Shown one piece after another: positions 1 to 64,000 of a stretch of 64,000 bases of DNA. The first letter of the stretch is position 1, and the number at the start of each line of letters is the position of its first letter. Both the position numbers and the translations under genes were made by a program. This DNA comes from Roseicyclus persicicus. GTDB taxonomy: Bacteria; Pseudomonadota; Alphaproteobacteria; Rhodobacterales; Rhodobacteraceae. Where the stretch lies: assembly GCF_012395815.1 (NCBI RefSeq), contig NZ_JAAZQQ010000007.1:62001-126000 (forward strand), given 5' to 3'. The notes under the pieces were generated by a model. That model ran no database searches. It was not told the origin of the DNA and was given only the letters and a program-made list of their open reading frames with translations.

Positions 1-521
1 CCGAGGTCGATCCGCCATTCCAGCGCGGCGCTGCCGAAGCCGCCCTGCAGGTCGGCCTCCCGCGTCCAGCCGCGCCCCAGCGCCACGAAGCCCTGCAGCT
101 GCTGCGGCGCGTCGCGCTCGGCGGTCTCGTCGCGGTAGCGGGCGACCTGCGCCGCCTGCTCGGGCGTCAGCGCGCCCGACGCCTCGGCGGCGGCGAGGTG
201 GTAGGCGGCCACGTCGTAGGCCCCGAGGGCGAAATAGGCGATGGCCAGCTCGATCCGCGCGCCGACGTTGCGCGGCTCGAGGTCGACGAAGCGTTCCAGC
301 GTCGCCGCCGCGGCCTCGAAGTCGCGCAGCTGCACCGACAGCCGGGCGTATTGCAGCATCAGGGCGCGGTCGGCGGGGGCGGCCAGAAGCTGGGCAAAGA
401 CCGCCTGCCGCTGGCTCTCGAGCGCGGGCGCCTGGGCGGCGGCGGGACCGGCCAGCGCCAGGGTGGCGGCGACGGCCAGGGCGGTACAGGTCGGCAGGAC
501 ACGGGACAGTGCAAAGGCCAT
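1..521 (-). CDS. TPR-containing exported protein, 3' end cut by window edge
   Basis: Minus-strand reading frame with ATG at 521. It opens with a typical Sec signal peptide: a short basic start, a run of Ala/Leu/Val, and an AAAQA-type cleavage site at about residue 31. The mature part has TPR-like helix pairs, for example LMLQYARLSVQLRDFEAAAA followed by ARIELAIAYFALGAYDVAAY. After about residue 140 it changes to FVALGRGWTREADLQGG, which could begin a beta-barrel or surface domain. The coding frame is open to the left edge, so the C-terminus is missing. By architecture it is a periplasmic or outer-membrane TPR protein. The specific function is unknown. Confidence 0.7.
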   Translation of the reverse strand, partial: MAFALSRVLPTCTALAVAATLALAGPAAAQAPALESQRQAVFAQLLAAPADRALMLQYARLSVQLRDFEAAAATLERFVDLEPRNVGARIELAIAYFALGAYDVAAYHLAAAEASGALTPEQAAQVARYRDETAERDAPQQLQGFVALGRGWTREADLQGGFGSAALEWRIDL

Positions 522-653
522 GTCACCCTCCGGACGGGAACAACCACGCGAAACAGCGTCAGGCTAGGCACCGAAAGCGCTTCGAATCAACACCGGCGTG
601 CGCCGAACCCGCGCCCGGGCCGCGATTGCGTCCTTGCGGCAACGCCCGGCCGG

Positions 654-1472
654 TCAGTCGCCCAGCTTGGCGTGGATCTCGTCGAGGTCGATCTCGCCCA
701 CCGGCATCTTGTTGCCGGGGTTCTCGAAGTCGTATTTGAACAGCTCGAAATCGCGGTGGTAGATCTCGTAGACGAGGTGCATGGCGAGGTCGTCGAAATA
801 GGCCTCGACGGGGTGTTCGCGCTTCGGCCCGTGCCCTTCGCTCTCGTTGAAGCGCGGCACCGCCTTGAGGTCGACGGGCTGCCGCGTGTCGATCGCGTCC
901 AGCACCTGCTGCATGCCCTCGTCGAACTTCTCGGTCCAGAAGATGCGGTCGTAGCGGCCGCCGTTGGCGATCAGCGTCGAGATGTGGCCCGCCATGGCGG
1001 ACCAGTGGATGTCGGGCTCCATCGGGCGGCGCCAGCGGATGGTGTCGCGGGCGAACAGCAAAAAGCGCCGGAACGACGCGATCTGGTCGAACTCGCCCTT
1101 GCCATCCTCGCCGCCTACCTCGATCCCGTACTTCTGGATCAGGAGCGGCACCAGGTTGCCCCGGTAGCGCTTGCCGTTGCGCTGGATGCCGCAGATCTTG
1201 TCGAAAAACGACGACAGGATGCGGGTGTAGGGGTTGCGCACGCAGGTGAAGGTGAAGGACTTGTGCGCCTTCACGTTGCCCTCGATCAGGGGCTGGCTGG
1301 CCTCGATCGACCACTTGTGCAACCCCGACGTCGCATCGTGGATGTCACCGTCGTAGTAGGTGCCGTGGTCGGAGTAGTACATGATCTGCCCGATGGTCGA
1401 GCAGGCGCATTTCGGCACCACGCGGTAGACCACGCTTTCGCTTTCCGTCATCCAGGTTCCGGGAAACCCCAT
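654..1472 (-). CDS. Sulfotransferase family 2 protein
   Basis: 272 residues. The N-terminal VPKCACSTIG matches the 5'-phosphosulfate binding loop of Sulfotransfer_2 enzymes, and CVRNPYTRILSSFFDKI matches the 3'-phosphate binding segment, so it probably transfers sulfate from PAPS to a glycan or other acceptor. The start at 1472 is chosen because GAGGCGAGGG lies just upstream. An in-frame ATG at 1553 would sit inside the divergent promoter region. It diverges from a GT14 glycosyltransferase, and the pairing suggests both act on the same surface glycan (inference). The acceptor cannot be read from sequence. Confidence 0.82.
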   Translation of the reverse strand: MGFPGTWMTESESVVYRVVPKCACSTIGQIMYYSDHGTYYDGDIHDATSGLHKWSIEASQPLIEGNVKAHKSFTFTCVRNPYTRILSSFFDKICGIQRNGKRYRGNLVPLLIQKYGIEVGGEDGKGEFDQIASFRRFLLFARDTIRWRRPMEPDIHWSAMAGHISTLIANGGRYDRIFWTEKFDEGMQQVLDAIDTRQPVDLKAVPRFNESEGHGPKREHPVEAYFDDLAMHLVYEIYHRDFELFKYDFENPGNKMPVGEIDLDEIHAKLGD

Positions 1473-1536
1473 GCCCTCGCCTCGTTCCGTTGTCGTGTGC
1501 CCGGCCCCGCCGGCGTCGTCGCCATAAAGAGCAAAC

Positions 1537-1550
1537 AAGACGTGCGTCTT
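1537..1550. promoter_or_regulatory. Palindrome in the divergent sulfotransferase/GT14 promoter region
   Basis: The 140-bp gap between the two divergent starts is locally AT-rich and holds AAGACG-TG-CGTCTT, a perfect 6-bp inverted repeat. A TTGAAG hexamer overlaps its left flank on the minus strand and TTTATG lies about 19 bp further, a poor -35/-10 match. It is a candidate operator for coordinate control of both genes. No regulator is identified. Confidence 0.35.
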
Positions 1551-1612
1551 CAATCTGCGTTAGGTATTGGTATGGGAACAAAAAGGAAAGATTGAGGCGA
1601 GCTGTTTCCGGC

Positions 1613-3190
1613 ATGGCGAAGATAGCCTTCATCCTGCTCTGCCATAAGGATGTCCCCGCGATCATCCGCCAGGCGCAGCGCCTGACGGCGACGGGCGACT
1701 GCGTCTCGATCCACTTCGACGCCCGGTCCAAGGCGGCGGACTACGCCATGCTGACCGAGGCGCTGGCCGACAACCCCGCCGTCGCCTTCGCGCGCAAGCG
1801 GGTGAAATGCGGCTGGGGCGCCTGGAGCCTCGTGCGCGCCACGCTGAACGCGCTCGAGGTCGCCGAGGAGCGGTTCGCCGACGCCACCCATTTCTACATG
1901 CTGTCGGGCGACTGCATGTCGGTGAAATCGGCGGCCTACGCCCATGCCTTCCTCGACGCGCACGACCGCGACTACATCGAGAGCTTCGACTTCTTCACCT
2001 CGGACTGGATCAAGACCGGCTTCAAGGAGGAGCGGCTGATCTACCGGCACTGGTTCAACGAGCGCACGCAGAAATGGCTGTTCTACCGCAGCTACGAGTT
2101 GCAGAAGGCGCTGGGCCTGAAACGCGCCATCCCCGACGACATCGAGGTGCAGATCGGCAGCCAGTGGTGGTGCCTGCGCCGGCGCACCATCGAGAAGGTG
2201 CTGGAGTTCTGCCGCCAGCGGCGCGACGTGGTGCGCTTCTTTTCCACCACCTGGATCCCCGACGAGACCTTCTTCCAGACGCTGGTCCGCCACCTCGTGC
2301 CCGAGCGCGAGATCGAAAGCCGCACGCTGACCTTCAAGATGTTCAGCGATTACGGGATGCCGGTCACCTTCTACAACGACCAGTACGACCTGCTGCTGAG
2401 CCAGGACTACCTGTTCGCGCGCAAGATCAGCCCCGAGGCGACCTTGCTCAAGGACCGGCTGGGCGCGCTGTGGGAATCCGACCGCACCCGCTTTGCCGTC
2501 AGCCAGGAAGGCGAGAAGCTGCACCAGTTCCTGACCGGCCGCGGGCGCATCGGCAAGCGCTACGGCACGCGGTTCTGGGAACGCGAAAGCACGCTGGGGC
2601 CCGACCGCACGCTCTACATGCTGGTGTGCAAGAAATGGCACGTGGCCAAGCGGCTGCTCCATGCCGCCTCGGACCGGCTCGACGTGCGGGGGGTCGAATA
2701 CCTGTTCGACGAGGCCACCTGCCCGGTGCCGCACCTGGGCGGGCTCGAACGCACGCTGGAAAAGCGCAACCGCCACCGCCGCGCGCTGATGCGGATGCTG
2801 TTCGACTACTACGGCACCGACCGCCTGATGATCTGCCTCGACCCCGGCAACATCGCCCTGATGAAGGATTTCATGTCCGACCGGGCCAACGCGCGCATCC
2901 TGGAACTGCAGTGCGTCTTCGACGACCAGTATCTCGTCGGCCACGCGCACCGGGTGGGGCTGGCCACCTCGGACACGCCGGGCGAGGTGATCGCGCGGAT
3001 GCTGCCGACGCTGCGCCACGAGTTCGCCGACGAATCCGTGCGCATCCGCGACGCCGAGTTCCCGCGCCACTGGCGCATCCGCCAGGACCGTGACGCCCGC
3101 GAGAACGCCGAGGTGCTGGCCGATTTCTTCGACGCCGACCGCGACACCGCCCGCGCGCTGGCCGAAACCCCCTACCTGTTCGCCGACTGA
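1613..3190 (+). CDS. GT14-type (Branch family) beta-1,6-N-acetylglucosaminyltransferase-like protein
   Basis: 525 residues starting MAKIAFILLCHKD. The first about 290 residues match the bacterial Branch/GT14 fold: LLCHKD near the start, FYMLSGDCMSVKS around residue 105, QWWCLRR and WIPDETFFQTL in the acceptor half. The remaining about 230 residues form a second domain typical of Rhodobacterales members (DUF5928-like by recognition). No signal peptide is present, so it is probably cytoplasmic or peripheral. ATG 1613 has GAGGCGAG about 12 nt upstream. The longer open frame from 1490 reads through the intergenic promoter and is rejected. It likely adds GlcNAc-type sugars to a surface glycan. The donor and acceptor are inferred from family only. 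Confidence 0.8.
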   Translation: MAKIAFILLCHKDVPAIIRQAQRLTATGDCVSIHFDARSKAADYAMLTEALADNPAVAFARKRVKCGWGAWSLVRATLNALEVAEERFADATHFYMLSGDCMSVKSAAYAHAFLDAHDRDYIESFDFFTSDWIKTGFKEERLIYRHWFNERTQKWLFYRSYELQKALGLKRAIPDDIEVQIGSQWWCLRRRTIEKVLEFCRQRRDVVRFFSTTWIPDETFFQTLVRHLVPEREIESRTLTFKMFSDYGMPVTFYNDQYDLLLSQDYLFARKISPEATLLKDRLGALWESDRTRFAVSQEGEKLHQFLTGRGRIGKRYGTRFWERESTLGPDRTLYMLVCKKWHVAKRLLHAASDRLDVRGVEYLFDEATCPVPHLGGLERTLEKRNRHRRALMRMLFDYYGTDRLMICLDPGNIALMKDFMSDRANARILELQCVFDDQYLVGHAHRVGLATSDTPGEVIARMLPTLRHEFADESVRIRDAEFPRHWRIRQDRDARENAEVLADFFDADRDTARALAETPYLFAD

Positions 3191-3201
3191 CGGAGCCCCC
3201 G

Positions 3202-3585
3202 ATGCCCTACGCCTACGATCCCCAGAACATCTTCGCCAAGATCCTGCGCGGCGAGATCCCGAACCGGACCGTGCTGGAAACCGAGCACACCCTGGCCTTC
3301 GAGGACATCTATCCGCAGGCGCCGATCCATGTGCTGGTGATCCCGAAGGGGCCCTATGTGTGCGCCGACCATTTCGCGCTGGCGGCCTCGGACGCCGAGA
3401 TCGTGGATTTCACCCGCAGCATCGGGCGCATCTGCGCCGATCTGGGCATCCAGCCGGGCGAGGGCGGGCAGGGGTTCCGCACCATCTCGAACGCGGGCGA
3501 GGTGGCGGTGCAGGAGGTGCCGCATTACCACGTCCACATCCTGTCGGGGCGGCCGCTGGGCCGGATGCTGCAAAAGGCGGGGTGA
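3202..3585 (+). CDS. HIT family protein (HINT-like nucleotide hydrolase)
   Basis: 127 residues with the histidine triad HYHVHIL (His108, His110, His112) near the C-terminus and the N-terminal [13 protein letters not shown] typical of HINT/PKCI proteins. Members hydrolyse nucleoside phosphoramidates such as AMP-lysine, and the physiological substrate in bacteria is often unclear. The start has GGAG about 6 nt upstream. It lies 11 bp after the glycosyltransferase stop on the same strand and is probably co-transcribed. A palindrome array follows 11 bp after its stop. Confidence 0.93.
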
Positions 3586-3596
3586 GCCGGTAACCG

Positions 3597-3640
3597 CGGG
3601 AAAACTCGAGTTTTCCCGTGCGAAAGACTCGAGTTTTTCG
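3597..3640. repeat. Palindrome array A (two hairpins) after the HIT gene
   Basis: Hairpin 1 (3597-3618) is a perfect 22-bp palindrome with arm CGGGAAAACTC around centre CTCGAG. Two bases (TG) follow. Hairpin 2 (3621-3640) has left arm CGAAAGACTC and right arm GAGTTTTTCG, with one G-T pair that is still a G-U pair in the plus-strand RNA. It belongs to the same family as arrays at 24056, 30491, 46504, 55838 and 62771. Confidence 0.8.
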
Positions 3641-3748
3641 CCACGGAACCCGCGCGTTTCCCGCCGCCCCCGCGACGCCCGCGCCCCTTGCCCGGTGGCC
3701 TGCAACCTGCCATATCGCCCAGCGACGACCGCAGCCGAGGACAGACCC

Positions 3749-3940
3749 ATGCCCATCGCCCCGCCCGAAACCGAGATCGTCACCGCCTGGCGCGTCGCCT
3801 GCGACGGCGGCGAGGGCGCGCTGGGCCATCCGCGCGTCTGGCTGTCGATCCCGCAGGACCGCGGCTGGGTCGAATGCGGCTACTGCGACAAGAAATTCGT
3901 CCACGCCGACTTCGCCGACACGGTGAAGGCGTCCGACTGA
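3749..3940 (+). CDS. CHCC zinc-finger domain protein (NDUFS6-like)
   Basis: 63-residue protein. Cys18, His27, Cys43 and Cys46 (in [11 protein letters not shown]) form the zf-CHCC pattern seen in the 13-kDa/NDUFS6 accessory subunit of complex I and in short bacterial homologues. ATG 3749 is the only start that gives the family length. The longer open frame upstream crosses palindrome array A. It ends 2 bp before the next gene. Role in complex I assembly is possible but not shown here. Confidence 0.82.
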
Positions 3941-3942
3941 CC

Positions 3943-4617
3943 ATGCTGCGCGCCGTCCTCCGGGGCCTCCGGCGCGCGGTCACGGCGCTGGGCCTCGGGC
4001 TCGGCGCCTTTCTCGCCGCGGCGGCGCTGGGCGGCCTGATCCCCGGCCGCGCGGCCGACCTTCCGGCGGGCGACACGGTCGAGATCGCGCTGCTCTACGG
4101 GCCGATCCATGTCGATTTCCTGCTGCCCGCCACCGACGAGACGCGGGCGGCCTTTGGCTTCGCCGCCGGCGCGGGCGTGCCGGTGGGCCACCCCGACGTG
4201 CGGCACCTGATGGTCGGCTGGGGCGCGCGGGAGTTCTACACCACCGCCGGCACCTTCGCCGACATCACCGCCGCCGCCACGCTGCGCGCCGTCACCGGCG
4301 ACGCCTCGGTCCTGCGCATCGAGGTGATCGGAGAGTTCCCGCCCGGCTTCGACCCGCCGCGCCTGCGCCTGTCGCGGGACCAGTATGCCGCGCTCCTGTC
4401 GGCCATCGCGGCCACCGCCGACGGCCCGCCGATCCCGACCGCGGGCTTCACCCCGACGGACGGGTTCGTCACGGCGGCGGGGCGGTTCCACCTGTTCCGC
4501 ACCTGCAACACCTGGGTGTCCGACATGCTGCGCGCCGCGGGCATCCCCGCCGGGGCCTGGACGCCCACGCCCTACGCCGTCCGCCTCGGGCTGTGGCGCG
4601 CGGGGCTTCCGGGCTGA
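3943..4617 (+). CDS. TIGR02117/DUF2459-like membrane-anchored protein
   Basis: 224 residues. It has a basic N-terminus followed by one hydrophobic segment (about residues 10-32), then a soluble domain with HVDFLLP, VGWGAREFY and a late FRTCNTWVSDMLRAAG segment. The last resembles the Cys-containing motif of papain-like or NlpC-like folds in this family (His56-type and Cys residues would be the candidates). Function is unknown. The start is 2 bp after the zinc-finger gene, indicating one operon. Confidence 0.72.
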   Translation: MLRAVLRGLRRAVTALGLGLGAFLAAAALGGLIPGRAADLPAGDTVEIALLYGPIHVDFLLPATDETRAAFGFAAGAGVPVGHPDVRHLMVGWGAREFYTTAGTFADITAAATLRAVTGDASVLRIEVIGEFPPGFDPPRLRLSRDQYAALLSAIAATADGPPIPTAGFTPTDGFVTAAGRFHLFRTCNTWVSDMLRAAGIPAGAWTPTPYAVRLGLWRAGLPG

Positions 4618-4687
4618 AAACCGGGGTCGCGGCCTGCGCCGGCCCGCGCTAGAACGGACCCGAATGAGGAAGCGGAAGGGGCACGGC

Positions 4688-7492
4688 ATGGCATTCGGCA
4701 AGGGACATCACCTGCATCTCGTCGACGGCTCGGCCTTCATCTTCCGCGCCTACCACGCGCTGCCGCCGCTCACGCGGAAATCCGACGGCCTGCCCATCGG
4801 CGCCGTGTCTGGCTTCTGCAACATGATCCACCGCATGATCGAGGCCAACACCGGCCCCGAGGCGCCGACCCATGCCGCGGTGGTGTTCGACAAGGGCAGC
4901 CACACCTTCCGCAACGATCTCTACGATCTCTACAAGGCCAACCGCGACGAGATGCCCGAGGACCTGCGCCCGCAGATCCCGCTGACCCGCGAGGCGACCC
5001 GCGCCTTCAACATCGCCTGCCTGGAGCTGGAGAACTACGAGGCCGACGACATCATCGCCACGCTGGCGCGGCAGGCGCGCGAGGCCGGCGGCCGCGTCAC
5101 CATCATCTCGTCCGACAAGGACCTTATGCAGCTCGTGGGCGGCGGCGTCGAGATGTTCGACGCGATGAAGAACACCCGCATCGACAGCGAGGGCGTCGAG
5201 GCCAAGTTCGGGGTCTCGCCGGACAAGGTGGTGGACGTGCAGGCGCTGGCCGGCGACAGCGTCGACAACATTCCCGGCGCGCCCGGCATCGGGGTCAAGA
5301 CGGCCGCGCTCCTGATCAACGAGTTCGGCGACCTCGAGACGCTGCTGGCGCGCGCCGACGAGGTGCCCCAGCCCAAGCGCCGCCAGACCCTGATCGACTT
5401 CGCCGACCAGATCCGGCTGTCGAAGCGGCTGGTCACGCTGGATGCCCACACGCCGATCGACGTGACGCTGGACGACCTCGAGGTGCGGGAGCCCGACCCC
5501 GAGACGCTGCTGGCCTTCCTCGGCAAGATGGAGTTCCGCACGCTGACCAGGCGCATCGCGGACGGCATGGGCGTCGAGGCCCCCGCCATCCCCGACACCG
5601 ACCCGCGCGGCGCCGATCCCGTGGCCGAAGAGGCGCCCAAGGCGCCCCCCATCGACCGGTCCACCTATGAGACCGTGCGCGACGCCGCGGCGCTCCGGTC
5701 CTGGATCGACCGCGCGATGGCGCGTGGCGAGGTGGCGCTCGACACCGAGACCACGGGCCTCGACGAGATGACGGCGGACCTCGTGGGCATCTCGCTCGCC
5801 ACCGGGCCGGGGGTGGCCTGCTACATTCCCCTGACCCACAGGGCCGAGGCGGGCGAGGGGCTGTTCGGCTCCGACGCGCTGGCGGACGGCCAGATGCCGC
5901 TCGACGACGCGCTGGCGATGCTGAAGCCGCTGCTGGAAGACGGCTCGGTCCTCAAGATCCTGCAAAACGCGAAATACGACGTGAAGATCCTTGCCCGCTA
6001 CGGGATCGACGTGGCGCCGATCGACGACACGATGCTGATGTCCTACGCGATGAACGCAGGGCTCCACGGGCACGGCATGGACGCGCTGAGCGAGCGCTAC
6101 CTCGGCCACAACCCCATCCCCATCAAGGAGCTGATCGGCTCGGGCAAGAGCCAGGTCACCTTCGACCGGGTCAAGATCGCCGACGCCGCGACCTATGCCG
6201 CCGAGGATGCCGACGTCACCTGGCGGCTCTGGCAGGCGTTCCGCCCCCAGCTCCACCGCGCCCGTGTCACCACCGTCTACGAGACGCTGGAACGCCCGCT
6301 GGTGCCGGTGCTGGCGCGGATGGAAATGGCCGGCATCAAGGTCGACCGCGACGTGCTGTCCCGCATGTCCAACGCCTTCGCGCAGAAGATGGCGGGGCTG
6401 GAGGCCGAGATCCACGAGCTGGCCGGCGAACCCTTCAACGTGGGCTCGCCCGCGCAGCTGGGCGAGATCCTGTTCGAGAAGCTGGGCCTGCCCGGCGGCG
6501 AAAAGGGCAAGACCGGCAAGTATTCCACGCCCGCCGACGTGCTGGAGGACCTCGCCACCGAGCACGACCTGCCGGCCCGCGTGCTCGACTGGCGGCAGCT
6601 GTCCAAGCTGAAATCCACCTACACCGACGCGCTGCAGGGCCACATCAACCGCGACACGGGGCGGGTGCACACCTCCTACGTCATCGCGGGCGCGAACACC
6701 GGGCGGCTCGCGTCCACCGACCCCAACCTGCAGAACATCCCCGTGCGGACCGAGGAAGGCCGCCGCATCCGCGAGGCCTTTGTCGCCGACGCGGGCAAGG
6801 TGCTGGTCAGCCTCGACTATTCCCAGATCGAGCTGCGCATCCTCGCCCATATCGCGGGGATCGACGCGCTGAAGCAGGCCTTCCGCGAGGGGCAGGACAT
6901 CCACGCCGCGACGGCGTCGGAGATGTTCGGCGTGCCGCTCGACCAGATGACGCCGGACGTGCGGCGGCAGGCCAAGGCGATCAACTTCGGCGTGATCTAC
7001 GGGATTTCCGGCTTCGGCCTCGCGCGCAACCTGCGCATCCCGCGGGCCGAGGCGCAGGGCTTCATCGATCGCTATTTCGAGCGGTTTCCCGGCATCAAGG
7101 ACTACATGGAGGCGACCAAGGGCTTCGCCAAGGCGAACGGCTACGTGCAGACGCTGTTCGGGCGCAAGATCCACACGCCCGAGATCAACGCCCGTGGCCC
7201 CGGCGCGGGCTTCGCCTACCGCGCGGCGATCAACGCGCCGATCCAGGGCACGGCCGCCGACATCATCCGCCGCGCGATGATCCGCATGGACGACGCCATC
7301 GCGGGCCTGCCCGCCCGGATGCTGCTGCAGGTCCACGACGAACTGCTCTTCGAGGTCGACGAGGGCGCCGCCGACGCGCTCATCGCCCGCGCGCGGGAGG
7401 TGATGGAGGGGGCCGCGCACCCGGCCGTGCATCTCGACGTGCCGCTGGTGGTGGACGCGGGGCAGGGCGCGAACTGGGCCGAGGCGCATTGA
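4688..7492 (+). CDS. polA: DNA polymerase I
   Basis: 934 residues, the usual PolA length. The N-terminal 5'-3' exonuclease domain (about 1-290) starts [18 protein letters not shown]. The 3'-5' exonuclease domain (about 310-510) keeps acidic residues in [24 protein letters not shown] and [10 protein letters not shown], so proofreading looks intact. The polymerase domain contains motif [14 protein letters not shown], motif [15 protein letters not shown] and motif [19 protein letters not shown] lies 8 nt before ATG 4688. An alternative in-frame ATG at 4664 would add eight residues. It fills gaps at Okazaki fragments and repair sites. Confidence 0.98.
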
Positions 7493-8070
7493 GCCGCCCC
7501 CGCCCAAGGCCCCGGACGCCCAAGGGCGAGACGCGGCTGATCGCGTTCAACAAGCCGATGGACGTGCTGAGCCAGTTCACCGATGACGGCCACTGGCCGG
7601 GGCTGAAGCGGTGGCTCGACATGCCGGGGATGTATCCGGCGGGGCGGCTCGACCGGGATTCCGAGGGGCTCCTGTTGCTGACGAACGACGGCATCCTGCA
7701 GGCGCGGCTGACCGATCCGAAATCGCACACGCCCAAGACCTACTTCGCGCTGGTCGAGGGCACACCCACGGCCGGGGCGCTCGATGCGCTGCGGGCCGGC
7801 GTCACGCTGAAGGACGGGCCGACGAGACCGGCCAGGGTCGAGGAGGTGGCGGCCCCCGGCTGGCTCTGGCCGCGCGACCCGCCGGTCCGGTTTCGGCTCA
7901 ACGTCCCCGAGGCCTGGCTGAAACTGACCATCACCGAGGGCCGCAACCGGCAGGTGCGCCGCATGTGCGCCCATGTCGGCCTGCCCGTGCTGCGCCTGAT
8001 CCGCTGGTCGGTCGGCCCCCACACGCTCGAGGGGCTGCCCCCCGGCACCTGGAAGGCGCTTCAGCCTTGA
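7489..8070 (+). CDS. rluE: 23S rRNA pseudouridine synthase E-type
   Basis: 193 residues. Contains [18 protein letters not shown] with the catalytic Asp, and late [14 protein letters not shown]. The [15 protein letters not shown] opening and [12 protein letters not shown] segment are characteristic of RluE (position 2457 in E. coli 23S rRNA). The start is a TTG at 7489-7491 that overlaps the polA stop (TTGA), with GAGGCGC upstream, so translation is probably coupled. The substrate position is inferred from the family. Confidence 0.92.
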
Positions 8071-8083
8071 TCTTGTAGAAGAA

Positions 8084-8416
8084 TCACGCCAGCTGGTCGT
8101 AGGCCTCGATCGCCTTGGCCCCGTACATGTAGCCCGGGCCGCCGTTCATCAGGACGCAGACGTTGATCGTCTCGGCCACCTCGTCGCGGGTGGCCCCGGC
8201 GCGGATCGCGGCCTTCACGTGGAAGCCGATGCAGTCGACGCACTGCTTGGACACCGCGATGGCCAGCGCGATCAGCTCCTTTTCCTTGGTGGTCAGCGCC
8301 CCCTCGGCCAGCGCCGCGTCGTGCAGCTCGTGAAAGCCCCGGGCCGTGGCCGCCTGCTCGGCGCGCAGCGGCTTGAGGATCGCGGAGGTGTGGCGGAGCG
8401 TGTCTTTCCAGTCCAT
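8084..8416 (-). CDS. Carboxymuconolactone decarboxylase family protein (AhpD-like)
   Basis: 110 residues. The helical core includes SKQCVDCIGFHVKAAIRAGATRDEVAE. The CxxC plus His pattern is that of AhpD-like peroxidase/reductase members of the CMD family rather than true decarboxylases. ATG 8416 is chosen for family length, with AAAGG upstream. An in-frame ATG at 8494 would add 26 unrelated residues. It converges with rluE, with 13 bp between stops. Confidence 0.85.
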   Translation of the reverse strand: MDWKDTLRHTSAILKPLRAEQAATARGFHELHDAALAEGALTTKEKELIALAIAVSKQCVDCIGFHVKAAIRAGATRDEVAETINVCVLMNGGPGYMYGAKAIEAYDQLA

Positions 8417-8591
8417 CGTCGGGCCTTTGCAACAGGGGGTGTCGCCCCCCGTTAAGGCCGCCGCCGGCCACGGGCCTTGCGGCAGATCAAACAACCGGCC
8501 GCCCCGAAAAAGACGAGGCCGCAGCGGTCATCCCGCGCGGCCCCGTCCTGTACGCGGCGCCACTCCTCCCCCGGACGCCGCTATTCCTTGC

Positions 8592-9908
8592 TCATGCAAG
8601 CATGACCATGGGAGACTCGAGGTTGTCAACGATAGCCTGCAGCAGCTCGGCCCCCAGCGCCCCGTCGATGACCCGGTGATCGACCGACAGGGTGACCGAC
8701 ATCACGGTCGCCACGGTCAGCTCGCCGTCCTTGCCCACCACGGGTTTCTTGACGCCCGCGCCGACGGCAAGGATCGCGCCGTGGGGCGGGTTGATGACGG
8801 CGTCGAAGTTGTCGATGCCGTACATGCCGAGGTTCGAGATCGCGAAGGTGCCGCCGACATATTCATGCGGCGCCAGCTTGCGGTCGCGGGCGCGGGTGGC
8901 GAGGTCCTTCATCTCGGACGACAGCGCCGAGAGGGATTTGGCGTGCGCGTCCTTGAGGACGGGGGTGAAGAGGCCCCCGTCGACGGCCACGGCCACGGCC
9001 ACGTCCGACGGCTTCAACCGCAGCATCCGGTCGCCGGCCCAGACGGCATTGGCCGCCGGCACCTGCTGGAGCGCGTTGGCACAGGCCTTGATGATGAAGT
9101 CGTTCACCGACAGCTTGACGCCGCGCCCTTCGAGCTGGGCGTTCAGCTGGGCGCGGAACTTCATCAGCGCGTCCAGCTTGATGTCGCGCCGCAGGTAGAA
9201 ATGCGGGATCGTCTGCTTGGCCTCGGTGAGGCGCGCGGCGACGGTCTTGCGCATCCCGTCGAGCTTGACCTCCTCGTAGGCGCGGCCCTCGTACATGCGC
9301 ATGACCTGCGCCGCGTCCGGGCCCGCGGGCATGGCGGCGGGCTTGGCCGGGGCGGCCGGCGCGGCGGCGGCGGCGGCCGGGGCAGGGGCGGCGGCCTTGG
9401 GCGCGGCGGTCGCGCCCTCGACGTCGGCCTTCACGATCCGGCCATGGGGGCCCGAGCCCGCGATCTGCGCGAGATCGAGGCCCTTGTCCTTGGCGATGCG
9501 CCGCGCCAGCGGCGACGCGAAGACGCGGCTGCCGTCGGCGGCGGCCGGCGCGGCGGGCGCCGGGCTGGCGGCCGGGGCGGGGGCCGCGGCGGGGGCGGCT
9601 GCGGCCGGGGCAGGGGCCTCGGCCTTGGCCGGGGCCTTGGCGGCGCCCATGTCGGCGGCGCTTTCGCCCTCGCCCAGCAGGATGGCGATCGGGGCGTTCA
9701 CCTTCACGCCCTCGGTGCCTTCTTGTACAAGGATCTTGCCGATCACGCCCTCGTCGACGGCCTCGAACTCCATCGTCGCCTTGTCGGTCTCGATCTCGGC
9801 CAGGATGTCGCCGGACGCGACGGTGTCGCCTTCCTTGACCAGCCACTTGGCCAGCGTGCCCTCCTCCATCGTGGGGGAGAGCGCCGGCATCAGGATTTCC
9901 GTGGGCAT
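8592..9908 (-). CDS. pdhC: Pyruvate dehydrogenase E2, dihydrolipoamide acetyltransferase
   Basis: 438 residues. The lipoyl domain (1-80) carries lipoylated Lys43 in [10 protein letters not shown]. An Ala/Pro-rich flexible linker follows, then a peripheral subunit-binding domain ([14 protein letters not shown]). A second Ala/Pro linker precedes the catalytic domain with DHRVIDGA near the C-terminus (His411, Asp415). It transfers acetyl groups from lipoate to CoA and forms the core of the complex. GAGGAG precedes the start. It is 10 bp downstream of pdhB and in one operon pdhA-pdhB-pdhC. Confidence 0.97.
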
Positions 9909-9918
9909 CGCGTTCTCC

Positions 9919-11280
9919 TCAGCGGTAGGTGACGGACTTGACCGCCTCGATCACCTCGGCGGTCGAGGTGAGCGCCAGCTTCTCGAGGTTGGCGGCGTAG
10001 GGCATCGGCACGTCCTTGCCCGTGCAGTTGATGACCGGCGCGTCGAGGTAATCGAAGGCGTTCTGCATGATGTAGGCCGACAGGTGGTTGCCCATCGAGG
10101 CGACCGGGAAGCCCTCCTCGACGGTGACGCAGCGGTTGGTCTTCTTCACGCTCTCGATCACGGTGGCGTAGTCGATGGGGCGCAGCGTGCGCAGGTCGAT
10201 CACCTCAGCCTCGATGCCCTCCTTCGCCAGCTTCTCGGCGGCGTCGAGGGCATAGGTCATGCCGATGCCCCAGCTGACGAGCGTCACGTCGGACCCCTCG
10301 CGCCAGATCTTCGCCTTGCCGAAGGGGATGGTGAAATCCTCCAGGTCCGGCACCTCGAAGCTGCGGCCGTAGAGGATCTCGTTCTCGAGGAAGATCACCG
10401 GGTTCGGGTCGCGGATCGCGGTTTTCAGCAGGCCCTTGGCGTCGGCGGCCGAGTAGGGCTGCACCACCTTGAGGCCGGGGATCGAGGAGTACCAGGCGGC
10501 GTAGTCCTGGCTGTGCTGGGCCGCCACGCGGGCCGCGGCGCCGTTCGGGCCGCGGAACACCATCGGGGCACCCATCTGGCCGCCCGACATGTAGAGCGTC
10601 TTGGCGGCCGAGTTGATGATGTGGTCGATGGCCTGCATCGCGAAGTTGAAGGTCATGAACTCGACGATGGGCTTGAGGCCCCCGAAGGCCGCGCCGACGC
10701 CGATCCCGGCAAAGCCATGCTCGGTGATCGGGGTGTCGATCACGCGCTTGGCGCCGAACTCGTCGAGGAGGCCTTGGGTCACCTTGTAGGCGCCCTGGTA
10801 TTCGGCGACCTCCTCGCCCATCACGAAGACGGTGGGGTCGCGGCGCATTTCCTCGGCCATGGCGTCGCGCAGCGCTTCGCGCACGGTCTGGGTCTTCATC
10901 TTGGTGCCGGCGGGCCAGTCGGGGCTGCGGTCGACCTTGGCGGCCGCGGGGGCCGCGGCGGCGGGGGCCTTCTCGGCCGCCTTCGGGGCCTCGGCGGCGG
11001 GGGCGGCTGCGGCAGGCGCCGGGGCGCTCATGTCCTCGCCGGCCTCACCCAGCACCGCGATGGGCGTGTTCACCTTCACGCCCTCGGTGCCTTCGGCGAC
11101 GAGGATCTTGCCGATCACGCCCTCGTCGACGGCCTCGAACTCCATCGTCGCCTTGTCGGTCTCGATCTCGGCCAGGATGTCGCCCGCCTTGACGGTGTCG
11201 CCTTCCTTGACCAGCCATTTCGCCAGCGTGCCCTCCTCCATCGTGGGGGAGAGGGCGGGCATCAGGATCTCGGTTGCCAT
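9919..11280 (-). CDS. pdhB: Pyruvate dehydrogenase E1 beta with N-terminal lipoyl domain
   Basis: 453 residues. Residues 1-80 are a complete lipoyl domain (Lys43 in [10 protein letters not shown]), unlike enterobacterial or mitochondrial E1 beta. After an Ala/Pro linker the transketolase-type beta subunit starts near [17 protein letters not shown], with [20 protein letters not shown] and [18 protein letters not shown]. Its first about 75 residues are nearly identical to those of pdhC. This fused form is known in alphaproteobacteria. It works with pdhA as the TPP-dependent E1. Confidence 0.97.
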
Positions 11281-11295
11281 GTCGTTCTGTCCCCC

Positions 11296-12321
11296 TCAGG
11301 CGTCCTGCGGCGCCACGTCGGCGTAGATGTCGGTCCAGAGCTCGGAGAGGTCCGGCTCGGGGCTTTCCTTCGAGAACTCGGCGGCCTCGTTGACGATCTC
11401 CTTGATCTCCTTGTCGATCTTCTTGAGGTCGTCCTCGCTGGCGTGGCCGCCGGTCAGCAGCATCTGCCGCACGTGCTCGATCGCGTCGCGCTTCTCGCGC
11501 ATCTCCTGCACCTCCTCGCGGGTGCGGTATTTCGCGGGGTCGGACATGGAGTGGCCGCGGTAGCGGTAGGTCATGACCTCGAGGATGTAGGGGCCCTTGC
11601 CCGCGCGGCAGTGGGCGACGGCGCGCTGGCCGGCGGCCTTGACCGCGAGCACGTCCATGCCGTCGACCTCCTCGCCGGCGATCCCGTAGGCCTCGCCGCG
11701 CTTCCACAGCGCGGGCGACTTGGTCGCGCGCTTGACCGCGGTGCCCATGGCGTACTGGTTGTTCTCGATCACGAAGATCACCGGCAGGTCCCACAGCTGC
11801 GCCATGTTGTAGGTCTCGTAGACCTGGCCCTGGTTCGCCGCGCCGTCGCCGAAATAGGCGAAGGTCACGCGGTCGTTGCCGAGATACTTGTCGGCGAAGG
11901 CGAGGCCCGCCCCGATCGGCACCTGCGCGCCCACGATCCCGTGGCCGCCATAGAAGTGGCGCTCCTTCGAGAACATGTGCATCGAGCCGCCCTTGCCCTT
12001 GGAATAGCCGCCGATGCGGCCGGTGAGCTCGGCCATGACACCCTTGGCGTCCATCCCGCAGGCCAGCATGTGGCCGTGGTCGCGGTAGGAGGTGACGCGC
12101 TTGTCGCCCTCGTCCGCCGCGGCCTCGAGGCCCACCACCACGGCCTCCTGGCCGATGTAGAGGTGGCAGAAGCCGCCGATCAGGCCCATGCCGTAGAGCT
12201 GGCCGGCCTTTTCCTCGAAGCGGCGGATGAGCAGCATCTCGCGGTAGTAGCGCTTGAGCTCCTCGGCCGAGACGTTCGGCGTGGCTGCCGTCGTCGCAGC
12301 GGCGGTCTTGCGTGGTGGCAT
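11296..12321 (-). CDS. pdhA: Pyruvate dehydrogenase E1 alpha
   Basis: 341 residues. The TPP-binding motif runs from GDGAANQGQVYETYN to IENNQYAMGTA. SYRDHGHMLACG and the phosphorylation-loop-like YRYRGHSMSDPAKYR are also typical. ATG 12321 has GGGGGAGGA about 8 nt upstream. A longer in-frame ATG at 12384 is rejected because it would translate the 14-bp operator. It is the first gene of the pdh operon. No E3 gene is in the cluster; lpd begins at 62957. Confidence 0.97.
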   Translation of the reverse strand: MPPRKTAAATTAATPNVSAEELKRYYREMLLIRRFEEKAGQLYGMGLIGGFCHLYIGQEAVVVGLEAAADEGDKRVTSYRDHGHMLACGMDAKGVMAELTGRIGGYSKGKGGSMHMFSKERHFYGGHGIVGAQVPIGAGLAFADKYLGNDRVTFAYFGDGAANQGQVYETYNMAQLWDLPVIFVIENNQYAMGTAVKRATKSPALWKRGEAYGIAGEEVDGMDVLAVKAAGQRAVAHCRAGKGPYILEVMTYRYRGHSMSDPAKYRTREEVQEMREKRDAIEHVRQMLLTGGHASEDDLKKIDKEIKEIVNEAAEFSKESPEPDLSELWTDIYADVAPQDA

Positions 12322-12351
12322 GCCGGTGATCCTCCCCCGGTCGCAGAGATA

Positions 12352-12365
12352 GTTTAACGTTAAAC
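12352..12365. promoter_or_regulatory. Perfect palindromic operator upstream of pdhA
   Basis: GTTTAACGTTAAAC is a perfect 14-bp palindrome with central CG. It sits 30 bp upstream of the pdhA ATG and probably overlaps the promoter -10 region. A copy with one change (GTTTAACGTTGAAC) sits 26 bp upstream of lpd at 62917-62930. CG-centred palindromes are typical of LacI-family regulators. The actual regulator is not in the window. Confidence 0.7.
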
Positions 12366-12472
12366 ATCCCTCTAGCAGACGCAACCGCGGATTGCACCCG
12401 GCAATCCTGACGCAGGGGGTTGCGCGCGGTGCAAGGCTGACCCGGCGGCGGTGCGGGCGGCGGGCGGGTCAT

Positions 12473-12501
12473 GCGTATTTGGGGAAAGATGAAGGGGCGG
12501 G
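12473..12501 (+). repeat. GTATTTG-GAAAGATGAAGG repeat, copy 1
   Basis: GCGTATTTGGGGAAAGATGA followed by AGGGGCGGG, between pdhA and ftsB. The same core occurs at 34158, in divergent form at 50537, and as an inverted pair at 15765-15829. The intervening sequence of this 284-bp gap otherwise shows only the pdhA operator and a hairpin downstream of ftsB. Confidence 0.6.
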
Positions 12502-12552
12502 GGGCGGAGAGATGGGGCTATCCTGCGCCATCCAATGGGGACCAAGCCTTTC

Positions 12553-12575
12553 GGGAGGCCGCTTTGCGGCCCCCT
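12553..12575 (-). terminator. Candidate hairpin terminator downstream of ftsB
   Basis: GGCCGC-TTT-GCGGCC stem of 6 bp (12557-12571), extended by GGG/CCC after one mismatch. It lies 31 bp after the ftsB stop. There is no U-tract, so a Rho-independent role is uncertain. Confidence 0.35.
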
Positions 12576-12605
12576 GTCGGCCAACGCGCCCGCCGCAGGC
12601 GGACG

Positions 12606-12899
12606 CTAGGGCAGGATGATCTCGTCGGCGCGGACGTAGCCCAGCACGTCGCGGACCTGTTCGTCGAGCAGGTCGAGGTCGAGGAAATCGTCGGACAGGC
12701 GGCGGGTCAGGATCTCCATCCGGGCGACCTCGGCCGAGAGGCTGGCGAGCTGCTCGTCCAGCCGGTCGGCCTCGGCCTCGATCTGGATGCGCTGGAACAG
12801 GCCGTAGTTGCCCTGCACCGCGGTAAAGGTGAAGTAGGCGCCGATGAACAGGAGCGCGACGGGCAGGATCAGCCCCGAGAGCGGTGCGCTGCGTGTCAT
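12606..12899 (-). CDS. ftsB: Septum formation initiator FtsB/DivIC-like protein
   Basis: 97 residues. One transmembrane helix near the N-terminus (LSGLILPVALLFIGAYFTFTA is the hydrophobic segment, about residues 7-27) is followed by a coiled coil (IEAEADRLDEQLASLSAEVARME) and a conserved short tail VRDVLGYVRADEIIL. This is the classic FtsB layout, and the gene next to pdhA is a common alphaproteobacterial arrangement. It acts in the inner membrane in the FtsQLB divisome complex. ATG 12899 is chosen so that the TM helix is N-terminal. Confidence 0.88.
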   Translation of the reverse strand: MTRSAPLSGLILPVALLFIGAYFTFTAVQGNYGLFQRIQIEAEADRLDEQLASLSAEVARMEILTRRLSDDFLDLDLLDEQVRDVLGYVRADEIILP

Positions 12900-13021
12900 G
12901 GATCTTGCCACTGCCTCTGGTCCCCTGCGCCCTCTCGCGGGGCACTGAGGACAGAGTCGCACATTGATATGAAAAAGGGAATCCCCCTTGGGCGAGGAGC
13001 GGCCGTTTTCCGCGCCGCGCC

Positions 13022-13525
13022 CTAGCGGGTGTCGCGGGTGAAGGCGAAGGCGCCCGCGACGGCCACGCAGACATCGTCGCCGGTGCAGACGCGCCCCTCG
13101 TAGCGGGCGCGGATGCGGTCGCGGCCCGGCTCCTGCGGCACGATCTCGGTCACGCGCACGGTGCCGCTGCCCTCGTGGGGGATCGCGGTGCCGTCGGCTG
13201 CGGGGAGCAGGACGAAGAGGCGCTCGGTCGGGGCGCTGCCGGCCCGGTCCCCGGGCAGGCGCGCCTGCAACGACAGGCTCGCGGCCGCGTTCCCGCCGTC
13301 GACCCGGAGCCGCACCCCGCCGCCGGCGTCGGCCGGCCCGAAGCTGCCCCGGATGCCGAAGCTGGGTGGCGGATGCACCATGCGGCCATCGGCATGGAGG
13401 TTCGCCTCGCCGTTGTCCTCGACGACGCTGACGATGCCCTGGAACACCGCCCCCTCGCCGGCGACGGGGGTGTGCTGGCAGGCCCCGAGCCCAAGCGCCA
13501 GCAGCAGCGCCGCGGCGCGCCTCAC
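13022..13525 (-). CDS. Predicted lipoprotein translationally coupled to aldolase
   Basis: 167 residues. The GTG start at 13525 overlaps the aldolase stop as GTGA. The N-terminus is a lipoprotein signal: two Arg, an Ala/Leu core and the lipobox LGAC with Cys16. The mature part is beta-rich (FQGIVSVVEDNGEANLHADG, VRLRVDGGNAAASLSL) and has a Cys pair in GRVCTGDDVCVAVAG. No known family is recognised. The downstream position suggests expression with aldolase but not a glycolytic role. Confidence 0.75.
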   Translation of the reverse strand: MRRAAALLLALGLGACQHTPVAGEGAVFQGIVSVVEDNGEANLHADGRMVHPPPSFGIRGSFGPADAGGGVRLRVDGGNAAASLSLQARLPGDRAGSAPTERLFVLLPAADGTAIPHEGSGTVRVTEIVPQEPGRDRIRARYEGRVCTGDDVCVAVAGAFAFTRDTR

Positions 13526-14412
13526 GCCACCGAGGCCGCGTGGATCGCGTCGATCGCCGCGGCCAGCGCCGTGTCGAACTCGGCGTCGGACTGCTGCGCC
13601 GACAGGCCCTCGGTCAGGGCGCGGCTGAAGCTCGCGATCATGCCGTGGTTCTCGGCCAGCCGGGCGCAGGCCTCCTCGCGGCTGTAGCCGCCCGACAGCG
13701 CCACGACACGCAGCACCTTGGAATGCGCGATCAGCGGCGCATAGAGGCCCGCCCTGGACGGGATCGACAGCTTGAGCATCACCTTCTGCCCCTCGGGCAC
13801 GGCCTCGAGGCCCTTCAGCAGCTCGGCCAGCAGGATCTCCTCGGCGACGGCCTTGTCGGGGGCCTTGATGTTCACCTCGGGTTCCAGGATCGGGACGAGG
13901 CCCTTGTCGAGCACCTCGAGGCCCAGGTCGACCTGCTGCGCCACCACGTCGGCGATGCCGCCCGCGTTGGCCGCGTTGATGACCGAGCGTTCCTTGGTGC
14001 CGAAGATGCCGGCCGCGGCCGCGCGGTCGAGCAGCGCGGACAGGCCCGGGATCTGCTTCATCAGCTGCACGCCGTTGGCCTCGGCCTCCAGCCCCTTGTC
14101 GATCTTGAGGAAGGGCACCACGCCCTTGTCTTCCCACAGGTAGCGGGCCGAGGGCTTGCCGCCGATCTCGCGGTCCATCGTCATCTCGAACAGGATCGCG
14201 CCGATCACCTTGGCCCCGGTGAAGGCGGGCGCGGTCGCGATCCGGGCGCGCATGGCGTGGATCAGGTCGAACATCTCGGCCTCGGAGCCATAGGCGTCCT
14301 CGGGGATGCCGTAGAGGCGCAGCGCCTTCGGGGTCGAGCCCCCGGACTGGTCCAGCGCGGCGATGAAGCCCTTGCCGGTTTCCATCTGGGTTCTCATGGC
14401 GTCGGTGGACAT
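13522..14412 (-). CDS. fda: Fructose-bisphosphate aldolase class I
   Basis: 296 residues. GKGFIAALDQSGGSTPKAL at the start, WEDKGVVPFLKIDKG, VPILEPEVNI and VMLKLSIPS place it in the class I (Schiff-base) bacterial aldolase group. GAGGAG lies 7 nt upstream of ATG 14412. It is downstream of pgk on the same strand with an 88-bp gap, and upstream of a coupled lipoprotein. It converts fructose-1,6-bisphosphate to DHAP and glyceraldehyde-3-phosphate reversibly. Confidence 0.95.
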   Translation of the reverse strand: MSTDAMRTQMETGKGFIAALDQSGGSTPKALRLYGIPEDAYGSEAEMFDLIHAMRARIATAPAFTGAKVIGAILFEMTMDREIGGKPSARYLWEDKGVVPFLKIDKGLEAEANGVQLMKQIPGLSALLDRAAAAGIFGTKERSVINAANAGGIADVVAQQVDLGLEVLDKGLVPILEPEVNIKAPDKAVAEEILLAELLKGLEAVPEGQKVMLKLSIPSRAGLYAPLIAHSKVLRVVALSGGYSREEACARLAENHGMIASFSRALTEGLSAQQSDAEFDTALAAAIDAIHAASVA

Positions 14413-14500
14413 GCGCGCGCTCCTCTCAGGGGGGTCAGGATTTGCCCTTCTGTGCCAAAGCCCCGCGCGGCTGTCCACAATGGTGGCGCAAACAGCGGCG

Positions 14501-15685
14501 TCAGCCCGCCTGCTCCAGCGCCGCGACGCCGGGGAGCGTCTTGCCCTCCATCCATTCGAGGAAGGCGCCGCCCGCGGTCGAGATGTAGGTGAAGCGGTCG
14601 GCGGCATGGGCCTGGTTCAGCGCCGAGACCGTGTCGCCCCCGCCCGCCACCGACACCAGCCGCCCCGCCTCGGTCAGATCGGCCGCGGCCCTGGCGGCGG
14701 CGACGGTGGCGCGGTCGAAGGGCGCGATCTCGAAGGCGCCGAGCGGGCCGTTCCAGATCAGCGTGCGCGCGCGCTCGAAGGCGGCGACGATGCGCTCCAC
14801 CGTGTCGGCGCCGGCGTCCAGGATCATGGTCTCCGACGGCACCGCGGTCGCGGCCACCGTGGTGTGGTCGGCGCCGGCGGCGAACTCCTCGGCCACCACC
14901 ACGTCGGAGGGCAGCAGGATCTCGCAGCCCGTCTCCTGCGCCTTGGCCATGATGGCGCGCGCCGTGTCGGCCAGGTCGTGCTCGCATAGCGAGCGGCCCA
15001 CGTCGAGCCCGTCGGCGGCGAGGAAGGTGTTCGCCATGCCGCCCCCGATCACGAGGATGTCGACCTTCTCGATCAGGTTGCCCAGCAGGTCGAGCTTGGT
15101 CGACACCTTGGCGCCGCCCACCACCGCCACCACCGGCCGCGCCGGGTTCCCCAGCGCCGCGTCGAGCGCGCGCAGCTCCGCCTCCATCAGCCGACCGGCG
15201 CAGGACGGCAGCAGGCGCGCCACGCCCTCGGTCGAGGCGTGCGCCCGATGCGCCGCGGAAAACGCGTCGTTGCAGTAGACATCGGCAAGGTCGGCCAGCT
15301 CGCGGGCGAGCGCCGGGTCGTTCTTTTCCTCGCCGGGGAAGAAGCGGATGTTCTCCAGCAGCAGCACCTCGCCCGGCCCCATGGCCCCGATCGCCGCCTC
15401 GAAATGGTCCTCGGCGAAGCGCACCGGCTGGCCCAGCGCGGCCTCCAGCGCGGGCAGCGTGACCTTGAGCGACATCTCCGGCACCACCTTGCCCTTGGGC
15501 CGGCCGAAATGCGCGACGAGCACGGGCTTGCCGCCCCTGGCCAGGATGTCGCGGATCGTCGGCACGATGCGGGTGATGCGGGTGTCGTCGGTGACCTGGC
15601 CGTCCTGCACCGGCACGTTGATGTCGACGCGCGTCAGCACCACCTTGCCCGCAAGGTCCATGTCATCAAGGGTTTTCCAGGTCAT
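14501..15685 (-). CDS. pgk: Phosphoglycerate kinase
   Basis: 394 residues. [57 protein letters not shown], and [11 protein letters not shown] are diagnostic. GGAGG lies 7 nt upstream of ATG 15685. In-frame upstream codons to 15823 translate the 15765-15829 repeat hairpin and are rejected. Downstream of gap and upstream of aldolase on the same strand. Confidence 0.98.
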
Positions 15686-15764
15686 CTCGGCCTCCGTCGC
15701 GCTGTCACGGCGCCGGTTTACCATGGCCCCGCGGGCAGGCCAGAGACTTCGATGCCTCAGGCCC

Positions 15765-15829
15765 GCGTATTTTCGGAAAGATGAACGACAATTCGATGAA
15801 AATTGTCCTTCATCTTTCTCCAAATACGC
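15765..15829. repeat. Inverted pair of GTATTTG-GAAAGATGAAGG repeats between gap and pgk
   Basis: Left arm 15765-15793 and right arm 15801-15829 are 29 bases each, separated by a 7-base loop CGATGAA. Only four positions fail to pair. Each arm begins GCGTATTT from outside and ends GACAATT at the loop. The structure lies 21 bp after the gap stop, so transcripts from gap into pgk would form a long hairpin here. It could be a partial terminator, a stability element or both. Confidence 0.8.
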
Positions 15830-15850
15830 AATCCCGACGGTCGCCGCCCC

Positions 15851-16852
15851 TTACAGGTGGCGGCCCATCTCGACGGCGGTATCGGCCATGCGGCAGGAGA
15901 AGCCCCACTCGTTGTCGTACCAGCTGAGGATGCGGCACAGGTTGCCGTCCATCACCTTGGTCTGGTCGGTGGCGAAGATCGAGGAATGGGCGTCGTGGTT
16001 GAAGTCCATGCTCACCAGCTTCTCGTCGGTGACGCCCAGGATGCCCTTGAGCGGCCCGCCTGCCGCGGCGTGGATCGCGGCGTTGATCTCCTCCACGCTG
16101 GTGTCGCGGGCGGCCTCGAAGGTCAGGTCGACGACCGACACGTTCGGCGTCGGCACCCGCACGGCCACCCCGTCGAGCTTGCCGTTCAGCGCGGGCAGCA
16201 CCAGGCCCACCGCCTTGGCCGCGCCCGTCGAGGTCGGGATCATGCTGAGCGCCGCGGCGCGGGCGCGGTAGAGATCCTTGTGCATCGTGTCCAGCGTCGG
16301 CTGGTCGCCGGTGTAGCTGTGGATCGTGGTCATGAAGCCGCGATTGATGCCGATCGCCTCGTGCAGCACATGGGCCACCGGGGCGAGGCAGTTGGTCGTG
16401 CACGACGCGTTCGAGACGATCAGGTCGTCCTTCGTCAGCGTCTTGTGGTTCACGCCGTAGACGATGGTCTTGTCCGCGCCCTTGGACGGGGCCGAGACCA
16501 GCACGCGGCTGGCGCCGTTTTCCAGGTGCACGGCGGCCTTGTCGCGGTCGGTGAAGATGCCGGTGCATTCCATCACGATGTCGACGTGGGACCAGGGCAG
16601 CTCGGCGGGGTTGCGGATCGCGGTCACCTCGATCGGCCCGCGGCCGACGTCGATGGTGCTGGCGGTGGTCGTGACGGTCCCCGGGAAACGGCCGTGCACG
16701 CTGTCGTAGCGCAGCAGGTGCGCGTTGGTTTCCACGGGCCCGAGGTCGTTGATCGCCACGACCTCGATGTCGGTGCGGCCGTTCTCGACGATGGCGCGCA
16801 GCACGTTGCGCCCGATGCGTCCGAACCCGTTGATGGCGACTTTCACGGTCAT
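15851..16852 (-). CDS. gap: Glyceraldehyde-3-phosphate dehydrogenase, paralogue 1
   Basis: 333 residues. NAD-binding [14 protein letters not shown], catalytic [14 protein letters not shown], and [12 protein letters not shown] at the end. The residue after the first strand is followed by [14 protein letters not shown], typical of Rhodobacterales enzymes. GGGAGAGA is a good ribosome site. It is upstream of pgk, so probably the glycolytic/gluconeogenic housekeeping copy. Cofactor preference (NAD or NADP) is not certain from sequence. Confidence 0.96.
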
Positions 16853-16942
16853 GTCTCTCTCCCGTCCGTTGCGGTGCCGGTGCCTGCGCGTCAGCCTGCC
16901 ACGGCTGCGGCGAAATCCCAAATGCCGGCGCGGTCCGCAGGG

Positions 16943-16960
16943 CATGTTAGCGGTAACATG
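16943..16960. promoter_or_regulatory. Palindromic operator upstream of gap paralogue 1
   Basis: CATGTTAGCGGTAACATG has 7-bp perfect arms (CATGTTA/TAACATG) around a 4-base centre. It lies 90 bp upstream of the start. On the minus strand a weak promoter (TTCCCA, 17 bp, TACACA) ends immediately upstream of it, so bound protein would block initiation. Related sites precede the second gap gene at 20170-20217. Confidence 0.6.
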
Positions 16961-16999
16961 ACCTGTGTAGCGGCGCCCGCGCGGCTTGGGAAGGGGGCA

Positions 17000-17143
17000 C
17001 TAGCGCCAGAAGGCGAGCCAGCCCAGCAGGTCGGCAAATCGCCGCCCGAGCGCGACGGACAGGTCCCAGCCGAACAGGGTGGCGTCGACGGCCAGGAACC
17101 CCGCGATGCAGATCGCCAGAAAGATCGCCAGCCCGTTGCTCAT
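17000..17143 (-). CDS. 47-residue single-pass membrane protein next to gap
   Basis: Starts MSNGLAIFLAICIAGFLAVD, one hydrophobic helix (about residues 4-27), followed by an amphipathic stretch ending RRFADLLGWLAFWR. Similar micro-proteins ending in FADLIEWLAFWR-like tails beside gap genes occur in Rhodobacterales from my recollection and are often mislabelled as glyceraldehyde-3-phosphate dehydrogenase because of the neighbourhood. They are clearly unrelated to it. A ribosome site is weak. Function unknown. Confidence 0.7.
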   Translation of the reverse strand: MSNGLAIFLAICIAGFLAVDATLFGWDLSVALGRRFADLLGWLAFWR

Positions 17144-17301
17144 CCGTCGCCCTGTCCCTGCCTGCCGCAGCGCGACCGTGCCACGGGCCCGCGGTGGGGC
17201 AAAGCGGAAATGCGCCGCCCTCTGGGGGGCGGCGCATCCGGGCCGTGGCCGGGTCACGGGCGCCGGCCGAGGGACGTCCGGCGCCCGCTCCCTGCCCAGG
17301 C

Positions 17302-18969
17302 CTAGCGCACGCAGGTCACGTGGCGCAGCCCGTCGCAGCCCGCGGGACAGATCTGGTTCGACCCCAGCACCAGCGTGCGCTGGCCCGGGTACCGTTCCCA
17401 CGCCGACGCCCGCGTGTAGCCCTGGCTCTGGCAGAAGTTGTCGGCCCCGGCCTGGCCGCAGTTCGTGCCCCAGGTCACGCACCAGTCGACGATCTCGCCG
17501 TTGACCCGCGGCAGGTCGTAGTTGCGCGACTGCGACGGCGGCGGGGGCGGCGGGGGCGGGGGCGGCAGCGCGCCGCCCGCGGCCCGCAGCGTCAGGGTCG
17601 CCGGGCAGAGCGCGGACCCGTAGGTGCCGACCCAGATGTCGTAGGTGCCGTTGCCCGGGTTCGGCAGCGTGATCGACGGGTTCAGCGAGCCGCCCGAATC
17701 GTCGTCGAAATGCCACTGGCCATAGGCGTCGTTGACCAGCAGGACGGTGTCGCAGCTGCCGTTCACGCCCAGCGTCAGGGACTGGCCCGGCATCGCGCCG
17801 CTCAGCTGCAGCTCGAAGTCGGGCGCGGCGACGATCCAGCCATGGCCGGGCACGCTGCCGCAGTTGCGCAGGTCGATGTTGCCGCCCGCGGTCACGGCCG
17901 CCGACTGGCCACCGCCGAAGAGCGCGCCCATGCCGTAGACCAGCTGCTGCCCCGACAGCCCCGCGTTGGGGCAGGTCGCCACCGGCGGCGGCGGGGGCGG
18001 GGGCGGCGGGGCGCCCGCCGTGCGCAGCGTCAGCGTCGCCGGGCAGAGCGACGATCCGTAGGTGCCGACCCAGATGTCGTAGGTGCCGTTGGCGATGTTC
18101 GGGATGGTGATCGACGGGTTCAGCGAGCCGCCCGAATCATCGTCGAAGTGCCACTGGCCATAGGCGTCGTTCACCAGCAGGACGGTGTCGCAGCTGCCGG
18201 TGGCCCCGAGCGTCAGGGACTGGCCCGGCATCGCGCCGCTCAGCTGCAGCTCGAAGTCGGGCGCGGCGATGACCCAGCCGTGCCCCGGTATGCTGCCGCA
18301 GTTGCGCAGGTCGATGTTGCCGCCCGCCGTCACGTTCACGGACTGGCCGCCGCCCAGCGACCCGGCGGAATAGACGAGCTGCTGCCCCGAGAGCCCGACG
18401 TTCGGGCAGGACGCCACCGGCGGGGGCGGCGGCGGAGGCGGAGGAGGAGGCGGCGGCGGCGGGGGCGGCGGGGCGCCCGCCGTGCGCAGCGTCAGCGTCG
18501 CCGGGCAGAGCGACGACCCGTAGGTGCCGACCCAGATGTCGTAGGTGCCGTTGGCGATGCTCGGAAGGGTGATCGACGGGTTCAGCGACCCGCCCGAATC
18601 GTCGTCGAAGTGCCACTGGCCATAGGCGTCGTTGACCAGCAGGACGGTGTCGCAGGTGCCGTTCACCCCCAGCGTCAGGGACTGGCCCGGCATCGCGCCG
18701 CTCAGCTGCAGCTCGAAGTCGGGCGAGACGATGATCCAGCCATGCCCCGGCACGCTGCCGCAGTTGCGCAGGTCGACGTTGCCGCCCGCCGTCACGCTGA
18801 CGGATTGCCCGCCACCGCCCAGCGACCCGGCGGAATACACCAGTTGCTGTCCCGACAGCCCCACGTTGGGGCAGGTCTGCGCCGCCGCCGGGGCGAGCGC
18901 ACCCATCAGGAACAGGAGAAGGGCGCCGATGATCCCCGTCGGCACGGCGGGTCGCAGTGGTTGCAACAT
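17302..18969 (-). CDS. Secreted protein with three tandem domains and polyproline linkers
   Basis: 555 residues. Signal peptide 1-31 ends AAAQ. Three near-identical domains of about 132 residues follow (33-165, 188-319, 333-466). Each has the order CPN.GLSGQQLVY, LRNCGS.PGHGW, FELQLSGAMPGQSLTL, DTVLLVNDAYGQWHFDDDSG and YDIWVGTYGS.LCPATLTLR. Linkers are pure proline runs of about 18, 9 and 10 residues. A Cys-rich C-terminal domain (480-555) has seven Cys. The middle motif resembles prepeptidase C-terminal domains that bind Ca through Asp residues (DDDSG). GGGAGGATC precedes ATG 18969. Function unknown; export and surface display or binding is an inference. Confidence 0.8.
   Translation of the reverse strand: MLQPLRPAVPTGIIGALLLFLMGALAPAAAQTCPNVGLSGQQLVYSAGSLGGGGQSVSVTAGGNVDLRNCGSVPGHGWIIVSPDFELQLSGAMPGQSLTLGVNGTCDTVLLVNDAYGQWHFDDDSGGSLNPSITLPSIANGTYDIWVGTYGSSLCPATLTLRTAGAPPPPPPPPPPPPPPPPPPVASCPNVGLSGQQLVYSAGSLGGGQSVNVTAGGNIDLRNCGSIPGHGWVIAAPDFELQLSGAMPGQSLTLGATGSCDTVLLVNDAYGQWHFDDDSGGSLNPSITIPNIANGTYDIWVGTYGSSLCPATLTLRTAGAPPPPPPPPPVATCPNAGLSGQQLVYGMGALFGGGQSAAVTAGGNIDLRNCGSVPGHGWIVAAPDFELQLSGAMPGQSLTLGVNGSCDTVLLVNDAYGQWHFDDDSGGSLNPSITLPNPGNGTYDIWVGTYGSALCPATLTLRAAGGALPPPPPPPPPPSQSRNYDLPRVNGEIVDWCVTWGTNCGQAGADNFCQSQGYTRASAWERYPGQRTLVLGSNQICPAGCDGLRHVTCVR
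17572..18873 (-). repeat. Triplicated coding unit of the polyproline protein
   Basis: Three direct coding repeats of about 400 bp (18475-18873, 18013-18408, 17572-17973) with long stretches of near-identical bases, separated by CCN-codon tracts. Shared identity at the DNA level implies recent duplication or gene conversion and a recombination- and slippage-prone locus. Confidence 0.8.
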
Positions 18970-19020
18970 GTCCGGATCCTCCCAGCTGGCCTGTTATGGC
19001 CATACGGGAGGATCGTTTCA

Positions 19021-19053
19021 CAGGTCAGGACCTGCGTAATTGACACGCGTCAA
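19021..19053. promoter_or_regulatory. Two adjacent inverted repeats upstream of the polyproline protein
   Basis: CAGGTCAGGACCTG (arms of 6 bp, 19021-19034) and TTGACACGCGTCAA (arms of 5 bp, 19040-19053) are separated by 5 bp, 52-84 bp upstream of the start at 18969. The second contains TTGACG on the minus strand as a possible -35. A 10-bp palindrome TATGGCCATA is between them and the gene. These are candidate operators. Confidence 0.4.
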
Positions 19054-19075
19054 CGGCGCCGCCGGGCCCCCGGCC

Positions 19076-20080
19076 TCAGTGCAGGAGCCGCCCGATCGCG
19101 GCCGACACGTCGGCCATCCGCGCCGAGAAGCCCCACTCGTTGTCGTACCAGGCCAGCACGCGCACGGTGCGGCCGCCCACGACCTTGGTCTGCTCGGGCG
19201 CGAAGATCGACGAATAGGTGGTGTGGTTGAAGTCGATCGACACCTTGGGCTCGGGGTCGTAGGCCAGCACGCTGCGCATGTGGCCCTCGGCCGCCTCGCG
19301 GACGATCTCGTTCACGTCGGCGACGGTCACGTCCTTCTTCGCCTCGAAGGTCAGGTCGACGCAGGACACGTTGGGCGTGGGCACCCGCAGGGCGGTGCCG
19401 TCCAGACGCCCCTCCAGCTCCGGCAGCACCTCCTTCAGCGCCTTGGCGGCGCCGGTCGAGGTCGGGATCATCGCCATCGCGGCGGCGCGGGCGCGGTACA
19501 GGTCCTTGTGCCGGCGGTCGAGCGTCGGCTGGTCGCCGGTGTAGCTGTGGATCGTGGTCATGATCCCGCGCTCGATGCCGATGGCGTCGTTCAGCACCTT
19601 GGCCAGCGGCGCGAGGCAGTTGGTGGTGCACGAGCCGTTCGACACCACGTGGTGTTCGGCCAGCAGCTCGCGGTGGTTCACGCCGTAGACGATGGTCTTG
19701 TCGGCGTTCTTGGCCGGCGCCGAGACCAGCACGCGCTTGGCGCCGCGGGTCAGGTGGACGGCGGCCTTGTCGCGGTCGTTGAACTTGCCGGTGCATTCGA
19801 GAACCACGTCGCAGCCCTCCCAGTCCAGCTCGGCGGGGTCGTAGGTGGAGAACACCTTCATCGGCCCGCGGCCGAGGTCCATGGTGTCGCCCTTGACGCG
19901 CACCTCGCCGGGAAACCGGCCGTGGACGCTGTCGTATTTCAGAAGGTGCGCGTTGGTCTCGATCGGCCCGGTGGCGTTGATCTTGACGACCTGCACATCA
20001 TTGCGGGCGGCCTCGGTGATATGGGCGAGCGTGCAGCGCCCGATGCGGCCGAACCCGTTGATGCCGAGCGTGATCGTCAT
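19076..20080 (-). CDS. gap: Glyceraldehyde-3-phosphate dehydrogenase, paralogue 2
   Basis: 334 residues. [15 protein letters not shown], catalytic [14 protein letters not shown] and [12 protein letters not shown]. It differs from paralogue 1 in many positions, for example KINATGPIETNAHLL for [14 protein letters not shown], so the two are not a recent duplication. Co-occurring gap genes can have opposite glycolytic and gluconeogenic roles, but which is which cannot be decided here. It has its own promoter region with three operator-like sites. Confidence 0.95.
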   Translation of the reverse strand: MTITLGINGFGRIGRCTLAHITEAARNDVQVVKINATGPIETNAHLLKYDSVHGRFPGEVRVKGDTMDLGRGPMKVFSTYDPAELDWEGCDVVLECTGKFNDRDKAAVHLTRGAKRVLVSAPAKNADKTIVYGVNHRELLAEHHVVSNGSCTTNCLAPLAKVLNDAIGIERGIMTTIHSYTGDQPTLDRRHKDLYRARAAAMAMIPTSTGAAKALKEVLPELEGRLDGTALRVPTPNVSCVDLTFEAKKDVTVADVNEIVREAAEGHMRSVLAYDPEPKVSIDFNHTTYSSIFAPEQTKVVGGRTVRVLAWYDNEWGFSARMADVSAAIGRLLH

Positions 20081-20169
20081 GGTGAACCTCGTCGTCTGTC
20101 GCGCGTGAACCTGGCGACCGCATACCGAAGCATGCCGATGGGGCCAAGGAAAAAGCATCCTTTCTCCGT

Positions 20170-20217
20170 ATGTTAGCGTAACCGTTAGCGGCAACATGCC
20201 CTTTTTGCGCTAACACT
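20170..20217. promoter_or_regulatory. Cluster of three CGCTAAC-type half-operators upstream of gap paralogue 2
   Basis: Plus strand shows TGTTAGCGTAAC (20171-20182), GTTAGCGGCAACA (20184-20196) and GCGCTAACAC (20208-20217). Each is a variant of the 16943 operator. Together they cover about 48 bp located 90-137 bp upstream of the start. They suggest cooperative binding of the regulator that also controls gap paralogue 1. Confidence 0.6.
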
Positions 20218-20275
20218 TGCCGTCCCCGGAGGCAGGGTTAGGATCAGGGCCGGACCGGCAGACGGGGCAGGGCAC

Positions 20276-21238
20276 ATGGCAGGCGGGCTTCTGGCACTTC
20301 TCGACGACGTGGCGGCGATCGCCAAGGTCGCGGCGGCCTCGGTCGACGACGTGATCGGGCAGGCCGCCAAGGCGGGCGCCAAGGCCGCGGGCGCGGTGAT
20401 CGACGACGCCGCGGTGACGCCGAAATACGTGCACGGCTTCGAGGCCGCGCGCGAGCTGCCCATCGTGTGGAAGATCGCCAAGGGCTCGATCTTCAACAAG
20501 GTGGTGATCCTCCTGCCCGCGGCGCTGCTGCTGTCGGCCTTCGCGCCCTGGGCGATCGCGCCGCTCCTGATGCTGGGCGGCCTCTACCTGTGCTACGAGG
20601 GGGCCGAGAAGGTCTGGCACTGGCTGCGCCCGCCCGCGCCCTCCGACGTGCCGCTGGACGAGGCGCTGCACGATGCCGCGCATCTCGAGGAGCAGAAGGT
20701 GAAGGGCGCGATCAAGACCGACTTCATCCTGTCGGCCGAGATCATGACCATCGCGCTGGCCGCGCTCGAGACCGACTCGATCTGGTTCGAGGCGGCGGCG
20801 CTGCTGGTCGTCGGGCTGGCCATCACGGCCATGGTCTACGGCTCGGTCGCGCTGATCGTGAAGGCCGACGACGTGGGCCTCCACCTCGCGCAGGAGGGGC
20901 GGACGGGCGCCATCCGCGGGCTGGGCCGCGGGATCGTGCGGGGGATGCCGGGGTTCCTGCGCGCGCTGATGGTGGTGGGCACCGCCGCGATGCTCTGGGT
21001 CGGCGGCGCCATCATCACCCATGGCCTGGCCGAGATGGGCCAGCACGGCCCCGAGGACGTGATCCACGGCATCGCCCACGCCTTCGCCGCCCTCGGCGCC
21101 GTGGCCGAATGGCTGGCCGGCGCCGCGATCCACGGGGCGCTGGGCTTCGTGCTGGGCACCGCGCTGATCCCGCTCGTGCACCGCGTCCTTGCGCCGGCGC
21201 TGGCCGCGCTCGGGGTCGGGGGCGGCGCCGCGCACTGA
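20276..21238 (+). CDS. DUF808 family membrane protein
   Basis: 320 residues. The N-terminus GGLLALLDDVAAIAKVAAASVDDV and PKYVHGFEAARELPIVWKIAKGSI are typical of DUF808 (YedI-like) proteins. There are several membrane helices (about 78-105, 147-200, 225-250 and the last 50 residues). Function is unknown for the family. GGGGCAGG precedes the start. It diverges from gap paralogue 2. Confidence 0.88.
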   Translation: MAGGLLALLDDVAAIAKVAAASVDDVIGQAAKAGAKAAGAVIDDAAVTPKYVHGFEAARELPIVWKIAKGSIFNKVVILLPAALLLSAFAPWAIAPLLMLGGLYLCYEGAEKVWHWLRPPAPSDVPLDEALHDAAHLEEQKVKGAIKTDFILSAEIMTIALAALETDSIWFEAAALLVVGLAITAMVYGSVALIVKADDVGLHLAQEGRTGAIRGLGRGIVRGMPGFLRALMVVGTAAMLWVGGAIITHGLAEMGQHGPEDVIHGIAHAFAALGAVAEWLAGAAIHGALGFVLGTALIPLVHRVLAPALAALGVGGGAAH

Positions 21239-21322
21239 TCCGCGCCCGCGATGACCGGCGTCAAGGCGCGTGCCGCCGCGCCGTGCTGGGGTGGCCCCGT
21301 CACAGCCACGAAAGGACCGGCC

Positions 21323-21751
21323 ATGAGCGCGCTCGGCCTCAAGATCATCGACGAGTCCGTCCAGCAGGCGAACACCTGGATCAACGAGGTCGACTACCGC
21401 GCCGGCCTCGTCAGCAAGCAAAAGGCCTACCGGATGCTGCGCGCCGTGCTGCAGGCGCTGCGCGACCACCTGACGCCCGACGAGGCCGCGCAGCTGTCGG
21501 CGCAGCTGCCGATCTTCGTGCGCGGGGTCTACTACGAGGGCTACGACCCCTCGAAGACGCCGGTGGTGGAACGCAGCCGCGCGGGCTTCCTGGCCCGCGT
21601 GGCCGAGGTGCATGGGCCGGGCCTTCCCGATGACGTGGACGCCGCCGTCGCGGCCGTGTTCGACGTGCTCGACGCCCATGTCTCGCCGGGCGAGATGGCG
21701 CAGGTCCGCGCGTCCTTCACCGCGCCGATCCGGGCGCTCTTCGCCGACTGA
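21323..21751 (+). CDS. DUF2267 family protein
   Basis: 142 residues, all-helical and soluble. ADYRAGL-like opening (NEVDYRAGLVSKQKAYRMLRAVLQALRDHLTPDEAAQLSAQLP) and FVRGVYYEGYDP are typical of DUF2267. Function is unknown. AAAGGA lies 9 nt upstream of ATG 21323. It stands 84 bp after DUF808 on the same strand. Confidence 0.86.
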   Translation: MSALGLKIIDESVQQANTWINEVDYRAGLVSKQKAYRMLRAVLQALRDHLTPDEAAQLSAQLPIFVRGVYYEGYDPSKTPVVERSRAGFLARVAEVHGPGLPDDVDAAVAAVFDVLDAHVSPGEMAQVRASFTAPIRALFAD

Positions 21752-21860
21752 CACGGCCGGCGCGCCGCCCCCAGTGGCGCAAGGCCCTTTTCATTCCTGC
21801 CCGGCTCGCCTATGCACCGCCAAACTTGGCGCGACGTGCCCCGCGAGAAGACCACCGACC

Positions 21861-23021
21861 TTGACCGAGATCCTGACCACCACCGACGCGCTGGCCGCCT
21901 TCTGCACCCGGGCCGCCGCCGCGCCCTATGTCACCGTCGACACCGAGTTCCTGCGCGAACGCACCTATTTCGCCCAGCTCTGTCTTGTGCAGCTGGCGCT
22001 GCCCGGCGAGGGCGACGCCGACGCCGTGCTGGTCGACCCGCTGGCCGACGGCATCTCGCTCGCGCCGCTCTACGAGCTCTTCCGCAACCCGAACGTCGTC
22101 AAGGTGTTCCACGCCGCGCGGCAGGACCTGGAGATCTTCCACGTCGAGGGCGGCGTGGTGCCCGCGCCGCTGTTCGACACCCAGGTCGCGGCGATGGTCT
22201 GCGGCTTTGGCGACCAGGTCGGCTACGAGACGCTGGTGCGCAAGATCGCGCGGGCGAACCTCGACAAGTCCTCGCGCTTCACCGACTGGTCGCGCCGCCC
22301 GCTGACCGAGGCGCAGAAGACCTATGCGCTGGCCGACGTGACCCACCTGCGCCGCATCTACGAGCACCTCGCCCGCGAGCTGGAGCGCAGCGGCCGCACC
22401 CACTGGCTGGAGGAGGAGCTGTCCTCGCTCACCGACGCCTCCAGCTACGTGGTCACGCCCGAGGACGCCTGGCAGCGGCTCAAGCTGCGCTCGGGCGCGG
22501 GCAAGATGCTGGCCATCGCCCGCGAACTCGCCGCCTTCCGCGAGACCTACGCCCAGCAGAAGAACATCCCCCGCAGCCGCGTCATCAAGGACGACGCGCT
22601 GCTGGAACTGGCCTCGACCAAGCCCAAGTCGCTGAACGACCTGTCGAAATCGCGGCTCCTGCTGCGCGAGGCGCGCAAGGGCGAGATCGCCGAGGGTCTG
22701 ATCGCCGCGGTCCAGCGCGGGCTCGACACCCCGCCCGACCGGCAGCCGAAGATGCCCGAGGGGCGCGACCGGTCCGGCATGAACCCGGCGCTGGCCGATC
22801 TCCTGCGCGTGCTGCTCAAGGCCAAGGCCGAGGAGGCGGGCGTCGCGGCCAAGCTGATCGCGTCGTCCTCGGACCTCGACGACATCGCCTGCGGCGAGCA
22901 TGACGGGATCTGGGCCACCGGCTGGCGCCGCGAGGTGTTCGGCGCCGACGCGCTGCGGCTGCTGCGCGGCGAGATCGCGCTGTCGGCCCAGGGCGACAAG
23001 GTCAGGATCGTCCCGGTCTGA
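21861..23021 (+). CDS. rnd: Ribonuclease D
   Basis: 386 residues. DEDDy exonuclease: VDTEFLRERTYFAQLCLVQLA, VFHAARQDLEIF, DTQVAAMVCG and YALADVTHLRRIY carry the acidic residues and the Tyr. The HRDC-type helical domains follow (about 210-380). There is no ATG near the family start: a TTG at 21861 gives LTEILTTTDAL and the usual RNase D length, with GAGAAG about 12 nt upstream. It trims tRNA 3' ends. Confidence 0.94.
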   Translation: MTEILTTTDALAAFCTRAAAAPYVTVDTEFLRERTYFAQLCLVQLALPGEGDADAVLVDPLADGISLAPLYELFRNPNVVKVFHAARQDLEIFHVEGGVVPAPLFDTQVAAMVCGFGDQVGYETLVRKIARANLDKSSRFTDWSRRPLTEAQKTYALADVTHLRRIYEHLARELERSGRTHWLEEELSSLTDASSYVVTPEDAWQRLKLRSGAGKMLAIARELAAFRETYAQQKNIPRSRVIKDDALLELASTKPKSLNDLSKSRLLLREARKGEIAEGLIAAVQRGLDTPPDRQPKMPEGRDRSGMNPALADLLRVLLKAKAEEAGVAAKLIASSSDLDDIACGEHDGIWATGWRREVFGADALRLLRGEIALSAQGDKVRIVPV

Positions 23022-23036
23022 GCCGGGCCGGGCGGC

Positions 23037-23486
23037 TCAGCGGCGGCTGACGCTGCGGCGGTTCTCGGCCCCGATCACGGTGATCGTGCGGATCCCCTGC
23101 AGGTCGAAGTTGCTGAGCTGGGTGCCCACCACGACCTCGCGCGACTGCGGCGTGCCCGCGGGCGTCGCGGTCAGCGGCGGAAAGACGCGGAACTCGTAGA
23201 CGATGCCGCCCTCGGCGCGCTCGACCTCGACCAGCTCGGCCTCCCAGAACCCCTGCACCGGCGGCCGGCCCATGGCGCGCACGATGGCGCCCTGCGGGGT
23301 CGGCTCCACCGACAGGTCGACGATCTCGGTCACCAGCCCGCGCAGGTCGCGCGGGTCTTCGGGCACCGTCTGCTCCACCCGGATGCGCTGCTCCCGGTCG
23401 CCGCCGAACCAGTTGAACGGGTTCAGCCGGCTGCCGCAGGCCGCAAGGCTCGTGACGAGGGCCAGGGCAAGGATCACGCGCAGCAT
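23037..23486 (-). CDS. Predicted lipoprotein
   Basis: 149 residues. N-terminus MLRVILALALVTSLAAC has lipobox LAAC (Cys17). The body is beta-rich with VTEIVDLSVEPTPQGAIVRAMG and VGTQLSNFDLQGIRTI. It ends 15 bp from the RNase D stop (convergent) and diverges from sufE with a 135-bp gap. No family assigned. Confidence 0.75.
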   Translation of the reverse strand: MLRVILALALVTSLAACGSRLNPFNWFGGDREQRIRVEQTVPEDPRDLRGLVTEIVDLSVEPTPQGAIVRAMGRPPVQGFWEAELVEVERAEGGIVYEFRVFPPLTATPAGTPQSREVVVGTQLSNFDLQGIRTITVIGAENRRSVSRR

Positions 23487-23621
23487 CGGGGGTCTCCGTC
23501 GGGGTCGTCCGGGGACTTGGGTAGCGCAAGGCGGGCGCGAAGGAAAGCCGCCACTGGACGGGGCGGGCGCGGGGACATAGGTCAGGGGCAGACCTGCCAC
23601 AGCCACCCGGAGGACCCCGAC

Positions 23622-24050
23622 ATGGCCAGCCCCGCCTTCGAGGAGATCGCCGAGACCTTCGAGTTCCTCGACGACTGGGAGGAGCGCTATCGCCACGTCA
23701 TCGATCTGGGCAAGGCGATGCCGGCCCTGGAGGACGCCGTGAAGGTGCCCGCGACCAAGGTGACGGGCTGCGCGAGCCAGGTCTGGATCCTGCCGCAGAT
23801 CGAGGGCGAGGGGCGCGGCGCGGTGTTCCGGTTCCGCGGCGACAGCGACGCGATCATCGTGCGCGGGCTGATCGCGGTGCTTCATGCGCTCTACGACGGG
23901 CTGACGGTGGGCGACGTGCTGACGGTGGACGCGGGCCGGGAACTCGCGCGGCTGGGGCTGAACGATCACCTGTCCTCGCAGCGGTCGAACGGCCTGCGCG
24001 CGATGGTGGAGCGGATCCGGTCGCTGGCGGCGGAGACGGCGGCCGCCTGA
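23622..24050 (+). CDS. sufE: SufE family Fe-S cluster assembly sulfur acceptor
   Basis: 142 residues. FEFLDDWEERYRHVIDLGKAMP and VTGCASQVW with Cys50 are diagnostic. The Cys accepts persulfide sulfur from the SufS desulfurase. GGAGG lies 8 nt upstream. No other suf genes are in the window. Palindrome array B follows 5 bp after the stop. Confidence 0.94.
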   Translation: MASPAFEEIAETFEFLDDWEERYRHVIDLGKAMPALEDAVKVPATKVTGCASQVWILPQIEGEGRGAVFRFRGDSDAIIVRGLIAVLHALYDGLTVGDVLTVDAGRELARLGLNDHLSSQRSNGLRAMVERIRSLAAETAAA

Positions 24051-24055
24051 GGGGG

Positions 24056-24122
24056 GCGAAAAACTGCAGTTTTTCGCACCGGAAAGCTGCAGCTTTCCGT
24101 GCCGGAAAACTCGAGTTTTCCG
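24056..24122. repeat. Palindrome array B (three perfect hairpins) after sufE
   Basis: Hairpin 1 24056-24077 (22 bp, arm GCGAAAAACTG, centre CTGCAG), spacer AC, hairpin 2 24080-24099 (20 bp, arm CGGAAAGCTG, centre CTGCAG), spacer TGC, hairpin 3 24103-24122 (20 bp, arm CGGAAAACTC, centre CTCGAG). All three are perfect and have no loop. The array fills the gap between the convergent sufE and DUF1638 stops. Confidence 0.9.
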
Positions 24123-24127
24123 CCGCC

Positions 24128-24769
24128 TCAGAGGTGCTTGAGCGCGACCTCCAGATCGCCGTAGCCGGTAAACCGCCGCTCGAAGTCGAGCTTGAGGAAC
24201 GCCGCGCAAGCCCTTGCCTTTTCGGTCAGATCCGGGTCGTCCGTCTGGGCCTGGTAGACCAGCTTGGTGTAGTTCCCGAAATACATGTCCCGCAGCTGCG
24301 GGTGCCGGTCCAGCCCCAGCGGCCGCGTCACGAAGGCGTCGAACTGGCGCACCAGGAAATCGGTCAGGTAGAAGGCCGTCATCTCGTCCCGCCCCGCGAA
24401 CACCGCGTTGCCCTCGAAGAAGCTGTAGCAGTGCGGCCCCTCCAGCATCCCCACGCCCAGCCGTGCGCAGGTCGCCTGCAACAGCCCCCCGGTGCCGCAA
24501 TCGGCGTAAAGGACGAACACCTCCGCGTAGTCGCCGCGCCGCGCCGTCACCGCGGCCTCGACGGCGGCGGGGATCTTCTCGGGATGGTTGTGCAGGATCG
24601 CGGGCAGGCAGTGCAGGTCCAGGTGGTCCCAGCCGTTCGCGGCGGTCAGGTCCAGCACCTCGCGCGCCAGCGCCCCGCAGCCGATCAGCAGCACCCGGCC
24701 CCGGCCCTCGGGGGCGAGGCCGGTCTCGGTCAGGGTCTGGTCGTCGAGGCGGGTCATGGGGCCGATCAT
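24128..24769 (-). CDS. DUF1638 family protein
   Basis: 213 residues (start ATG 24769, overlapping the upstream stop as ATGA; ATG 24757 is an alternative). VLLIGCGALAREVLDL, HCLPAILHNHPEKIP, VLYADCGTGGLLQATCARLG and RDMYFGNYTKLVYQAQTDDP are typical. Several Cys and His could bind metal or corrinoid-related partners. DUF1638 genes are often found near corrinoid methyltransferase systems, and one lies 4-7 kb away here. Function unknown. Confidence 0.82.
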   Translation of the reverse strand: MIGPMTRLDDQTLTETGLAPEGRGRVLLIGCGALAREVLDLTAANGWDHLDLHCLPAILHNHPEKIPAAVEAAVTARRGDYAEVFVLYADCGTGGLLQATCARLGVGMLEGPHCYSFFEGNAVFAGRDEMTAFYLTDFLVRQFDAFVTRPLGLDRHPQLRDMYFGNYTKLVYQAQTDDPDLTEKARACAAFLKLDFERRFTGYGDLEVALKHL

Positions 24770-25653
24770 GGGGCAGGGGGCGGCCGCCGCGCAGCCCTGC
24801 GCGCGACATGGCGCGGCCCCAGAACGGCAAGGGCCAACCCCGCCAGCACCGTCAGCCCCGCCAACGCCTCGGCCGCCGTGACCCGCTCGCCCAGCACCAC
24901 CGCGGCCGTGGCCAGCCCCACCACCGGGATCAGAAGCGCGAAGGGCGTCACCTGCGCCGCCGGGTGCCGCGACAGGAGCGTGCCCCAGATCGAGTAGCCC
25001 AGCACCGTCGAGATCAGCGCCACGTAGACCACCGCCCCCCATCCCGCCGGGCTGAGCGCGGCCACCGTCGCCAGCGGCGCCGCCCCCTCCAGCCACAGGG
25101 ACAGGCCCAGCATCGGCAGCGGCGGCACCAGGCTCGCCCACAGGAACAGCGCCAGCATGTCCACGCCTTGCAGCCGCCGGAACACCAGGTTCCCGCAAGC
25201 CCAGCACAGCGCCCCGCAGAGAAGAAGCCCCAGCCCCAGCGCCGTGATGTTGCCCCCCGAGGCCAGCCCGAATCCCGCCAACCCGCAGACGGCCAGCCCG
25301 ATCCCCAGCCCCTGCAGCCGCGTGATCCGCTCGCCGTAGACCGCCCAGGCCAGCAGGATCGTCAGCGGCGCCTGGCTCTGCAGGATCAGCGAGGCGAGGC
25401 CGGCGGTGACATCGGCCCGCATCGCGCTGAACAGGAACCCGAACTGGCCCGCGTTGATCAGCGCGCCGATGGCGAGGATCGCGGGCCAGCCGGCCGGGCG
25501 GGGGAAAAGGGCGATCAGCGGGACCAGGATGGCGAAGCGCAGCGCGACGAACAGCAGCGGCGGCAGCTCGTCGAGCGCGATCTTCATCGCGCTGAAGTTC
25601 GACCCCCAGGCGAGGATCACGAGGGCCACGAGGGCAAGGTCGCGGGGCGGCAT
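24766..25653 (-). CDS. EamA/DMT family transporter
   Basis: 295 residues with about ten hydrophobic segments in two halves of five, each half an EamA repeat ([20 protein letters not shown], then [17 protein letters not shown]). It ends in a basic tail. A drug/metabolite exporter type; the substrate cannot be deduced. Its start overlaps the upstream phosphatase stop (TGATG) and its stop overlaps the DUF1638 start, making a tightly coupled three-gene operon. Confidence 0.9.
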
Positions 25654-26372
25654 CACGGCAGCACCCGCACCGGCACGCGGCCCGTGGGCGTCAGCAGCGC
25701 CACGGCGCGCCCCTCGATCGCCACCGCCGACAGCGGCCCGCCAAAGGCCGCGCCGGTGTCGATGGCCAGCCGGTTGGGGTGCAGCTCCACCTCGGGCACC
25801 GGGGTGTGGCCGTGCACGATCAGCGCGCCGTGATCGCGCCGGTCGGACAGGAAGGGCGCCCGGATCCACAACAGGTCCTCGGCGGCCTGCGCGTCGAGCG
25901 GCAGCCCGGGCCGGATGCCGGCATGGACGAAGGCGCAGCCGCCCGCCCGGTGCATCAGCGGCAGCCGCGACAGGAAGGCCCGGTGCGCGGCCGGCACCGC
26001 GGCGCGCAGGGCCGCACGCAGCCGCGGCGCGGGCAGGCCGGGGTCGACCCCGTAGGACCGCAGCGTCGCCGCCCCGCCGATGCCTGCGCCCAAATAGCGG
26101 TCGAGCGGCAGCTCCGGGTCGCCGGCGAGCACCGCCTCGAACAGCGCATCGTGGTTGCCCTTGAGCACCACCACGCGGGCATCCTCGGCCGCCCGTCCGG
26201 CGAGCCAGCCCACCACGCCCGCGCTGTCCGGCCCCCTGTCGACGAGGTCGCCCACATGGACCAGCGGCGCCGCCCCGGTGCCCATGCGCGCCCGGTCCGC
26301 CGCGACGCGGTCATGGGCCGCGCGCAAAAGGTCGAGGTGGCCGTGGATGTCGCCGATGGCATAGAGCGTCAT
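25653..26372 (-). CDS. Metallophosphoesterase, PPP-type serine/threonine phosphatase-like
   Basis: 239 residues. [29 protein letters not shown], and [10 protein letters not shown] provide the dimetal-binding residues in the usual order. It looks like a bacterial PphA/ApaH-type enzyme with substrate (phosphoprotein or dinucleoside polyphosphate) undecided. It is the first gene of the operon with the DMT transporter and DUF1638. Confidence 0.88.
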
Positions 26373-26654
26373 GGCGCGGAGGAAACCGGGGCGCCGGCGA
26401 CGCCGCAAGGGGAAAGCGCCCGCGTGGCCGAAAAGCTGCAGGGCCCCGCCGCCGCGCCGGCGGGGGCTGGATCGCGCGGCCCCGGCCAGGGTAAGGGGCC
26501 CCATCGCCGCCGGCCCCCGGCGGCCCGGAGCGTTGATGTCAGAGCTTGTGACGATCGGCCCGGGCAGCGCCTGACGAAGCTGTCCACGACCCCGGCCGGG
26601 GCCCCCGCGCAATGCGGGCCTCCGGTCATGGCCGAATGTTACCGGACAGATCCC

Positions 26655-26912
26655 ATGAACATCTCGAAACCCGAACAGCGCGTGCTGCACGTGCTGGCGC
26701 AGGGTGGCGTCATCCGGGCCGACCGCGGCCCGGGCGGCAAGGTCACGGGGGTGCTTTGCGTCACCCGCGACGGCCTCGTGCTGGAGGATTGCACGCTGCC
26801 CCTGTTCCAGCGCCTGCGCGCGCGGCGCCTGATCCACTCCGCCGGCGGGCGTCCCTACCGCATCTCGCGGGCGGGGCGGTTGGCGGTGCGGGCCCAGCCC
26901 GACAACCGCTGA
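26655..26912 (+). CDS. YjhX/UPF0386 family protein
   Basis: 85 residues. Begins [20 protein letters not shown], with [21 protein letters not shown] and KIRISRAG-like end ([18 protein letters not shown]). This matches the UPF0386 family. E. coli YjhX has been called a toxin; whether this homologue is toxic is unknown. The 282-bp upstream gap to the divergent phosphatase has no obvious element. It converges with a GNAT gene. Confidence 0.85.
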
Positions 26913-26920
26913 GCCGGCCC

Positions 26921-27349
26921 TCAGGGCGCCAGGTCGAGGGTGAACATCGCAAGGTTCTCCCCGGTCTGGCGCCAGCCGAGGCTTTTCCAGAACCCCGTCG
27001 CCTCGGGCGTGGGGTCGGCCACGACCCAGATCGCGGTGCAGCCGAGCCTGCGCGCGTGGTCGGCGCAGGCCAGCACCAGCCGCGTGCCCACCCCCTGCCG
27101 CCGCCACGGGGCCGCGACGCCCAGCTCGTTGATCCACCATTGCGCCGGCTTGTCGGGGTGGTGGTAGACCACGCCCGAGCACATGCCCACCATCAGGTCG
27201 CGCTCCACCGCCACCGCGATGTGCAGGTGCGGCGCGGCAAGGAAGCCGTCCACCAGCATCGGGTCGGGCGGCGCGTCGAACACGTCCGCGTGGACGTTGG
27301 CGAAGAGGCCAGCGTCGATGCGGCGGGCAAGGAAGACGGACACGGCCAT
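26921..27349 (-). CDS. GNAT family N-acetyltransferase
   Basis: 142 residues. The motif A region WWINELGVAAPWRRQGVGTRLVLA carries the acetyl-CoA pyrophosphate loop RRQGVG. VGMCSGVVYHHP and EATGFWKSLGWRQTGENLAMF are typical of GNAT strands. ATG 27349 starts the fold; the open frame continues upstream without homology. Substrate unknown. Confidence 0.85.
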   Translation of the reverse strand: MAVSVFLARRIDAGLFANVHADVFDAPPDPMLVDGFLAAPHLHIAVAVERDLMVGMCSGVVYHHPDKPAQWWINELGVAAPWRRQGVGTRLVLACADHARRLGCTAIWVVADPTPEATGFWKSLGWRQTGENLAMFTLDLAP

Positions 27350-27763
27350 GTCCGCCCTTATGCCCGAAGCGCGCGTCGCGGCAAGCGGTGGCTGCAGCCG
27401 CCGTGGCGGCGCCGCCGCCCGGGGGGAGGCGGCCGTGGTCCGCGCACCCCCCCCCCCGGGAGGAGCATCGGCCGCAGTCCGGGGCGGGATCGCCACCCGG
27501 GTGCCCCGGTCCGGCCCCTGCATCGGCTGCCACGACCCGCATGGTCACGCCCCTCGGGTCCGCCTCGCTCCCGCGGCACCGCCAGCCGGTCGCGGCCAAC
27601 CCGCTGGCGGCGCAAACCGAGGCCGGCCGGCGCGGCCGGGGCCGCCCCGGCGACCGCTGTGGCCGCCCTTCAACAATTGACGACGAAAAATTCCGAGGCC
27701 GCTTGCGTGAAACCGGGAACGGGCGCAGCGTTCCCGGCCATGTAGCCACCAGAGGGTGCAATC
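27350..27763. other. 414-bp intergenic region with poly-C tract and inverted repeat
   Basis: No gene is supported here. It holds an 11-C run (27447-27457), about 98 bp upstream of the GNAT start, and an inverted repeat CCGGGAAC...GTTCCCGG with a 9-base loop (27713-27737), 26 bp upstream of the outer-membrane protein start. TTGACG at 27677-27682 is a possible -35 but has no good -10 at 17 bp. Confidence 0.5.
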
Positions 27764-28336
27764 ATGGCCTCGAAGCTTCTTCCCGCCCTTTTCCTCACCG
27801 TGTGCCTTCCGGTTGCGGCGGCGGCGCAGGACGCCAGGTCCTGGGCCGGGCCCTATGTCGGCCTGCAGTACGCCATCGGCAACGGCGCGCAATCCTACGG
27901 CGCCGGGAGCGACTACGACCTCGAGGGAACGGGTGTCGGCCTGTACGGCGGTTATCTCTGGGCCCACGGGGCCTGGGCCTTCGGGGCCGAACTGGCCTAT
28001 GCGCGGACCGACTATGTCGAGGTCGATCCTGCGACCGGCGAAAGTTTTTCCGATTACGTGTTCACCTACACGGTCGATCTGAAGGCGCGCGTCGGCTACG
28101 CGGTGGGTCCGGCGCTGATCTATGGCGTCCTCGGCTACGGCCATTCCGAATACGAGGACGGCGCGCCCGAAGACCTCTTCCACATCAACGCGCCGATCTA
28201 CGGTCTGGGCGTGGACTACATGGTCTCGGACCGGTTCGTCGTCGGCCTCGAGGTTCTGCGCCGCGACCTGGACGCCGATTCCAGGTTCACCGCCGACCTC
28301 ACCACGGTCACCCTGCGGGCGGCGCTCCGGTTCTGA
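27764..28336 (+). CDS. Outer membrane beta-barrel protein
   Basis: 190 residues. Signal peptide 1-21 ends AAAAQ. The body alternates polar and hydrophobic residues in strands (GPYVGLQYAIGNG, VGLYGGYLWAHGAWAFGAELAYA, LKARVGYAVGPALIYGVLGYG) and ends in F preceded by RAALR, the usual barrel C-terminus. It belongs to the Omp_b-brl/porin_4 style of small eight-stranded proteins. AGAGGGTG precedes the start. GC content looks lower than its neighbours. Ligand unknown. Confidence 0.85.
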   Translation: MASKLLPALFLTVCLPVAAAAQDARSWAGPYVGLQYAIGNGAQSYGAGSDYDLEGTGVGLYGGYLWAHGAWAFGAELAYARTDYVEVDPATGESFSDYVFTYTVDLKARVGYAVGPALIYGVLGYGHSEYEDGAPEDLFHINAPIYGLGVDYMVSDRFVVGLEVLRRDLDADSRFTADLTTVTLRAALRF

Positions 28337-28541
28337 TCGCCGCCGGGCGCGGAGGGCGGCGCCTGTCTTGACGGTCGCCCTCAGTGGCGTCTGGCGCCGG
28401 CACGACGGCCCGGCCTGTCCCGATCCAGACCCCTGATGCCGGTGCGTGTCGGGCCCAGGGTCCCCCGCGGCGCGGCAATACCCGCGGGGTCAGCTGGCCC
28501 GGCGCCGGGGCGCCGGGCCATGCCGGGGGCGGTCCCGCGCC

Positions 28542-29246
28542 TCAGGCGCGGGCAGCCATCTGGTTGTGCTTGCGCATCACGAAGTCCTTGGCCGTCTCGA
28601 CCGCCACGGCCGCGTCGCGGCAATAGGCGTCGGCGCCGATGGCGCGGCCGAATTCCTCGTTCAGCGGCGCGCCGCCGACCAGCACGATGTAGTCGTCGCG
28701 GATGCCCTTTTCCTTCAGCGTGTCGATCACGACCTTCATGTAGGGCATGGTCGTGGTCAGCAGCGCCGACATGCCGAGGATGTCCGGCTGTTCGGTCTCG
28801 AGCGCGGCGAGGTACTTCTCGACCGCGTTGTTGATCCCGAGGTCGACCACCTCGAAGCCCGCGCCCTCCATCATCATGGCGACGAGGTTCTTGCCGATGT
28901 CGTGGATGTCGCCCTTGACGGTGCCGATCACCATCTTGCCGATCCGCGGCGCGCCGGTTTCCACCAGCAGCGGCTTCAGGATCGCCATGCCGCCCTTCAT
29001 GGCGTTGGCGGCCATCAGCACCTCGGGCACGAACAGGATGCCGTCGCGGAAGTCGTTGCCGACGATCGTCATGCCGCCGACCAGCGCCTTGGTCAGGATG
29101 TCGTAGGGCGTCCAGCCGCGCTCCAGCAGGATGTTCACCGCCTCCTCGATCTCTTCCTTGAGACCGTCGTAGAGGTCGTCGAACATCTGCTGGACAAGCT
29201 CGTCATCGTCGAGCTCGGAAAGGATGATCTCGTCGTCGTCCGACAT
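28542..29246 (-). CDS. Corrinoid (cobalamin-binding) protein of a methyltransferase system
   Basis: 234 residues. The N-terminal helical B12-binding cap (about 1-95) is followed by a Rossmann-like domain with KGDIHDIGKNLVAMMMEGAGF, whose DxHxxG His coordinates cobalt. ILGMSALLTTTMPYM and VLVGGAPLNEEFGRAIGADAY complete the MtbC/MtaC/MetH-type fold. AGGAGA precedes ATG 29246. It would carry methyl groups between a substrate methyltransferase and an acceptor. A betaine-homocysteine-type enzyme is 1.6 kb away. Which methylated compound it serves is unknown. Confidence 0.92.
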   Translation of the reverse strand: MSDDDEIILSELDDDELVQQMFDDLYDGLKEEIEEAVNILLERGWTPYDILTKALVGGMTIVGNDFRDGILFVPEVLMAANAMKGGMAILKPLLVETGAPRIGKMVIGTVKGDIHDIGKNLVAMMMEGAGFEVVDLGINNAVEKYLAALETEQPDILGMSALLTTTMPYMKVVIDTLKEKGIRDDYIVLVGGAPLNEEFGRAIGADAYCRDAAVAVETAKDFVMRKHNQMAARA

Positions 29247-29397
29247 GGGCGCGTCTCCTGTCACTTGGGCCCCGCGCAGAGCGCGTCAGGGCGGTGGTAG
29301 ATGAATTGCAGAAACCGGGATGGCCGATTGCGACATGGGCCACGCGCGGCGCGACCTGCCCTTGCCGATGTTCCTGTTCCGTTCTAGTCATGGGACC

Positions 29398-30480
29398 ATG
29401 ATGCAGCCCAGCGACCCCCTTGCCGACCGCGCCCGGGGCCGGGCCGCGCGGACCAACGCCGCCGGCCGGTTCGAGCGGTTCGCCCGCACGGCCGAGGCGG
29501 ACGGCTGGGACGCCGACGCCGACCTGCCGCCGCTGCGCACCGAGGTGAGCGAGGAACGCCCGCGGACGGCGATCACGCGCAACACCTCGCCCGACCTGTC
29601 CTTCGACCGCTCGATCAACCCCTACCGGGGCTGCGAGCACGGCTGCATCTACTGCTTCGCCCGGCCGAGCCACGCCTTCCTCGGCCTGTCGCCCGGCCTC
29701 GACTTCGAGACCCGGCTGGTGGCCCGCCCCGACGCGCCCGCGGTGCTGGAGGCCGAGCTGCGCGCCCGCGGCTACGTGCCCGCCCCCATCGCCATCGGGA
29801 CGAACACCGACCCCTACCAGCCGATCGAGCGGGATCGCCGCATCATGCGGCGGGTGCTGGAGGTGCTGCACGCCTTCCGCCACCCGGTCGCGGTGGTGAC
29901 CAAGGGCAGCCTGGTCGAGCGCGACGCCGACATCCTGGGCGAGATGGGGCAGGCGGGGCTGGCGCGGGTGGGGATCTCGGTGACCACGCTCGACGCCGAC
30001 CTGTCGCGGAAGATGGAGCCGCGCTGCCCCTCGCCCGCGCGGCGGTTGCAGACCATCGAACGGCTGACCCGCGCCGGCGTGCCGGTGCGCGTCATGGCCT
30101 CGCCGCTGGTGCCGGGGCTGACCGACCACGAGCTCGAGGCGATCCTGCAGGCCGCCCGCGACGCCGGTGCGGTCGCGGCCTCGACCATTCCGCTGCGCCT
30201 GCCGCGCGAGGTGTCGGGGCTGTGGCAGGACTGGCTCGCCGCGCAGTACCCCGAGCGGGTGGGGCGCGTCATGGGCAAGATCCGCGACATGCACGGCGGG
30301 CGGGACTACGACCCCGCGTGGGGCCGGCGCATGACCGGGCAGGGGCTCTGGGCCGACCTGATCGCGCAGCGTTTCGCCCGCGCGACGCGGGCGCTGGGCC
30401 TGGCCGAGCGGATGCCGCCCCTGCGCTGCGACCTGTTCCGGGCGCCGGCGCGGGCGGGCGACCAGCTGAGCCTGTTCTGA
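29398..30480 (+). CDS. PA0069-type radical SAM protein
   Basis: 360 residues. CEHGCIYCFAR holds the CxxxCxxC 4Fe-4S ligands, next to INPYRG. Other features are IGTNTDPYQPIER, VTKGSLVERDADIL and VRVMASPLVPGLTDHELEAIL. This matches the SPL-like PA0069 family of uncharacterised radical SAM proteins. ATG 29398 and 29401 are tandem possible starts; earlier in-frame ATGs look non-conserved. Palindrome array F follows. Confidence 0.86.
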   Translation: MMQPSDPLADRARGRAARTNAAGRFERFARTAEADGWDADADLPPLRTEVSEERPRTAITRNTSPDLSFDRSINPYRGCEHGCIYCFARPSHAFLGLSPGLDFETRLVARPDAPAVLEAELRARGYVPAPIAIGTNTDPYQPIERDRRIMRRVLEVLHAFRHPVAVVTKGSLVERDADILGEMGQAGLARVGISVTTLDADLSRKMEPRCPSPARRLQTIERLTRAGVPVRVMASPLVPGLTDHELEAILQAARDAGAVAASTIPLRLPREVSGLWQDWLAAQYPERVGRVMGKIRDMHGGRDYDPAWGRRMTGQGLWADLIAQRFARATRALGLAERMPPLRCDLFRAPARAGDQLSLF

Positions 30481-30490
30481 ACGGCGCGCC

Positions 30491-30581
30491 GGGAGAGTTT
30501 TGCAAAACTCTCCCCACGCCCTTGCAAGGGCGTGGGCCAGAGCCTTGCAAGGCTCTGGGCAGGCTTTTGCAAAAGCCTGCC
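30491..30581. repeat. Palindrome array F: four abutting perfect palindromes centred on TTGCAA
   Basis: P1 30491-30514 (24 bp, arm GGGAGAGTTTTG), P2 30513-30536 (24 bp, arm CCCACGCCCTTG), P3 30537-30558 (22 bp, arm CCAGAGCCTTG), P4 30558-30581 (24 bp, arm GGCAGGCTTTTG). All four are perfect, loop-less, and overlap or abut by 0-2 bp, all sharing the TTGCAA centre with different arms. The array begins 11 bp after the radical SAM stop and ends 6 bp before the next gene's stop. Confidence 0.9.
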
Positions 30582-30586
30582 GCGCG

Positions 30587-30838
30587 TCACTCCAGCGGGC
30601 GGATCGGGGCGGCGTTGCAGAACACCACCACCTGCCCGCCGTTGAGGAACGCGCGATAGCCGCGGCGGCGCAGTTCGGCCCTGAAGCGCGGCCAGCCCAC
30701 GATGCGCTCCACGTCGCGGGTCTTGCGGCGGACGACGCCGCCCTCCCGCGCCGCCCTGGACGAGAACAGGTGCAGGAGCCAGGCCTCGGCGTCGAGGCTC
30801 GGCGGGTAGGGGGGTGCGATCGAGAACAGGTCGTCCAT
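30587..30838 (-). CDS. Conserved hypothetical small protein (83 aa)
   Basis: Starts MDDLFSIAPPYPPSLDAEAWLLHLFSS, then REGGVVRRKTRDVERIVGW and a short alpha-beta end FRAELRRRGYRAFLNGGQVVVFCN. It resembles small Rhodobacterales proteins that carry inconsistent automatic names. I recognise no domain. The gene is upstream of nothing obvious; it converges with the radical SAM gene and is 56 bp from the methyltransferase stop. Confidence 0.65.
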   Translation of the reverse strand: MDDLFSIAPPYPPSLDAEAWLLHLFSSRAAREGGVVRRKTRDVERIVGWPRFRAELRRRGYRAFLNGGQVVVFCNAAPIRPLE

Positions 30839-30894
30839 GCCGCCATGGGTGGCACAGCTCCGGTTAAGGACGCGTTACCGAGCGGCAGGGGCGG

Positions 30895-31908
30895 TCAGGC
30901 CCCGCGCCGGCGGCCGCGCCGCTCGCGGGTGGGGGTGTCGTCGCCGGTCCCGTCCGAGCCGGAGGAGAAGCCGCCAAGCTCCTCGGCGATCTGCTCCAGC
31001 GTCGGCGCGGGGCCGCGCGCCGTGGTTTCCAGCGCGGTCTTCATCGCGCGCAGGTGCTCGGCGGTGGTGCCGCAGCAGCCGCCGATGATCGTCGCGCCCG
31101 CGTCGCGCGCCAGCACCGCGTAGCGCGCCATCAGCTCGGGCGTGCCGTCGTAGTGGATGTGGCCCTCGTGGTATTTCGGGATGCCGGCGTTGCCCTTGGC
31201 GATCACCGGCCGTTCCGCCCCCGCCGCGCGGAAGCCCAGCACCGTGCGCAACAGGTCCGAGGCCCCCACGCCGCAGTTCGCCCCGAAGGCCGTGGGCGCA
31301 TTGGGCAGCCGCTCGACCATCTCGACCATGCCCGCCGAGGTCAGGCCCATCATCGTGCGCCCCGCCGTGTCGAAGCTCATCGTGCCGCACCAGTCCATGC
31401 CCGCCAGCCGGCAGGCCTCGGCCGCGGCGGCGTATTCCTCGGGCGCGCTGATCGTCTCGACCCACAGCACGTCGGCGCCGCCCGCCTTCAGCCCCTCGGC
31501 CTGTTCGTGGAACATCTCGACCGCGACCTCGTGGGTCAGCGGGCCCATCGGCGCCATGATCTCGCCGGTCGGCCCCATCGAGCCCGCCACCAGCACCTTG
31601 TGCCCCGCCGTGTCGGCCACCTCGCGCCCGATCTCGGCCGCGCGCCGGTTCAGCTCGAACACCCGATCTTGCGCGTTGTGCAGCTTCAGCCGCGAGCGCG
31701 TGCCGCCGAAGGAGTTGGTCAGGAACAGGTCCGACCCCGCCTCGACCGCGCCGCGGTAGAGCGCGGCGATGCGATCGGGGTGCTCCTCGTTCCACAGCTC
31801 GGGCGCGTCGCCCGACTGCAGGCCCATGTTGAACAGCGTCGTGCCGGTGGCGCCGTCGGCCATCAGCCAGTCGCGGGTCTTGAGCATCTCGGCGAGGGGC
31901 GAGGTCAT
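30895..31908 (-). CDS. Betaine-homocysteine S-methyltransferase-like protein
   Basis: 337 residues. LMADGATGTTLFNMGL opening, ANCGVGASDLLRTVLGF and IIGGCCGTTAEHLRAM supply the three Zn-binding Cys of the homocysteine-methyltransferase fold. It ends in a basic tail RERRGRRRGA. With the corrinoid protein it may form a B12-dependent methyl transfer system for betaine or a related N/S-methyl donor (inference). Start ATG 31908; the in-frame extension to 31986 is unlikely. Confidence 0.88.
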   Translation of the reverse strand: MTSPLAEMLKTRDWLMADGATGTTLFNMGLQSGDAPELWNEEHPDRIAALYRGAVEAGSDLFLTNSFGGTRSRLKLHNAQDRVFELNRRAAEIGREVADTAGHKVLVAGSMGPTGEIMAPMGPLTHEVAVEMFHEQAEGLKAGGADVLWVETISAPEEYAAAAEACRLAGMDWCGTMSFDTAGRTMMGLTSAGMVEMVERLPNAPTAFGANCGVGASDLLRTVLGFRAAGAERPVIAKGNAGIPKYHEGHIHYDGTPELMARYAVLARDAGATIIGGCCGTTAEHLRAMKTALETTARGPAPTLEQIAEELGGFSSGSDGTGDDTPTRERRGRRRGA

Positions 31909-32064
31909 GGGGGTCCGATCTCCGTCTGGGCGCGCGAGCCTGATGTGGACGCTGCGCGGATCATGAGCAAGGCGCAAAATGCGCATGAAGATGATGAAGG
32001 CGTTTCATGTCAGCGCCGGGGCCGCCGCCACAAAACCGGCGGGTTTTCGGGGCAAGCCGTCGGG

Positions 32065-32817
32065 ATGAAACAGGAAACCCTGCAAGCTATGGCCGACATC
32101 GGCGTCGTGGGCGCGCCCGGCCGCGGCCCATCCGCCCTTTTCGTCGACGGCGAGAACCTCCACCCCTGGGCGGCCGCGGCCCTGCGCGCCATCGCCGGGG
32201 GCCTGCCCGATCTGCGGGCCTGCCGGGTCTACGGCAGCGTCCCTCGGATCGACGGCTGGCTGTCGGTGCCCGGCTTCGAGCCGGTCCATGCCGGGGTCTC
32301 AGGCAGCTCGGGCGAGGCCAAGAACGCCGCCGACATCCGCATCGCGGTCGACGCGATGGAATTCGCCCTGCGGGACGGGGGCGGCACGGTGGTGCTGTGC
32401 AGCTCCGACCGGGATTTCACGCCGCTCGCCTGGGCGCTGCGCCGCCACGGCTGCCGGGTGATCGGGGTGGGGGAGGCCAAGACGTCCCCGGTGTTCCGGG
32501 AGGCCTGCAGCCGCTTCGACCTGCTTTCGCCGCCGCCGGGCGCGAACAGCGGCAGGGCCTCCTGCACCCGGAAAGGCATCGACCGAAAGATCTTCGACGC
32601 CGTTGAACGCCTCGGCGGGCGGGGCGACGGCTGCCCTGTGGCTGCGCTGAACCCCGAGCTGCGGAAGACCGACCAGTTCAACATCTCCAGCCTACCCGAC
32701 CCGGCGGATCGCCAGTGGCGCAGGTATCTCGCGAACCGACCGGGCACCTATCGGCTCGACCCGAGGGGGCCGGACGCGCGGGTCTGGATCATCGAGGCCG
32801 TCGGGCCGAAAGACTGA
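32065..32817 (+). CDS. NYN domain (PIN-like) protein
   Basis: 250 residues. [29 protein letters not shown] and [20 protein letters not shown] provide the acidic residues of the LabA/NYN nuclease-like domain (about 20-165). A C-terminal about 80-residue winged-helix-like part follows ([11 protein letters not shown] at the end). It is probably an RNA-processing or stress-linked nuclease; the exact role is unknown. The start is uncertain; ATG 32092 is possible. Confidence 0.78.
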
Positions 32818-32877
32818 GGGCCGCGATCCGGTCAGGATGCGGCCCCCGAACGGCGGGATGGCGGTGTGCGCCCCCCT

Positions 32878-33192
32878 TCAGGCTTCGTCGAGCAGCTGCC
32901 CCTTGGCCACCGCCAGCAGCGCGTCGTACTTCTTGCGCACCTCGGCCTCGGCCACGCGCCCGCCGAGATCGGCCAGCACCTTGCGCATCACGTCCTCGTG
33001 GCCGGCCTCCTCGAAATCGGCCTTGACCACGGCGCGGGCATACTCGGCCGCCTCCTCGCCCGACTTGCCGAGGATGTCGGCCACCCACAGCCCCATCAGC
33101 TTGTTGCGCCGCGCCTCGGCGCGGAACTGCATCTCCTGGTCGTGGGCGAACTTGTTCTCGAACGCGTTCTCGCGGTCGTCGAAGGTGGTCAT
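32878..33192 (-). CDS. F1-ATPase zeta (inhibitor) subunit, DUF1476
   Basis: 104 residues. Begins [39 protein letters not shown], the signature of DUF1476, shown in Paracoccus to be the zeta subunit that inhibits F1-ATPase reverse activity. Four-helix bundle expected with an N-terminal inhibitory helix. GGAGAG precedes the start. It is adjacent to purC, an arrangement I recall as common in this group. Confidence 0.9.
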
Positions 33193-33370
33193 GCGGGGCT
33201 CTCCGTCTTCGTGTGTGGCCTGTCGGGCCGAGTTTACGGCCCCACGCCGACCACCTGCAAGCGCCGATCCCCGCGCTCGCTTGCGACACAGCGCGCTTTG
33301 CCCTATAGCGCAGCCAGACCAAGGGCGCGTTGCGACGACGGCGCCCCAACGACTCATCCGGGAAGACAGC

Positions 33371-34132
33371 ATGGCACGCCGCAAGAAGGTCTACGAGGGC
33401 AAGGCCAAGATCCTCTATGAAGGCCCCGAGCCCGGCACGCTGGTGCAGTATTTCAAGGACGACGCCACCGCGTTCAACGCGGAAAAGCGCGCCACCATCG
33501 AGGGCAAGGGCGTCCTAAACAACCGCCTGTCCGAGTTCTTCATGTCGGGGCTGAACGCCATCGGCGTGCCGACCCATTTCATCCGCCGCCTCAACATGCG
33601 CGAGCAGCTGATCCGCGCGGTCGAGATCATCCCGCTGGAGGTGGTGGTCCGCAACGTCGCCGCCGGCTCCATCTCCAAGCGCCTCGGCATCGAGGAGGGC
33701 ACCGCCCTGCCGCGCCCCATCGTCGAGTTCTACTTCAAGAACGACGAGCTGGGCGACCCGCTGGTGTCCGAGGAGCACATCATCGCCTTCGGCTGGGCCA
33801 CCCAGCAGGACCTCGACGACATGGTCAGCCTCGCGCTGCGCGTGAACGACTTCCTGTCGGGCCTGATGCTGGGCGTCGGCATCAAGCTGGTGGACTTCAA
33901 GATCGAGATCGGCCGGATCTGGGACGGCGACTACATGCGCCTGATCGTGGCCGACGAGATCAGCCCCGACTCGTGCCGGCTGTGGGACATCGAGACCGGC
34001 AAGAAGCTGGACAAGGACGTGTTCCGCCGCGACCTCGGCAACCTGGCCGACGCCTACACCGAGGTGGCGCGCCGGCTGGGCGTGATGCCGGGGCCGGGCA
34101 CCGGCGTGACCAAGCCCACGCTGATCAACTGA
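33371..34132 (+). CDS. purC: Phosphoribosylaminoimidazole-succinocarboxamide synthase
   Basis: 253 residues. [11 protein letters not shown] start, [30 protein letters not shown] and [25 protein letters not shown] are diagnostic SAICAR synthetase sequences. It converts CAIR and aspartate to SAICAR in purine synthesis. First gene of a purC-purS cluster. Confidence 0.97.
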
Positions 34133-34157
34133 CGGCGCGGGCGCGACCGCCGGGATT

Positions 34158-34187
34158 GCGTATTTGAGGAAAGATGAAGGGGGCGGG
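34158..34187 (+). repeat. GTATTTG-GAAAGATGAAGG repeat, copy 3
   Basis: GCGTATTTGAGGAAAGATGA followed by AGGGGGCGGG. It fills the gap between purC and purS and abuts the purS start. Confidence 0.6.
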
Positions 34188-34190
34188 CGC

Positions 34191-34421
34191 ATGAAGGCCA
34201 CCGTGACCGTGATGCTGAAGCAGGGCGTGCTGGACCCGCAGGGCGAGGCGGTGAAATCGGCGCTGAGGACGCTGGGCTTTGCCGGCGTCGAGGGCGTGCG
34301 GCAGGGCAAGGTGATCGAGCTCGACCTGGCCGCCGGCACCACCGAGGCCGAGGTGACGGCCATGTGCGAGAAGCTGCTCGCCAACACCGTGATCGAAAGC
34401 TACCGGGTGGAGATCGGCTGA
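34191..34421 (+). CDS. purS: Phosphoribosylformylglycinamidine synthase PurS subunit
   Basis: 76 residues. MKATVTVMLKQGVLDPQGEAVKSAL start and KLLANTVIESYRVEI end are typical of PurS, the small subunit that bridges PurL and PurQ. ATG 34191 follows GGGGGCGGG. Its stop shares TGATG with the next start. Confidence 0.95.
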   Translation: MKATVTVMLKQGVLDPQGEAVKSALRTLGFAGVEGVRQGKVIELDLAAGTTEAEVTAMCEKLLANTVIESYRVEIG

Positions 34422-35464
34422 TGCGGGCCGCCCGGCTGACCGGCTGGCGCGCGCCCCTCGAGATCGCCGATCTGCCCGATCCCGCCTGCCCGCCCGACGG
34501 GGTGGTGGTGCAGGTGCTGGCCTGCGGCATCTGCCGGTCGGACTGGCACGCCTGGACCGGCGCCGACCCCGACGTGCAGCTGCCCCATGTCCCCGGCCAC
34601 GAGTTCTGCGGCGTGGTGCTGGAGGCCGGCCCCGAGGTCACGCGCTGGCGCAGGGGCGACCGGGTGATCGCGCCCTTCATCCTGGCCTGCGGGCGCTGCC
34701 CCGACTGCCAGCAGGGCAACCAGACCATTTGCGCCACGCAGGTCGTGCCGGGCTTCACCGTCGACGGCGCCTTTGCCGAGGCCATCGCGGTGCCGCGGGC
34801 CGACGTGAACCTGGCGCGGCTGCCGGACGGCATGGACCCGGCGCTGGCCGCCGCGCTCGGCTGCCGGGTGACGACGGCCTGGCACGCGCTGACGGGGCGG
34901 GCGGCGCTGAAGCCCGGTGAATGGCTGGGCATCTGGGGCGCGGGCGGCGTGGGCCTTGCGGCGCTGATGCTGGGGCGCGCGATGGGGGCGCGGGTCGCCG
35001 TGGCCGACGTGGTGCCGGAGAAGCTCGCGCTGGCGCAGGCGCTGGGGGCCGAGGTCGCCATCGACGCCCGCGGCGAGGACCCGGCGCAGGCGATGAAGGC
35101 CGCCACCGGCGGCGGCGCCCATGTCGCGGTCGAGGCGCTGGGGTTTCCCGTCACCGCCGAGGCGGCGCTCAGGTCGCTGCGCAAGCTCGGGCGCATGGTG
35201 CAGGTGGGGATGCCCGCGGGCGATCACGCCCGCGTCGCGCTGCCCTGGGACGTTGTCTATTCCGGCCAGCTCGCCATATACGGCACGCGCGGGATGCCCG
35301 CGCACCGCTACCCCGCGCTTCTCGACTTCCTGACCGCCACCCGCCTGGACCTGACGCCGATGATCGCCCGCCGCGTGGCCCTGTCCGATGCCTCGGCGGA
35401 ACTTGCCCTGTTCGACGGCCCCGCGCCCCCCGGCGTCGCCGTCATCTCCGACTTCACCCGCTAG
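34421..35464 (+). CDS. Zinc-dependent alcohol dehydrogenase family protein
   Basis: 347 residues. MDR-type: catalytic Zn site with [11 protein letters not shown] and GHEFCGVV, structural Zn Cys cluster [15 protein letters not shown], and [17 protein letters not shown] for NAD(P). The substrate is not assignable. It sits between purS and purQ, with its ATG overlapping the purS stop and 23 bp from purQ, so it is co-transcribed with purine genes, which is unusual. Confidence 0.92.
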
Positions 35465-35487
35465 ACCCCGCGAAAGGACCACACCCC

Positions 35488-36156
35488 ATGCGCGCCGCCG
35501 TCCTCGTCTTCCCCGGCTCCAACTGCGACCGCGACCTTGCCGTGGCCTTCCGCGCCGCGGGCTTCGACACGGCGATGGTCTGGCACAAGGACGCGGCCCT
35601 GCCCGAGGGCACCGACATCGTCGGCGTGCCGGGCGGGTTTTCCTACGGCGACTACCTGCGCTGCGGCGCCATCGCGGCGCAGTCGCCGATCATGCGGGCG
35701 GTGGCGGCCCATGCCGAGCGGGGCGGCTACGTGCTGGGCATCTGCAACGGGTTCCAGGTGCTGTGCGAGACGCGGCTTCTGCCGGGGGCGCTGATGCGCA
35801 ACGCGGGCCTCAAGTTCGTCTGCAAGATGCAGGCCCTGCGGGTCGAGACCGCCGACAGCGCCTTCACCGCCGGCTACCGGGCCGGGCAGGAGATCGCGGT
35901 GCCGGTCGCGCACCATGACGGCAACTACGTCGCCGACCCCGAGACGCTGGCCGCGCTCCGGGCCGAGGACCGGGTCGCCTTCCGCTATGTCGGCAGTCCC
36001 AACGGCGCGATGGACGACATCGCCGGCATCCTCAGCCCCAACCGCCGCGTGCTGGGGATGATGCCGCACCCCGAACGGGTGGTGGACGCCGCCCAGGGCG
36101 GCACTGACGGGATGCCGATGTTCCGCAGCCTCGCCGACGCGCTGGTCTCGGCCTGA
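35488..36156 (+). CDS. purQ: Phosphoribosylformylglycinamidine synthase PurQ subunit
   Basis: 222 residues. [13 protein letters not shown] start, [15 protein letters not shown], nucleophile Cys in GICNGFQVL, and [10 protein letters not shown]. Class I glutamine amidotransferase that supplies ammonia to PurL. AAAGGA precedes the start. Confidence 0.97.
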
Positions 36157-36193
36157 GGCGCCGCCCTTGAGCGGCGGTCCCCGGGCACCTAGC

Positions 36194-37972
36194 ATGTCGC
36201 CCATGAGCCTCGCCGAGACCCAGAGCCAGCCCGACAGCCGCCAGCGCCGCCGCGCCTGGGTGCTGCGCGGCCTGCTGGTCCTGTTCCTCGCCGCCGCGGT
36301 GGCGGCGATCTGGGTGTCGAACGCCTACCTGACCCAGCGCTTCACCGAGACCACGCGCAACCGCGCCGAGATCCGGCTGGCGATCTACTCGGGCACCGTG
36401 CAGTCGGAATTGCAGCGCCATTCGGTGGTGCCGCTGCTGCTGTCGCGCGACCCGGTGCTGATCCGGTCGCTGGAGCAGATGAGCTTTACCGACACCTCGC
36501 AGCGGCTGATCTCCTACGTCGACGAGATCGGGGCGGCGTCGCTGGTGCTGCTGGACCGCGAGGGGCGGATCGTGGCCGCGACCGACCGGTCCCGGCTGGG
36601 GCAGCTGCGCAACAGCGACCCCTTCTTCGTGCAGGCCGCGCGCTCGCCCGACACGGTGTTCACCTCGAATGAACCCGACACCGGGCGCTACGACTTCACC
36701 TTTTCCCGCGCCATGCGCGGGCAGGACAACCGGCTCCTCGGCGTGATCCTGGTCGAGGTGGACCTTGCCCGCATCGTCGACCGCTGGCGCGGCGCCTCCG
36801 AGGCGGTGTTCCTGGTCAACAGCCAGGGCGAGATCATCCTGTCGACCGAGCCGCGCTGGCGCGGCCGCACCGAGGCCGAGGCGCTGGCCCTGCAACCGCC
36901 GCAAAGCGCGATCCAGCGCGCGCTCGAGGCCACCGGCGAGTTCGCCTTCGGTGACCGCCGCCCCGATTTCTTCGGCTCCGACACGATCCGGCTGGAAAGC
37001 CGCATCCCGTTCCGCGGCTGGCGCATCGTCAGCTACACCGCCTACACCTCGGTGCGGGAGCGGGTGAACGCGGTCCTCGCGCTCGAGATCATGGGATTCG
37101 CGCTCCTGCTGGCGGGCGGCTTCTACGTCGTCAGCCGCCGCGCCCGGAGCCAGTCGGTCCGGCTCCTGCGGGAATCGGCGGAGTTGCGCCGCCTGAACGC
37201 GCGGCTGCAGCGGGAAATCGCCGAGCGCCAGAGGGTCGAACGGACGCTGGAGGAGGCCGAACAGAGCCTCGCCCAGAGCCAGAAACTCGCCGCGCTCGGC
37301 GAGATGTCGGCGGCCGTGTCCCACGAGCTGAACCAGCCGCTCGCCGCGATGAAGACCTACCTCGCCGGGGCGCGGCTGCTCCTCCAGCGCAAGCGGGTGG
37401 AGGAGGCGGCCTCCAGCTTCCAGCGGATCGACGACCTGATCGACCGGATGGGCGCGATCACGCGGCAGCTGAAATCCTATGCGCGCAAGGGCGGCGACGC
37501 CTTCGAGCCGGTCGACCTGCGCGACGCGCTGAAGGGCGCGATGACGATGATGGAGCCGCAGCTGCGCACCACCCGCGTCGAGATCACCCAGAGCCTGCCG
37601 CGCCGCCCGGTCATGGTGATGGCCGACCGGCTGCGGCTGGAGCAGGTGATCATCAACCTCCTGCGCAACGCGCTCGACGCGATGAAGGACGTGCCCAAGC
37701 GCGAGCTCGACCTGCTGATCGCCGAGGGCGAGGAGGCGGTGCTGACCGTGCGCGACAGCGGCAAGGGGATTGACGATCTCGACGCCTTGTTCGAGCCCTT
37801 CTACACGACCAAGAAGGCCGGCGAGGGGGTGGGGCTGGGCCTCGCCATCTCGTCGGGCATCGTGACCGACCTCGGCGGGCGGCTGACCGCCCGCAACGGC
37901 GAGGGCGGCGGCGCGGTGTTCGAGGTCCGGCTGCCGCTGATCGGCGGCGAGGGCGCGCAGGCGGCGCAATAA
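36194..37972 (+). CDS. dctB: C4-dicarboxylate-type sensor histidine kinase (DctB-like)
   Basis: 592 residues. TM helix near the N-terminus (about 21-45), a periplasmic dCache-like sensor domain (about 50-290), TM2 (about 295-318), coiled coil, then H-box SHELNQPLAAMKTY (His about 377), N-box EQVIINLLRNALDAM, and ATPase DSGKGIDDLDALFEPFYTTK. Typical of DctB, which senses succinate, fumarate and malate. Start 36194 is chosen over 36167 and 36203 without a clear ribosome site. It precedes dctD by 17 bp. Confidence 0.9.
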   Translation: MSPMSLAETQSQPDSRQRRRAWVLRGLLVLFLAAAVAAIWVSNAYLTQRFTETTRNRAEIRLAIYSGTVQSELQRHSVVPLLLSRDPVLIRSLEQMSFTDTSQRLISYVDEIGAASLVLLDREGRIVAATDRSRLGQLRNSDPFFVQAARSPDTVFTSNEPDTGRYDFTFSRAMRGQDNRLLGVILVEVDLARIVDRWRGASEAVFLVNSQGEIILSTEPRWRGRTEAEALALQPPQSAIQRALEATGEFAFGDRRPDFFGSDTIRLESRIPFRGWRIVSYTAYTSVRERVNAVLALEIMGFALLLAGGFYVVSRRARSQSVRLLRESAELRRLNARLQREIAERQRVERTLEEAEQSLAQSQKLAALGEMSAAVSHELNQPLAAMKTYLAGARLLLQRKRVEEAASSFQRIDDLIDRMGAITRQLKSYARKGGDAFEPVDLRDALKGAMTMMEPQLRTTRVEITQSLPRRPVMVMADRLRLEQVIINLLRNALDAMKDVPKRELDLLIAEGEEAVLTVRDSGKGIDDLDALFEPFYTTKKAGEGVGLGLAISSGIVTDLGGRLTARNGEGGGAVFEVRLPLIGGEGAQAAQ

Positions 37973-37989
37973 GGAAAGGACGACCCGCG

Positions 37990-39306
37990 ATGAAGATTGC
38001 GATCGTGGACGACGAGCAGGATATGCGGCAGTCGATCAGCCAGTGGCTGGCGCTGTCGGGCTTCGAGACGGAAACCTACGCCTCCGCCGAGGAGGCGCTA
38101 AAGGCCATCGGCCCCGACTGGCCGGGCGTGGTGGTGACCGACGTGAAGATGCCGGGCATGGACGGCATGGCCTTCCTCAAGCGCCTGATGGGCGTGGACA
38201 GCGGCCTGCCCGTGATCCTCATCACCGGCCACGGCGACGTGCCGATGGCGGTGGAGGCCATGCGGATCGGTGCCTACGACTTCCTGGAAAAGCCCTTCAA
38301 CCCCGACCGCATGACCGACCTCGCCAAGCGCGCGGCGCAGCAGCGGCGGCTCACGCTCGACAACCGGGCGCTCCGGCGCGAGCTGTCGGACGGCACCGTG
38401 CTGATGCGCAAGCTGATCGGCACGAGCGGCGTGATGGAGCGGCTGCGCGAGGATATCCTCGACCTCGGGCAGGCCGACGGGCATGTGCTGATCACCGGCG
38501 AGACCGGCACGGGCAAGACGCTGGTCGCCCACGCGCTCCATGCCGTGGGGCCGCGCGCGGGGAAAAGCTTCGTCACCCTGTCCTGCGCTGCCCATGACGA
38601 GGCGACGCTGGCCGCCAAGCTCTTCGGGCCGGTGGGCGAGGATCAGGACAAGCCGCTGGTGGAACAGGCGCGCGGCGGCACGCTGGTGCTGGAGGATATC
38701 GAAAGCCTGCCGCAGCCGCTGCAGGCGCGCCTGCTGACCGTCATCAACGAGCAGGGCACGCCGGCCGAGACGCGCATCGTCGCCATCTGCAACGCGCCCG
38801 AGCCCGAGCAGTGCGAAAGCGCGCTCCGCCCCGACCTGTTCTACCGGCTCGCCGCCATGCGCATCGACCTGCCCCCCTTGCGCCAGCGCGGCGAGGACAT
38901 CCTGACGCTGTTCACCCGCTTCGGCGAGCAGTTCGCCGAGGAATACGGCACCGAGGCGCCGCAGGTCACCGCGCAGGAGGCCGCGCAGCTGTTGCAGGCC
39001 CCCTGGCCCGGCAACGTGCGCCAGCTCATCAACATCGCCGAGCGCGCGATCCTGCAGCAGCGCCGCGGCTCGGGGTCCATCGCCTCGCTCCTGATGGCCG
39101 ACAACGCCGAGATCGCGCCGCAGGCCATCGGCGAGGGCAAGCCGCTCAAGGAATACGTCGAGGCCTTCGAGCGCATGCTGATCGACAACACCATGCGCCG
39201 CCACCGCGGCTCCATCGCCTCGGTGATGGAGGAGTTGTGCCTGCCGCGCCGGACGCTGAACGAGAAGATGGCGAAATACGGCCTCAGCCGGTCCGACTAC
39301 CTGTGA
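37990..39306 (+). CDS. dctD: NtrC-family response regulator DctD, atypical
   Basis: 438 residues. Receiver domain with phospho-acceptor Asp51, AAA+ domain with Walker A GETGTGKT (170-177) and Walker B-like TLVLEDIE (231-238), and C-terminal Fis-type helix-turn-helix (HRGSIASVMEELCLPRRTLNEKM). In the place of the sigma-54-contact loop it reads KLFGPVGEDQDKPLVE, so the GAFTGA motif is absent and the L1 loop is about ten residues shorter. GGAAAGG precedes the start. It would be the partner of the adjacent DctB. Whether it acts with sigma-54 is doubtful. Confidence 0.88.
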   Translation: MKIAIVDDEQDMRQSISQWLALSGFETETYASAEEALKAIGPDWPGVVVTDVKMPGMDGMAFLKRLMGVDSGLPVILITGHGDVPMAVEAMRIGAYDFLEKPFNPDRMTDLAKRAAQQRRLTLDNRALRRELSDGTVLMRKLIGTSGVMERLREDILDLGQADGHVLITGETGTGKTLVAHALHAVGPRAGKSFVTLSCAAHDEATLAAKLFGPVGEDQDKPLVEQARGGTLVLEDIESLPQPLQARLLTVINEQGTPAETRIVAICNAPEPEQCESALRPDLFYRLAAMRIDLPPLRQRGEDILTLFTRFGEQFAEEYGTEAPQVTAQEAAQLLQAPWPGNVRQLINIAERAILQQRRGSGSIASLLMADNAEIAPQAIGEGKPLKEYVEAFERMLIDNTMRRHRGSIASVMEELCLPRRTLNEKMAKYGLSRSDYL

Positions 39307-39349
39307 GGTTAGGGCGCGGCGCCGCGGCGGCGCCGCCCCTCCGACCCGT

Positions 39350-39949
39350 CTACCGGCGGTCGACGTCGGTCAGGCGCGACCAGCGCCCATCGACCAATCC
39401 CTGCATCCATTGGCCGGGCGATACCAGATGGGTGTCGCCGACGCCCATCCAGAATTCGGCGTAGGGCGAGGGGTAGGGGCCCGTCCAGGCCCGGACGTAT
39501 CGCCGATAGGGCGGGGTCTCGAAGGAGAAGACCCAAGGCTCGCGGGACCGGTCCACGCGGTAGTGCCAGTAGCCCTCCGCGGGCGCGCCGTCGCTTGCAC
39601 CGAGGACGTGCGCGGCGTCTTCCTCGCTTTCGGTCAGGCCCGCGCCGAAGCTCGCCTCGACACGCCGCACGCCAAGAAGGTGGCGCGGTATCTCGACCTC
39701 TTCGCGGTCTCCCGGCCAGAGGGTCACCCGCTGAGAGACCCCCGATCCGCCGACAATGTCGGCAAACCAGACCCGGACCGTCATGTCGTCGGCGCCGGAG
39801 TTGAGGAGGATGAGCTTGCGCCCGGACCATCGCATCCGCAGCGACCCGCAGGCCGGGCCGGAACAGGGGGGCACGCCCTTTTCCGTCCCGCCCACCAAGC
39901 TGACCTCGATGGGTCCTTCGGGTGTGTAAATCGGCTGTCTCATCGACAT
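39350..39949 (-). CDS. Unrecognised conserved-looking protein (199 aa)
   Basis: Has a strong ribosome site GAGGAGG 7 nt before ATG 39949, so it is very likely translated. No signal peptide. The N-terminal half looks like a beta-sandwich (YTPEGPIEVSLVGG, GRKLILLNSGADDMTVRVWF, VTLWPGDREEVEIP), with two Cys in PPCSGPACGS. The C-terminal half is Trp/Tyr-rich (EGYWHYRVDRSREPW, WTGPYPSPYAEFWMG). I recognise no family. GC is lower than in flanking genes, a sign of possible transfer. Confidence 0.7.
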   Translation of the reverse strand: MSMRQPIYTPEGPIEVSLVGGTEKGVPPCSGPACGSLRMRWSGRKLILLNSGADDMTVRVWFADIVGGSGVSQRVTLWPGDREEVEIPRHLLGVRRVEASFGAGLTESEEDAAHVLGASDGAPAEGYWHYRVDRSREPWVFSFETPPYRRYVRAWTGPYPSPYAEFWMGVGDTHLVSPGQWMQGLVDGRWSRLTDVDRR

Positions 39950-40475
39950 TTTCCAACCTCCTCAAACACTTCATGAACCCGTGAGCCTGCAATCCCGGCG
40001 CCGGCCACGTCAACCCTCGGGTTCAGGAAGGGCCGGTGGACCTCGTCCACGCCCTTTGGAGGCCCCGGCCTCCCCGTCACGAATTGGCATTGCCATTTCC
40101 GCGCGCCGCCCCTTAATGTGTCCTGACCGGCCCTTGCGCCGGTCCAACCAGTTTCTCTGCATCCCTCATCCGCGCCGTGAAACCTGCGCGACAGGGACCG
40201 CAGGTCACTCGGGCCGCGGGCGCGACCGTCCTCCGGCCCATCCCGAACCGCCCCCGCAACGGGGCATGAGTGGCCGCCTCGGGGCACCCGGAGCGGTCGG
40301 AGACAGACGCGATGCACCGCACGGGCACAGACATGGCGAGACGGAGGGGGCTTGATGCACCCGCCGCGGCCAGCGCCCCCGGGCTCGCCCTTCAGACATA
40401 TCGCGACATGGCCCCCGCCGTCCGGTGCGACGCACCGCCGGGGCGCGCGCGCGGCCCGTCGCGGGCAAGGATACA
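39950..40475 (+). promoter_or_regulatory. Long leader region upstream of rne, with candidate promoter
   Basis: 526 bp without gene. A candidate promoter TTGCCA-17-TTAATG lies at 40090-40118, which would give a leader of about 350 nt before the rne ATG. RNase E mRNAs in proteobacteria have long 5' leaders for autoregulation, but no homology to the known E. coli leader can be seen. Divergent from the unrecognised 199-aa gene. Confidence 0.4.
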
Positions 40476-43055
40476 ATGGCAAAGAAGATGCTCATCGATG
40501 CCACCCACCCGGAAGAGACCCGGGTCGTGGTGGTCGACGGAACCAAGGTCGAGGAGTTCGATTTCGAGTCGCTGAACAAGCGGCAACTCGCAGGCAACAT
40601 CTACCTGGCAAAGGTCACGCGGGTCGAACCCTCGCTGCAGGCCGCCTTCGTCGATTACGGCGGGAACCGGCACGGCTTCCTCGCCTTCTCGGAAATCCAC
40701 CCCGACTACTACCAAATCCCCGTCGCCGACCGCGAGGCGCTCTTGCGCGAGGAGCGGGAATACGCCGAGGCCATGGCCGAGGAGGCCGAGGAGGAGGCGA
40801 AGCCCAAGCGCGCCCGCCGCACCCGCCGCCGCAAGACCTCCGACACCCGCGCCGAGGCCGCCGCCTCCGACGCCGTGACCACCGGCGAGGCCGGCGTGCC
40901 CTCCGGGATGGAGGTGCTGGACTTCAGCGAGGACGACGACCCCGAGGCCGCCGACGGCGCCGAGGACACCGCCGCCGATGAGGCCCCGGCCGCCGGGACG
41001 GACGAGGCCGCCGGCGACGACCACGACCACGCCGACGACCACCACCACGACCACGATCACCCCGAGGACGAGGCCGAGGCGCCCACCGCCGCCGAGACCG
41101 TGTCCGACGACGACACCGCCGAGGACATCCGCCCGACTCGCAAGCCGCGGCCGCGGAAGTACAAGATCCAGGAGGTCGTCAAGGTCCGCCAGATCATGCT
41201 GGTGCAGGTCGTCAAGGAGGAGCGCGGCAACAAGGGCGCGGCGCTGACCACCTACCTGTCGCTCGCCGGCCGCTACTGCGTGCTGATGCCCAACACCGCG
41301 CGCGGCGGCGGCATCTCCCGCAAGATCACCAACGCCGCCGACCGCAAGAAGCTCAAGGAAATCGCGCAGGGCATCGACGTGCCGCAGGGCGCGGGCCTGA
41401 TCATCCGCACTGCCGGCAGCCAGCGCAACAAGACCGAGATCAAGCGCGACTACGAATACCTGCAGCGCCAGTGGGAACAGATCCGCGAGCTGACGCTCAA
41501 GTCGATCGCGCCCGCGCCGATCTACCAGGAAGGCGACCTGATCCACCGCTCGATCCGCGACCTCTACACCCGCGAGATCGACGAGGTGATCGTGGAGGGC
41601 GACGCCGGCTACCGGCACGCCAAGGACTTCATGAAGATGATCATGCCGTCCCACGCCAAGAACGTGAAGCACTACACCGACCCCACGCCGCTGTTCGCGC
41701 GCCACAAGGTCGAGGGCTACCTCGCCGACATGTTCAACCCCACGGTGCAGCTGAAATCCGGCGGCTACATCGTGATCGGCGTGACCGAGGCGCTGGTCGC
41801 CATCGACGTGAACTCCGGCCGCGCCACCAAGGAAGGCTCGATCGAGGAGACCGCGCTCAAGACCAACCTCGAGGCCGCCGAGGAGATCGCCCGCCAGCTG
41901 CGCCTGCGCGACCTCGCGGGCCTGATCGTCATCGACTTCATCGACATGGACGAGCGCCGCAACAACGCCGCCGTCGAGAAGAAGCTGAAGGACAAGCTCA
42001 AGACCGACCGCGCCCGCATCCAGGTGGGCCGGATCTCGGCCTTCGGTCTGCTGGAGATGAGCCGCCAGCGCCTGCGCCCCGGGATGCTCGAGGCCACGAC
42101 CCAGCCCTGCAAGCATTGCCACGGCACCGGCCTGATCCGGTCGGACGACAGCCTCGCACTGTCGATCCTGCGCCAGCTCGAGGAGGAGGGGCCCAAGGGC
42201 CGCGCCAAGGAGGTGAAGGTCACCGCGCCCGTCGGCATCGTGAACTTCCTCATGAACGAGAAGCGCGACTACATGACCGCCATCGAGGCGCGCTACGGCA
42301 TGGCCATCCGCATCGAGGCGGACCCGTCGATGGTGCCGCCCGACTACAAGATGGAGCGCTTCAAGACCGCGACGCGCCGGATCGTGGCCGTCGCGCCCGT
42401 CATCGCCATGGACGCCTCGCTGATGGATGACCTCGTCGAGGAGGAGGAGGACATCGTCGAGGCCGAGGAGGAGGAGGTCGAAGAGACCGCCGCCGCCGCG
42501 CCCGCCGCGCCTGCCGCCCCCGAGGGCGCCGCCGGCGACGAGCAGCCCCGCAAGAAGCGCCGCCGCCGCCGCGGGGGCCGTGGGCGCCGCAAGAAGAACG
42601 GCGAGATGATGGAGGGGTCCGAGAACGGCGACACCGGCGCGGATGACGACGACGGCGACGAGGGCGACGACGACACCGCGGAGGGCGGGGCCGCGACCGG
42701 CGCCGACGCCACGGTCGACGCCGACGCGGCCCCTGAGGCCCCCGCCGAGGAGGCCGCACCCGCGGCCGAGGAGGCGGCCGAACCCGCCCCCGCCGCCAAG
42801 CCCAAGCGCACCCGCGCCCCGCGCAGCCGCAAGAAGCCGGTCGAGGAAGCCCCCGCCGAGCCCGCGCCTGAGCCTGCCGCCGCCGAAGCGGAAGCCGAGG
42901 CGCCCGCCCCGGAGCCGGAGCCCGCGCCCGCGCCTCAGCCCGAACCGGAGACCGCCGCCGCGCCCGCGCCGCAGCCCGAGCCCGAGCTGGCCCCGGCCGC
43001 CGCCGAGGACGGCCCGCCCAAGCCCAAGCGCCGCGGCTGGTGGTCGCTCGGCTGA
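40476..43055 (+). CDS. rne: Ribonuclease E/G
   Basis: 859 residues. S1 domain (30-260) interrupted by an insertion at about 92-226 rich in Glu, Asp, Ala and His (DDHDHADDHHHDHDHPED), between DREALLREEREY and KYKIQEVVKVRQIMLVQ. The catalytic DNase I-like region (VIGVTEALVAIDVNSGRAT, IVIDFIDMDERRNN) and Zn-link CKHCHGTG follow, then the small domain. The C-terminal tail (about 670-859) is disordered, rich in Ala/Pro/Glu and in Arg/Lys blocks ([19 protein letters not shown]). AAGGA precedes the ATG. It starts mRNA decay and rRNA/tRNA processing. Confidence 0.97.
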   Translation: MAKKMLIDATHPEETRVVVVDGTKVEEFDFESLNKRQLAGNIYLAKVTRVEPSLQAAFVDYGGNRHGFLAFSEIHPDYYQIPVADREALLREEREYAEAMAEEAEEEAKPKRARRTRRRKTSDTRAEAAASDAVTTGEAGVPSGMEVLDFSEDDDPEAADGAEDTAADEAPAAGTDEAAGDDHDHADDHHHDHDHPEDEAEAPTAAETVSDDDTAEDIRPTRKPRPRKYKIQEVVKVRQIMLVQVVKEERGNKGAALTTYLSLAGRYCVLMPNTARGGGISRKITNAADRKKLKEIAQGIDVPQGAGLIIRTAGSQRNKTEIKRDYEYLQRQWEQIRELTLKSIAPAPIYQEGDLIHRSIRDLYTREIDEVIVEGDAGYRHAKDFMKMIMPSHAKNVKHYTDPTPLFARHKVEGYLADMFNPTVQLKSGGYIVIGVTEALVAIDVNSGRATKEGSIEETALKTNLEAAEEIARQLRLRDLAGLIVIDFIDMDERRNNAAVEKKLKDKLKTDRARIQVGRISAFGLLEMSRQRLRPGMLEATTQPCKHCHGTGLIRSDDSLALSILRQLEEEGPKGRAKEVKVTAPVGIVNFLMNEKRDYMTAIEARYGMAIRIEADPSMVPPDYKMERFKTATRRIVAVAPVIAMDASLMDDLVEEEEDIVEAEEEEVEETAAAAPAAPAAPEGAAGDEQPRKKRRRRRGGRGRRKKNGEMMEGSENGDTGADDDDGDEGDDDTAEGGAATGADATVDADAAPEAPAEEAAPAAEEAAEPAPAAKPKRTRAPRSRKKPVEEAPAEPAPEPAAAEAEAEAPAPEPEPAPAPQPEPETAAAPAPQPEPELAPAAAEDGPPKPKRRGWWSLG

Positions 43056-43076
43056 CCGCCATCCCCCACAACGAAA

Positions 43077-43107
43077 AAGGGCGCCCCTCGGGGCGCCCTT
43101 CCTGTTT
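43077..43107. terminator. Bidirectional terminator between rne and the DsbA-like gene
   Basis: Stem AAGGGCGCCCC / GGGGCGCCCTT of 11 bp, loop TC (43077-43100), preceded by A5 and followed by CCTGTTT. The short U-tract on each strand suits bidirectional termination for convergent genes. Confidence 0.8.
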
Positions 43108-43123
43108 CCGGGACAGGCCGGCG

Positions 43124-43888
43124 TCAGTTCACGCTGCGCACCATGTCCACGATCTCGATCATCGCATCGAGCGGCACGTAGCCCCGCACCATCTGGTCGC
43201 CGAACACGAAGCTCGGCGTCCCCGAGATCGCCAGCCGCTGGGCCAGCGCGTGGTTGTACTCGATCGTCGCCTCGATCAGCGGGTCGCCCATCGCCGCCAT
43301 GATCGCCGCGCTGTCGAGCCCGTTCTCCTCGGCCAGCGCCATCAGCGCGGGCTCGGTCACGTCGCCGCGCATCTCCATCAGCGCGTCGTGGATCACGGCA
43401 TAGCCCTCGTCCCCCAGCGCGATGCGGGTCGCGATGGCGAAGCGCGAGGCCAGCACCGACTGCTCGCCCAGGATCGGGAACTCCTTCACGACCAGCCGGA
43501 TGTTGCCGTCGAGCTCCAGCAGGTCCACCACCTCGGGGTGCGCCCGCCGGCAGTAGCCGCAGCGGTAGTCCATGAACTCGACGATGGTGATGTCGCCCTC
43601 GGGGTTGCCCAGCACCACGTCGTAGGCCGAGGCGAACAGCGCGTCGGCATTGGCCGCCACCGCCATCGCGTCGCGCTCCACCTCGGCGGCGGCCTGCCGG
43701 TTCTCCAGCACGGCGATGGCCTCCATCAGCACCTCGGGGTTGTCGAGCAGGTAGGCCCGCACCTCGGCGCGGAAGGCGGCGCGCTCGGCCTCGCTCATGT
43801 TGTCGAGGTCGATGGCGCCGGCGGGGGCGGCGAGGCTCAGGGCCAGGCCCAGGGCCAGGGCAGGGGCGGCGAACAGCGGTCTCAGCAC
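43124..43888 (-). CDS. DsbA-family thiol-disulfide oxidoreductase
   Basis: 254 residues starting with GTG at 43888, preceded by GAGGGA 8 nt upstream. Signal peptide: LRPLFAAPALALGLALSLA then APAGA. Active site YRCGYCRRAHPE with CGYC. DsbA-like helical insertion and cis-Pro segment ISGTPSFVFGDQ. It resembles the DsbA/DsbG/Com1-like oxidoreductases of alphaproteobacteria. It would oxidise or isomerise periplasmic disulfides. Confidence 0.9.
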   Translation of the reverse strand: MLRPLFAAPALALGLALSLAAPAGAIDLDNMSEAERAAFRAEVRAYLLDNPEVLMEAIAVLENRQAAAEVERDAMAVAANADALFASAYDVVLGNPEGDITIVEFMDYRCGYCRRAHPEVVDLLELDGNIRLVVKEFPILGEQSVLASRFAIATRIALGDEGYAVIHDALMEMRGDVTEPALMALAEENGLDSAAIMAAMGDPLIEATIEYNHALAQRLAISGTPSFVFGDQMVRGYVPLDAMIEIVDMVRSVN

Positions 43889-44057
43889 GGGTGGGTTCCC
43901 TCGTTGTCGGGCGTTTCCCCCTCCTAGCACATCGCGCAGCCCCTGCCAGCCGCGATGCGGCCGCGCCCCCCTCACAGGCCCGTGACCGCCGACAGGGGCG
44001 TTGACGCAGGCCGCCCCGGCTGGTTCAAGGCCCCCGGACCAGCCCGGAGGATCCCCC

Positions 44058-45206
44058 ATGCGCGTCTCGCGCCGCAGCGCCGTCGATCCGTTCATCGTCA
44101 TGGATGTCATGGAGGCCGCCCGCGCCGCCGAGGAGGCCGGCCGCTCCATCATCCACATGGAGGTGGGCCAGCCCGGCACCGGCGCCCCCGCCGCCGCCCG
44201 CGCCCGGCTGGCCGCCGAGATGGAGAAGGGGCCGCTCGGCTACACCGTGGCCCTCGGCCGCCCCGACCTGCGCGCGGCCATCGCGGCGCTCTACGGCGAG
44301 TGGTATGGGATCGACCTCGACCCCGCCCGCGTGATCCTGACCTCGGGCGCCTCGGGCGGGTTCCTGCTGACCTTCTCCGCCCTTTTCGACGCGGGCGACC
44401 GGGTGGGCCTGGGCGAGCCCTGCTACCCCTCCTACCGCCAGATCCTGACGGCGATGAGCCTGACGCCCGTTGGCCTGCAGACCGATCTGGACACCCGCTA
44501 CCAGCCGACGCCCGACCACCTGTCGGACGATCTCGCCGGCCTGATCGTGGCCAGCCCCGCCAACCCCACCGGCACCATGCTGGGCAAGCCGGAGCTGGCC
44601 GCGCTGGCCGACGCCTGCGCCGGGCGCGACATCGCGCTGATCTCCGACGAGATCTACCACGGCCTGCAATACGACGGCCCCGCCGTCAGCGCGCTCGAGG
44701 TCACCGACGACGTCTACGTCATCAATTCCTTCTCGAAATACTTCTCGATGACCGGCTGGCGGCTGGGCTGGATGGTGGTGCCGCCGGATCATGTCCGCGT
44801 GGTCGAACGCCTCGCCCAGAACATGTTCATCTGCCCCGCCCACGCGAGCCAGGTCGCCGCCCTCGGCGCGCTCAGCCCCGAGGGCCGGGCCGAGCTCGAC
44901 GCCCACCGCGAGGTCTATGCCCGCAACCGCCGCATCCTGATCGACGGTCTCGCCGCCGCGTGCCTCACGCGCGTGGCGCCGGCCGACGGCGCCTTCTACC
45001 TCTACCTCGACGTCTCGCACCTGACCGGTGACAGCCTCGCGCTGTCCGCCGAGATCCTCGACAAGGCCGGCGTCGCCGTCACCCCCGGCCTCGATTTCGA
45101 CAAGTCCCGCGGCGCGGGGTTCCTGCGGCTCTCCTACGCCCGCTCGACCCCCGAGATCGAGGAAGGGGTCGCGCGGCTGGCCGCCTTCTTCGCCGCGCGC
45201 GGCTGA
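44058..45206 (+). CDS. PLP-dependent aminotransferase (class I/II)
   Basis: 382 residues. HMEVGQPGTGAP, GYTVALGRPDLRAAIA, SPANPTGTML, LISDEIYHGLQYDG, and the PLP Lys in SFSKYFSMTGWRLGW. Typical fold type I aspartate/tyrosine-type aminotransferase. The substrate is not known. CGGAGG is a strong ribosome site. Confidence 0.92.
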   Translation: MRVSRRSAVDPFIVMDVMEAARAAEEAGRSIIHMEVGQPGTGAPAAARARLAAEMEKGPLGYTVALGRPDLRAAIAALYGEWYGIDLDPARVILTSGASGGFLLTFSALFDAGDRVGLGEPCYPSYRQILTAMSLTPVGLQTDLDTRYQPTPDHLSDDLAGLIVASPANPTGTMLGKPELAALADACAGRDIALISDEIYHGLQYDGPAVSALEVTDDVYVINSFSKYFSMTGWRLGWMVVPPDHVRVVERLAQNMFICPAHASQVAALGALSPEGRAELDAHREVYARNRRILIDGLAAACLTRVAPADGAFYLYLDVSHLTGDSLALSAEILDKAGVAVTPGLDFDKSRGAGFLRLSYARSTPEIEEGVARLAAFFAARG

Positions 45207-45276
45207 TCTGGTCTTGGGCCGGACGGCGGGCTCTGCTAGTCTGCCCGAACCCCCACCAGACCCGGGACAGAACCCC

Positions 45277-46497
45277 GTGCGCCGAGCAGTCCTGATGCCC
45301 CTTCTGGCCGCGCTCGCGGTCTGCCTCACCGCCCTCGCCGCCCCGGCGCAGGGCTTCGGCGCGCTGGCCCGGCTCCTGCCCGAGGAGACGCGGCTGCACG
45401 GCGGCGAGACCGGCATCGACATCACCCTCGGCCTCAGCCAGCCGGTGCCCTTCCGCGTCTTCACCCTGGCCGACCCGGCCCGCGTGGTGGTGGATTTCCG
45501 CGAGGTGGCCTTTGGCGACTGGGCCGACACCGCGGATCTGCCCCCCGGCATCGAGGCGATGGAGGCGGGCCCGGCGCGCACGGCGGGCTGGTCGCGCCTC
45601 GTGCTGACCCTGTCCGCGCCCTTCGCGCCGACGACCGCCGCGATGACGACCGACCCCGCCACCGGCCGCGCCGCCGTCGCGCTGCGCCTCGTGCCGGTGC
45701 CCGAGGCCGAGTTCCGCGCCGCCGCCGGCACCCCGCCCGAGGCCACGGCCCCCCCCGCGGTGCTGCCCGAGGGGGCGGGCGCGGCGGGCGACGGGCGCCT
45801 TGTCGTGGTGCTCGACCCCGGCCATGGCGGCGTCGACCCGGGCGCCGTGCGGGGCGAGCATACCGAGGCCGACCTTGTCCTGACCTTCGCGCGCGAACTG
45901 CGCGACGCGCTCCGCCGCAGCGGCCGGGCCGAGGTGGTGCTGACCCGCGACGCCGACCTCTTCGTGCCGCTGCCGACCCGCGTGACGCTGGCGCGCGCGG
46001 CCGGGGCCGACCTGTTCATCTCGATCCACGCCGACGCGCTGGCCGAAGGCACCGCGCGCGGCGCGACGGTCTACACGCTGTCAGACACCGCGTCGGACGC
46101 CGCCGCCGAGGCGCTGGCCGAACAGCACGACCGCGCCGATCTGTTGCAGGGCATCGACCTGCACGGGGCCGACGACGTGGTGGCCGGCGTGCTGATGGAC
46201 CTCGCCCGGCTGGAGACCGCCCCGCGCAGCGCCGCGCTGGCCACCGCGCTGGTCGAGGGGATCGGCGCGGCGGGGCTCAGGCTCCATCCCGACCCGCAGG
46301 GCGAGGCGGGCTTCACCGTGCTGCGGGCGGCCGACATCCCCTCGGTGCTGCTGGAGATCGGCTTCATGTCGGATGCCCGCGACCTCGGCGACATCCTCGA
46401 CCCCGACTGGCGCGCGCAGATGCAGGCGGCGCTGGTCGAGGCGATCCTCGGCTGGGCCGAGGCGGATGCCGCGCGCATGGCGCTGGCCCGGCAATAG
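45277..46497 (+). CDS. amiC: N-acetylmuramoyl-L-alanine amidase (AMIN + Amidase_3)
   Basis: 406 residues from GTG 45277 (GGGACAG upstream; ATG 45295 is an alternative). Signal peptide of about 25 residues ends PAQG. The AMIN domain (about 30-145) is followed by a linker and the Amidase_3 domain starting VVVLDPGHGGVDPGAV, with Zn residues His and Glu (EHTEADLV), LFISIHADA and SVLLEIGFMSDARD. It cleaves peptidoglycan stem peptides for daughter cell separation. The neighbour PBP1A supports a wall role. Confidence 0.94.
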   Translation: MRRAVLMPLLAALAVCLTALAAPAQGFGALARLLPEETRLHGGETGIDITLGLSQPVPFRVFTLADPARVVVDFREVAFGDWADTADLPPGIEAMEAGPARTAGWSRLVLTLSAPFAPTTAAMTTDPATGRAAVALRLVPVPEAEFRAAAGTPPEATAPPAVLPEGAGAAGDGRLVVVLDPGHGGVDPGAVRGEHTEADLVLTFARELRDALRRSGRAEVVLTRDADLFVPLPTRVTLARAAGADLFISIHADALAEGTARGATVYTLSDTASDAAAEALAEQHDRADLLQGIDLHGADDVVAGVLMDLARLETAPRSAALATALVEGIGAAGLRLHPDPQGEAGFTVLRAADIPSVLLEIGFMSDARDLGDILDPDWRAQMQAALVEAILGWAEADAARMALARQ

Positions 46498-46503
46498 GGG
46501 GCG

Positions 46504-46571
46504 GCGGAAAACGCGCGTTTTCCGCAAGGGAAACCTCGAGGTTTCCCGTGCGTTTTCCTCGAGGAAAACGC
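46504..46571. repeat. Palindrome array C (three perfect hairpins) after the amidase
   Basis: Hairpin 1 46504-46525 (22 bp, arm GCGGAAAACGC, centre GCGCGC), spacer AA, hairpin 2 46528-46547 (20 bp, arm GGGAAACCTC, centre CTCGAG), spacer GT, hairpin 3 46550-46571 (22 bp, arm GCGTTTTCCTC, centre CTCGAG). All three are perfect. It starts 7 bp after the amidase stop and sits before the mrcA promoter. Confidence 0.9.
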
Positions 46572-46597
46572 TCCCTGCGGAAACCCGCGCATGTGAT

Positions 46598-46626
46598 TTG
46601 CCCGGACAGGGGGTTGCAGGTATAGC
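46598..46626 (+). promoter_or_regulatory. Promoter of mrcA
   Basis: TTGCCC, 17-bp spacer, TATAGC gives a good housekeeping promoter, with transcription starting near 46633 and a short leader to ATG 46653. Confidence 0.6.
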
Positions 46627-46652
46627 ATCCCCAACAGGAACGGGCGGCCCCC

Positions 46653-49226
46653 ATGATCCGATTCACCATTGGCTTCTTCGGCGCGATCTTCACCGCCGTG
46701 ACGCTCGGCATCTTTGCCGTGGCGGTGGCCGTGGGCGGCATCCTCTACATGTATTCCCGCGACCTGCCCGACCACGAGGCGCTGGCCAACTACCAGCCCC
46801 CCACGATCAGCCGGATCTATTCCCGCGAAGGCATGATCGTCGACGAGTTCGCCACCGAGCGCCGCCTGTTCGTGCCCGCCGAGGAGATCCCCGACCTCGT
46901 TGCCCATGCCTTCGTCTCGGCCGAGGACCGGAACTTCTACGAGCACGGCGGCTACGACCCCCGCGCCATCGCCGCGGCCTTCGTCGAGGCGGTGCGCAGC
47001 CGCGGCCGCGACGTGCGCGGCGCCTCGACCATCACCCAGCAGGTGATGAAGAATTTCCTGCTCGACGGGTCGCGCACGGTGGAGCGCAAGGTGCGCGAGA
47101 TCATCCTCGCCGCCCGGATCGAGACCGCCCTGTCGAAGGAGCGCATCCTCGAGCTTTATCTCAACGAGATCTTCCTCGGGCAGAACTCCTACGGCGTCGC
47201 CGCCGCGGCCCAGACCTATTTCAACGCCAATCTCGAGGACCTGACGCTGGAACAGGCGGCCTACCTCGCCGCGCTGCCGCAGGCGCCGTCGAACTTCCAC
47301 CCGGTGCGCGACTACGAGCGCGCGGTCAGCCGCCGCAACTACGTGCTGCGCGAGATGTTCGAGAACGGCTACATCACCCGCGCCGAGATGGAGCGCGCCA
47401 CCGCCGCGCCGCTGGAAACCGTGCAGGGCGGCCATATCGAGCCGTTCCGCACCGCGATGCCGCCGCGGAACTACTTCACCGACGAGATCCGCCGCCAGCT
47501 GTCGGCGCAATACGGCGAGGACGAGTTCTTCACCGGCGGCTATTCCGTCCGCGCCACCATGGACGAAAGCCTCCAGGTGGTGGCCGAGCGCGCGCTGCGC
47601 CGGGCGCTGGAGCGCTTCGACCGCGAGCAGGGCGTCTGGCGCGGCGCGGTCGACACCATCGACCCCGCCCGCCTGACCGACGAGGACAGCTGGCGCGCCG
47701 CGCTGGCCGAGGCCGAGATCGCCCGCGACATCGAGGGCTGGTCCGCCGCCGTGGTGCTGGAGGTCGGGCAGAACGCGGCCCGCATCGGCATCGAGGGCGT
47801 GGAGGAGGACGAGGACGGCCATTTCATCCCCGCCGAGGATGTGACCTGGGCCCGGCCCCTGCGCGAGGACGGCAGCCGCGGGCCGCAGGCGCGCGTGGCC
47901 GGCGACCTGTTGTCGGTCGGCGACGTGGTGCATGTGCGCGCCATGACGCGGGACAGCGACGGCAGCTTCCTGCGCTGGACGCTCAGGCAGGTGCCCGAGG
48001 TGCAGGGCGCCTTCATGGCGATGGACGTGAACACCGGCCGGGTGCTGGCGATGCAGGGGGGGTTCTCCTACCAGCAGTCGTCGTTCAACCGCGCCACCCA
48101 GGCGACGCGGCAGCCGGGCTCGTCGTTCAAGCCCTTCGTCTACGCCGCCGCGCTCGACAGCGGCTACAGCCCCAACACCATCGTCATCGACGCGCCCATC
48201 GAGGTGCAGACGCCCGAGGGGGTCTGGCGCCCGCAGAACGCGTCGAACCAGTTCTACGGGCCGTCGCCGCTGCGCACCGGGATCGAGCTCAGCCGCAACC
48301 TGATGACCGTGCGGCTGGCCCAGGACGTGGGCATGGAGACCGTCGCCCGCTACGCCGAGCGCTTCGGCGTCTACGACGACATGCAGCCCTTCCTCGCCAA
48401 CTCGCTGGGCAGCCAGGAGACCACGCTCTACCGCATGGTGGCGGCCTACGCGATGTTCGCCAACGGCGGCGAGCGGGTGGAGCCGACGCTGGTCGACCGC
48501 ATCCAGGACCGCTGGGGCAACACCGTCTACCGCCATGACCAGCGGCTCTGCCCCGACTGCCAGCTGGCGTCGCTGCAGCCCGGCATGGCGCCCGCCATCG
48601 TGTCGAACCGCGAGCGCGTGATCGACCCGATCACCGCCTACCAGCTGACCTCGATGATGCAGGGCGTCGTCACCCGCGGCACCGCGGCGGGGCGGATCGA
48701 CCTGCCGGTGCCCTCGGCCGGCAAGACCGGCACCACCAACGACGCGCGCGACGTCTGGTATGTGGGCTTCACCTCGACCATCGCGGCGGGCTGCTACATC
48801 GGCTACGACACGCCCCGGCCGCTGGGTTCGGGCGCCTCGGGCGGGGGCATGTGCGCGCCGGTGTTCAACGAGTTCATGCAGGAGGCCGTGCGCGAATACG
48901 GCGGCGGCCCCTTCGCGGTGCCCGAGGGCGGCGTGTTCTTCCCCATCGACCGCTACTCCGGTCAGCGCCTGCCCGACGGCGCGCAGGGCCCCGACGTGGT
49001 CTACGAGCTGTTCCGCGAGGGCGAGGAGCCGTATTTCGGCATCCTGTCGATCATCGACGGCGGCTGGGGCATGGGCTCGGACCTGCCGCTGGTCAGCCGC
49101 GGCGAGGGCGAGGCGGGCGACGGCGCGGTGGACGCGGACCAGACGGTGACCACCTCGACCGGCGAGGCGGCGCGGGTGCCGAGCCAGAGCGGCTTCGGCA
49201 CGCTCAGCTCGGGTGGGCTCTACTAG
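46653..49226 (+). CDS. mrcA: Penicillin-binding protein 1A
   Basis: 857 residues. N-terminal TM helix (about 5-33), transglycosylase domain (about 50-240) with SAEDRNFYEHGG and ASTITQQVMKNFLL, an OB-like region, then transpeptidase with SSFKPFVYA (SxxK Ser), SRN and KTGTTND. A bifunctional glycan polymerase and crosslinker. Position between the amidase and prfB is typical. Confidence 0.97.
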   Translation: MIRFTIGFFGAIFTAVTLGIFAVAVAVGGILYMYSRDLPDHEALANYQPPTISRIYSREGMIVDEFATERRLFVPAEEIPDLVAHAFVSAEDRNFYEHGGYDPRAIAAAFVEAVRSRGRDVRGASTITQQVMKNFLLDGSRTVERKVREIILAARIETALSKERILELYLNEIFLGQNSYGVAAAAQTYFNANLEDLTLEQAAYLAALPQAPSNFHPVRDYERAVSRRNYVLREMFENGYITRAEMERATAAPLETVQGGHIEPFRTAMPPRNYFTDEIRRQLSAQYGEDEFFTGGYSVRATMDESLQVVAERALRRALERFDREQGVWRGAVDTIDPARLTDEDSWRAALAEAEIARDIEGWSAAVVLEVGQNAARIGIEGVEEDEDGHFIPAEDVTWARPLREDGSRGPQARVAGDLLSVGDVVHVRAMTRDSDGSFLRWTLRQVPEVQGAFMAMDVNTGRVLAMQGGFSYQQSSFNRATQATRQPGSSFKPFVYAAALDSGYSPNTIVIDAPIEVQTPEGVWRPQNASNQFYGPSPLRTGIELSRNLMTVRLAQDVGMETVARYAERFGVYDDMQPFLANSLGSQETTLYRMVAAYAMFANGGERVEPTLVDRIQDRWGNTVYRHDQRLCPDCQLASLQPGMAPAIVSNRERVIDPITAYQLTSMMQGVVTRGTAAGRIDLPVPSAGKTGTTNDARDVWYVGFTSTIAAGCYIGYDTPRPLGSGASGGGMCAPVFNEFMQEAVREYGGGPFAVPEGGVFFPIDRYSGQRLPDGAQGPDVVYELFREGEEPYFGILSIIDGGWGMGSDLPLVSRGEGEAGDGAVDADQTVTTSTGEAARVPSQSGFGTLSSGGLY

Positions 49227-49267
49227 GGGCGCCGCGGGGCGCGCGCGGCGGCCTTGTCCCGCGCTTC

Positions 49268-49287
49268 GGGGCTGGTATATCAGCCCC
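49268..49287. promoter_or_regulatory. Hairpin in the mrcA-prfB gap
   Basis: GGGGCTG-GTATAT-CAGCCCC, 7-bp stem, 26 bp upstream of prfB. TTGTCC at 49255 with TATATC 15 bp on could be a weak prfB promoter. Function unclear. Confidence 0.35.
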
Positions 49288-49312
49288 CTGACGAGACAAG
49301 GGGCCGAGCCAG

Positions 49313-50437
49313 ATGCGCGCCGAGACGCAAGCCAACATCGAGAAGATCCGCAAGTCGCTGACGCTCCTGGGCCAGCGGCTGGGGCTGGAGACCGCGCAGC
49401 ACCGGCTTGAGGAATTCAACGCCCGCGTCGAGGACCCCAACCTCTGGAACGACCCGGCCCGCGCGCAGAAGCTGATGCGCGACCGGCAGATGCTGGTCGA
49501 CCGGCTGGGCACCTACGAGGCGATCCGCGCGGGGCTGAGCGACAATGTCGAGCTGATCGAGCTGGGCGAGGCCGAGGGCGACGCCGAGGTGGTGGCCGAG
49601 GCCGAGGCGGCGCTGGCCGAGCTGGTCGGCACCGCGGCGCAGAAGGAGCTGGAGGCGCTGCTGGACGGCGAGGCCGACGGCAACGACGCCTTTCTCGAGA
49701 TCAACGCGGGCGCCGGCGGCACCGAGGCCTGCGACTGGGCGCAGATGCTGGCGCGGATGTATGTCCGCTGGGCCGAGAGCCGCGGCTTCGAGGTGGACCA
49801 GCAGGACATGTCGCCCGGCACCGAGGCCGGCATCAAGTCGGTGGTCTACCAGGTCAAGGGGCCGAACGCCTATGGCTGGCTGAAGTCGGAATCGGGCGTG
49901 CACCGCCTGGTGCGGATCAGCCCCTTCGGCAAGGGCACGCGCGAGACGAGTTTCGCGAGCGTGTGGGTCTACCCGGTGGTCGACGACAACATCGAGATCG
50001 AGGTCAACGCCAACGACATCCGCATCGACACCTACCGGTCCTCGGGCGCGGGCGGCCAGCACGTGAACACGACCGACTCGGCGGTGCGGATCACCCACCT
50101 ACCCACCGGCATCGTGGTGACGAGTTCCGAGAAGTCGCAGCACCAGAACCGGGACATCGCGATGAAGGCGCTGAAGTCGCGGCTCTACCAGATGGAGCTG
50201 GAGAAGCGCACCGCGGCGATCACCGAGGCGCATGAGGCCAAGGGCGAGGCGGGCTGGGGCAACCAGATCCGGTCCTACGTGCTGCAGCCCTACCAGATGG
50301 TGAAGGACCTGCGCACGGGCTACGAGACCAGCGACACCGGCGGCGTGCTCGATGGCGACCTCGACGGGCTGATGGCGAGCGTGCTGGCGCTGAACGTGTC
50401 GGGCAAGAGCCGGGCCGAGGCGCGCGCGGAGGACTGA
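49313..50437 (+). CDS. prfB: Peptide chain release factor 2
   Basis: 374 residues. SSGAGGQHVNTTDSAVRI (GGQ), GVHRLVRISPFG (SPF anticodon-mimic tripeptide) place it as RF2, recognising UGA and UAA. The reading frame is continuous from ATG 49313: the in-frame UGA and CUUUGA programmed frameshift of E. coli is absent. It follows PBP1A. Confidence 0.97.
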   Translation: MRAETQANIEKIRKSLTLLGQRLGLETAQHRLEEFNARVEDPNLWNDPARAQKLMRDRQMLVDRLGTYEAIRAGLSDNVELIELGEAEGDAEVVAEAEAALAELVGTAAQKELEALLDGEADGNDAFLEINAGAGGTEACDWAQMLARMYVRWAESRGFEVDQQDMSPGTEAGIKSVVYQVKGPNAYGWLKSESGVHRLVRISPFGKGTRETSFASVWVYPVVDDNIEIEVNANDIRIDTYRSSGAGGQHVNTTDSAVRITHLPTGIVVTSSEKSQHQNRDIAMKALKSRLYQMELEKRTAAITEAHEAKGEAGWGNQIRSYVLQPYQMVKDLRTGYETSDTGGVLDGDLDGLMASVLALNVSGKSRAEARAED

Positions 50438-50450
50438 GGGCGGCGCCCGT

Positions 50451-50480
50451 CCTCGGGCCCCCCCGGGGGGCCCTCGTCCG
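50451..50480 (+). terminator. GC-only hairpin after prfB
   Basis: GGGCCCCCC...GGGGGGCCC stem of about 9 bp, 18 bp after the prfB stop. No U-tract. Possibly a Rho-dependent or mRNA-end-protecting hairpin. Confidence 0.4.
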
Positions 50481-50536
50481 GGCGACGGCGAGGCGGTGAT
50501 CCGGCGTGGCGCGGGAGGCTGGCGGCACGGCCGATT

Positions 50537-50570
50537 GAGTATTTGGAAAGCAAAGATGGGGGCAGGGGGG
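50537..50570 (+). repeat. GTATTTG-AAAGATG repeat, divergent copy 4
   Basis: GAGTATTTGGAAAGCAAAGA followed by TGGGGGCAGGGGGG, a variant of the family core, abutting the amidase-signature start codon. Confidence 0.45.
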
Positions 50571-50573
50571 AGC

Positions 50574-51953
50574 ATGGCCGAGCTGTGGGAGCTGGAGGCG
50601 GGCGCGCTGTCGGGGCTGATCGCGCGGCGCGAGGTGTCGCCGGTCGAAGTGATGCGCGCGGTGCTGGCCCGGATCGACGCGGTGAACGGCGAGGTGAACG
50701 CCATCGTCGCGTTGCGGGATCGCGAGACGCTGATGGGGGCCGCGCGGATCGCCGAGGCGATGCCGGCGGAGGGCTGGCTGCACGGCGTGCCCGTGGCGAT
50801 CAAGGACCTGATCGAGGTGAAGGGGATCCGGTCCACCTCGGGCTCGCCGCTGATGAAGGACCATGTGCCGGCCGTCGATGACGGGCTGGCCCGGCGGCTC
50901 AGGGCGGCGGGCGCCATCGTGATCGGCAAGACCAACGTGCCGGCCTTCGGGCTTGGTTCGCACACCGTGAACAAGGTCTACGGCGCCACCCGCAACCCCT
51001 ATGACCTGTCGCGGAGCGCGGGCGGGTCCTCGGGCGGAGCGGCGGCGGCGCTGGCGACGCGGATGCTGCCGGTGGCCGATGGGTCGGACATGATGGGCAG
51101 CTTGCGCAACCCGGCCGCCTGGAACAACGTCTATGGCTTCCGGCCCACCGCGGGCCTGGTGCCCGGCGAGCCGCGCGACAGCGTGATCCAGCACCGGCTG
51201 TCGACCAACGGGCCGATGGGGCGCAGCGTGGCCGACATGGAGCGCCTGCTGGAGACGCTGAGCGACGGCGCCTACCGCGCCGGGTCGGGCAAGGCGCCGG
51301 CGCGGCCGCGGATCGGCTGGCTGGGCGACTGGGGCGGGGCCTACACGATGGAGGACGGGATCCTGGCGCAGGCCGAGGCGGCGCTGGCCGCCATGGAGGG
51401 CTTAGGCTGGGCGGTGGAGCCGGTGGCGCCGCCCTATCCGGCCGCGGCGCTGTGGGAGAGCTGGACCATCCTGCGCCAGTTCGCCGTGGCGATGAGCCTC
51501 GGGCCCTACTGGCGCGACGAGGCCGCCCAGGCGCAGCTGCCGCCGCAGGCCAGGTGGGAGATCACCCACGGCTTTGCCCGCAAGGGGGCCGAGGTGGAAT
51601 GGGCGGCCGAGACGCGGCTGGCCTGGCTCGAGGCCGCGCGCGCCCTGTTCGCCCGCTACGACGCCGTGGTGCTGCCCGCGACGCAGGTCTGGCCCTTCCC
51701 GGTCGGGGACCGCTGGCCCGAGCGGATCGGCGGCCGCGAGATGGACACCTATCACCGCTGGATGGAGGTGGTGGTGCCGGCGAGCCTGGGCGGGCTGCCG
51801 GCGCTGGCGCTGCCCGCGGGCTTCGGGGCGCAGGGGTTGCCCGCCGGGGTGCAGATGATCGGCGCGCCGGGGGCCGACGCGATGCTGATGGCGCTGGGGC
51901 GCGCCTACCACGACGCGACCGGCTGGCCGGCGCGGAGGCTGCCCGCGCTCTGA
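50574..51953 (+). CDS. Amidase-signature enzyme
   Basis: 459 residues. Ser-cis-Ser-Lys triad: VAIKDLIEVKG (Lys), SRSAGGSSGGAAAALATRM (Ser pair and Gly-rich loop). The gene starts after GGGGGGAGC at ATG 50574. The family includes GatA, but neighbours (no gatB/gatC) suggest an indole-acetamide- or fatty-amide-type hydrolase. The substrate is unknown. Confidence 0.92.
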   Translation: MAELWELEAGALSGLIARREVSPVEVMRAVLARIDAVNGEVNAIVALRDRETLMGAARIAEAMPAEGWLHGVPVAIKDLIEVKGIRSTSGSPLMKDHVPAVDDGLARRLRAAGAIVIGKTNVPAFGLGSHTVNKVYGATRNPYDLSRSAGGSSGGAAAALATRMLPVADGSDMMGSLRNPAAWNNVYGFRPTAGLVPGEPRDSVIQHRLSTNGPMGRSVADMERLLETLSDGAYRAGSGKAPARPRIGWLGDWGGAYTMEDGILAQAEAALAAMEGLGWAVEPVAPPYPAAALWESWTILRQFAVAMSLGPYWRDEAAQAQLPPQARWEITHGFARKGAEVEWAAETRLAWLEAARALFARYDAVVLPATQVWPFPVGDRWPERIGGREMDTYHRWMEVVVPASLGGLPALALPAGFGAQGLPAGVQMIGAPGADAMLMALGRAYHDATGWPARRLPAL

Positions 51954-52027
51954 TCCCCCTTGGCGGGTGCGCCGGGGCCGGTCTACACTTCCCGCGGGAA
52001 ACCGGAGCCTGTCGGGGAGGAGGGGCC

Positions 52028-52819
52028 ATGAGCGACACCCTGGGCCATGCCGCGCCCTCCAAGGTGCCGGCGGTGCGCGAGATGGCGGTGGCCGACATCG
52101 GCGCGGCGCTGCGGGCGGGGCTGCGCGACTACCTCAGAAAGCCGATGATGGGGCTGTTCTTTTCCCACGTCTACGTGGTGGGGGGGTGGCTTCTCTACAT
52201 CTTCTTCTTCGTCACCGACCAGGTCTGGTACGCGATCCCGATCACCGTGGGCTTTCCGTTGATCGGCCCCTTCCTCGCGGTGGGGCTCTACGAGGTGTCG
52301 CGCCGGCTGGAGGCGGGCGAGACGCAGTGGCGGCGCAACGACATCTTCGGCGTGATCTGGCGCCAGCGGCTGCGGCAGTTGCCGCTGATGTCCTGGGTGG
52401 TGATCGTCTACTTCCTGTTCTGGTCCTTCTTCGCGCACATGCTGTTCGCGCTGTTCCTCGGGCCGTCGGCGCTGACCAACGTGACCACCTCCTACGCCTA
52501 CCTGCTGCAGCCCGAGGGGCTGACCATGCTGCTGGTGGGCACGGGGTTCGGGGCGGCCTTCGCCTTCGTGCTGTTCTGCCTGACGGCGGTGTCGCTGCCG
52601 CTGCTCCTGGACAAGGAGCTGGACTTCGTCACCGCGATGCTGACCTCGATCGCCGTGGTGCGCCGGAACCCCAGGGTCATGATCCTGTGGGGCCTGACCA
52701 TCGCGGTGCTGACCTTCCTCGGCATGGTGCCGGGGCTGCTGGGCCTGTTCGTGGTGCTGCCGGTGCTGGGCCACGCGACCTGGCACATCTACCGCCGCGC
52801 GCTGGTGCCGCTGGACTGA
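52028..52819 (+). CDS. DUF2189 membrane protein
   Basis: 263 residues with about six TM segments (about 47-70, 75-95, 122-145, 170-195, 220-245). GLYEVSRRLEAGE and FSHVYVVGGWLLYIFFF are typical. Unknown function. ATG 52028 after GGGAGGAGG. Confidence 0.86.
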   Translation: MSDTLGHAAPSKVPAVREMAVADIGAALRAGLRDYLRKPMMGLFFSHVYVVGGWLLYIFFFVTDQVWYAIPITVGFPLIGPFLAVGLYEVSRRLEAGETQWRRNDIFGVIWRQRLRQLPLMSWVVIVYFLFWSFFAHMLFALFLGPSALTNVTTSYAYLLQPEGLTMLLVGTGFGAAFAFVLFCLTAVSLPLLLDKELDFVTAMLTSIAVVRRNPRVMILWGLTIAVLTFLGMVPGLLGLFVVLPVLGHATWHIYRRALVPLD

Positions 52820-52831
52820 GGCGGCCATGAA

Positions 52832-52858
52832 AAAAGCCGGGCGGCGGGCCCGGCTTTT
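52832..52858. terminator. Bidirectional terminator between DUF2189 and bactofilin
   Basis: AAAAGCCGGG / CCCGGCTTTT, 10-bp stem, 7-base loop, followed by CCTGTTT. A/U tracts on both strands serve the two convergent genes. Confidence 0.8.
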
Positions 52859-52881
52859 CCTGTTTCGGCGGCTCCTGGCGC

Positions 52882-53451
52882 TCAGGAGGTCTTGAGGTCC
52901 GCGCCCGGGGCGGGGCCGGCGGCCGAGGGGCGCGGCACGGCGGGGGCGGGGGTCGACGGCGCCATGCGCGGCATCGACGACGACGCGCCGGTCGACAGCG
53001 GATCCTCGGCGCGCTGCACCGAGCCCTCGAAATGGGCGCCCGACTCGATCGCGATGGTCTTGTGGATGATGTCGCCCTCGACCCGCGCGGTGGAGGTCAG
53101 GCGCACCTTGAGGCCGCGCACCTTGCCGATCACGCGGCCGGTCACGACGATGTCGTCGGCGACGATCTCGCCCTCGATGTTGGCGCTTTCGCCCACGGTC
53201 AGCAGGTGGGCGCGGATGTCGCCCTGCACGGTGCCCTCGACCTGGATGTCGCCGGTGGTGCGCAGGTTGCCGGTCACCGTCAGGTCGGAACTCAGGATCG
53301 ACGGGTTGGGCTTGGACTTGGGCGACGAGGTGGGGGTGGACATGTCTGCTCCCGGCTTGGGGCTGGATTTCGTATCGGACGCGGAGGCGGGGGCGCTGTC
53401 GGCGCCGGACGCCTTCGGCCCGGGTTCATTGATCTTGGATTTAGAAAACAT
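52882..53451 (-). CDS. Bactofilin (polymer-forming cytoskeletal protein)
   Basis: 189 residues. Disordered N-tail of about 55 residues, then the beta-helix core (LTVTGNLRTTGDIQVEGTVQG, HLLTVGESANIEGEIVADDIVV, GKVRGLKVRLTSTARVEGDIIHKTIAIESGAHFEGS), then a Pro/Ala tail. It polymerises without nucleotide. It is co-encoded with an M23 peptidase whose stop it overlaps by 11 bp, a pairing known to place peptidoglycan hydrolases. Confidence 0.93.
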   Translation of the reverse strand: MFSKSKINEPGPKASGADSAPASASDTKSSPKPGADMSTPTSSPKSKPNPSILSSDLTVTGNLRTTGDIQVEGTVQGDIRAHLLTVGESANIEGEIVADDIVVTGRVIGKVRGLKVRLTSTARVEGDIIHKTIAIESGAHFEGSVQRAEDPLSTGASSSMPRMAPSTPAPAVPRPSAAGPAPGADLKTS

Positions 53452-54784
53452 CGCGTCCTGCCGTGATGAAGGTCATGGGATTCACCGGATCGCCGTTGCG
53501 CCGCACTTCGTAGTGCAGGTGCGTGCCGGTGCACCGTCCGGTGCAGCCCATATCACCGATATGCTCCCCGCGCGAGACCCTTTCGCCCTCGGAGACGTGC
53601 AGCCGGCTCAGGTGGGCGTAGCGGGTGGTGATGCCGAAGCCGTGGTCGATCTCGACCATCAGCCCGTAACCGCTTTGCCGGCCTGCGAAAACCACCCGGC
53701 CATCGCCGCCGGCCACGATGTTGGTGCCGCGCGCCCCGGCGAAGTCGATGCCGGCGTGAAGCCGCCGACCGCCGTTGAACGGGTCGCTGCGGTAGCCGAA
53801 GCCCGAGGTGTTGCGGAAGCTGCCGCGCACCGGGATCGAGAAGGGCAGCTGCTCGGCCGCGATCCGGTGCAGGTTCATCTGGTCGAGCTGTTCCAGCAGT
53901 TCGTTGGCCCGCAGGCTCATGGCGTCCGGCACCCCGTCGCCCGAGGTGGACACCGCGATCGGCATCAGCGGGCCGCCCTGGCCGGAATAGGTGGCGCGCA
54001 CCTGCCCGATCAGCCGGTCGGTCGGGATGCCCGAGGCCGACAGCATCCGGTCGAGCGGCTCCATCGACACGGCGACGGCCTCCTCGATCTGGCGGAACAC
54101 GCGCTCCTGCCGCTCGGCGGCGAGCGCGGCCTCGAACTGCAGCCGGTCGATCTCGGTTGCGGCCTCGGCCACCAGCACGGCGGAGCCGTCGCGCTGGTCG
54201 GCGGTGGTCTCCAGCGCGGACGCCAGCACCTCGATTGTGCGGCCGAGCTCGGCCTCGCGGGCGGCGGCGGTCTGGGCAGTGCCGGTTTCGGTGCGCAGTT
54301 CGCTGCGCAGGGCGACGACCTCGGTGCGGAAGCCGTCGCGCTCGTCGATGGTGCGGCGCAGCGTGGCCTGGATCACGTTGACCGCGGTCTCGAGCTCGCG
54401 GCGGCGCTCCTCGCTGTCCAGAAGCCGGGCCTGCATCGCCGCGACCTGGTCCATCGCGGTGGCAAAGCGTTCCTGCGCCTGCACCGCCTCCATGCTGCGC
54501 ACGTCGACCTCGTGCGAGAGCTGGTTCAGGCGGGTCTGGTAGAGCAGGCTTTCGCGTGCGGCCTGTTCGCGGGCGTTGCCGGCGGAAATCGCGTCGATCA
54601 GGAACACCGAGGTGACGATCACCGTCCATCCGACGACCACCGCGAAGCCCGACAGGATGGCGGCCTGCGTCACGGGTCTCAGGCGGATGAATCGTGTGCC
54701 CTGGTCGGATTTCAGGAAGAGCCGCTGCTCGGGCAGGCGCTGTTCCAGGGCCGCATTCAAGCGGCCGATCAGCCGTGCTGTCAC
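53441..54784 (-). CDS. M23 (LytM-type) peptidoglycan peptidase
   Basis: 447 residues starting GTG at 54784. TM helix about 37-60, long coiled coil (about 75-235), then the M23 domain with GGRRLHAGIDFAG (His, Asp) and THLHYEVRRNG (catalytic His). All Zn residues look present, so active. Likely a membrane-anchored D,D-endopeptidase. Overlaps the bactofilin start. Confidence 0.93.
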   Translation of the reverse strand: MTARLIGRLNAALEQRLPEQRLFLKSDQGTRFIRLRPVTQAAILSGFAVVVGWTVIVTSVFLIDAISAGNAREQAARESLLYQTRLNQLSHEVDVRSMEAVQAQERFATAMDQVAAMQARLLDSEERRRELETAVNVIQATLRRTIDERDGFRTEVVALRSELRTETGTAQTAAAREAELGRTIEVLASALETTADQRDGSAVLVAEAATEIDRLQFEAALAAERQERVFRQIEEAVAVSMEPLDRMLSASGIPTDRLIGQVRATYSGQGGPLMPIAVSTSGDGVPDAMSLRANELLEQLDQMNLHRIAAEQLPFSIPVRGSFRNTSGFGYRSDPFNGGRRLHAGIDFAGARGTNIVAGGDGRVVFAGRQSGYGLMVEIDHGFGITTRYAHLSRLHVSEGERVSRGEHIGDMGCTGRCTGTHLHYEVRRNGDPVNPMTFITAGRDVF

Positions 54785-54972
54785 GTCGTTTGCCCCATCT
54801 TCCCCCCGATTATTATGACCCGTGCCGGTTCTTGTCCGACCGGCTGCGGTCCACTGGGGGAATACTCAGGACCGCGCACTGCCTCAACAGGCTATCCTGC
54901 CACGGCCCAAAAAGCACCGAAATTTGGCCGGTTTGGGCAAAAATCCGCCGATCCGGGGCGCGCGCGCGGGTC

Positions 54973-55797
54973 TCAATCGGCCAGCGGCCAGTAGAAATCG
55001 GGCGGCAGGCCGGCCTCGGCGCGCTTTTCCTCGTTGAAGGGCGGCTTCAGCGCGCCGTGGAAATAGTGGCGGACAAGGCCGTGAAAGGCGTCCTTCGGGT
55101 CGGCGTTCTCGCGCCCGCAGAGGAAGTGGAACCACTTCGAGCCATAGGCGACGTGGTGCACCTCCTCGGCGTAGATCACCTCCAGCGCGGCCACCGCCTG
55201 CGCCGCCGCTGGGTCGTCCTTGGCCTTGCGGAAGGTCTCGATCATCGTCGGCGTCACGTCGAGCCCGCGCGCCTCCAGCACCATCGGCACCACGGCGAGG
55301 CGGCCCATCAGGTCGTCGCGCGTGTCCTCGGCGGCACGCCACATGCCGGCATGGGCGGGCAGCGCGCCGTAGTGGCTGCCCATCGCCTCCAGGCAATCGG
55401 CGACCAGGTTGAAATGCTTGGATTCCTCGTCGGCCGCGCGCACCCAGTCGTCGTAGAAGCCGGAAGGCATCGGCACATGGGTGAAGCGCGCGATGATGTC
55501 CCAGTGCAGGTCGACGGCGTTCAGCTCGATGTGGGCCACGGCGTGCAGCAGCGCGAGGCGCCCCTCGCGGGTGCCGGGGCGGCGGCGGGGCACGTCGCGG
55601 GGGGCCAGCAGGTCGGGCTTGTCGGGGCGCGCGGGGCGGAGCGGCGGGGCGGCGGTGCCGATCTCGGGCAGCCGGCCCTCGGCGCGGGCGGCATGCCAGG
55701 CGGCGGCATGGCGGCGCGACAGCGCGGTCTTGTCCCGCGCGTCGGCGGTGGTCAGGACGGCCTCGGCCATCCGGGCAAGGGGGAGCATCTCGGTCAT
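54973..55797 (-). CDS. DUF455 ferritin-like protein
   Basis: 274 residues. RLALLHAVAHIELNAVDLHWD, AADEESKHFNLVADCLEAMGSHYG and YAEEVHHVAYGSKWF give Glu/His residues of a diiron four-helix bundle. DUF455 is related to MiaE/ferritin-like hydroxylases. No substrate known. Start ATG 55797 without a clear ribosome site. Confidence 0.87.
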   Translation of the reverse strand: MTEMLPLARMAEAVLTTADARDKTALSRRHAAAWHAARAEGRLPEIGTAAPPLRPARPDKPDLLAPRDVPRRRPGTREGRLALLHAVAHIELNAVDLHWDIIARFTHVPMPSGFYDDWVRAADEESKHFNLVADCLEAMGSHYGALPAHAGMWRAAEDTRDDLMGRLAVVPMVLEARGLDVTPTMIETFRKAKDDPAAAQAVAALEVIYAEEVHHVAYGSKWFHFLCGRENADPKDAFHGLVRHYFHGALKPPFNEEKRAEAGLPPDFYWPLAD

Positions 55798-55837
55798 GGG
55801 CGCGGTGTGGCGGGGCGCGCGCCGGTCGTCAAGCCGC

Positions 55838-55904
55838 GCGGAAAACTCGAGTTTTCCGCACCGAAAAACTCGAGTTTTTCGTGCCGTTTTCCTGCAGGAA
55901 AACG
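55838..55904. repeat. Palindrome array D (three perfect hairpins) after bcp
   Basis: Hairpin 1 55838-55859 (22 bp, arm GCGGAAAACTC, centre CTCGAG), spacer AC, hairpin 2 55862-55881 (20 bp, arm CGAAAAACTC, centre CTCGAG), spacer TGC, hairpin 3 55885-55904 (20 bp, arm CGTTTTCCTG, centre CTGCAG). It lies 16 bp downstream of the bcp stop on the minus strand and has the same spacers as array B. Confidence 0.9.
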
Positions 55905-55920
55905 CCGCGGCGCGCGGGCC

Positions 55921-56382
55921 TCAGAGCCCCTTGACCGCCGCAAGAACCGCCTCGGCGTGGCCCGGCACCTTGACCTTGCGCCATTCCGCGCGCAGCACGC
56001 CCGACCCGTCGATCAGGAAGGTCGACCGCTCGATCCCCATGTAGGTCTTGCCGTACATGGATTTCTCGGCCCAGACCCCGTAGCGCTCGCACACGTCGCT
56101 GGCCTCGTCGGAGGCCAGCACCACGCCCAGCCCGTGCTTGGCCACGAACTTGTCATGCGACTTGACGCTGTCCTTGGACACACCCACCACCACGGCGCCG
56201 GCGGCCTCGAACTCGGCGGCCATCGCGGTGAAATCCTTGGCCTCGGTGGTGCAGCCCGAGGTGTCGTCCTTGGGGTAGAAATACAGCACCACGGCCTTGG
56301 GGCGCAGCGCCGACAGCGTGATCTCGCCACCGCCGTCGCGGGGCAGGGTGAAGTCGGGGGCGGGGGCGCCTATCTCGGTCAT
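55921..56382 (-). CDS. bcp: Peroxiredoxin of the BCP/PrxQ type
   Basis: 153 residues. PAPDFTLPRDGGGEITLS, peroxidatic Cys in YPKDDTSGCTTEAKDF, and SKDSVKSHDKF. Reduces hydroperoxides with a thioredoxin-type reductant. GAGG precedes ATG 56382. Diverges from the AsmA-like gene. Confidence 0.95.
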   Translation of the reverse strand: MTEIGAPAPDFTLPRDGGGEITLSALRPKAVVLYFYPKDDTSGCTTEAKDFTAMAAEFEAAGAVVVGVSKDSVKSHDKFVAKHGLGVVLASDEASDVCERYGVWAEKSMYGKTYMGIERSTFLIDGSGVLRAEWRKVKVPGHAEAVLAAVKGL

Positions 56383-56486
56383 CGGGTCCTCGTCTGGTCA
56401 GTCATCGCTCGCGGCGCCGCCCGGCGCCGGTCGAATTGCAAGCTAGGCGGATTGCGGCGAAGATAAAGCCCGGACAGGCAAGGCAG

Positions 56487-59400
56487 ATGACAGCGGACAG
56501 GCAGGCCACCCCCGACGGCGCCCCACCCGGCGCGCGCCCCCCGCGCCGGCGGCGGCGGGGGCGTGTCGCGCTGCTGCTCCTGGCCCTCGGGCTGCTGCTC
56601 CTGCCGGCGCTGGCGGCGGGCGCGCTCTACGTCCGGCTCGGCGGCACGCCGCTGGCGCTGCCCGGGCCGATCGCCGACCGGATCGAGGCGCGCCTCGACG
56701 CCGCCATGGCCGCCAACCGGGTCGAGATCGGCACCATCGAGATCAGCCGCCCCGAGGGCACGGTCGAGCTGGGCCTGACGCTGCGCGACCTGCGCCTGTC
56801 CGACCCCGACGGCGCGCCGCGCGCGGCCTTTCCCGCGCTGTCGGTCGAGCTGTCGACCGCCGCGCTGCTGCAGGGCCGGGTGCACCCGCTGCGCGTCGAC
56901 CTGGCCGGGGCGGGGCTGCGGCTGGCGCGGGACGCGTCGGGGCAGATCGACCTCGCCCTGATCGCGGGCGGCGCGGCCAGCGAGCTGAGTCTGGCCGAGA
57001 CGCTCGCCCGCCTCGACACCATGTTCGCCAGCCCCGCCTTCGCCGAGCTGGAGGGCGTCACCGGCACCGGGCTGCAGCTGGTGATGGAGGACGCGATGAC
57101 CGGGCAGGTGATGCGCGTCCGCGAGGCGCGGATGCGGCTCGAACGCAAGGACGGCGTGCTCAGCCTCAGCCTCGGCGGCGCGCTCGAGGGCAGCCGCGCG
57201 GCGACCCTCGACATCGCCCTCACCCGCGACGCGGGCACCGGCACCGCGAACCTCGGCTTCGCCTTTTCCGGCGTCGCCGCGCGCGACGTCGCCACCATCG
57301 GCCCGGCGCTGGCCTGGGTCGACCTGATGCGCGCGCCGATCTCGGGGTTCCTCGGCGGCGCGCTCATGGAGGACGGCTCGGTCGGCGACCTGCGCGTCTC
57401 GCTCGACATCGGGCCGGGGCAGCTGCGGGTGGACGGCGCCGAGACGCCGCTGGGCTTCGACCGCGTGGCCGCCGCGCTGCGCTACGACGCGACCAGCGGC
57501 CGGATCACCTTCGACAGCCTCGCGCTGTCCGCCCCGCAGCTGGGCTTCGACGCCACCGGCCACGCCGACGCCTCGCCCGACGGCAGCCGCTACACCGCCC
57601 AGTTCCGCCTGTCCGACATCACCCTCGCCCCGGGCGAGCTGTTCCCGGCGCCGCTTTCGCTGGATGGCGGGGCGCTGGACCTGCGCCTCACGCTGGCCCC
57701 CCGGCTCGAGATCGAGATCGGGCAGGCCGCGCTGTTCGACGACGGGCTGGCGCTGTCGGCCCATGGCCGGCTGTGGGGCACCGAGGCGGGGCTGGCCCTG
57801 TCGCTTGACGCCAGCCTGCCCGAGGCCGGGGCGGCGCAGGTGCTGGCCTACTGGCCCGAGGCCGCGATCCCGGCCACCCGGACATGGCTGGCCCGGAACC
57901 TGCCGGCCGCGCGCCTGCACGGCGTGGACGTCGCGGTGCGCGCCGCGCCGGGGCAGGCGCCCGAGGTCGCGCTCGACCTCGACTTCACCGAGGCCGAGCT
58001 GGTCGCCCTCGCGGCGCTGCCCCCCATCACCGGGGCCGCCGGCTATGTCAGCCTGGTGGGCCCGCGGCTGGTGCTGCGCCTCGACGAGGGCCAGATCGCG
58101 GCGCCGGGCGGGGCGGCGGTGGCGCTGGACGGCTCCACCATGACGGTGGCCAACACCCGCGTTCCGGGCCCCGAGGCCGAGCTGGACCTTGTGGTCGCGG
58201 GCGAACTGACCGACCTCCTGACGCTGCTGCAGGCGCCGCCGGTCCGGCTGATGCAGGGCAGTGCGATGACGCCCGCCCGGATCGGCACCGGCGCGGCCGA
58301 GATGCACGCCACCATCGTCACCCGCCTGATGCGGCAGGAGGGGATGGGCGACACCCGCTTCGAGGTCGCGGGCACGGTGCGCGGCTTTGCCTCGGACACG
58401 CTGGTGCCCGGCCGCAGCCTCGCCGCCGAGGCGCTGCAGGTCGCCGTCACCCCCGAGGCGGTGCGCATCTCGGGGCGGGCGAGCTTTGACGGCGTGCCCG
58501 TCACGGGCAGCTGGAGCCGCCCCCTCGGCCCCGGCGCCGCGCCCGCCGCCCGGGTCGAGGCCCGCACCGGACTGACGCGCGAGCGGCTGGCCGACCTTGG
58601 CCTGCCGCTGCCGGCCTGGCTGATGTCCGGGCAGGCCGAGGCGGCGCTGGTGCTCGACCTGCCGGACGGCGCCGCGCCGGTCCTGCAGGTCACGTCCGAC
58701 CTGTCGGGGGCGGCGCTTGCGCTGCCGCCGCTGGGCTGGCGGCTGACGCAGGGCCAGACCGGGCGGCTGGACGCGGTGATCCGGCTCGGCCCCGCGCCCG
58801 AGGTCACGCGGCTGGCGCTGGAGGCGGGCGGGCTGACGCTGGAGGGGCGGGTCAGCCTGCGCCCGGGCGGCGGCTTCGACCGGCTGACGGCCGACCGCTT
58901 CCGCCTCGGGCGCTGGCTCGACGTGACCGGCGCCCTGATCGGCCGCGGCGGCGGGCGGCCGCCGGCGGTCGAGGTGACGGGCGGCACGCTCGACCTGCGC
59001 GGCGCGGCGCCCGCGGGCCGGGGCGGCGGCGGGGCCGGGGCCGGGGTGCCGATCACGGCGACGCTCGACCGGCTGCAGGTGACCGAGGGCATCGCCCTGA
59101 CCGCGCTGCTGGCCGAGCTGACCACCGACGGCGGCCTGTCGGGCCAGTTCCGCGCGCGGGTCAACGGCGAGGCGCCGATCACCGGCACGCTGGTCGCGAC
59201 CGAGGCCGGCCCCGCGGTGCGCATCAGGGCCGAGGACGGCGGCGCGGTGCTGCGGTCGGCGGGCGTGTTCCGCTCGGCCTATGGCGGCGCGATGGAGCTG
59301 GTTCTGCGCGCCACCGGGGCCGAGGGCACCTATGACGGCACCCTCAGCATCGACAGCCCGCGGCTGCGCGACGCGCCCGCCATGGCCGAGCTGCTGAACC

Positions 59401-59783
59401 TGATCTCGGTGGTGGGGCTCTTGGAGCAGCTGTCGGAGGAGGGCATCAACCTCGGCACGGTCGACGCGCGGTTCCGCATCACGCCGACGCAGCTGATCTT
59501 GCAGGAAGGCGTGGCCTTCGGCGCCTCGCTCGGCGTGTCGATGGACGGAACCTACGCGCTGGCCACCCGGCAGCTGGACATGGCCGGCGTGATCTCGCCG
59601 CTGAACGCGGTCAACAGCCTGTTCGGCGCGATCTTCTCGCCGCGGCGCGAGGGGCTGTTCGGCTTTGCCTACCGGTTGACGGGGCCCTCCGATAACCCGC
59701 AGGTGGCGGTCAACCCGCTTTCGATTCTGACCCCCGGCGTGTTCCGCGAGATCTTTCGCCGCCCGCCGCCGAACCTCGACTGA
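56487..59783 (+). CDS. AsmA-like (YhdP/TamB-type) envelope protein
   Basis: 1098 residues. Basic N-terminus, one TM helix (about 26-48), then long repeating beta-rich sequence with DUF3971-like motifs ([23 protein letters not shown]) and an AsmA_2-type C-terminus with [30 protein letters not shown]. Such proteins bridge the periplasm and move phospholipids to the outer membrane. AGGCAAGGCAG precedes ATG 56487. No other such gene is in the window. Confidence 0.88.
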
Positions 59784-59788
59784 CCGCG

Positions 59789-60844
59789 ATGAAGCTCGAC
59801 GATTTCGATTTCGACCTGCCCGAGGACCTGATCGCCACGCGCCCCGCGCGGCCGCGATCCTCGGCGCGTCTGCTCTACGCCAACGGCCCCGAGACCCAGG
59901 ACCGGCATGTCCACGACCTGCCGTCGATCCTGCGCCGCGGCGACCGGCTGATCCTGAACGACACCCGCGTGATCCCCGCGCGGCTGACCGGCGAGCGGCT
60001 GCGCGCGACGCCCGAGGGCGAGGTGCGCGCCAAGGTCGAGGTCACGCTGATGGAGCCGCAGGCCGACGGCACCTGGTCGGCGCTGGCGAAACCGCTGCGC
60101 AAGCTGGGCCTGGGCGAGACCATCGTCTTTTCCCCCGACCTGTCGGCCGAGGTGCAGGGCCTGCACGACGGGCTGCGCCTGCGCTTCAACCTCACGGGGC
60201 CCGACTTCGACGCCGCGCTCAACGCCGCGGGCGCCATGCCGCTGCCGCCCTACATCGCCGGCAAGCGCGCCCCCGACGAGCGCGACCGCGAGGATTACCA
60301 GACCATCTGGGCGAAACGCGCGGGCGCGGTGGCCGCGCCGACGGCAAGCCTGCATTTCGACGAGGCGCTGGTGGCCGCGCTGGGGCAGGCGGGGATCGAC
60401 TTCACCTTCGTCACGCTCCATGTCGGCGCGGGCACCTTCCTGCCGGTCACGGTCGACGACGTGACCACCCACCGGATGCACGCCGAATGGGGCGAGGTGC
60501 GCCCGCAGGCCGCCGACGAGATGAACGCGACCCGCGCCGCCGGCGGCCGGATCATCCCCGTGGGCACCACCGCGCTCCGCCTGATCGAGACGGCGGCGGC
60601 CGCGGACGGCACCATGCGGCCCTTCGAGGGCGACACCGACATCTTCATCTACCCCGGCTATGCCTGGAAGATCACCGACGGGCTGATGACCAATTTCCAC
60701 CTGCCGAAATCGACGCTGATGATGCTGGTCTCGGCTCTGATGGGGCAGGACCGGGTGCGCGAGATCTACGCCCACGCCATCGCGGAGCGCTACCGGTTCT
60801 TCTCCTACGGGGATGCCTCCTTGCTCATGCCCGCCCGGATGTGA
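59789..60844 (+). CDS. queA: S-adenosylmethionine:tRNA ribosyltransferase-isomerase
   Basis: 351 residues. [67 protein letters not shown] are diagnostic. It makes epoxyqueuosine at tRNA position 34. Starts 5 bp after the AsmA-like stop. Confidence 0.97.
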
Positions 60845-60890
60845 GAGACCGGGGCAGGGGCGAAACGCCCCGTGGAAAGGACCGGCCGCG

Positions 60891-62156
60891 ATGATCGGCG
60901 TCTTGCGCACAACCTGGCCGCTGTTCCTGGGCCTGATGTTCCTGATGCTCGGCAACGGCCTGCAGGGCACGCTCCTGGGCATCCGCGGCGCCGAGGAGGG
61001 ATTCACCACCGGGCAGATGTCAGTGGTGATGTCGGCCTATTTCGTGGGCTTCCTGTTCGCCTCGCGCATGGCGCCGGCGATGATCCGCCGGGTCGGGCAT
61101 GTCCGCGTCTTCGCGGCGCTCGGTTCCTTCATCTCGGCCGCGCTGATCCTGTTCCCGACGCTGACCGACCCGATCGCCTGGACGCTGCTGCGCGTGGTCA
61201 TCGGGTTCTGCTTCTGCGGGGTCTACATCACGGTCGAAAGCTGGCTGAACGACGCCTCGTCGAACGAGACGCGGGGGCGCGCGATGTCGCTCTACCTGAT
61301 CGTGCAGATGGTGGGCATCATCGCGGCGCAGGCGCTCCTGAACCTGCCGGACCCGAGCGGGTTCCTTTTGTTCATCATCCCCTCGGTGCTGGTCTCCATC
61401 GCCTTCGCGCCGATCCTGCTGACGGCCAACCCCGCGCCGGTCTTCGCCGACGCCAAGCGGATGCGGCTGGCCGAGATCTACCGCACCTCGCCGCTCGGCT
61501 GCGTGTCGGTGTTCCTGCTCGGCGGCATCTTCTCGGCGCTGTTCGGCATGGCCTCGGTGTTCGGCACCGAGGCGGGGCTGACGGTGGGCGAGATCTCGAT
61601 CTTCGTGGCGATCATCTACACCGGGGGGCTTTTGTGCCAGTATCCCATCGGCTGGGCGTCGGACCGGATGGACCGCCGCACGCTGATCCTGGGGCTGTCG
61701 GCCTTCGGGGCGGTGGCGTCGCTGGCCGTGCTGCCCTTCGTGGGCCAGTTCGGCGCGCTGCTGGTGGTGGGGTTCGTCATCGGCGGGGTGGCCAACCCGC
61801 TCTATTCCCTCGCCATCGCCTACACCAACGATTACCTTGCGCCCGAGGACATGGCGAGCGCGTCCGCGGGCCTCTTGCTCCTGAACGGGATCGGGGCGAT
61901 CGGCGGGCCGCTGCTGGTGGGCTGGCTCATGGCGGCGACGGGGCCGGGGGGCTTCTTCGCCTTCATGGGCGGCCTCCTGGCGCTGATGGCGGCCTACTCG
62001 GCCTGGCGGATGACGCGGCGGCCGGCGGGGGCCAAGACCGGCGCCTTCGTGGCGGTGGTGCCCAGCGTCTCGCCCGCCACGGTGGCGGCCGCCGCCATCG
62101 AGGCGTCGGTGCGCGACCGGGCCGAACCGGGCGACGAGGCGGTGGCGAAGGGCTGA
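60891..62156 (+). CDS. MFS transporter
   Basis: 421 residues with about 12 TM segments. FLASRMAPAMIRRVGHVRV and WASDRMDRRTLILGLSAFG contain the MFS loop motifs. Substrate unknown. GGAAAGGA precedes ATG 60891; it follows queA by 46 bp. Confidence 0.9.
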   Translation: MIGVLRTTWPLFLGLMFLMLGNGLQGTLLGIRGAEEGFTTGQMSVVMSAYFVGFLFASRMAPAMIRRVGHVRVFAALGSFISAALILFPTLTDPIAWTLLRVVIGFCFCGVYITVESWLNDASSNETRGRAMSLYLIVQMVGIIAAQALLNLPDPSGFLLFIIPSVLVSIAFAPILLTANPAPVFADAKRMRLAEIYRTSPLGCVSVFLLGGIFSALFGMASVFGTEAGLTVGEISIFVAIIYTGGLLCQYPIGWASDRMDRRTLILGLSAFGAVASLAVLPFVGQFGALLVVGFVIGGVANPLYSLAIAYTNDYLAPEDMASASAGLLLLNGIGAIGGPLLVGWLMAATGPGGFFAFMGGLLALMAAYSAWRMTRRPAGAKTGAFVAVVPSVSPATVAAAAIEASVRDRAEPGDEAVAKG

Positions 62157-62176
62157 GAACAGGGGGAAGCCGGGCG

Positions 62177-62764
62177 ATGAGGACGGCCAAGACGAACCGG
62201 GCGGGCGAGGTCCTGACCTTCTGGGAGGAGGCGGGCCCGGCGACGTGGTACGCCAAGGACGAGCTGTTCGACCGCACCATCCGCGACCGCTTCGGCGCGC
62301 TTTGGGAAACCGCCTGCGACGGGGCCTGCGACCACTGGGCGATGGGGCCGCGCGGCGCGCTGGCCCTGATCGTGCTGCTCGACCAGTTCCCGCGCAACAT
62401 GTTCCGCGACAGCCCGCGCGCCTTCGCCTCGGACGCCCGCGCCCTGCGCTTTGCCAGCACCGCGGTTCTGCACGGCTGGGACCTGCGGGTGGCGGGGCCG
62501 CTGCGGCAGTTCGTCTACATGCCCTTCATGCATTCCGAGCGGCTGACCGACCAGGACCGGTCGGTGCGGCTGTTCAAGGCGCGGATGGCCGAGGGCGACA
62601 ACCTGCTGCACGCCCGCGTCCACCGCGAGATCATCCGCCGCTTCGGCCGCTTTCCCTACCGCAACGCGGCGCTGGGGCGGGTGTCGACGCCCGAGGAACA
62701 GGCGTTCCTGACCGGCGCGGGCTACGGCGGCATCCTGCGCGAGCTGGAGCCGGCGGCGGCCTGA
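62177..62764 (+). CDS. DUF924 family protein
   Basis: 195 residues, helical (TPR-like fold in the family). VLTFWEEAGPATWYAKDELFD, LIVLLDQFPRNMFRDSPRAFASD and FVYMPFMHSERLTDQDRSV are diagnostic. Unknown function. Follows the MFS gene by 20 bp and is followed by array E. Confidence 0.88.
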   Translation: MRTAKTNRAGEVLTFWEEAGPATWYAKDELFDRTIRDRFGALWETACDGACDHWAMGPRGALALIVLLDQFPRNMFRDSPRAFASDARALRFASTAVLHGWDLRVAGPLRQFVYMPFMHSERLTDQDRSVRLFKARMAEGDNLLHARVHREIIRRFGRFPYRNAALGRVSTPEEQAFLTGAGYGGILRELEPAAA

Positions 62765-62770
62765 GTCGAC

Positions 62771-62817
62771 GGAGAACCGCGGTTTTCTTGGGCGCGAAAC
62801 CGCGGTGCCGCGGTTCC
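62771..62817. repeat. Palindrome array E (two hairpins) after DUF924
   Basis: Hairpin 1 62771-62788 (centre CCGCGG, arm GGAGAACCG; two pairs are G-U in the plus strand). Hairpin 2 62796-62817 has AACCGCGG-TG-CCGCGGTT. It starts 6 bp after the stop. Confidence 0.7.
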
Positions 62818-62895
62818 GTCTTGCCGAAGCCACACGCCCCCGCGCCGGCGGCCAGCCCTGCGCCCCGCGCAAACCCGCCTGCGACCCAACGGCAA

Positions 62896-62930
62896 TTGTC
62901 CGCGCGCCCGGAAATCGTTTAACGTTGAAC
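62896..62930 (+). promoter_or_regulatory. lpd promoter overlapped by a palindromic operator
   Basis: TTGTCC (62896-62901), 16 bp, TTTAAC (62918-62923). The near-palindrome GTTTAACGTTGAAC (62917-62930) covers the -10, so a repressor there would block polymerase. It differs by one base from the operator of pdhA at 12352. Confidence 0.65.
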
Positions 62931-62956
62931 AAATGATTTCCGGAGGAGAACGACCC

Positions 62957-64000
62957 GTGGCATCCCAGAGTTTCGACGTCATCGTGATCGGTGCCGGCCC
63001 CGGCGGCTATGTCGCCGCCATCCGCGCCAGCCAGCTGGGCCTCAAGACGGCCATCGTCGAACGCGAGCACATGGGCGGCATCTGCCTGAACTGGGGCTGC
63101 ATCCCCACCAAGGCGATGCTGCGGTCGTCCGAGGTTTTCCACCTGATGCACCGCGCCAAGGATTTCGGGCTCAAGGCCGAGAACATCTCCTACGACCTCG
63201 ACGCGGTGGTGAAGCGGTCGCGCGGCGTGGCCAAGCAGCTGAACTCGGGCGTCGGCCACCTGATGAAGAAGAACAAGGTCACCGTCCTGATGGGCGAGGC
63301 GACCATCCCCGCCAAGGGCCGCGTCACGGTCAAGACCGACAAGGGCACCGAGGATCTGACCGCGCCCCACATCATCCTGGCCACCGGCGCCCGCGCGCGC
63401 GAACTGCCGGGGCTCGAGGCCGACGGCAAGCGGGTCTGGACCTACAAGCACGCGCTGGTCCCGCCGCACATGCCCAAGAAGCTGCTGGTGATCGGCTCGG
63501 GCGCCATCGGGATCGAGTTCGCCAGCTTCTACAACACGCTCGGCGCCGACACGACCGTGGTCGAGGTGATGGACCGCATCCTGCCCGTCGAGGACGCCGA
63601 GATCAGCGCCTTCGCCAAGAAGTCCTTCGAGAAGCAGGGGATGAAGATCATCCAGAAGGGCACGGTCAAGAAGCTCGACCGCGCGGCCGACAAGGTCACG
63701 GCCCACATCGAGGTGGGCGGCAAGACCGAAACGCATGAGTTCGACACCGTGATCTCGGCCGTCGGCATCGTCGGCAACGTGGAGAACCTCGGGCTCGAGG
63801 CGCTCGGCGTGAAGATCGACCGCACCCACGTCGTGACCGACGACCACTGCCGCACCGGGGTCGAGGGGCTGTACGCCATCGGCGACGTCGCCGGCGCGCC
63901 GTGGCTGGCGCACAAGGCGTCGCACGAGGGCGTCATGGTCGCCGAGATGATCGCGGGCCGCCCCGTGCACCCGATCAAGGCCACCTCCATCCCCGGCTGC
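62957..64000 (+). CDS. lpd: Dihydrolipoyl dehydrogenase (E3), 3' end beyond the window
   Basis: At least 348 residues. FDVIVIGAGPGGYVAAIRASQ, redox-active CLNWGCIP, and VIGSGAIGIEFASF. Open at the right edge with the dimerisation domain missing. The start is GTG 62957 with GGAGGAG 8 nt upstream. An in-frame ATG at 62933 would overlap the operator and is less likely. It supplies the E3 missing from the pdh cluster. Confidence 0.95.
   Translation, partial: MASQSFDVIVIGAGPGGYVAAIRASQLGLKTAIVEREHMGGICLNWGCIPTKAMLRSSEVFHLMHRAKDFGLKAENISYDLDAVVKRSRGVAKQLNSGVGHLMKKNKVTVLMGEATIPAKGRVTVKTDKGTEDLTAPHIILATGARARELPGLEADGKRVWTYKHALVPPHMPKKLLVIGSGAIGIEFASFYNTLGADTTVVEVMDRILPVEDAEISAFAKKSFEKQGMKIIQKGTVKKLDRAADKVTAHIEVGGKTETHEFDTVISAVGIVGNVENLGLEALGVKIDRTHVVTDDHCRTGVEGLYAIGDVAGAPWLAHKASHEGVMVAEMIAGRPVHPIKATSIPGC

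Follow-up and report, generated by a model that had tools for sequence, protein, structure and literature searches.

The gap between the convergent sufE and DUF1638 genes of Roseicyclus persicicus, whose stop codons lie at 24050 and 24128, is filled by three consecutive perfect palindromes, and the locus raises the question of what such repeats are and how they come to be so symmetric. We analysed the surrounding 64,000 nucleotides (hereafter, the window; G+C 71%), which belong to a genome of 3.71 Mb in ten contigs. An earlier sequence-only reading had placed this array, termed B, in a family with arrays A, C, D and E, and had set a sixth, F, beside them. Most of the arrays that we found fall into class I, of the form GGAAAAC-NNNN-GTTTTCC, or class II, with a TTGCAA centre and varied arms. 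The features of the window on which the analysis draws are as follows.

3597..3663, no strand: array A, class I; of its units one is perfect and two are imperfect (palindrome scan; end from printed sequence)
23622..24050, plus strand: SufE-family gene, its stop preceding array B (PF02657, E 1e-41)
24056..24122, no strand: array B, class I, three perfect palindromes with centres 23 bp apart (sequence, palindrome scan)
24128..24769, minus strand: DUF1638 gene, convergent with sufE, its stop just beyond array B (PF07796, E 5.1e-30)
30491..30581, no strand: array F, class II, four palindromes, centre TTGCAA, spacing 22, 23, 22 (palindrome scan)
46504..46571, no strand: array C, class I, flanked by genes for an amidase and a penicillin-binding protein; three perfect palindromes
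55838..55904, no strand: array D, class I, order and spacers as in B (palindrome scan)
62771..62820, no strand: array E, imperfect class I-like units, end approximate, behind a DUF924 gene

The units of array B have no central spacer and occupy 24056–24077 (22 bp), 24080–24099 (20 bp) and 24103–24122 (20 bp), separated by AC and TGC. A palindrome scan confirmed that array D (55838–55859, AC, 55862–55881, TGC, 55885–55904) repeats this order of 22, AC, 20, TGC and 20, as the sequence-only reading had described. That reading's two or three palindromes per array were recovered as perfect units in B, C (22, 20 and 22 bp) and D; array A is partly imperfect and array E wholly so, with no perfect palindrome of arms at least 7 in the scan. 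Array F is real but of a different class, and its units abut or slightly overlap. The proposed stop-to-array distances of 6–17 bp needed correction: the gap is 5 nt for B and 6 for both C and E, and for A it is 3 or 11 according to the frame taken as the gene. Array D does not sit behind a plus-strand stop; 16 bp separate it from the minus-strand gene on its right, whose stop ends at 55921. Palindromes with arms of at least 9 numbered 14 in the window, compared with 1.4 on average and at most 4 in 20 second-order Markov shuffles, and for arms of at least 7 the excess was small (25 against a mean of 16.95 and a maximum of 22). Rfam 15 at gathering score gave no RNA family match within the window, and the closest named SufE relatives of the window copy come from Roseicyclus and other Rhodobacteraceae.

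We then defined an array as at least two perfect palindromes (arms of at least 7, one of at least 8) with centres 19–30 bp apart, and scanned 1.264 Mb, or 34% of the genome (C1 1–800000, C3 200001–600000 and the window), taking gene ends, except those of named Pfam genes, from our own gene finder, which makes them approximate. This sample held 35 arrays, 18 in convergent gaps and 17 in co-directional ones. None lay in a divergent gap or inside a gene, though 183 of the 659 gaps of at least 60 bp are divergent (90 are convergent and 386 co-directional), and by our own gene calls the nearest stop codon was −5 to 30 nt from every array. The sample therefore bears out both a stop-linked family with a shared blueprint and its enrichment in 3' gaps. 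Extrapolation to 3.7 Mb gives about 100 arrays; the hundreds per genome suggested earlier hold only for single palindromes, and there by extrapolation.

The arrays are also phased. Of 76 neighbouring pairs, 71 had centres spaced by 22 or 23 bp, and when looser quasi-palindromes were counted in the first 864 kb, their number was unremarkable (430 versus 383 in a shuffle), whereas 63 pairs spaced 22 or 23 bp were found versus none in the shuffle. By sequence, 19 arrays belong to class I, 14 to class II, which occurs in both orders relative to the gene, and two to neither (centres CTAG and GTAC). Three features go beyond the sequence-only reading: the separate standing of the TTGCAA class as a family, the 22/23-bp phase, and the symmetry of the loops described below. 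Separately, the arrays at C1:79026–79077 and C1:362933–362981 have centres TTCTAGAA and TTCGTACGAA with spacings of 28 and 29 bp, and are possibly classes of their own.

A fixed phase of about two helical turns, together with two-fold symmetry that runs through the centre, is what sites for a dimeric DNA-binding or nucleoid protein might display. We nevertheless regard this explanation as very unlikely, since class II arms vary widely and the classes share little sequence, so that the arm bases can hardly be read by sequence, and since strict 3' placement would be unusual for such sites.

The position behind stop codons argues instead for a role at the 3' end of the message. The arrays are not U-tract terminators, as the sequence-only reading had rightly noted: the T fraction after the 17 co-directional arrays is only 0.12, and a hairpin with a T-run was found in one of the 35 array gaps. 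U-tract terminators occurred in 1 of 18 convergent gaps with an array versus 15 of 84 others, which is the direction expected of mutual exclusion, in numbers too few to claim it. For 6 of the 17 co-directional arrays, the next gene has its called start 10–28 nt away. Three arrays, moreover, lie within what we take to be operons (an ABC permease pair; thymidylate kinase and DNA polymerase III delta'; DUF58 and DUF4159/BatA), contrary to the earlier expectation that operon-internal gaps would be free of them. Judged on sequence, hairpin trains that protect the upstream message would fit this combination of gene ends and operon gaps better than strict termination. Two further RNA structures were considered and set aside: an outer closing stem forming a cloverleaf, for which an array's own flanks paired no better than swapped ones (−9.63 versus −9.68 kcal/mol), and kissing loops within an array, which were unsupported (29 identical loop pairs versus 22.9 shuffled, P 0.074).

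One rival account of these data would stop at the RNA, with the arrays acting as tandem terminators without a U-tract or as 3'-end stabilisers, selection acting on the RNA hairpins only, and perfection reflecting strong selection or recent spread. It is consistent with placement at gene ends and with the promoter-like boxes that, by eye, follow some arrays (C, D and C3:46314); the three arrays in likely operons count against it. The symmetry of the units is the odd feature, as an RNA hairpin does not require a palindromic loop. Loops of 4 nt were palindromic in 119 of 179 gene-end hairpins versus 18 of 156 inside genes (stems of at least 7), and in 10 of 92 across 75 named loci. Excerpts of one source report a 4-bp spacer in most bacterial inverted repeats (PMC13155455). 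With class I arms fixed, 27 of 31 loops in the sample were palindromic and 4 were not; the corresponding figures were 43 of 50 among the matches listed (of 73) for the whole genome, and 59 of 75 among the matches listed (of 91) for eight other genomes. Among 64 class I units, the pair at the centre was GC in 31, CG in 31 and another in 2.

In class II, single arm mismatches were nearly absent. The six outer pairs flanking TTGCAA in the sample (n = 88) were all complementary in 54 cases, with five complementary in 1, four in 1 and three or fewer in 32. In 434 kb from eight other genomes, TTGCAA and TTCGAA centres (n = 177) gave 60 with six pairs, which are not all independent because some of these genomes are close relatives, none with five, 5 with four and 112 with fewer. 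Pooled, 114 units paired at six of six outer positions and one at five of six. This test requires an intact centre; centres one step off TTGCAA with perfect outer arms were looked for and not found. The 54 perfect TTGCAA units nonetheless carry 29 different arm hexamers, among which 28 pairs are a single symmetric step apart, 10 of them by transitions. Class I is less perfect, with six outer pairs in 46, five in 5 and four in 5 of the centres with A4/T4 arms (n = 102). Mismatches were also inspected for G–U asymmetry: on the sense strand, co-directional arrays had 5, one of them G–T; convergent arrays, read on an arbitrary top strand, had 8 G–T among 19; and in 488 co-directional gaps the 8-of-9 palindromes, a good part of which probably arose by chance, had 7 G–T and 3 A–C stem mismatches. 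These counts favour neither reading.

Comparison of orthologous arrays yielded evidence of both kinds. Differences between B arrays are mostly two-sided, and in L041 and L042, where array F and its right-hand neighbour are in common with the window, the first unit of F differs from the window copy by two-sided changes, as judged by eye. In array B of L041, in turn, two loop changes are one-sided and the stems are intact, as selection on RNA would predict.

We also followed the arrays through related genomes. For class I, we searched one genome per genus of the family (295), with a pattern of about 12 fixed letters, so that some matches are due to chance. It matched in 204 of the 295. The own genome had 73 matches, three others had 29, 24 and 14, two had 9 each, and the rest had 0–7, a level at which the reversed control, with 0–8, also lies. 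The 29 matches (G018) represent another family, with centre CATATG. Most copies of this CATATG class (GGAAACCATATGGTTTCC) are perfect among the matches listed, and some have one-sided central changes. Of 390 genomes, 14 had paired class II matches (the own genome 68, two members of a single genus 13 and 12, and the others 1–6), and single class II matches were no more frequent than in the control. Stretches of other genomes, chosen because the patterns matched there, contain 22/23-bp trains in which TTGCAA and TTCGAA centres are mixed. Both classes recur in Rhodobacteraceae, in a patchy manner. In one genome (G062), three loci (L187–L189) carry palindromes of 30–32 bp, each a TTCGAA-centred unit with CTTGCAAG on both sides, that look as if they were overlapping units.

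Individual arrays come and go between relatives. Within one genus, G378, G492 and G581 lack the class II pattern, have 37, 19 and 9 class I cores, and showed two, no and no arrays, respectively, in 80 kb of each. Array D is missing from G378 and G581, and G492 has just a short spacer there. Array C is missing from G492, and in G378 a different inverted repeat stands in its place. The G378 copy of array E is perfect but has another centre; those of the window, G581 and G492 are imperfect. The inverted repeat that G378 has at the place of C (L165) has arms GCGCAAAA/TTTTGCGC, and similar repeats are widespread in alphaproteobacteria. Behind sufE, a script found arrays at 5 of 80 named loci. Inspection of 29 of the 80 by eye identified class I arrays in L041, L042, L046 and L050, class II-like units in L044 and L074, and, in L043, apparently overlapping stops and no array; in L067, L072 and L115 the same gap holds seemingly ordinary terminators, as an RNA-only account would allow. 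Arrays C and D also have matches at many further sites of G378, G492, G581, G235 and G011, which marks them as members of a dispersed family.

Dispersal and presence or absence between relatives, as well as the two orders of class II arrays relative to the gene, could also be explained by selfish repeats, moved by an unrecognized transposase and tolerated behind stops, where insertion does least harm. Yet the own genome has no Y1 transposase, no target duplication of the kind expected of a MITE-like element is evident by eye at the empty sites of B, C and D, whose flanks are diverged, and divergent gaps, which should be equally harmless for a repeat that is not a terminator, hold none; we consider this explanation unlikely. 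Turnover bears on the RNA-only account as well, given that whole arrays are dispensable and that selection seems unlikely to purge nearly every intermediate from arrays that come and go. Taken with the palindromic loops and the near absence of single mismatches in class II despite 29 arm hexamers in 54 units, this makes that account doubtful in our view, even with the one-sided loop changes of L041 in its favour. The symmetry of the units exceeds what an RNA hairpin needs, a hint of a process acting on the DNA itself, and selection that acts only on RNA hairpins would not readily produce it. With the symmetry of units extending through the loop, and one-sided arm changes nearly absent in class II, symmetric writing or correction of DNA seems, from these alignments and counts, the simpler inference.

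We therefore favour, with a probability of about 0.45 for the whole, a reading of the arrays as REP-like trains of 3'-end hairpins with a presumed RNA role, whose symmetry would be kept at the DNA level. This reading starts from what was observed: where the arrays lie, their 22/23-bp phase, their dispersal, their coming and going among relatives, and the lack of a U-tract. They would constitute a dispersed REP-like repeat family of Rhodobacteraceae situated directly behind stop codons. Each transcribed unit could fold into a hairpin with a 4-nt loop, and a message end or intercistronic gap would carry a train of three to four hairpins, which would block 3'–5' exonucleases and may help RNA polymerase to stop without a U-tract. 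A palindromic unit serves either strand and so suits convergent genes. The symmetry would be written or restored in DNA, for instance through a template switch across the palindrome during replication or repair, and would not be due solely to selection on the folded RNA. Against upkeep at the DNA level stand the one-sided loop changes of L041 and the arm mismatches tolerated in class I, and young copies could be another source of perfection, though the arms are diverse. Also weighing against the favoured reading are the quasi-palindrome total, which barely exceeds that of the shuffle, the lack of arrays in the 80-kb stretches of G492 and G581, and the low share of named sufE loci with an array (5 of 80 by script). 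A more specific proposal, which we advance only tentatively, is a palindrome-writing process in Rhodobacteraceae, in which an enzyme or a template switch copies one 10–11-bp half onto the other. Arms and loop would then change on both sides in one event, and phased perfect trains behind stops would diversify with imperfect intermediates hardly ever seen.

Hairpins of the REP type are already known from the ends of bacterial genes. A sequence-varied family with two-fold symmetry through the loop, and with one-sided arm changes nearly absent in one class, would be something more: a single genome would hold, at perhaps a hundred places, a natural record of mutation that perfects palindromes. It would also caution that covariation in such elements need not imply selection on RNA structure.

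Compared with REP elements, whose loops are not known to be palindromic, the arrays are distinguished by perfect palindromes, palindromic loops and a 22/23-bp phase. Excerpts of PMC3733652 describe REP/BIME elements (GTAG and CGTC superfamilies) as short dispersed palindromic repeats, often grouped, that lie mostly between convergent and unidirectional genes, close to 3' ends, a placement shared by 35 of 35 arrays; they also report frequent G–T pairs in REP stems, and in excerpts of PMC2817692 REP palindromes are imperfect. Within the 35 arrays, GTAG/CTAC occurs in 4 and CGTC/GACG in 9, at no fixed place and several times inside stems, and the own genome has no match to the Y1 transposase (RAYT, PF01797), which was found in 5 of 14 control genomes. 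This last result counts only against the GTAG type, as CGTC repeats are reported, in the same excerpts, without transposase association (PMC3733652). REP/RAYT membership was rejected for want of a consistent tag and of a Y1 transposase. The sequence-only reading knew of no name for the family, and among the matches listed, the PMC papers searched gave none; that judgement stands insofar as REP-defining features are lacking, and is weakened by a placement identical to that in the excerpts of PMC3733652. Three arrays (C3:11361, C1b:52121 and C1:306312) have an end unit that is GGCGTCTTGCTGCAGCAAG or close to it, with CGTC at the edge, and a tie between such units and CGTC repeats is possible. 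In a relative (G284), a 44-bp palindrome containing GTAGGGTGGGTGCAACCCAC (L196, near 14513) looks, by its consensus, like a true GTAG-type REP dimer.

Three other systems invite comparison. Organelle genomes contain dispersed double-hairpin and palindromic elements, which resemble the arrays as dispersed palindromic hairpins and differ in being organelle-borne. Intrinsic terminators likewise place hairpins directly behind stops; the arrays differ from them in having no T-run. Tandem hairpins without a U-tract behind genes are recognized by WebGeSTer as U-less (I-shaped) or tandem terminators, and to our knowledge phase and loop symmetry are no part of that definition; these terminators are a prediction class, whereas the arrays are a repeat family.
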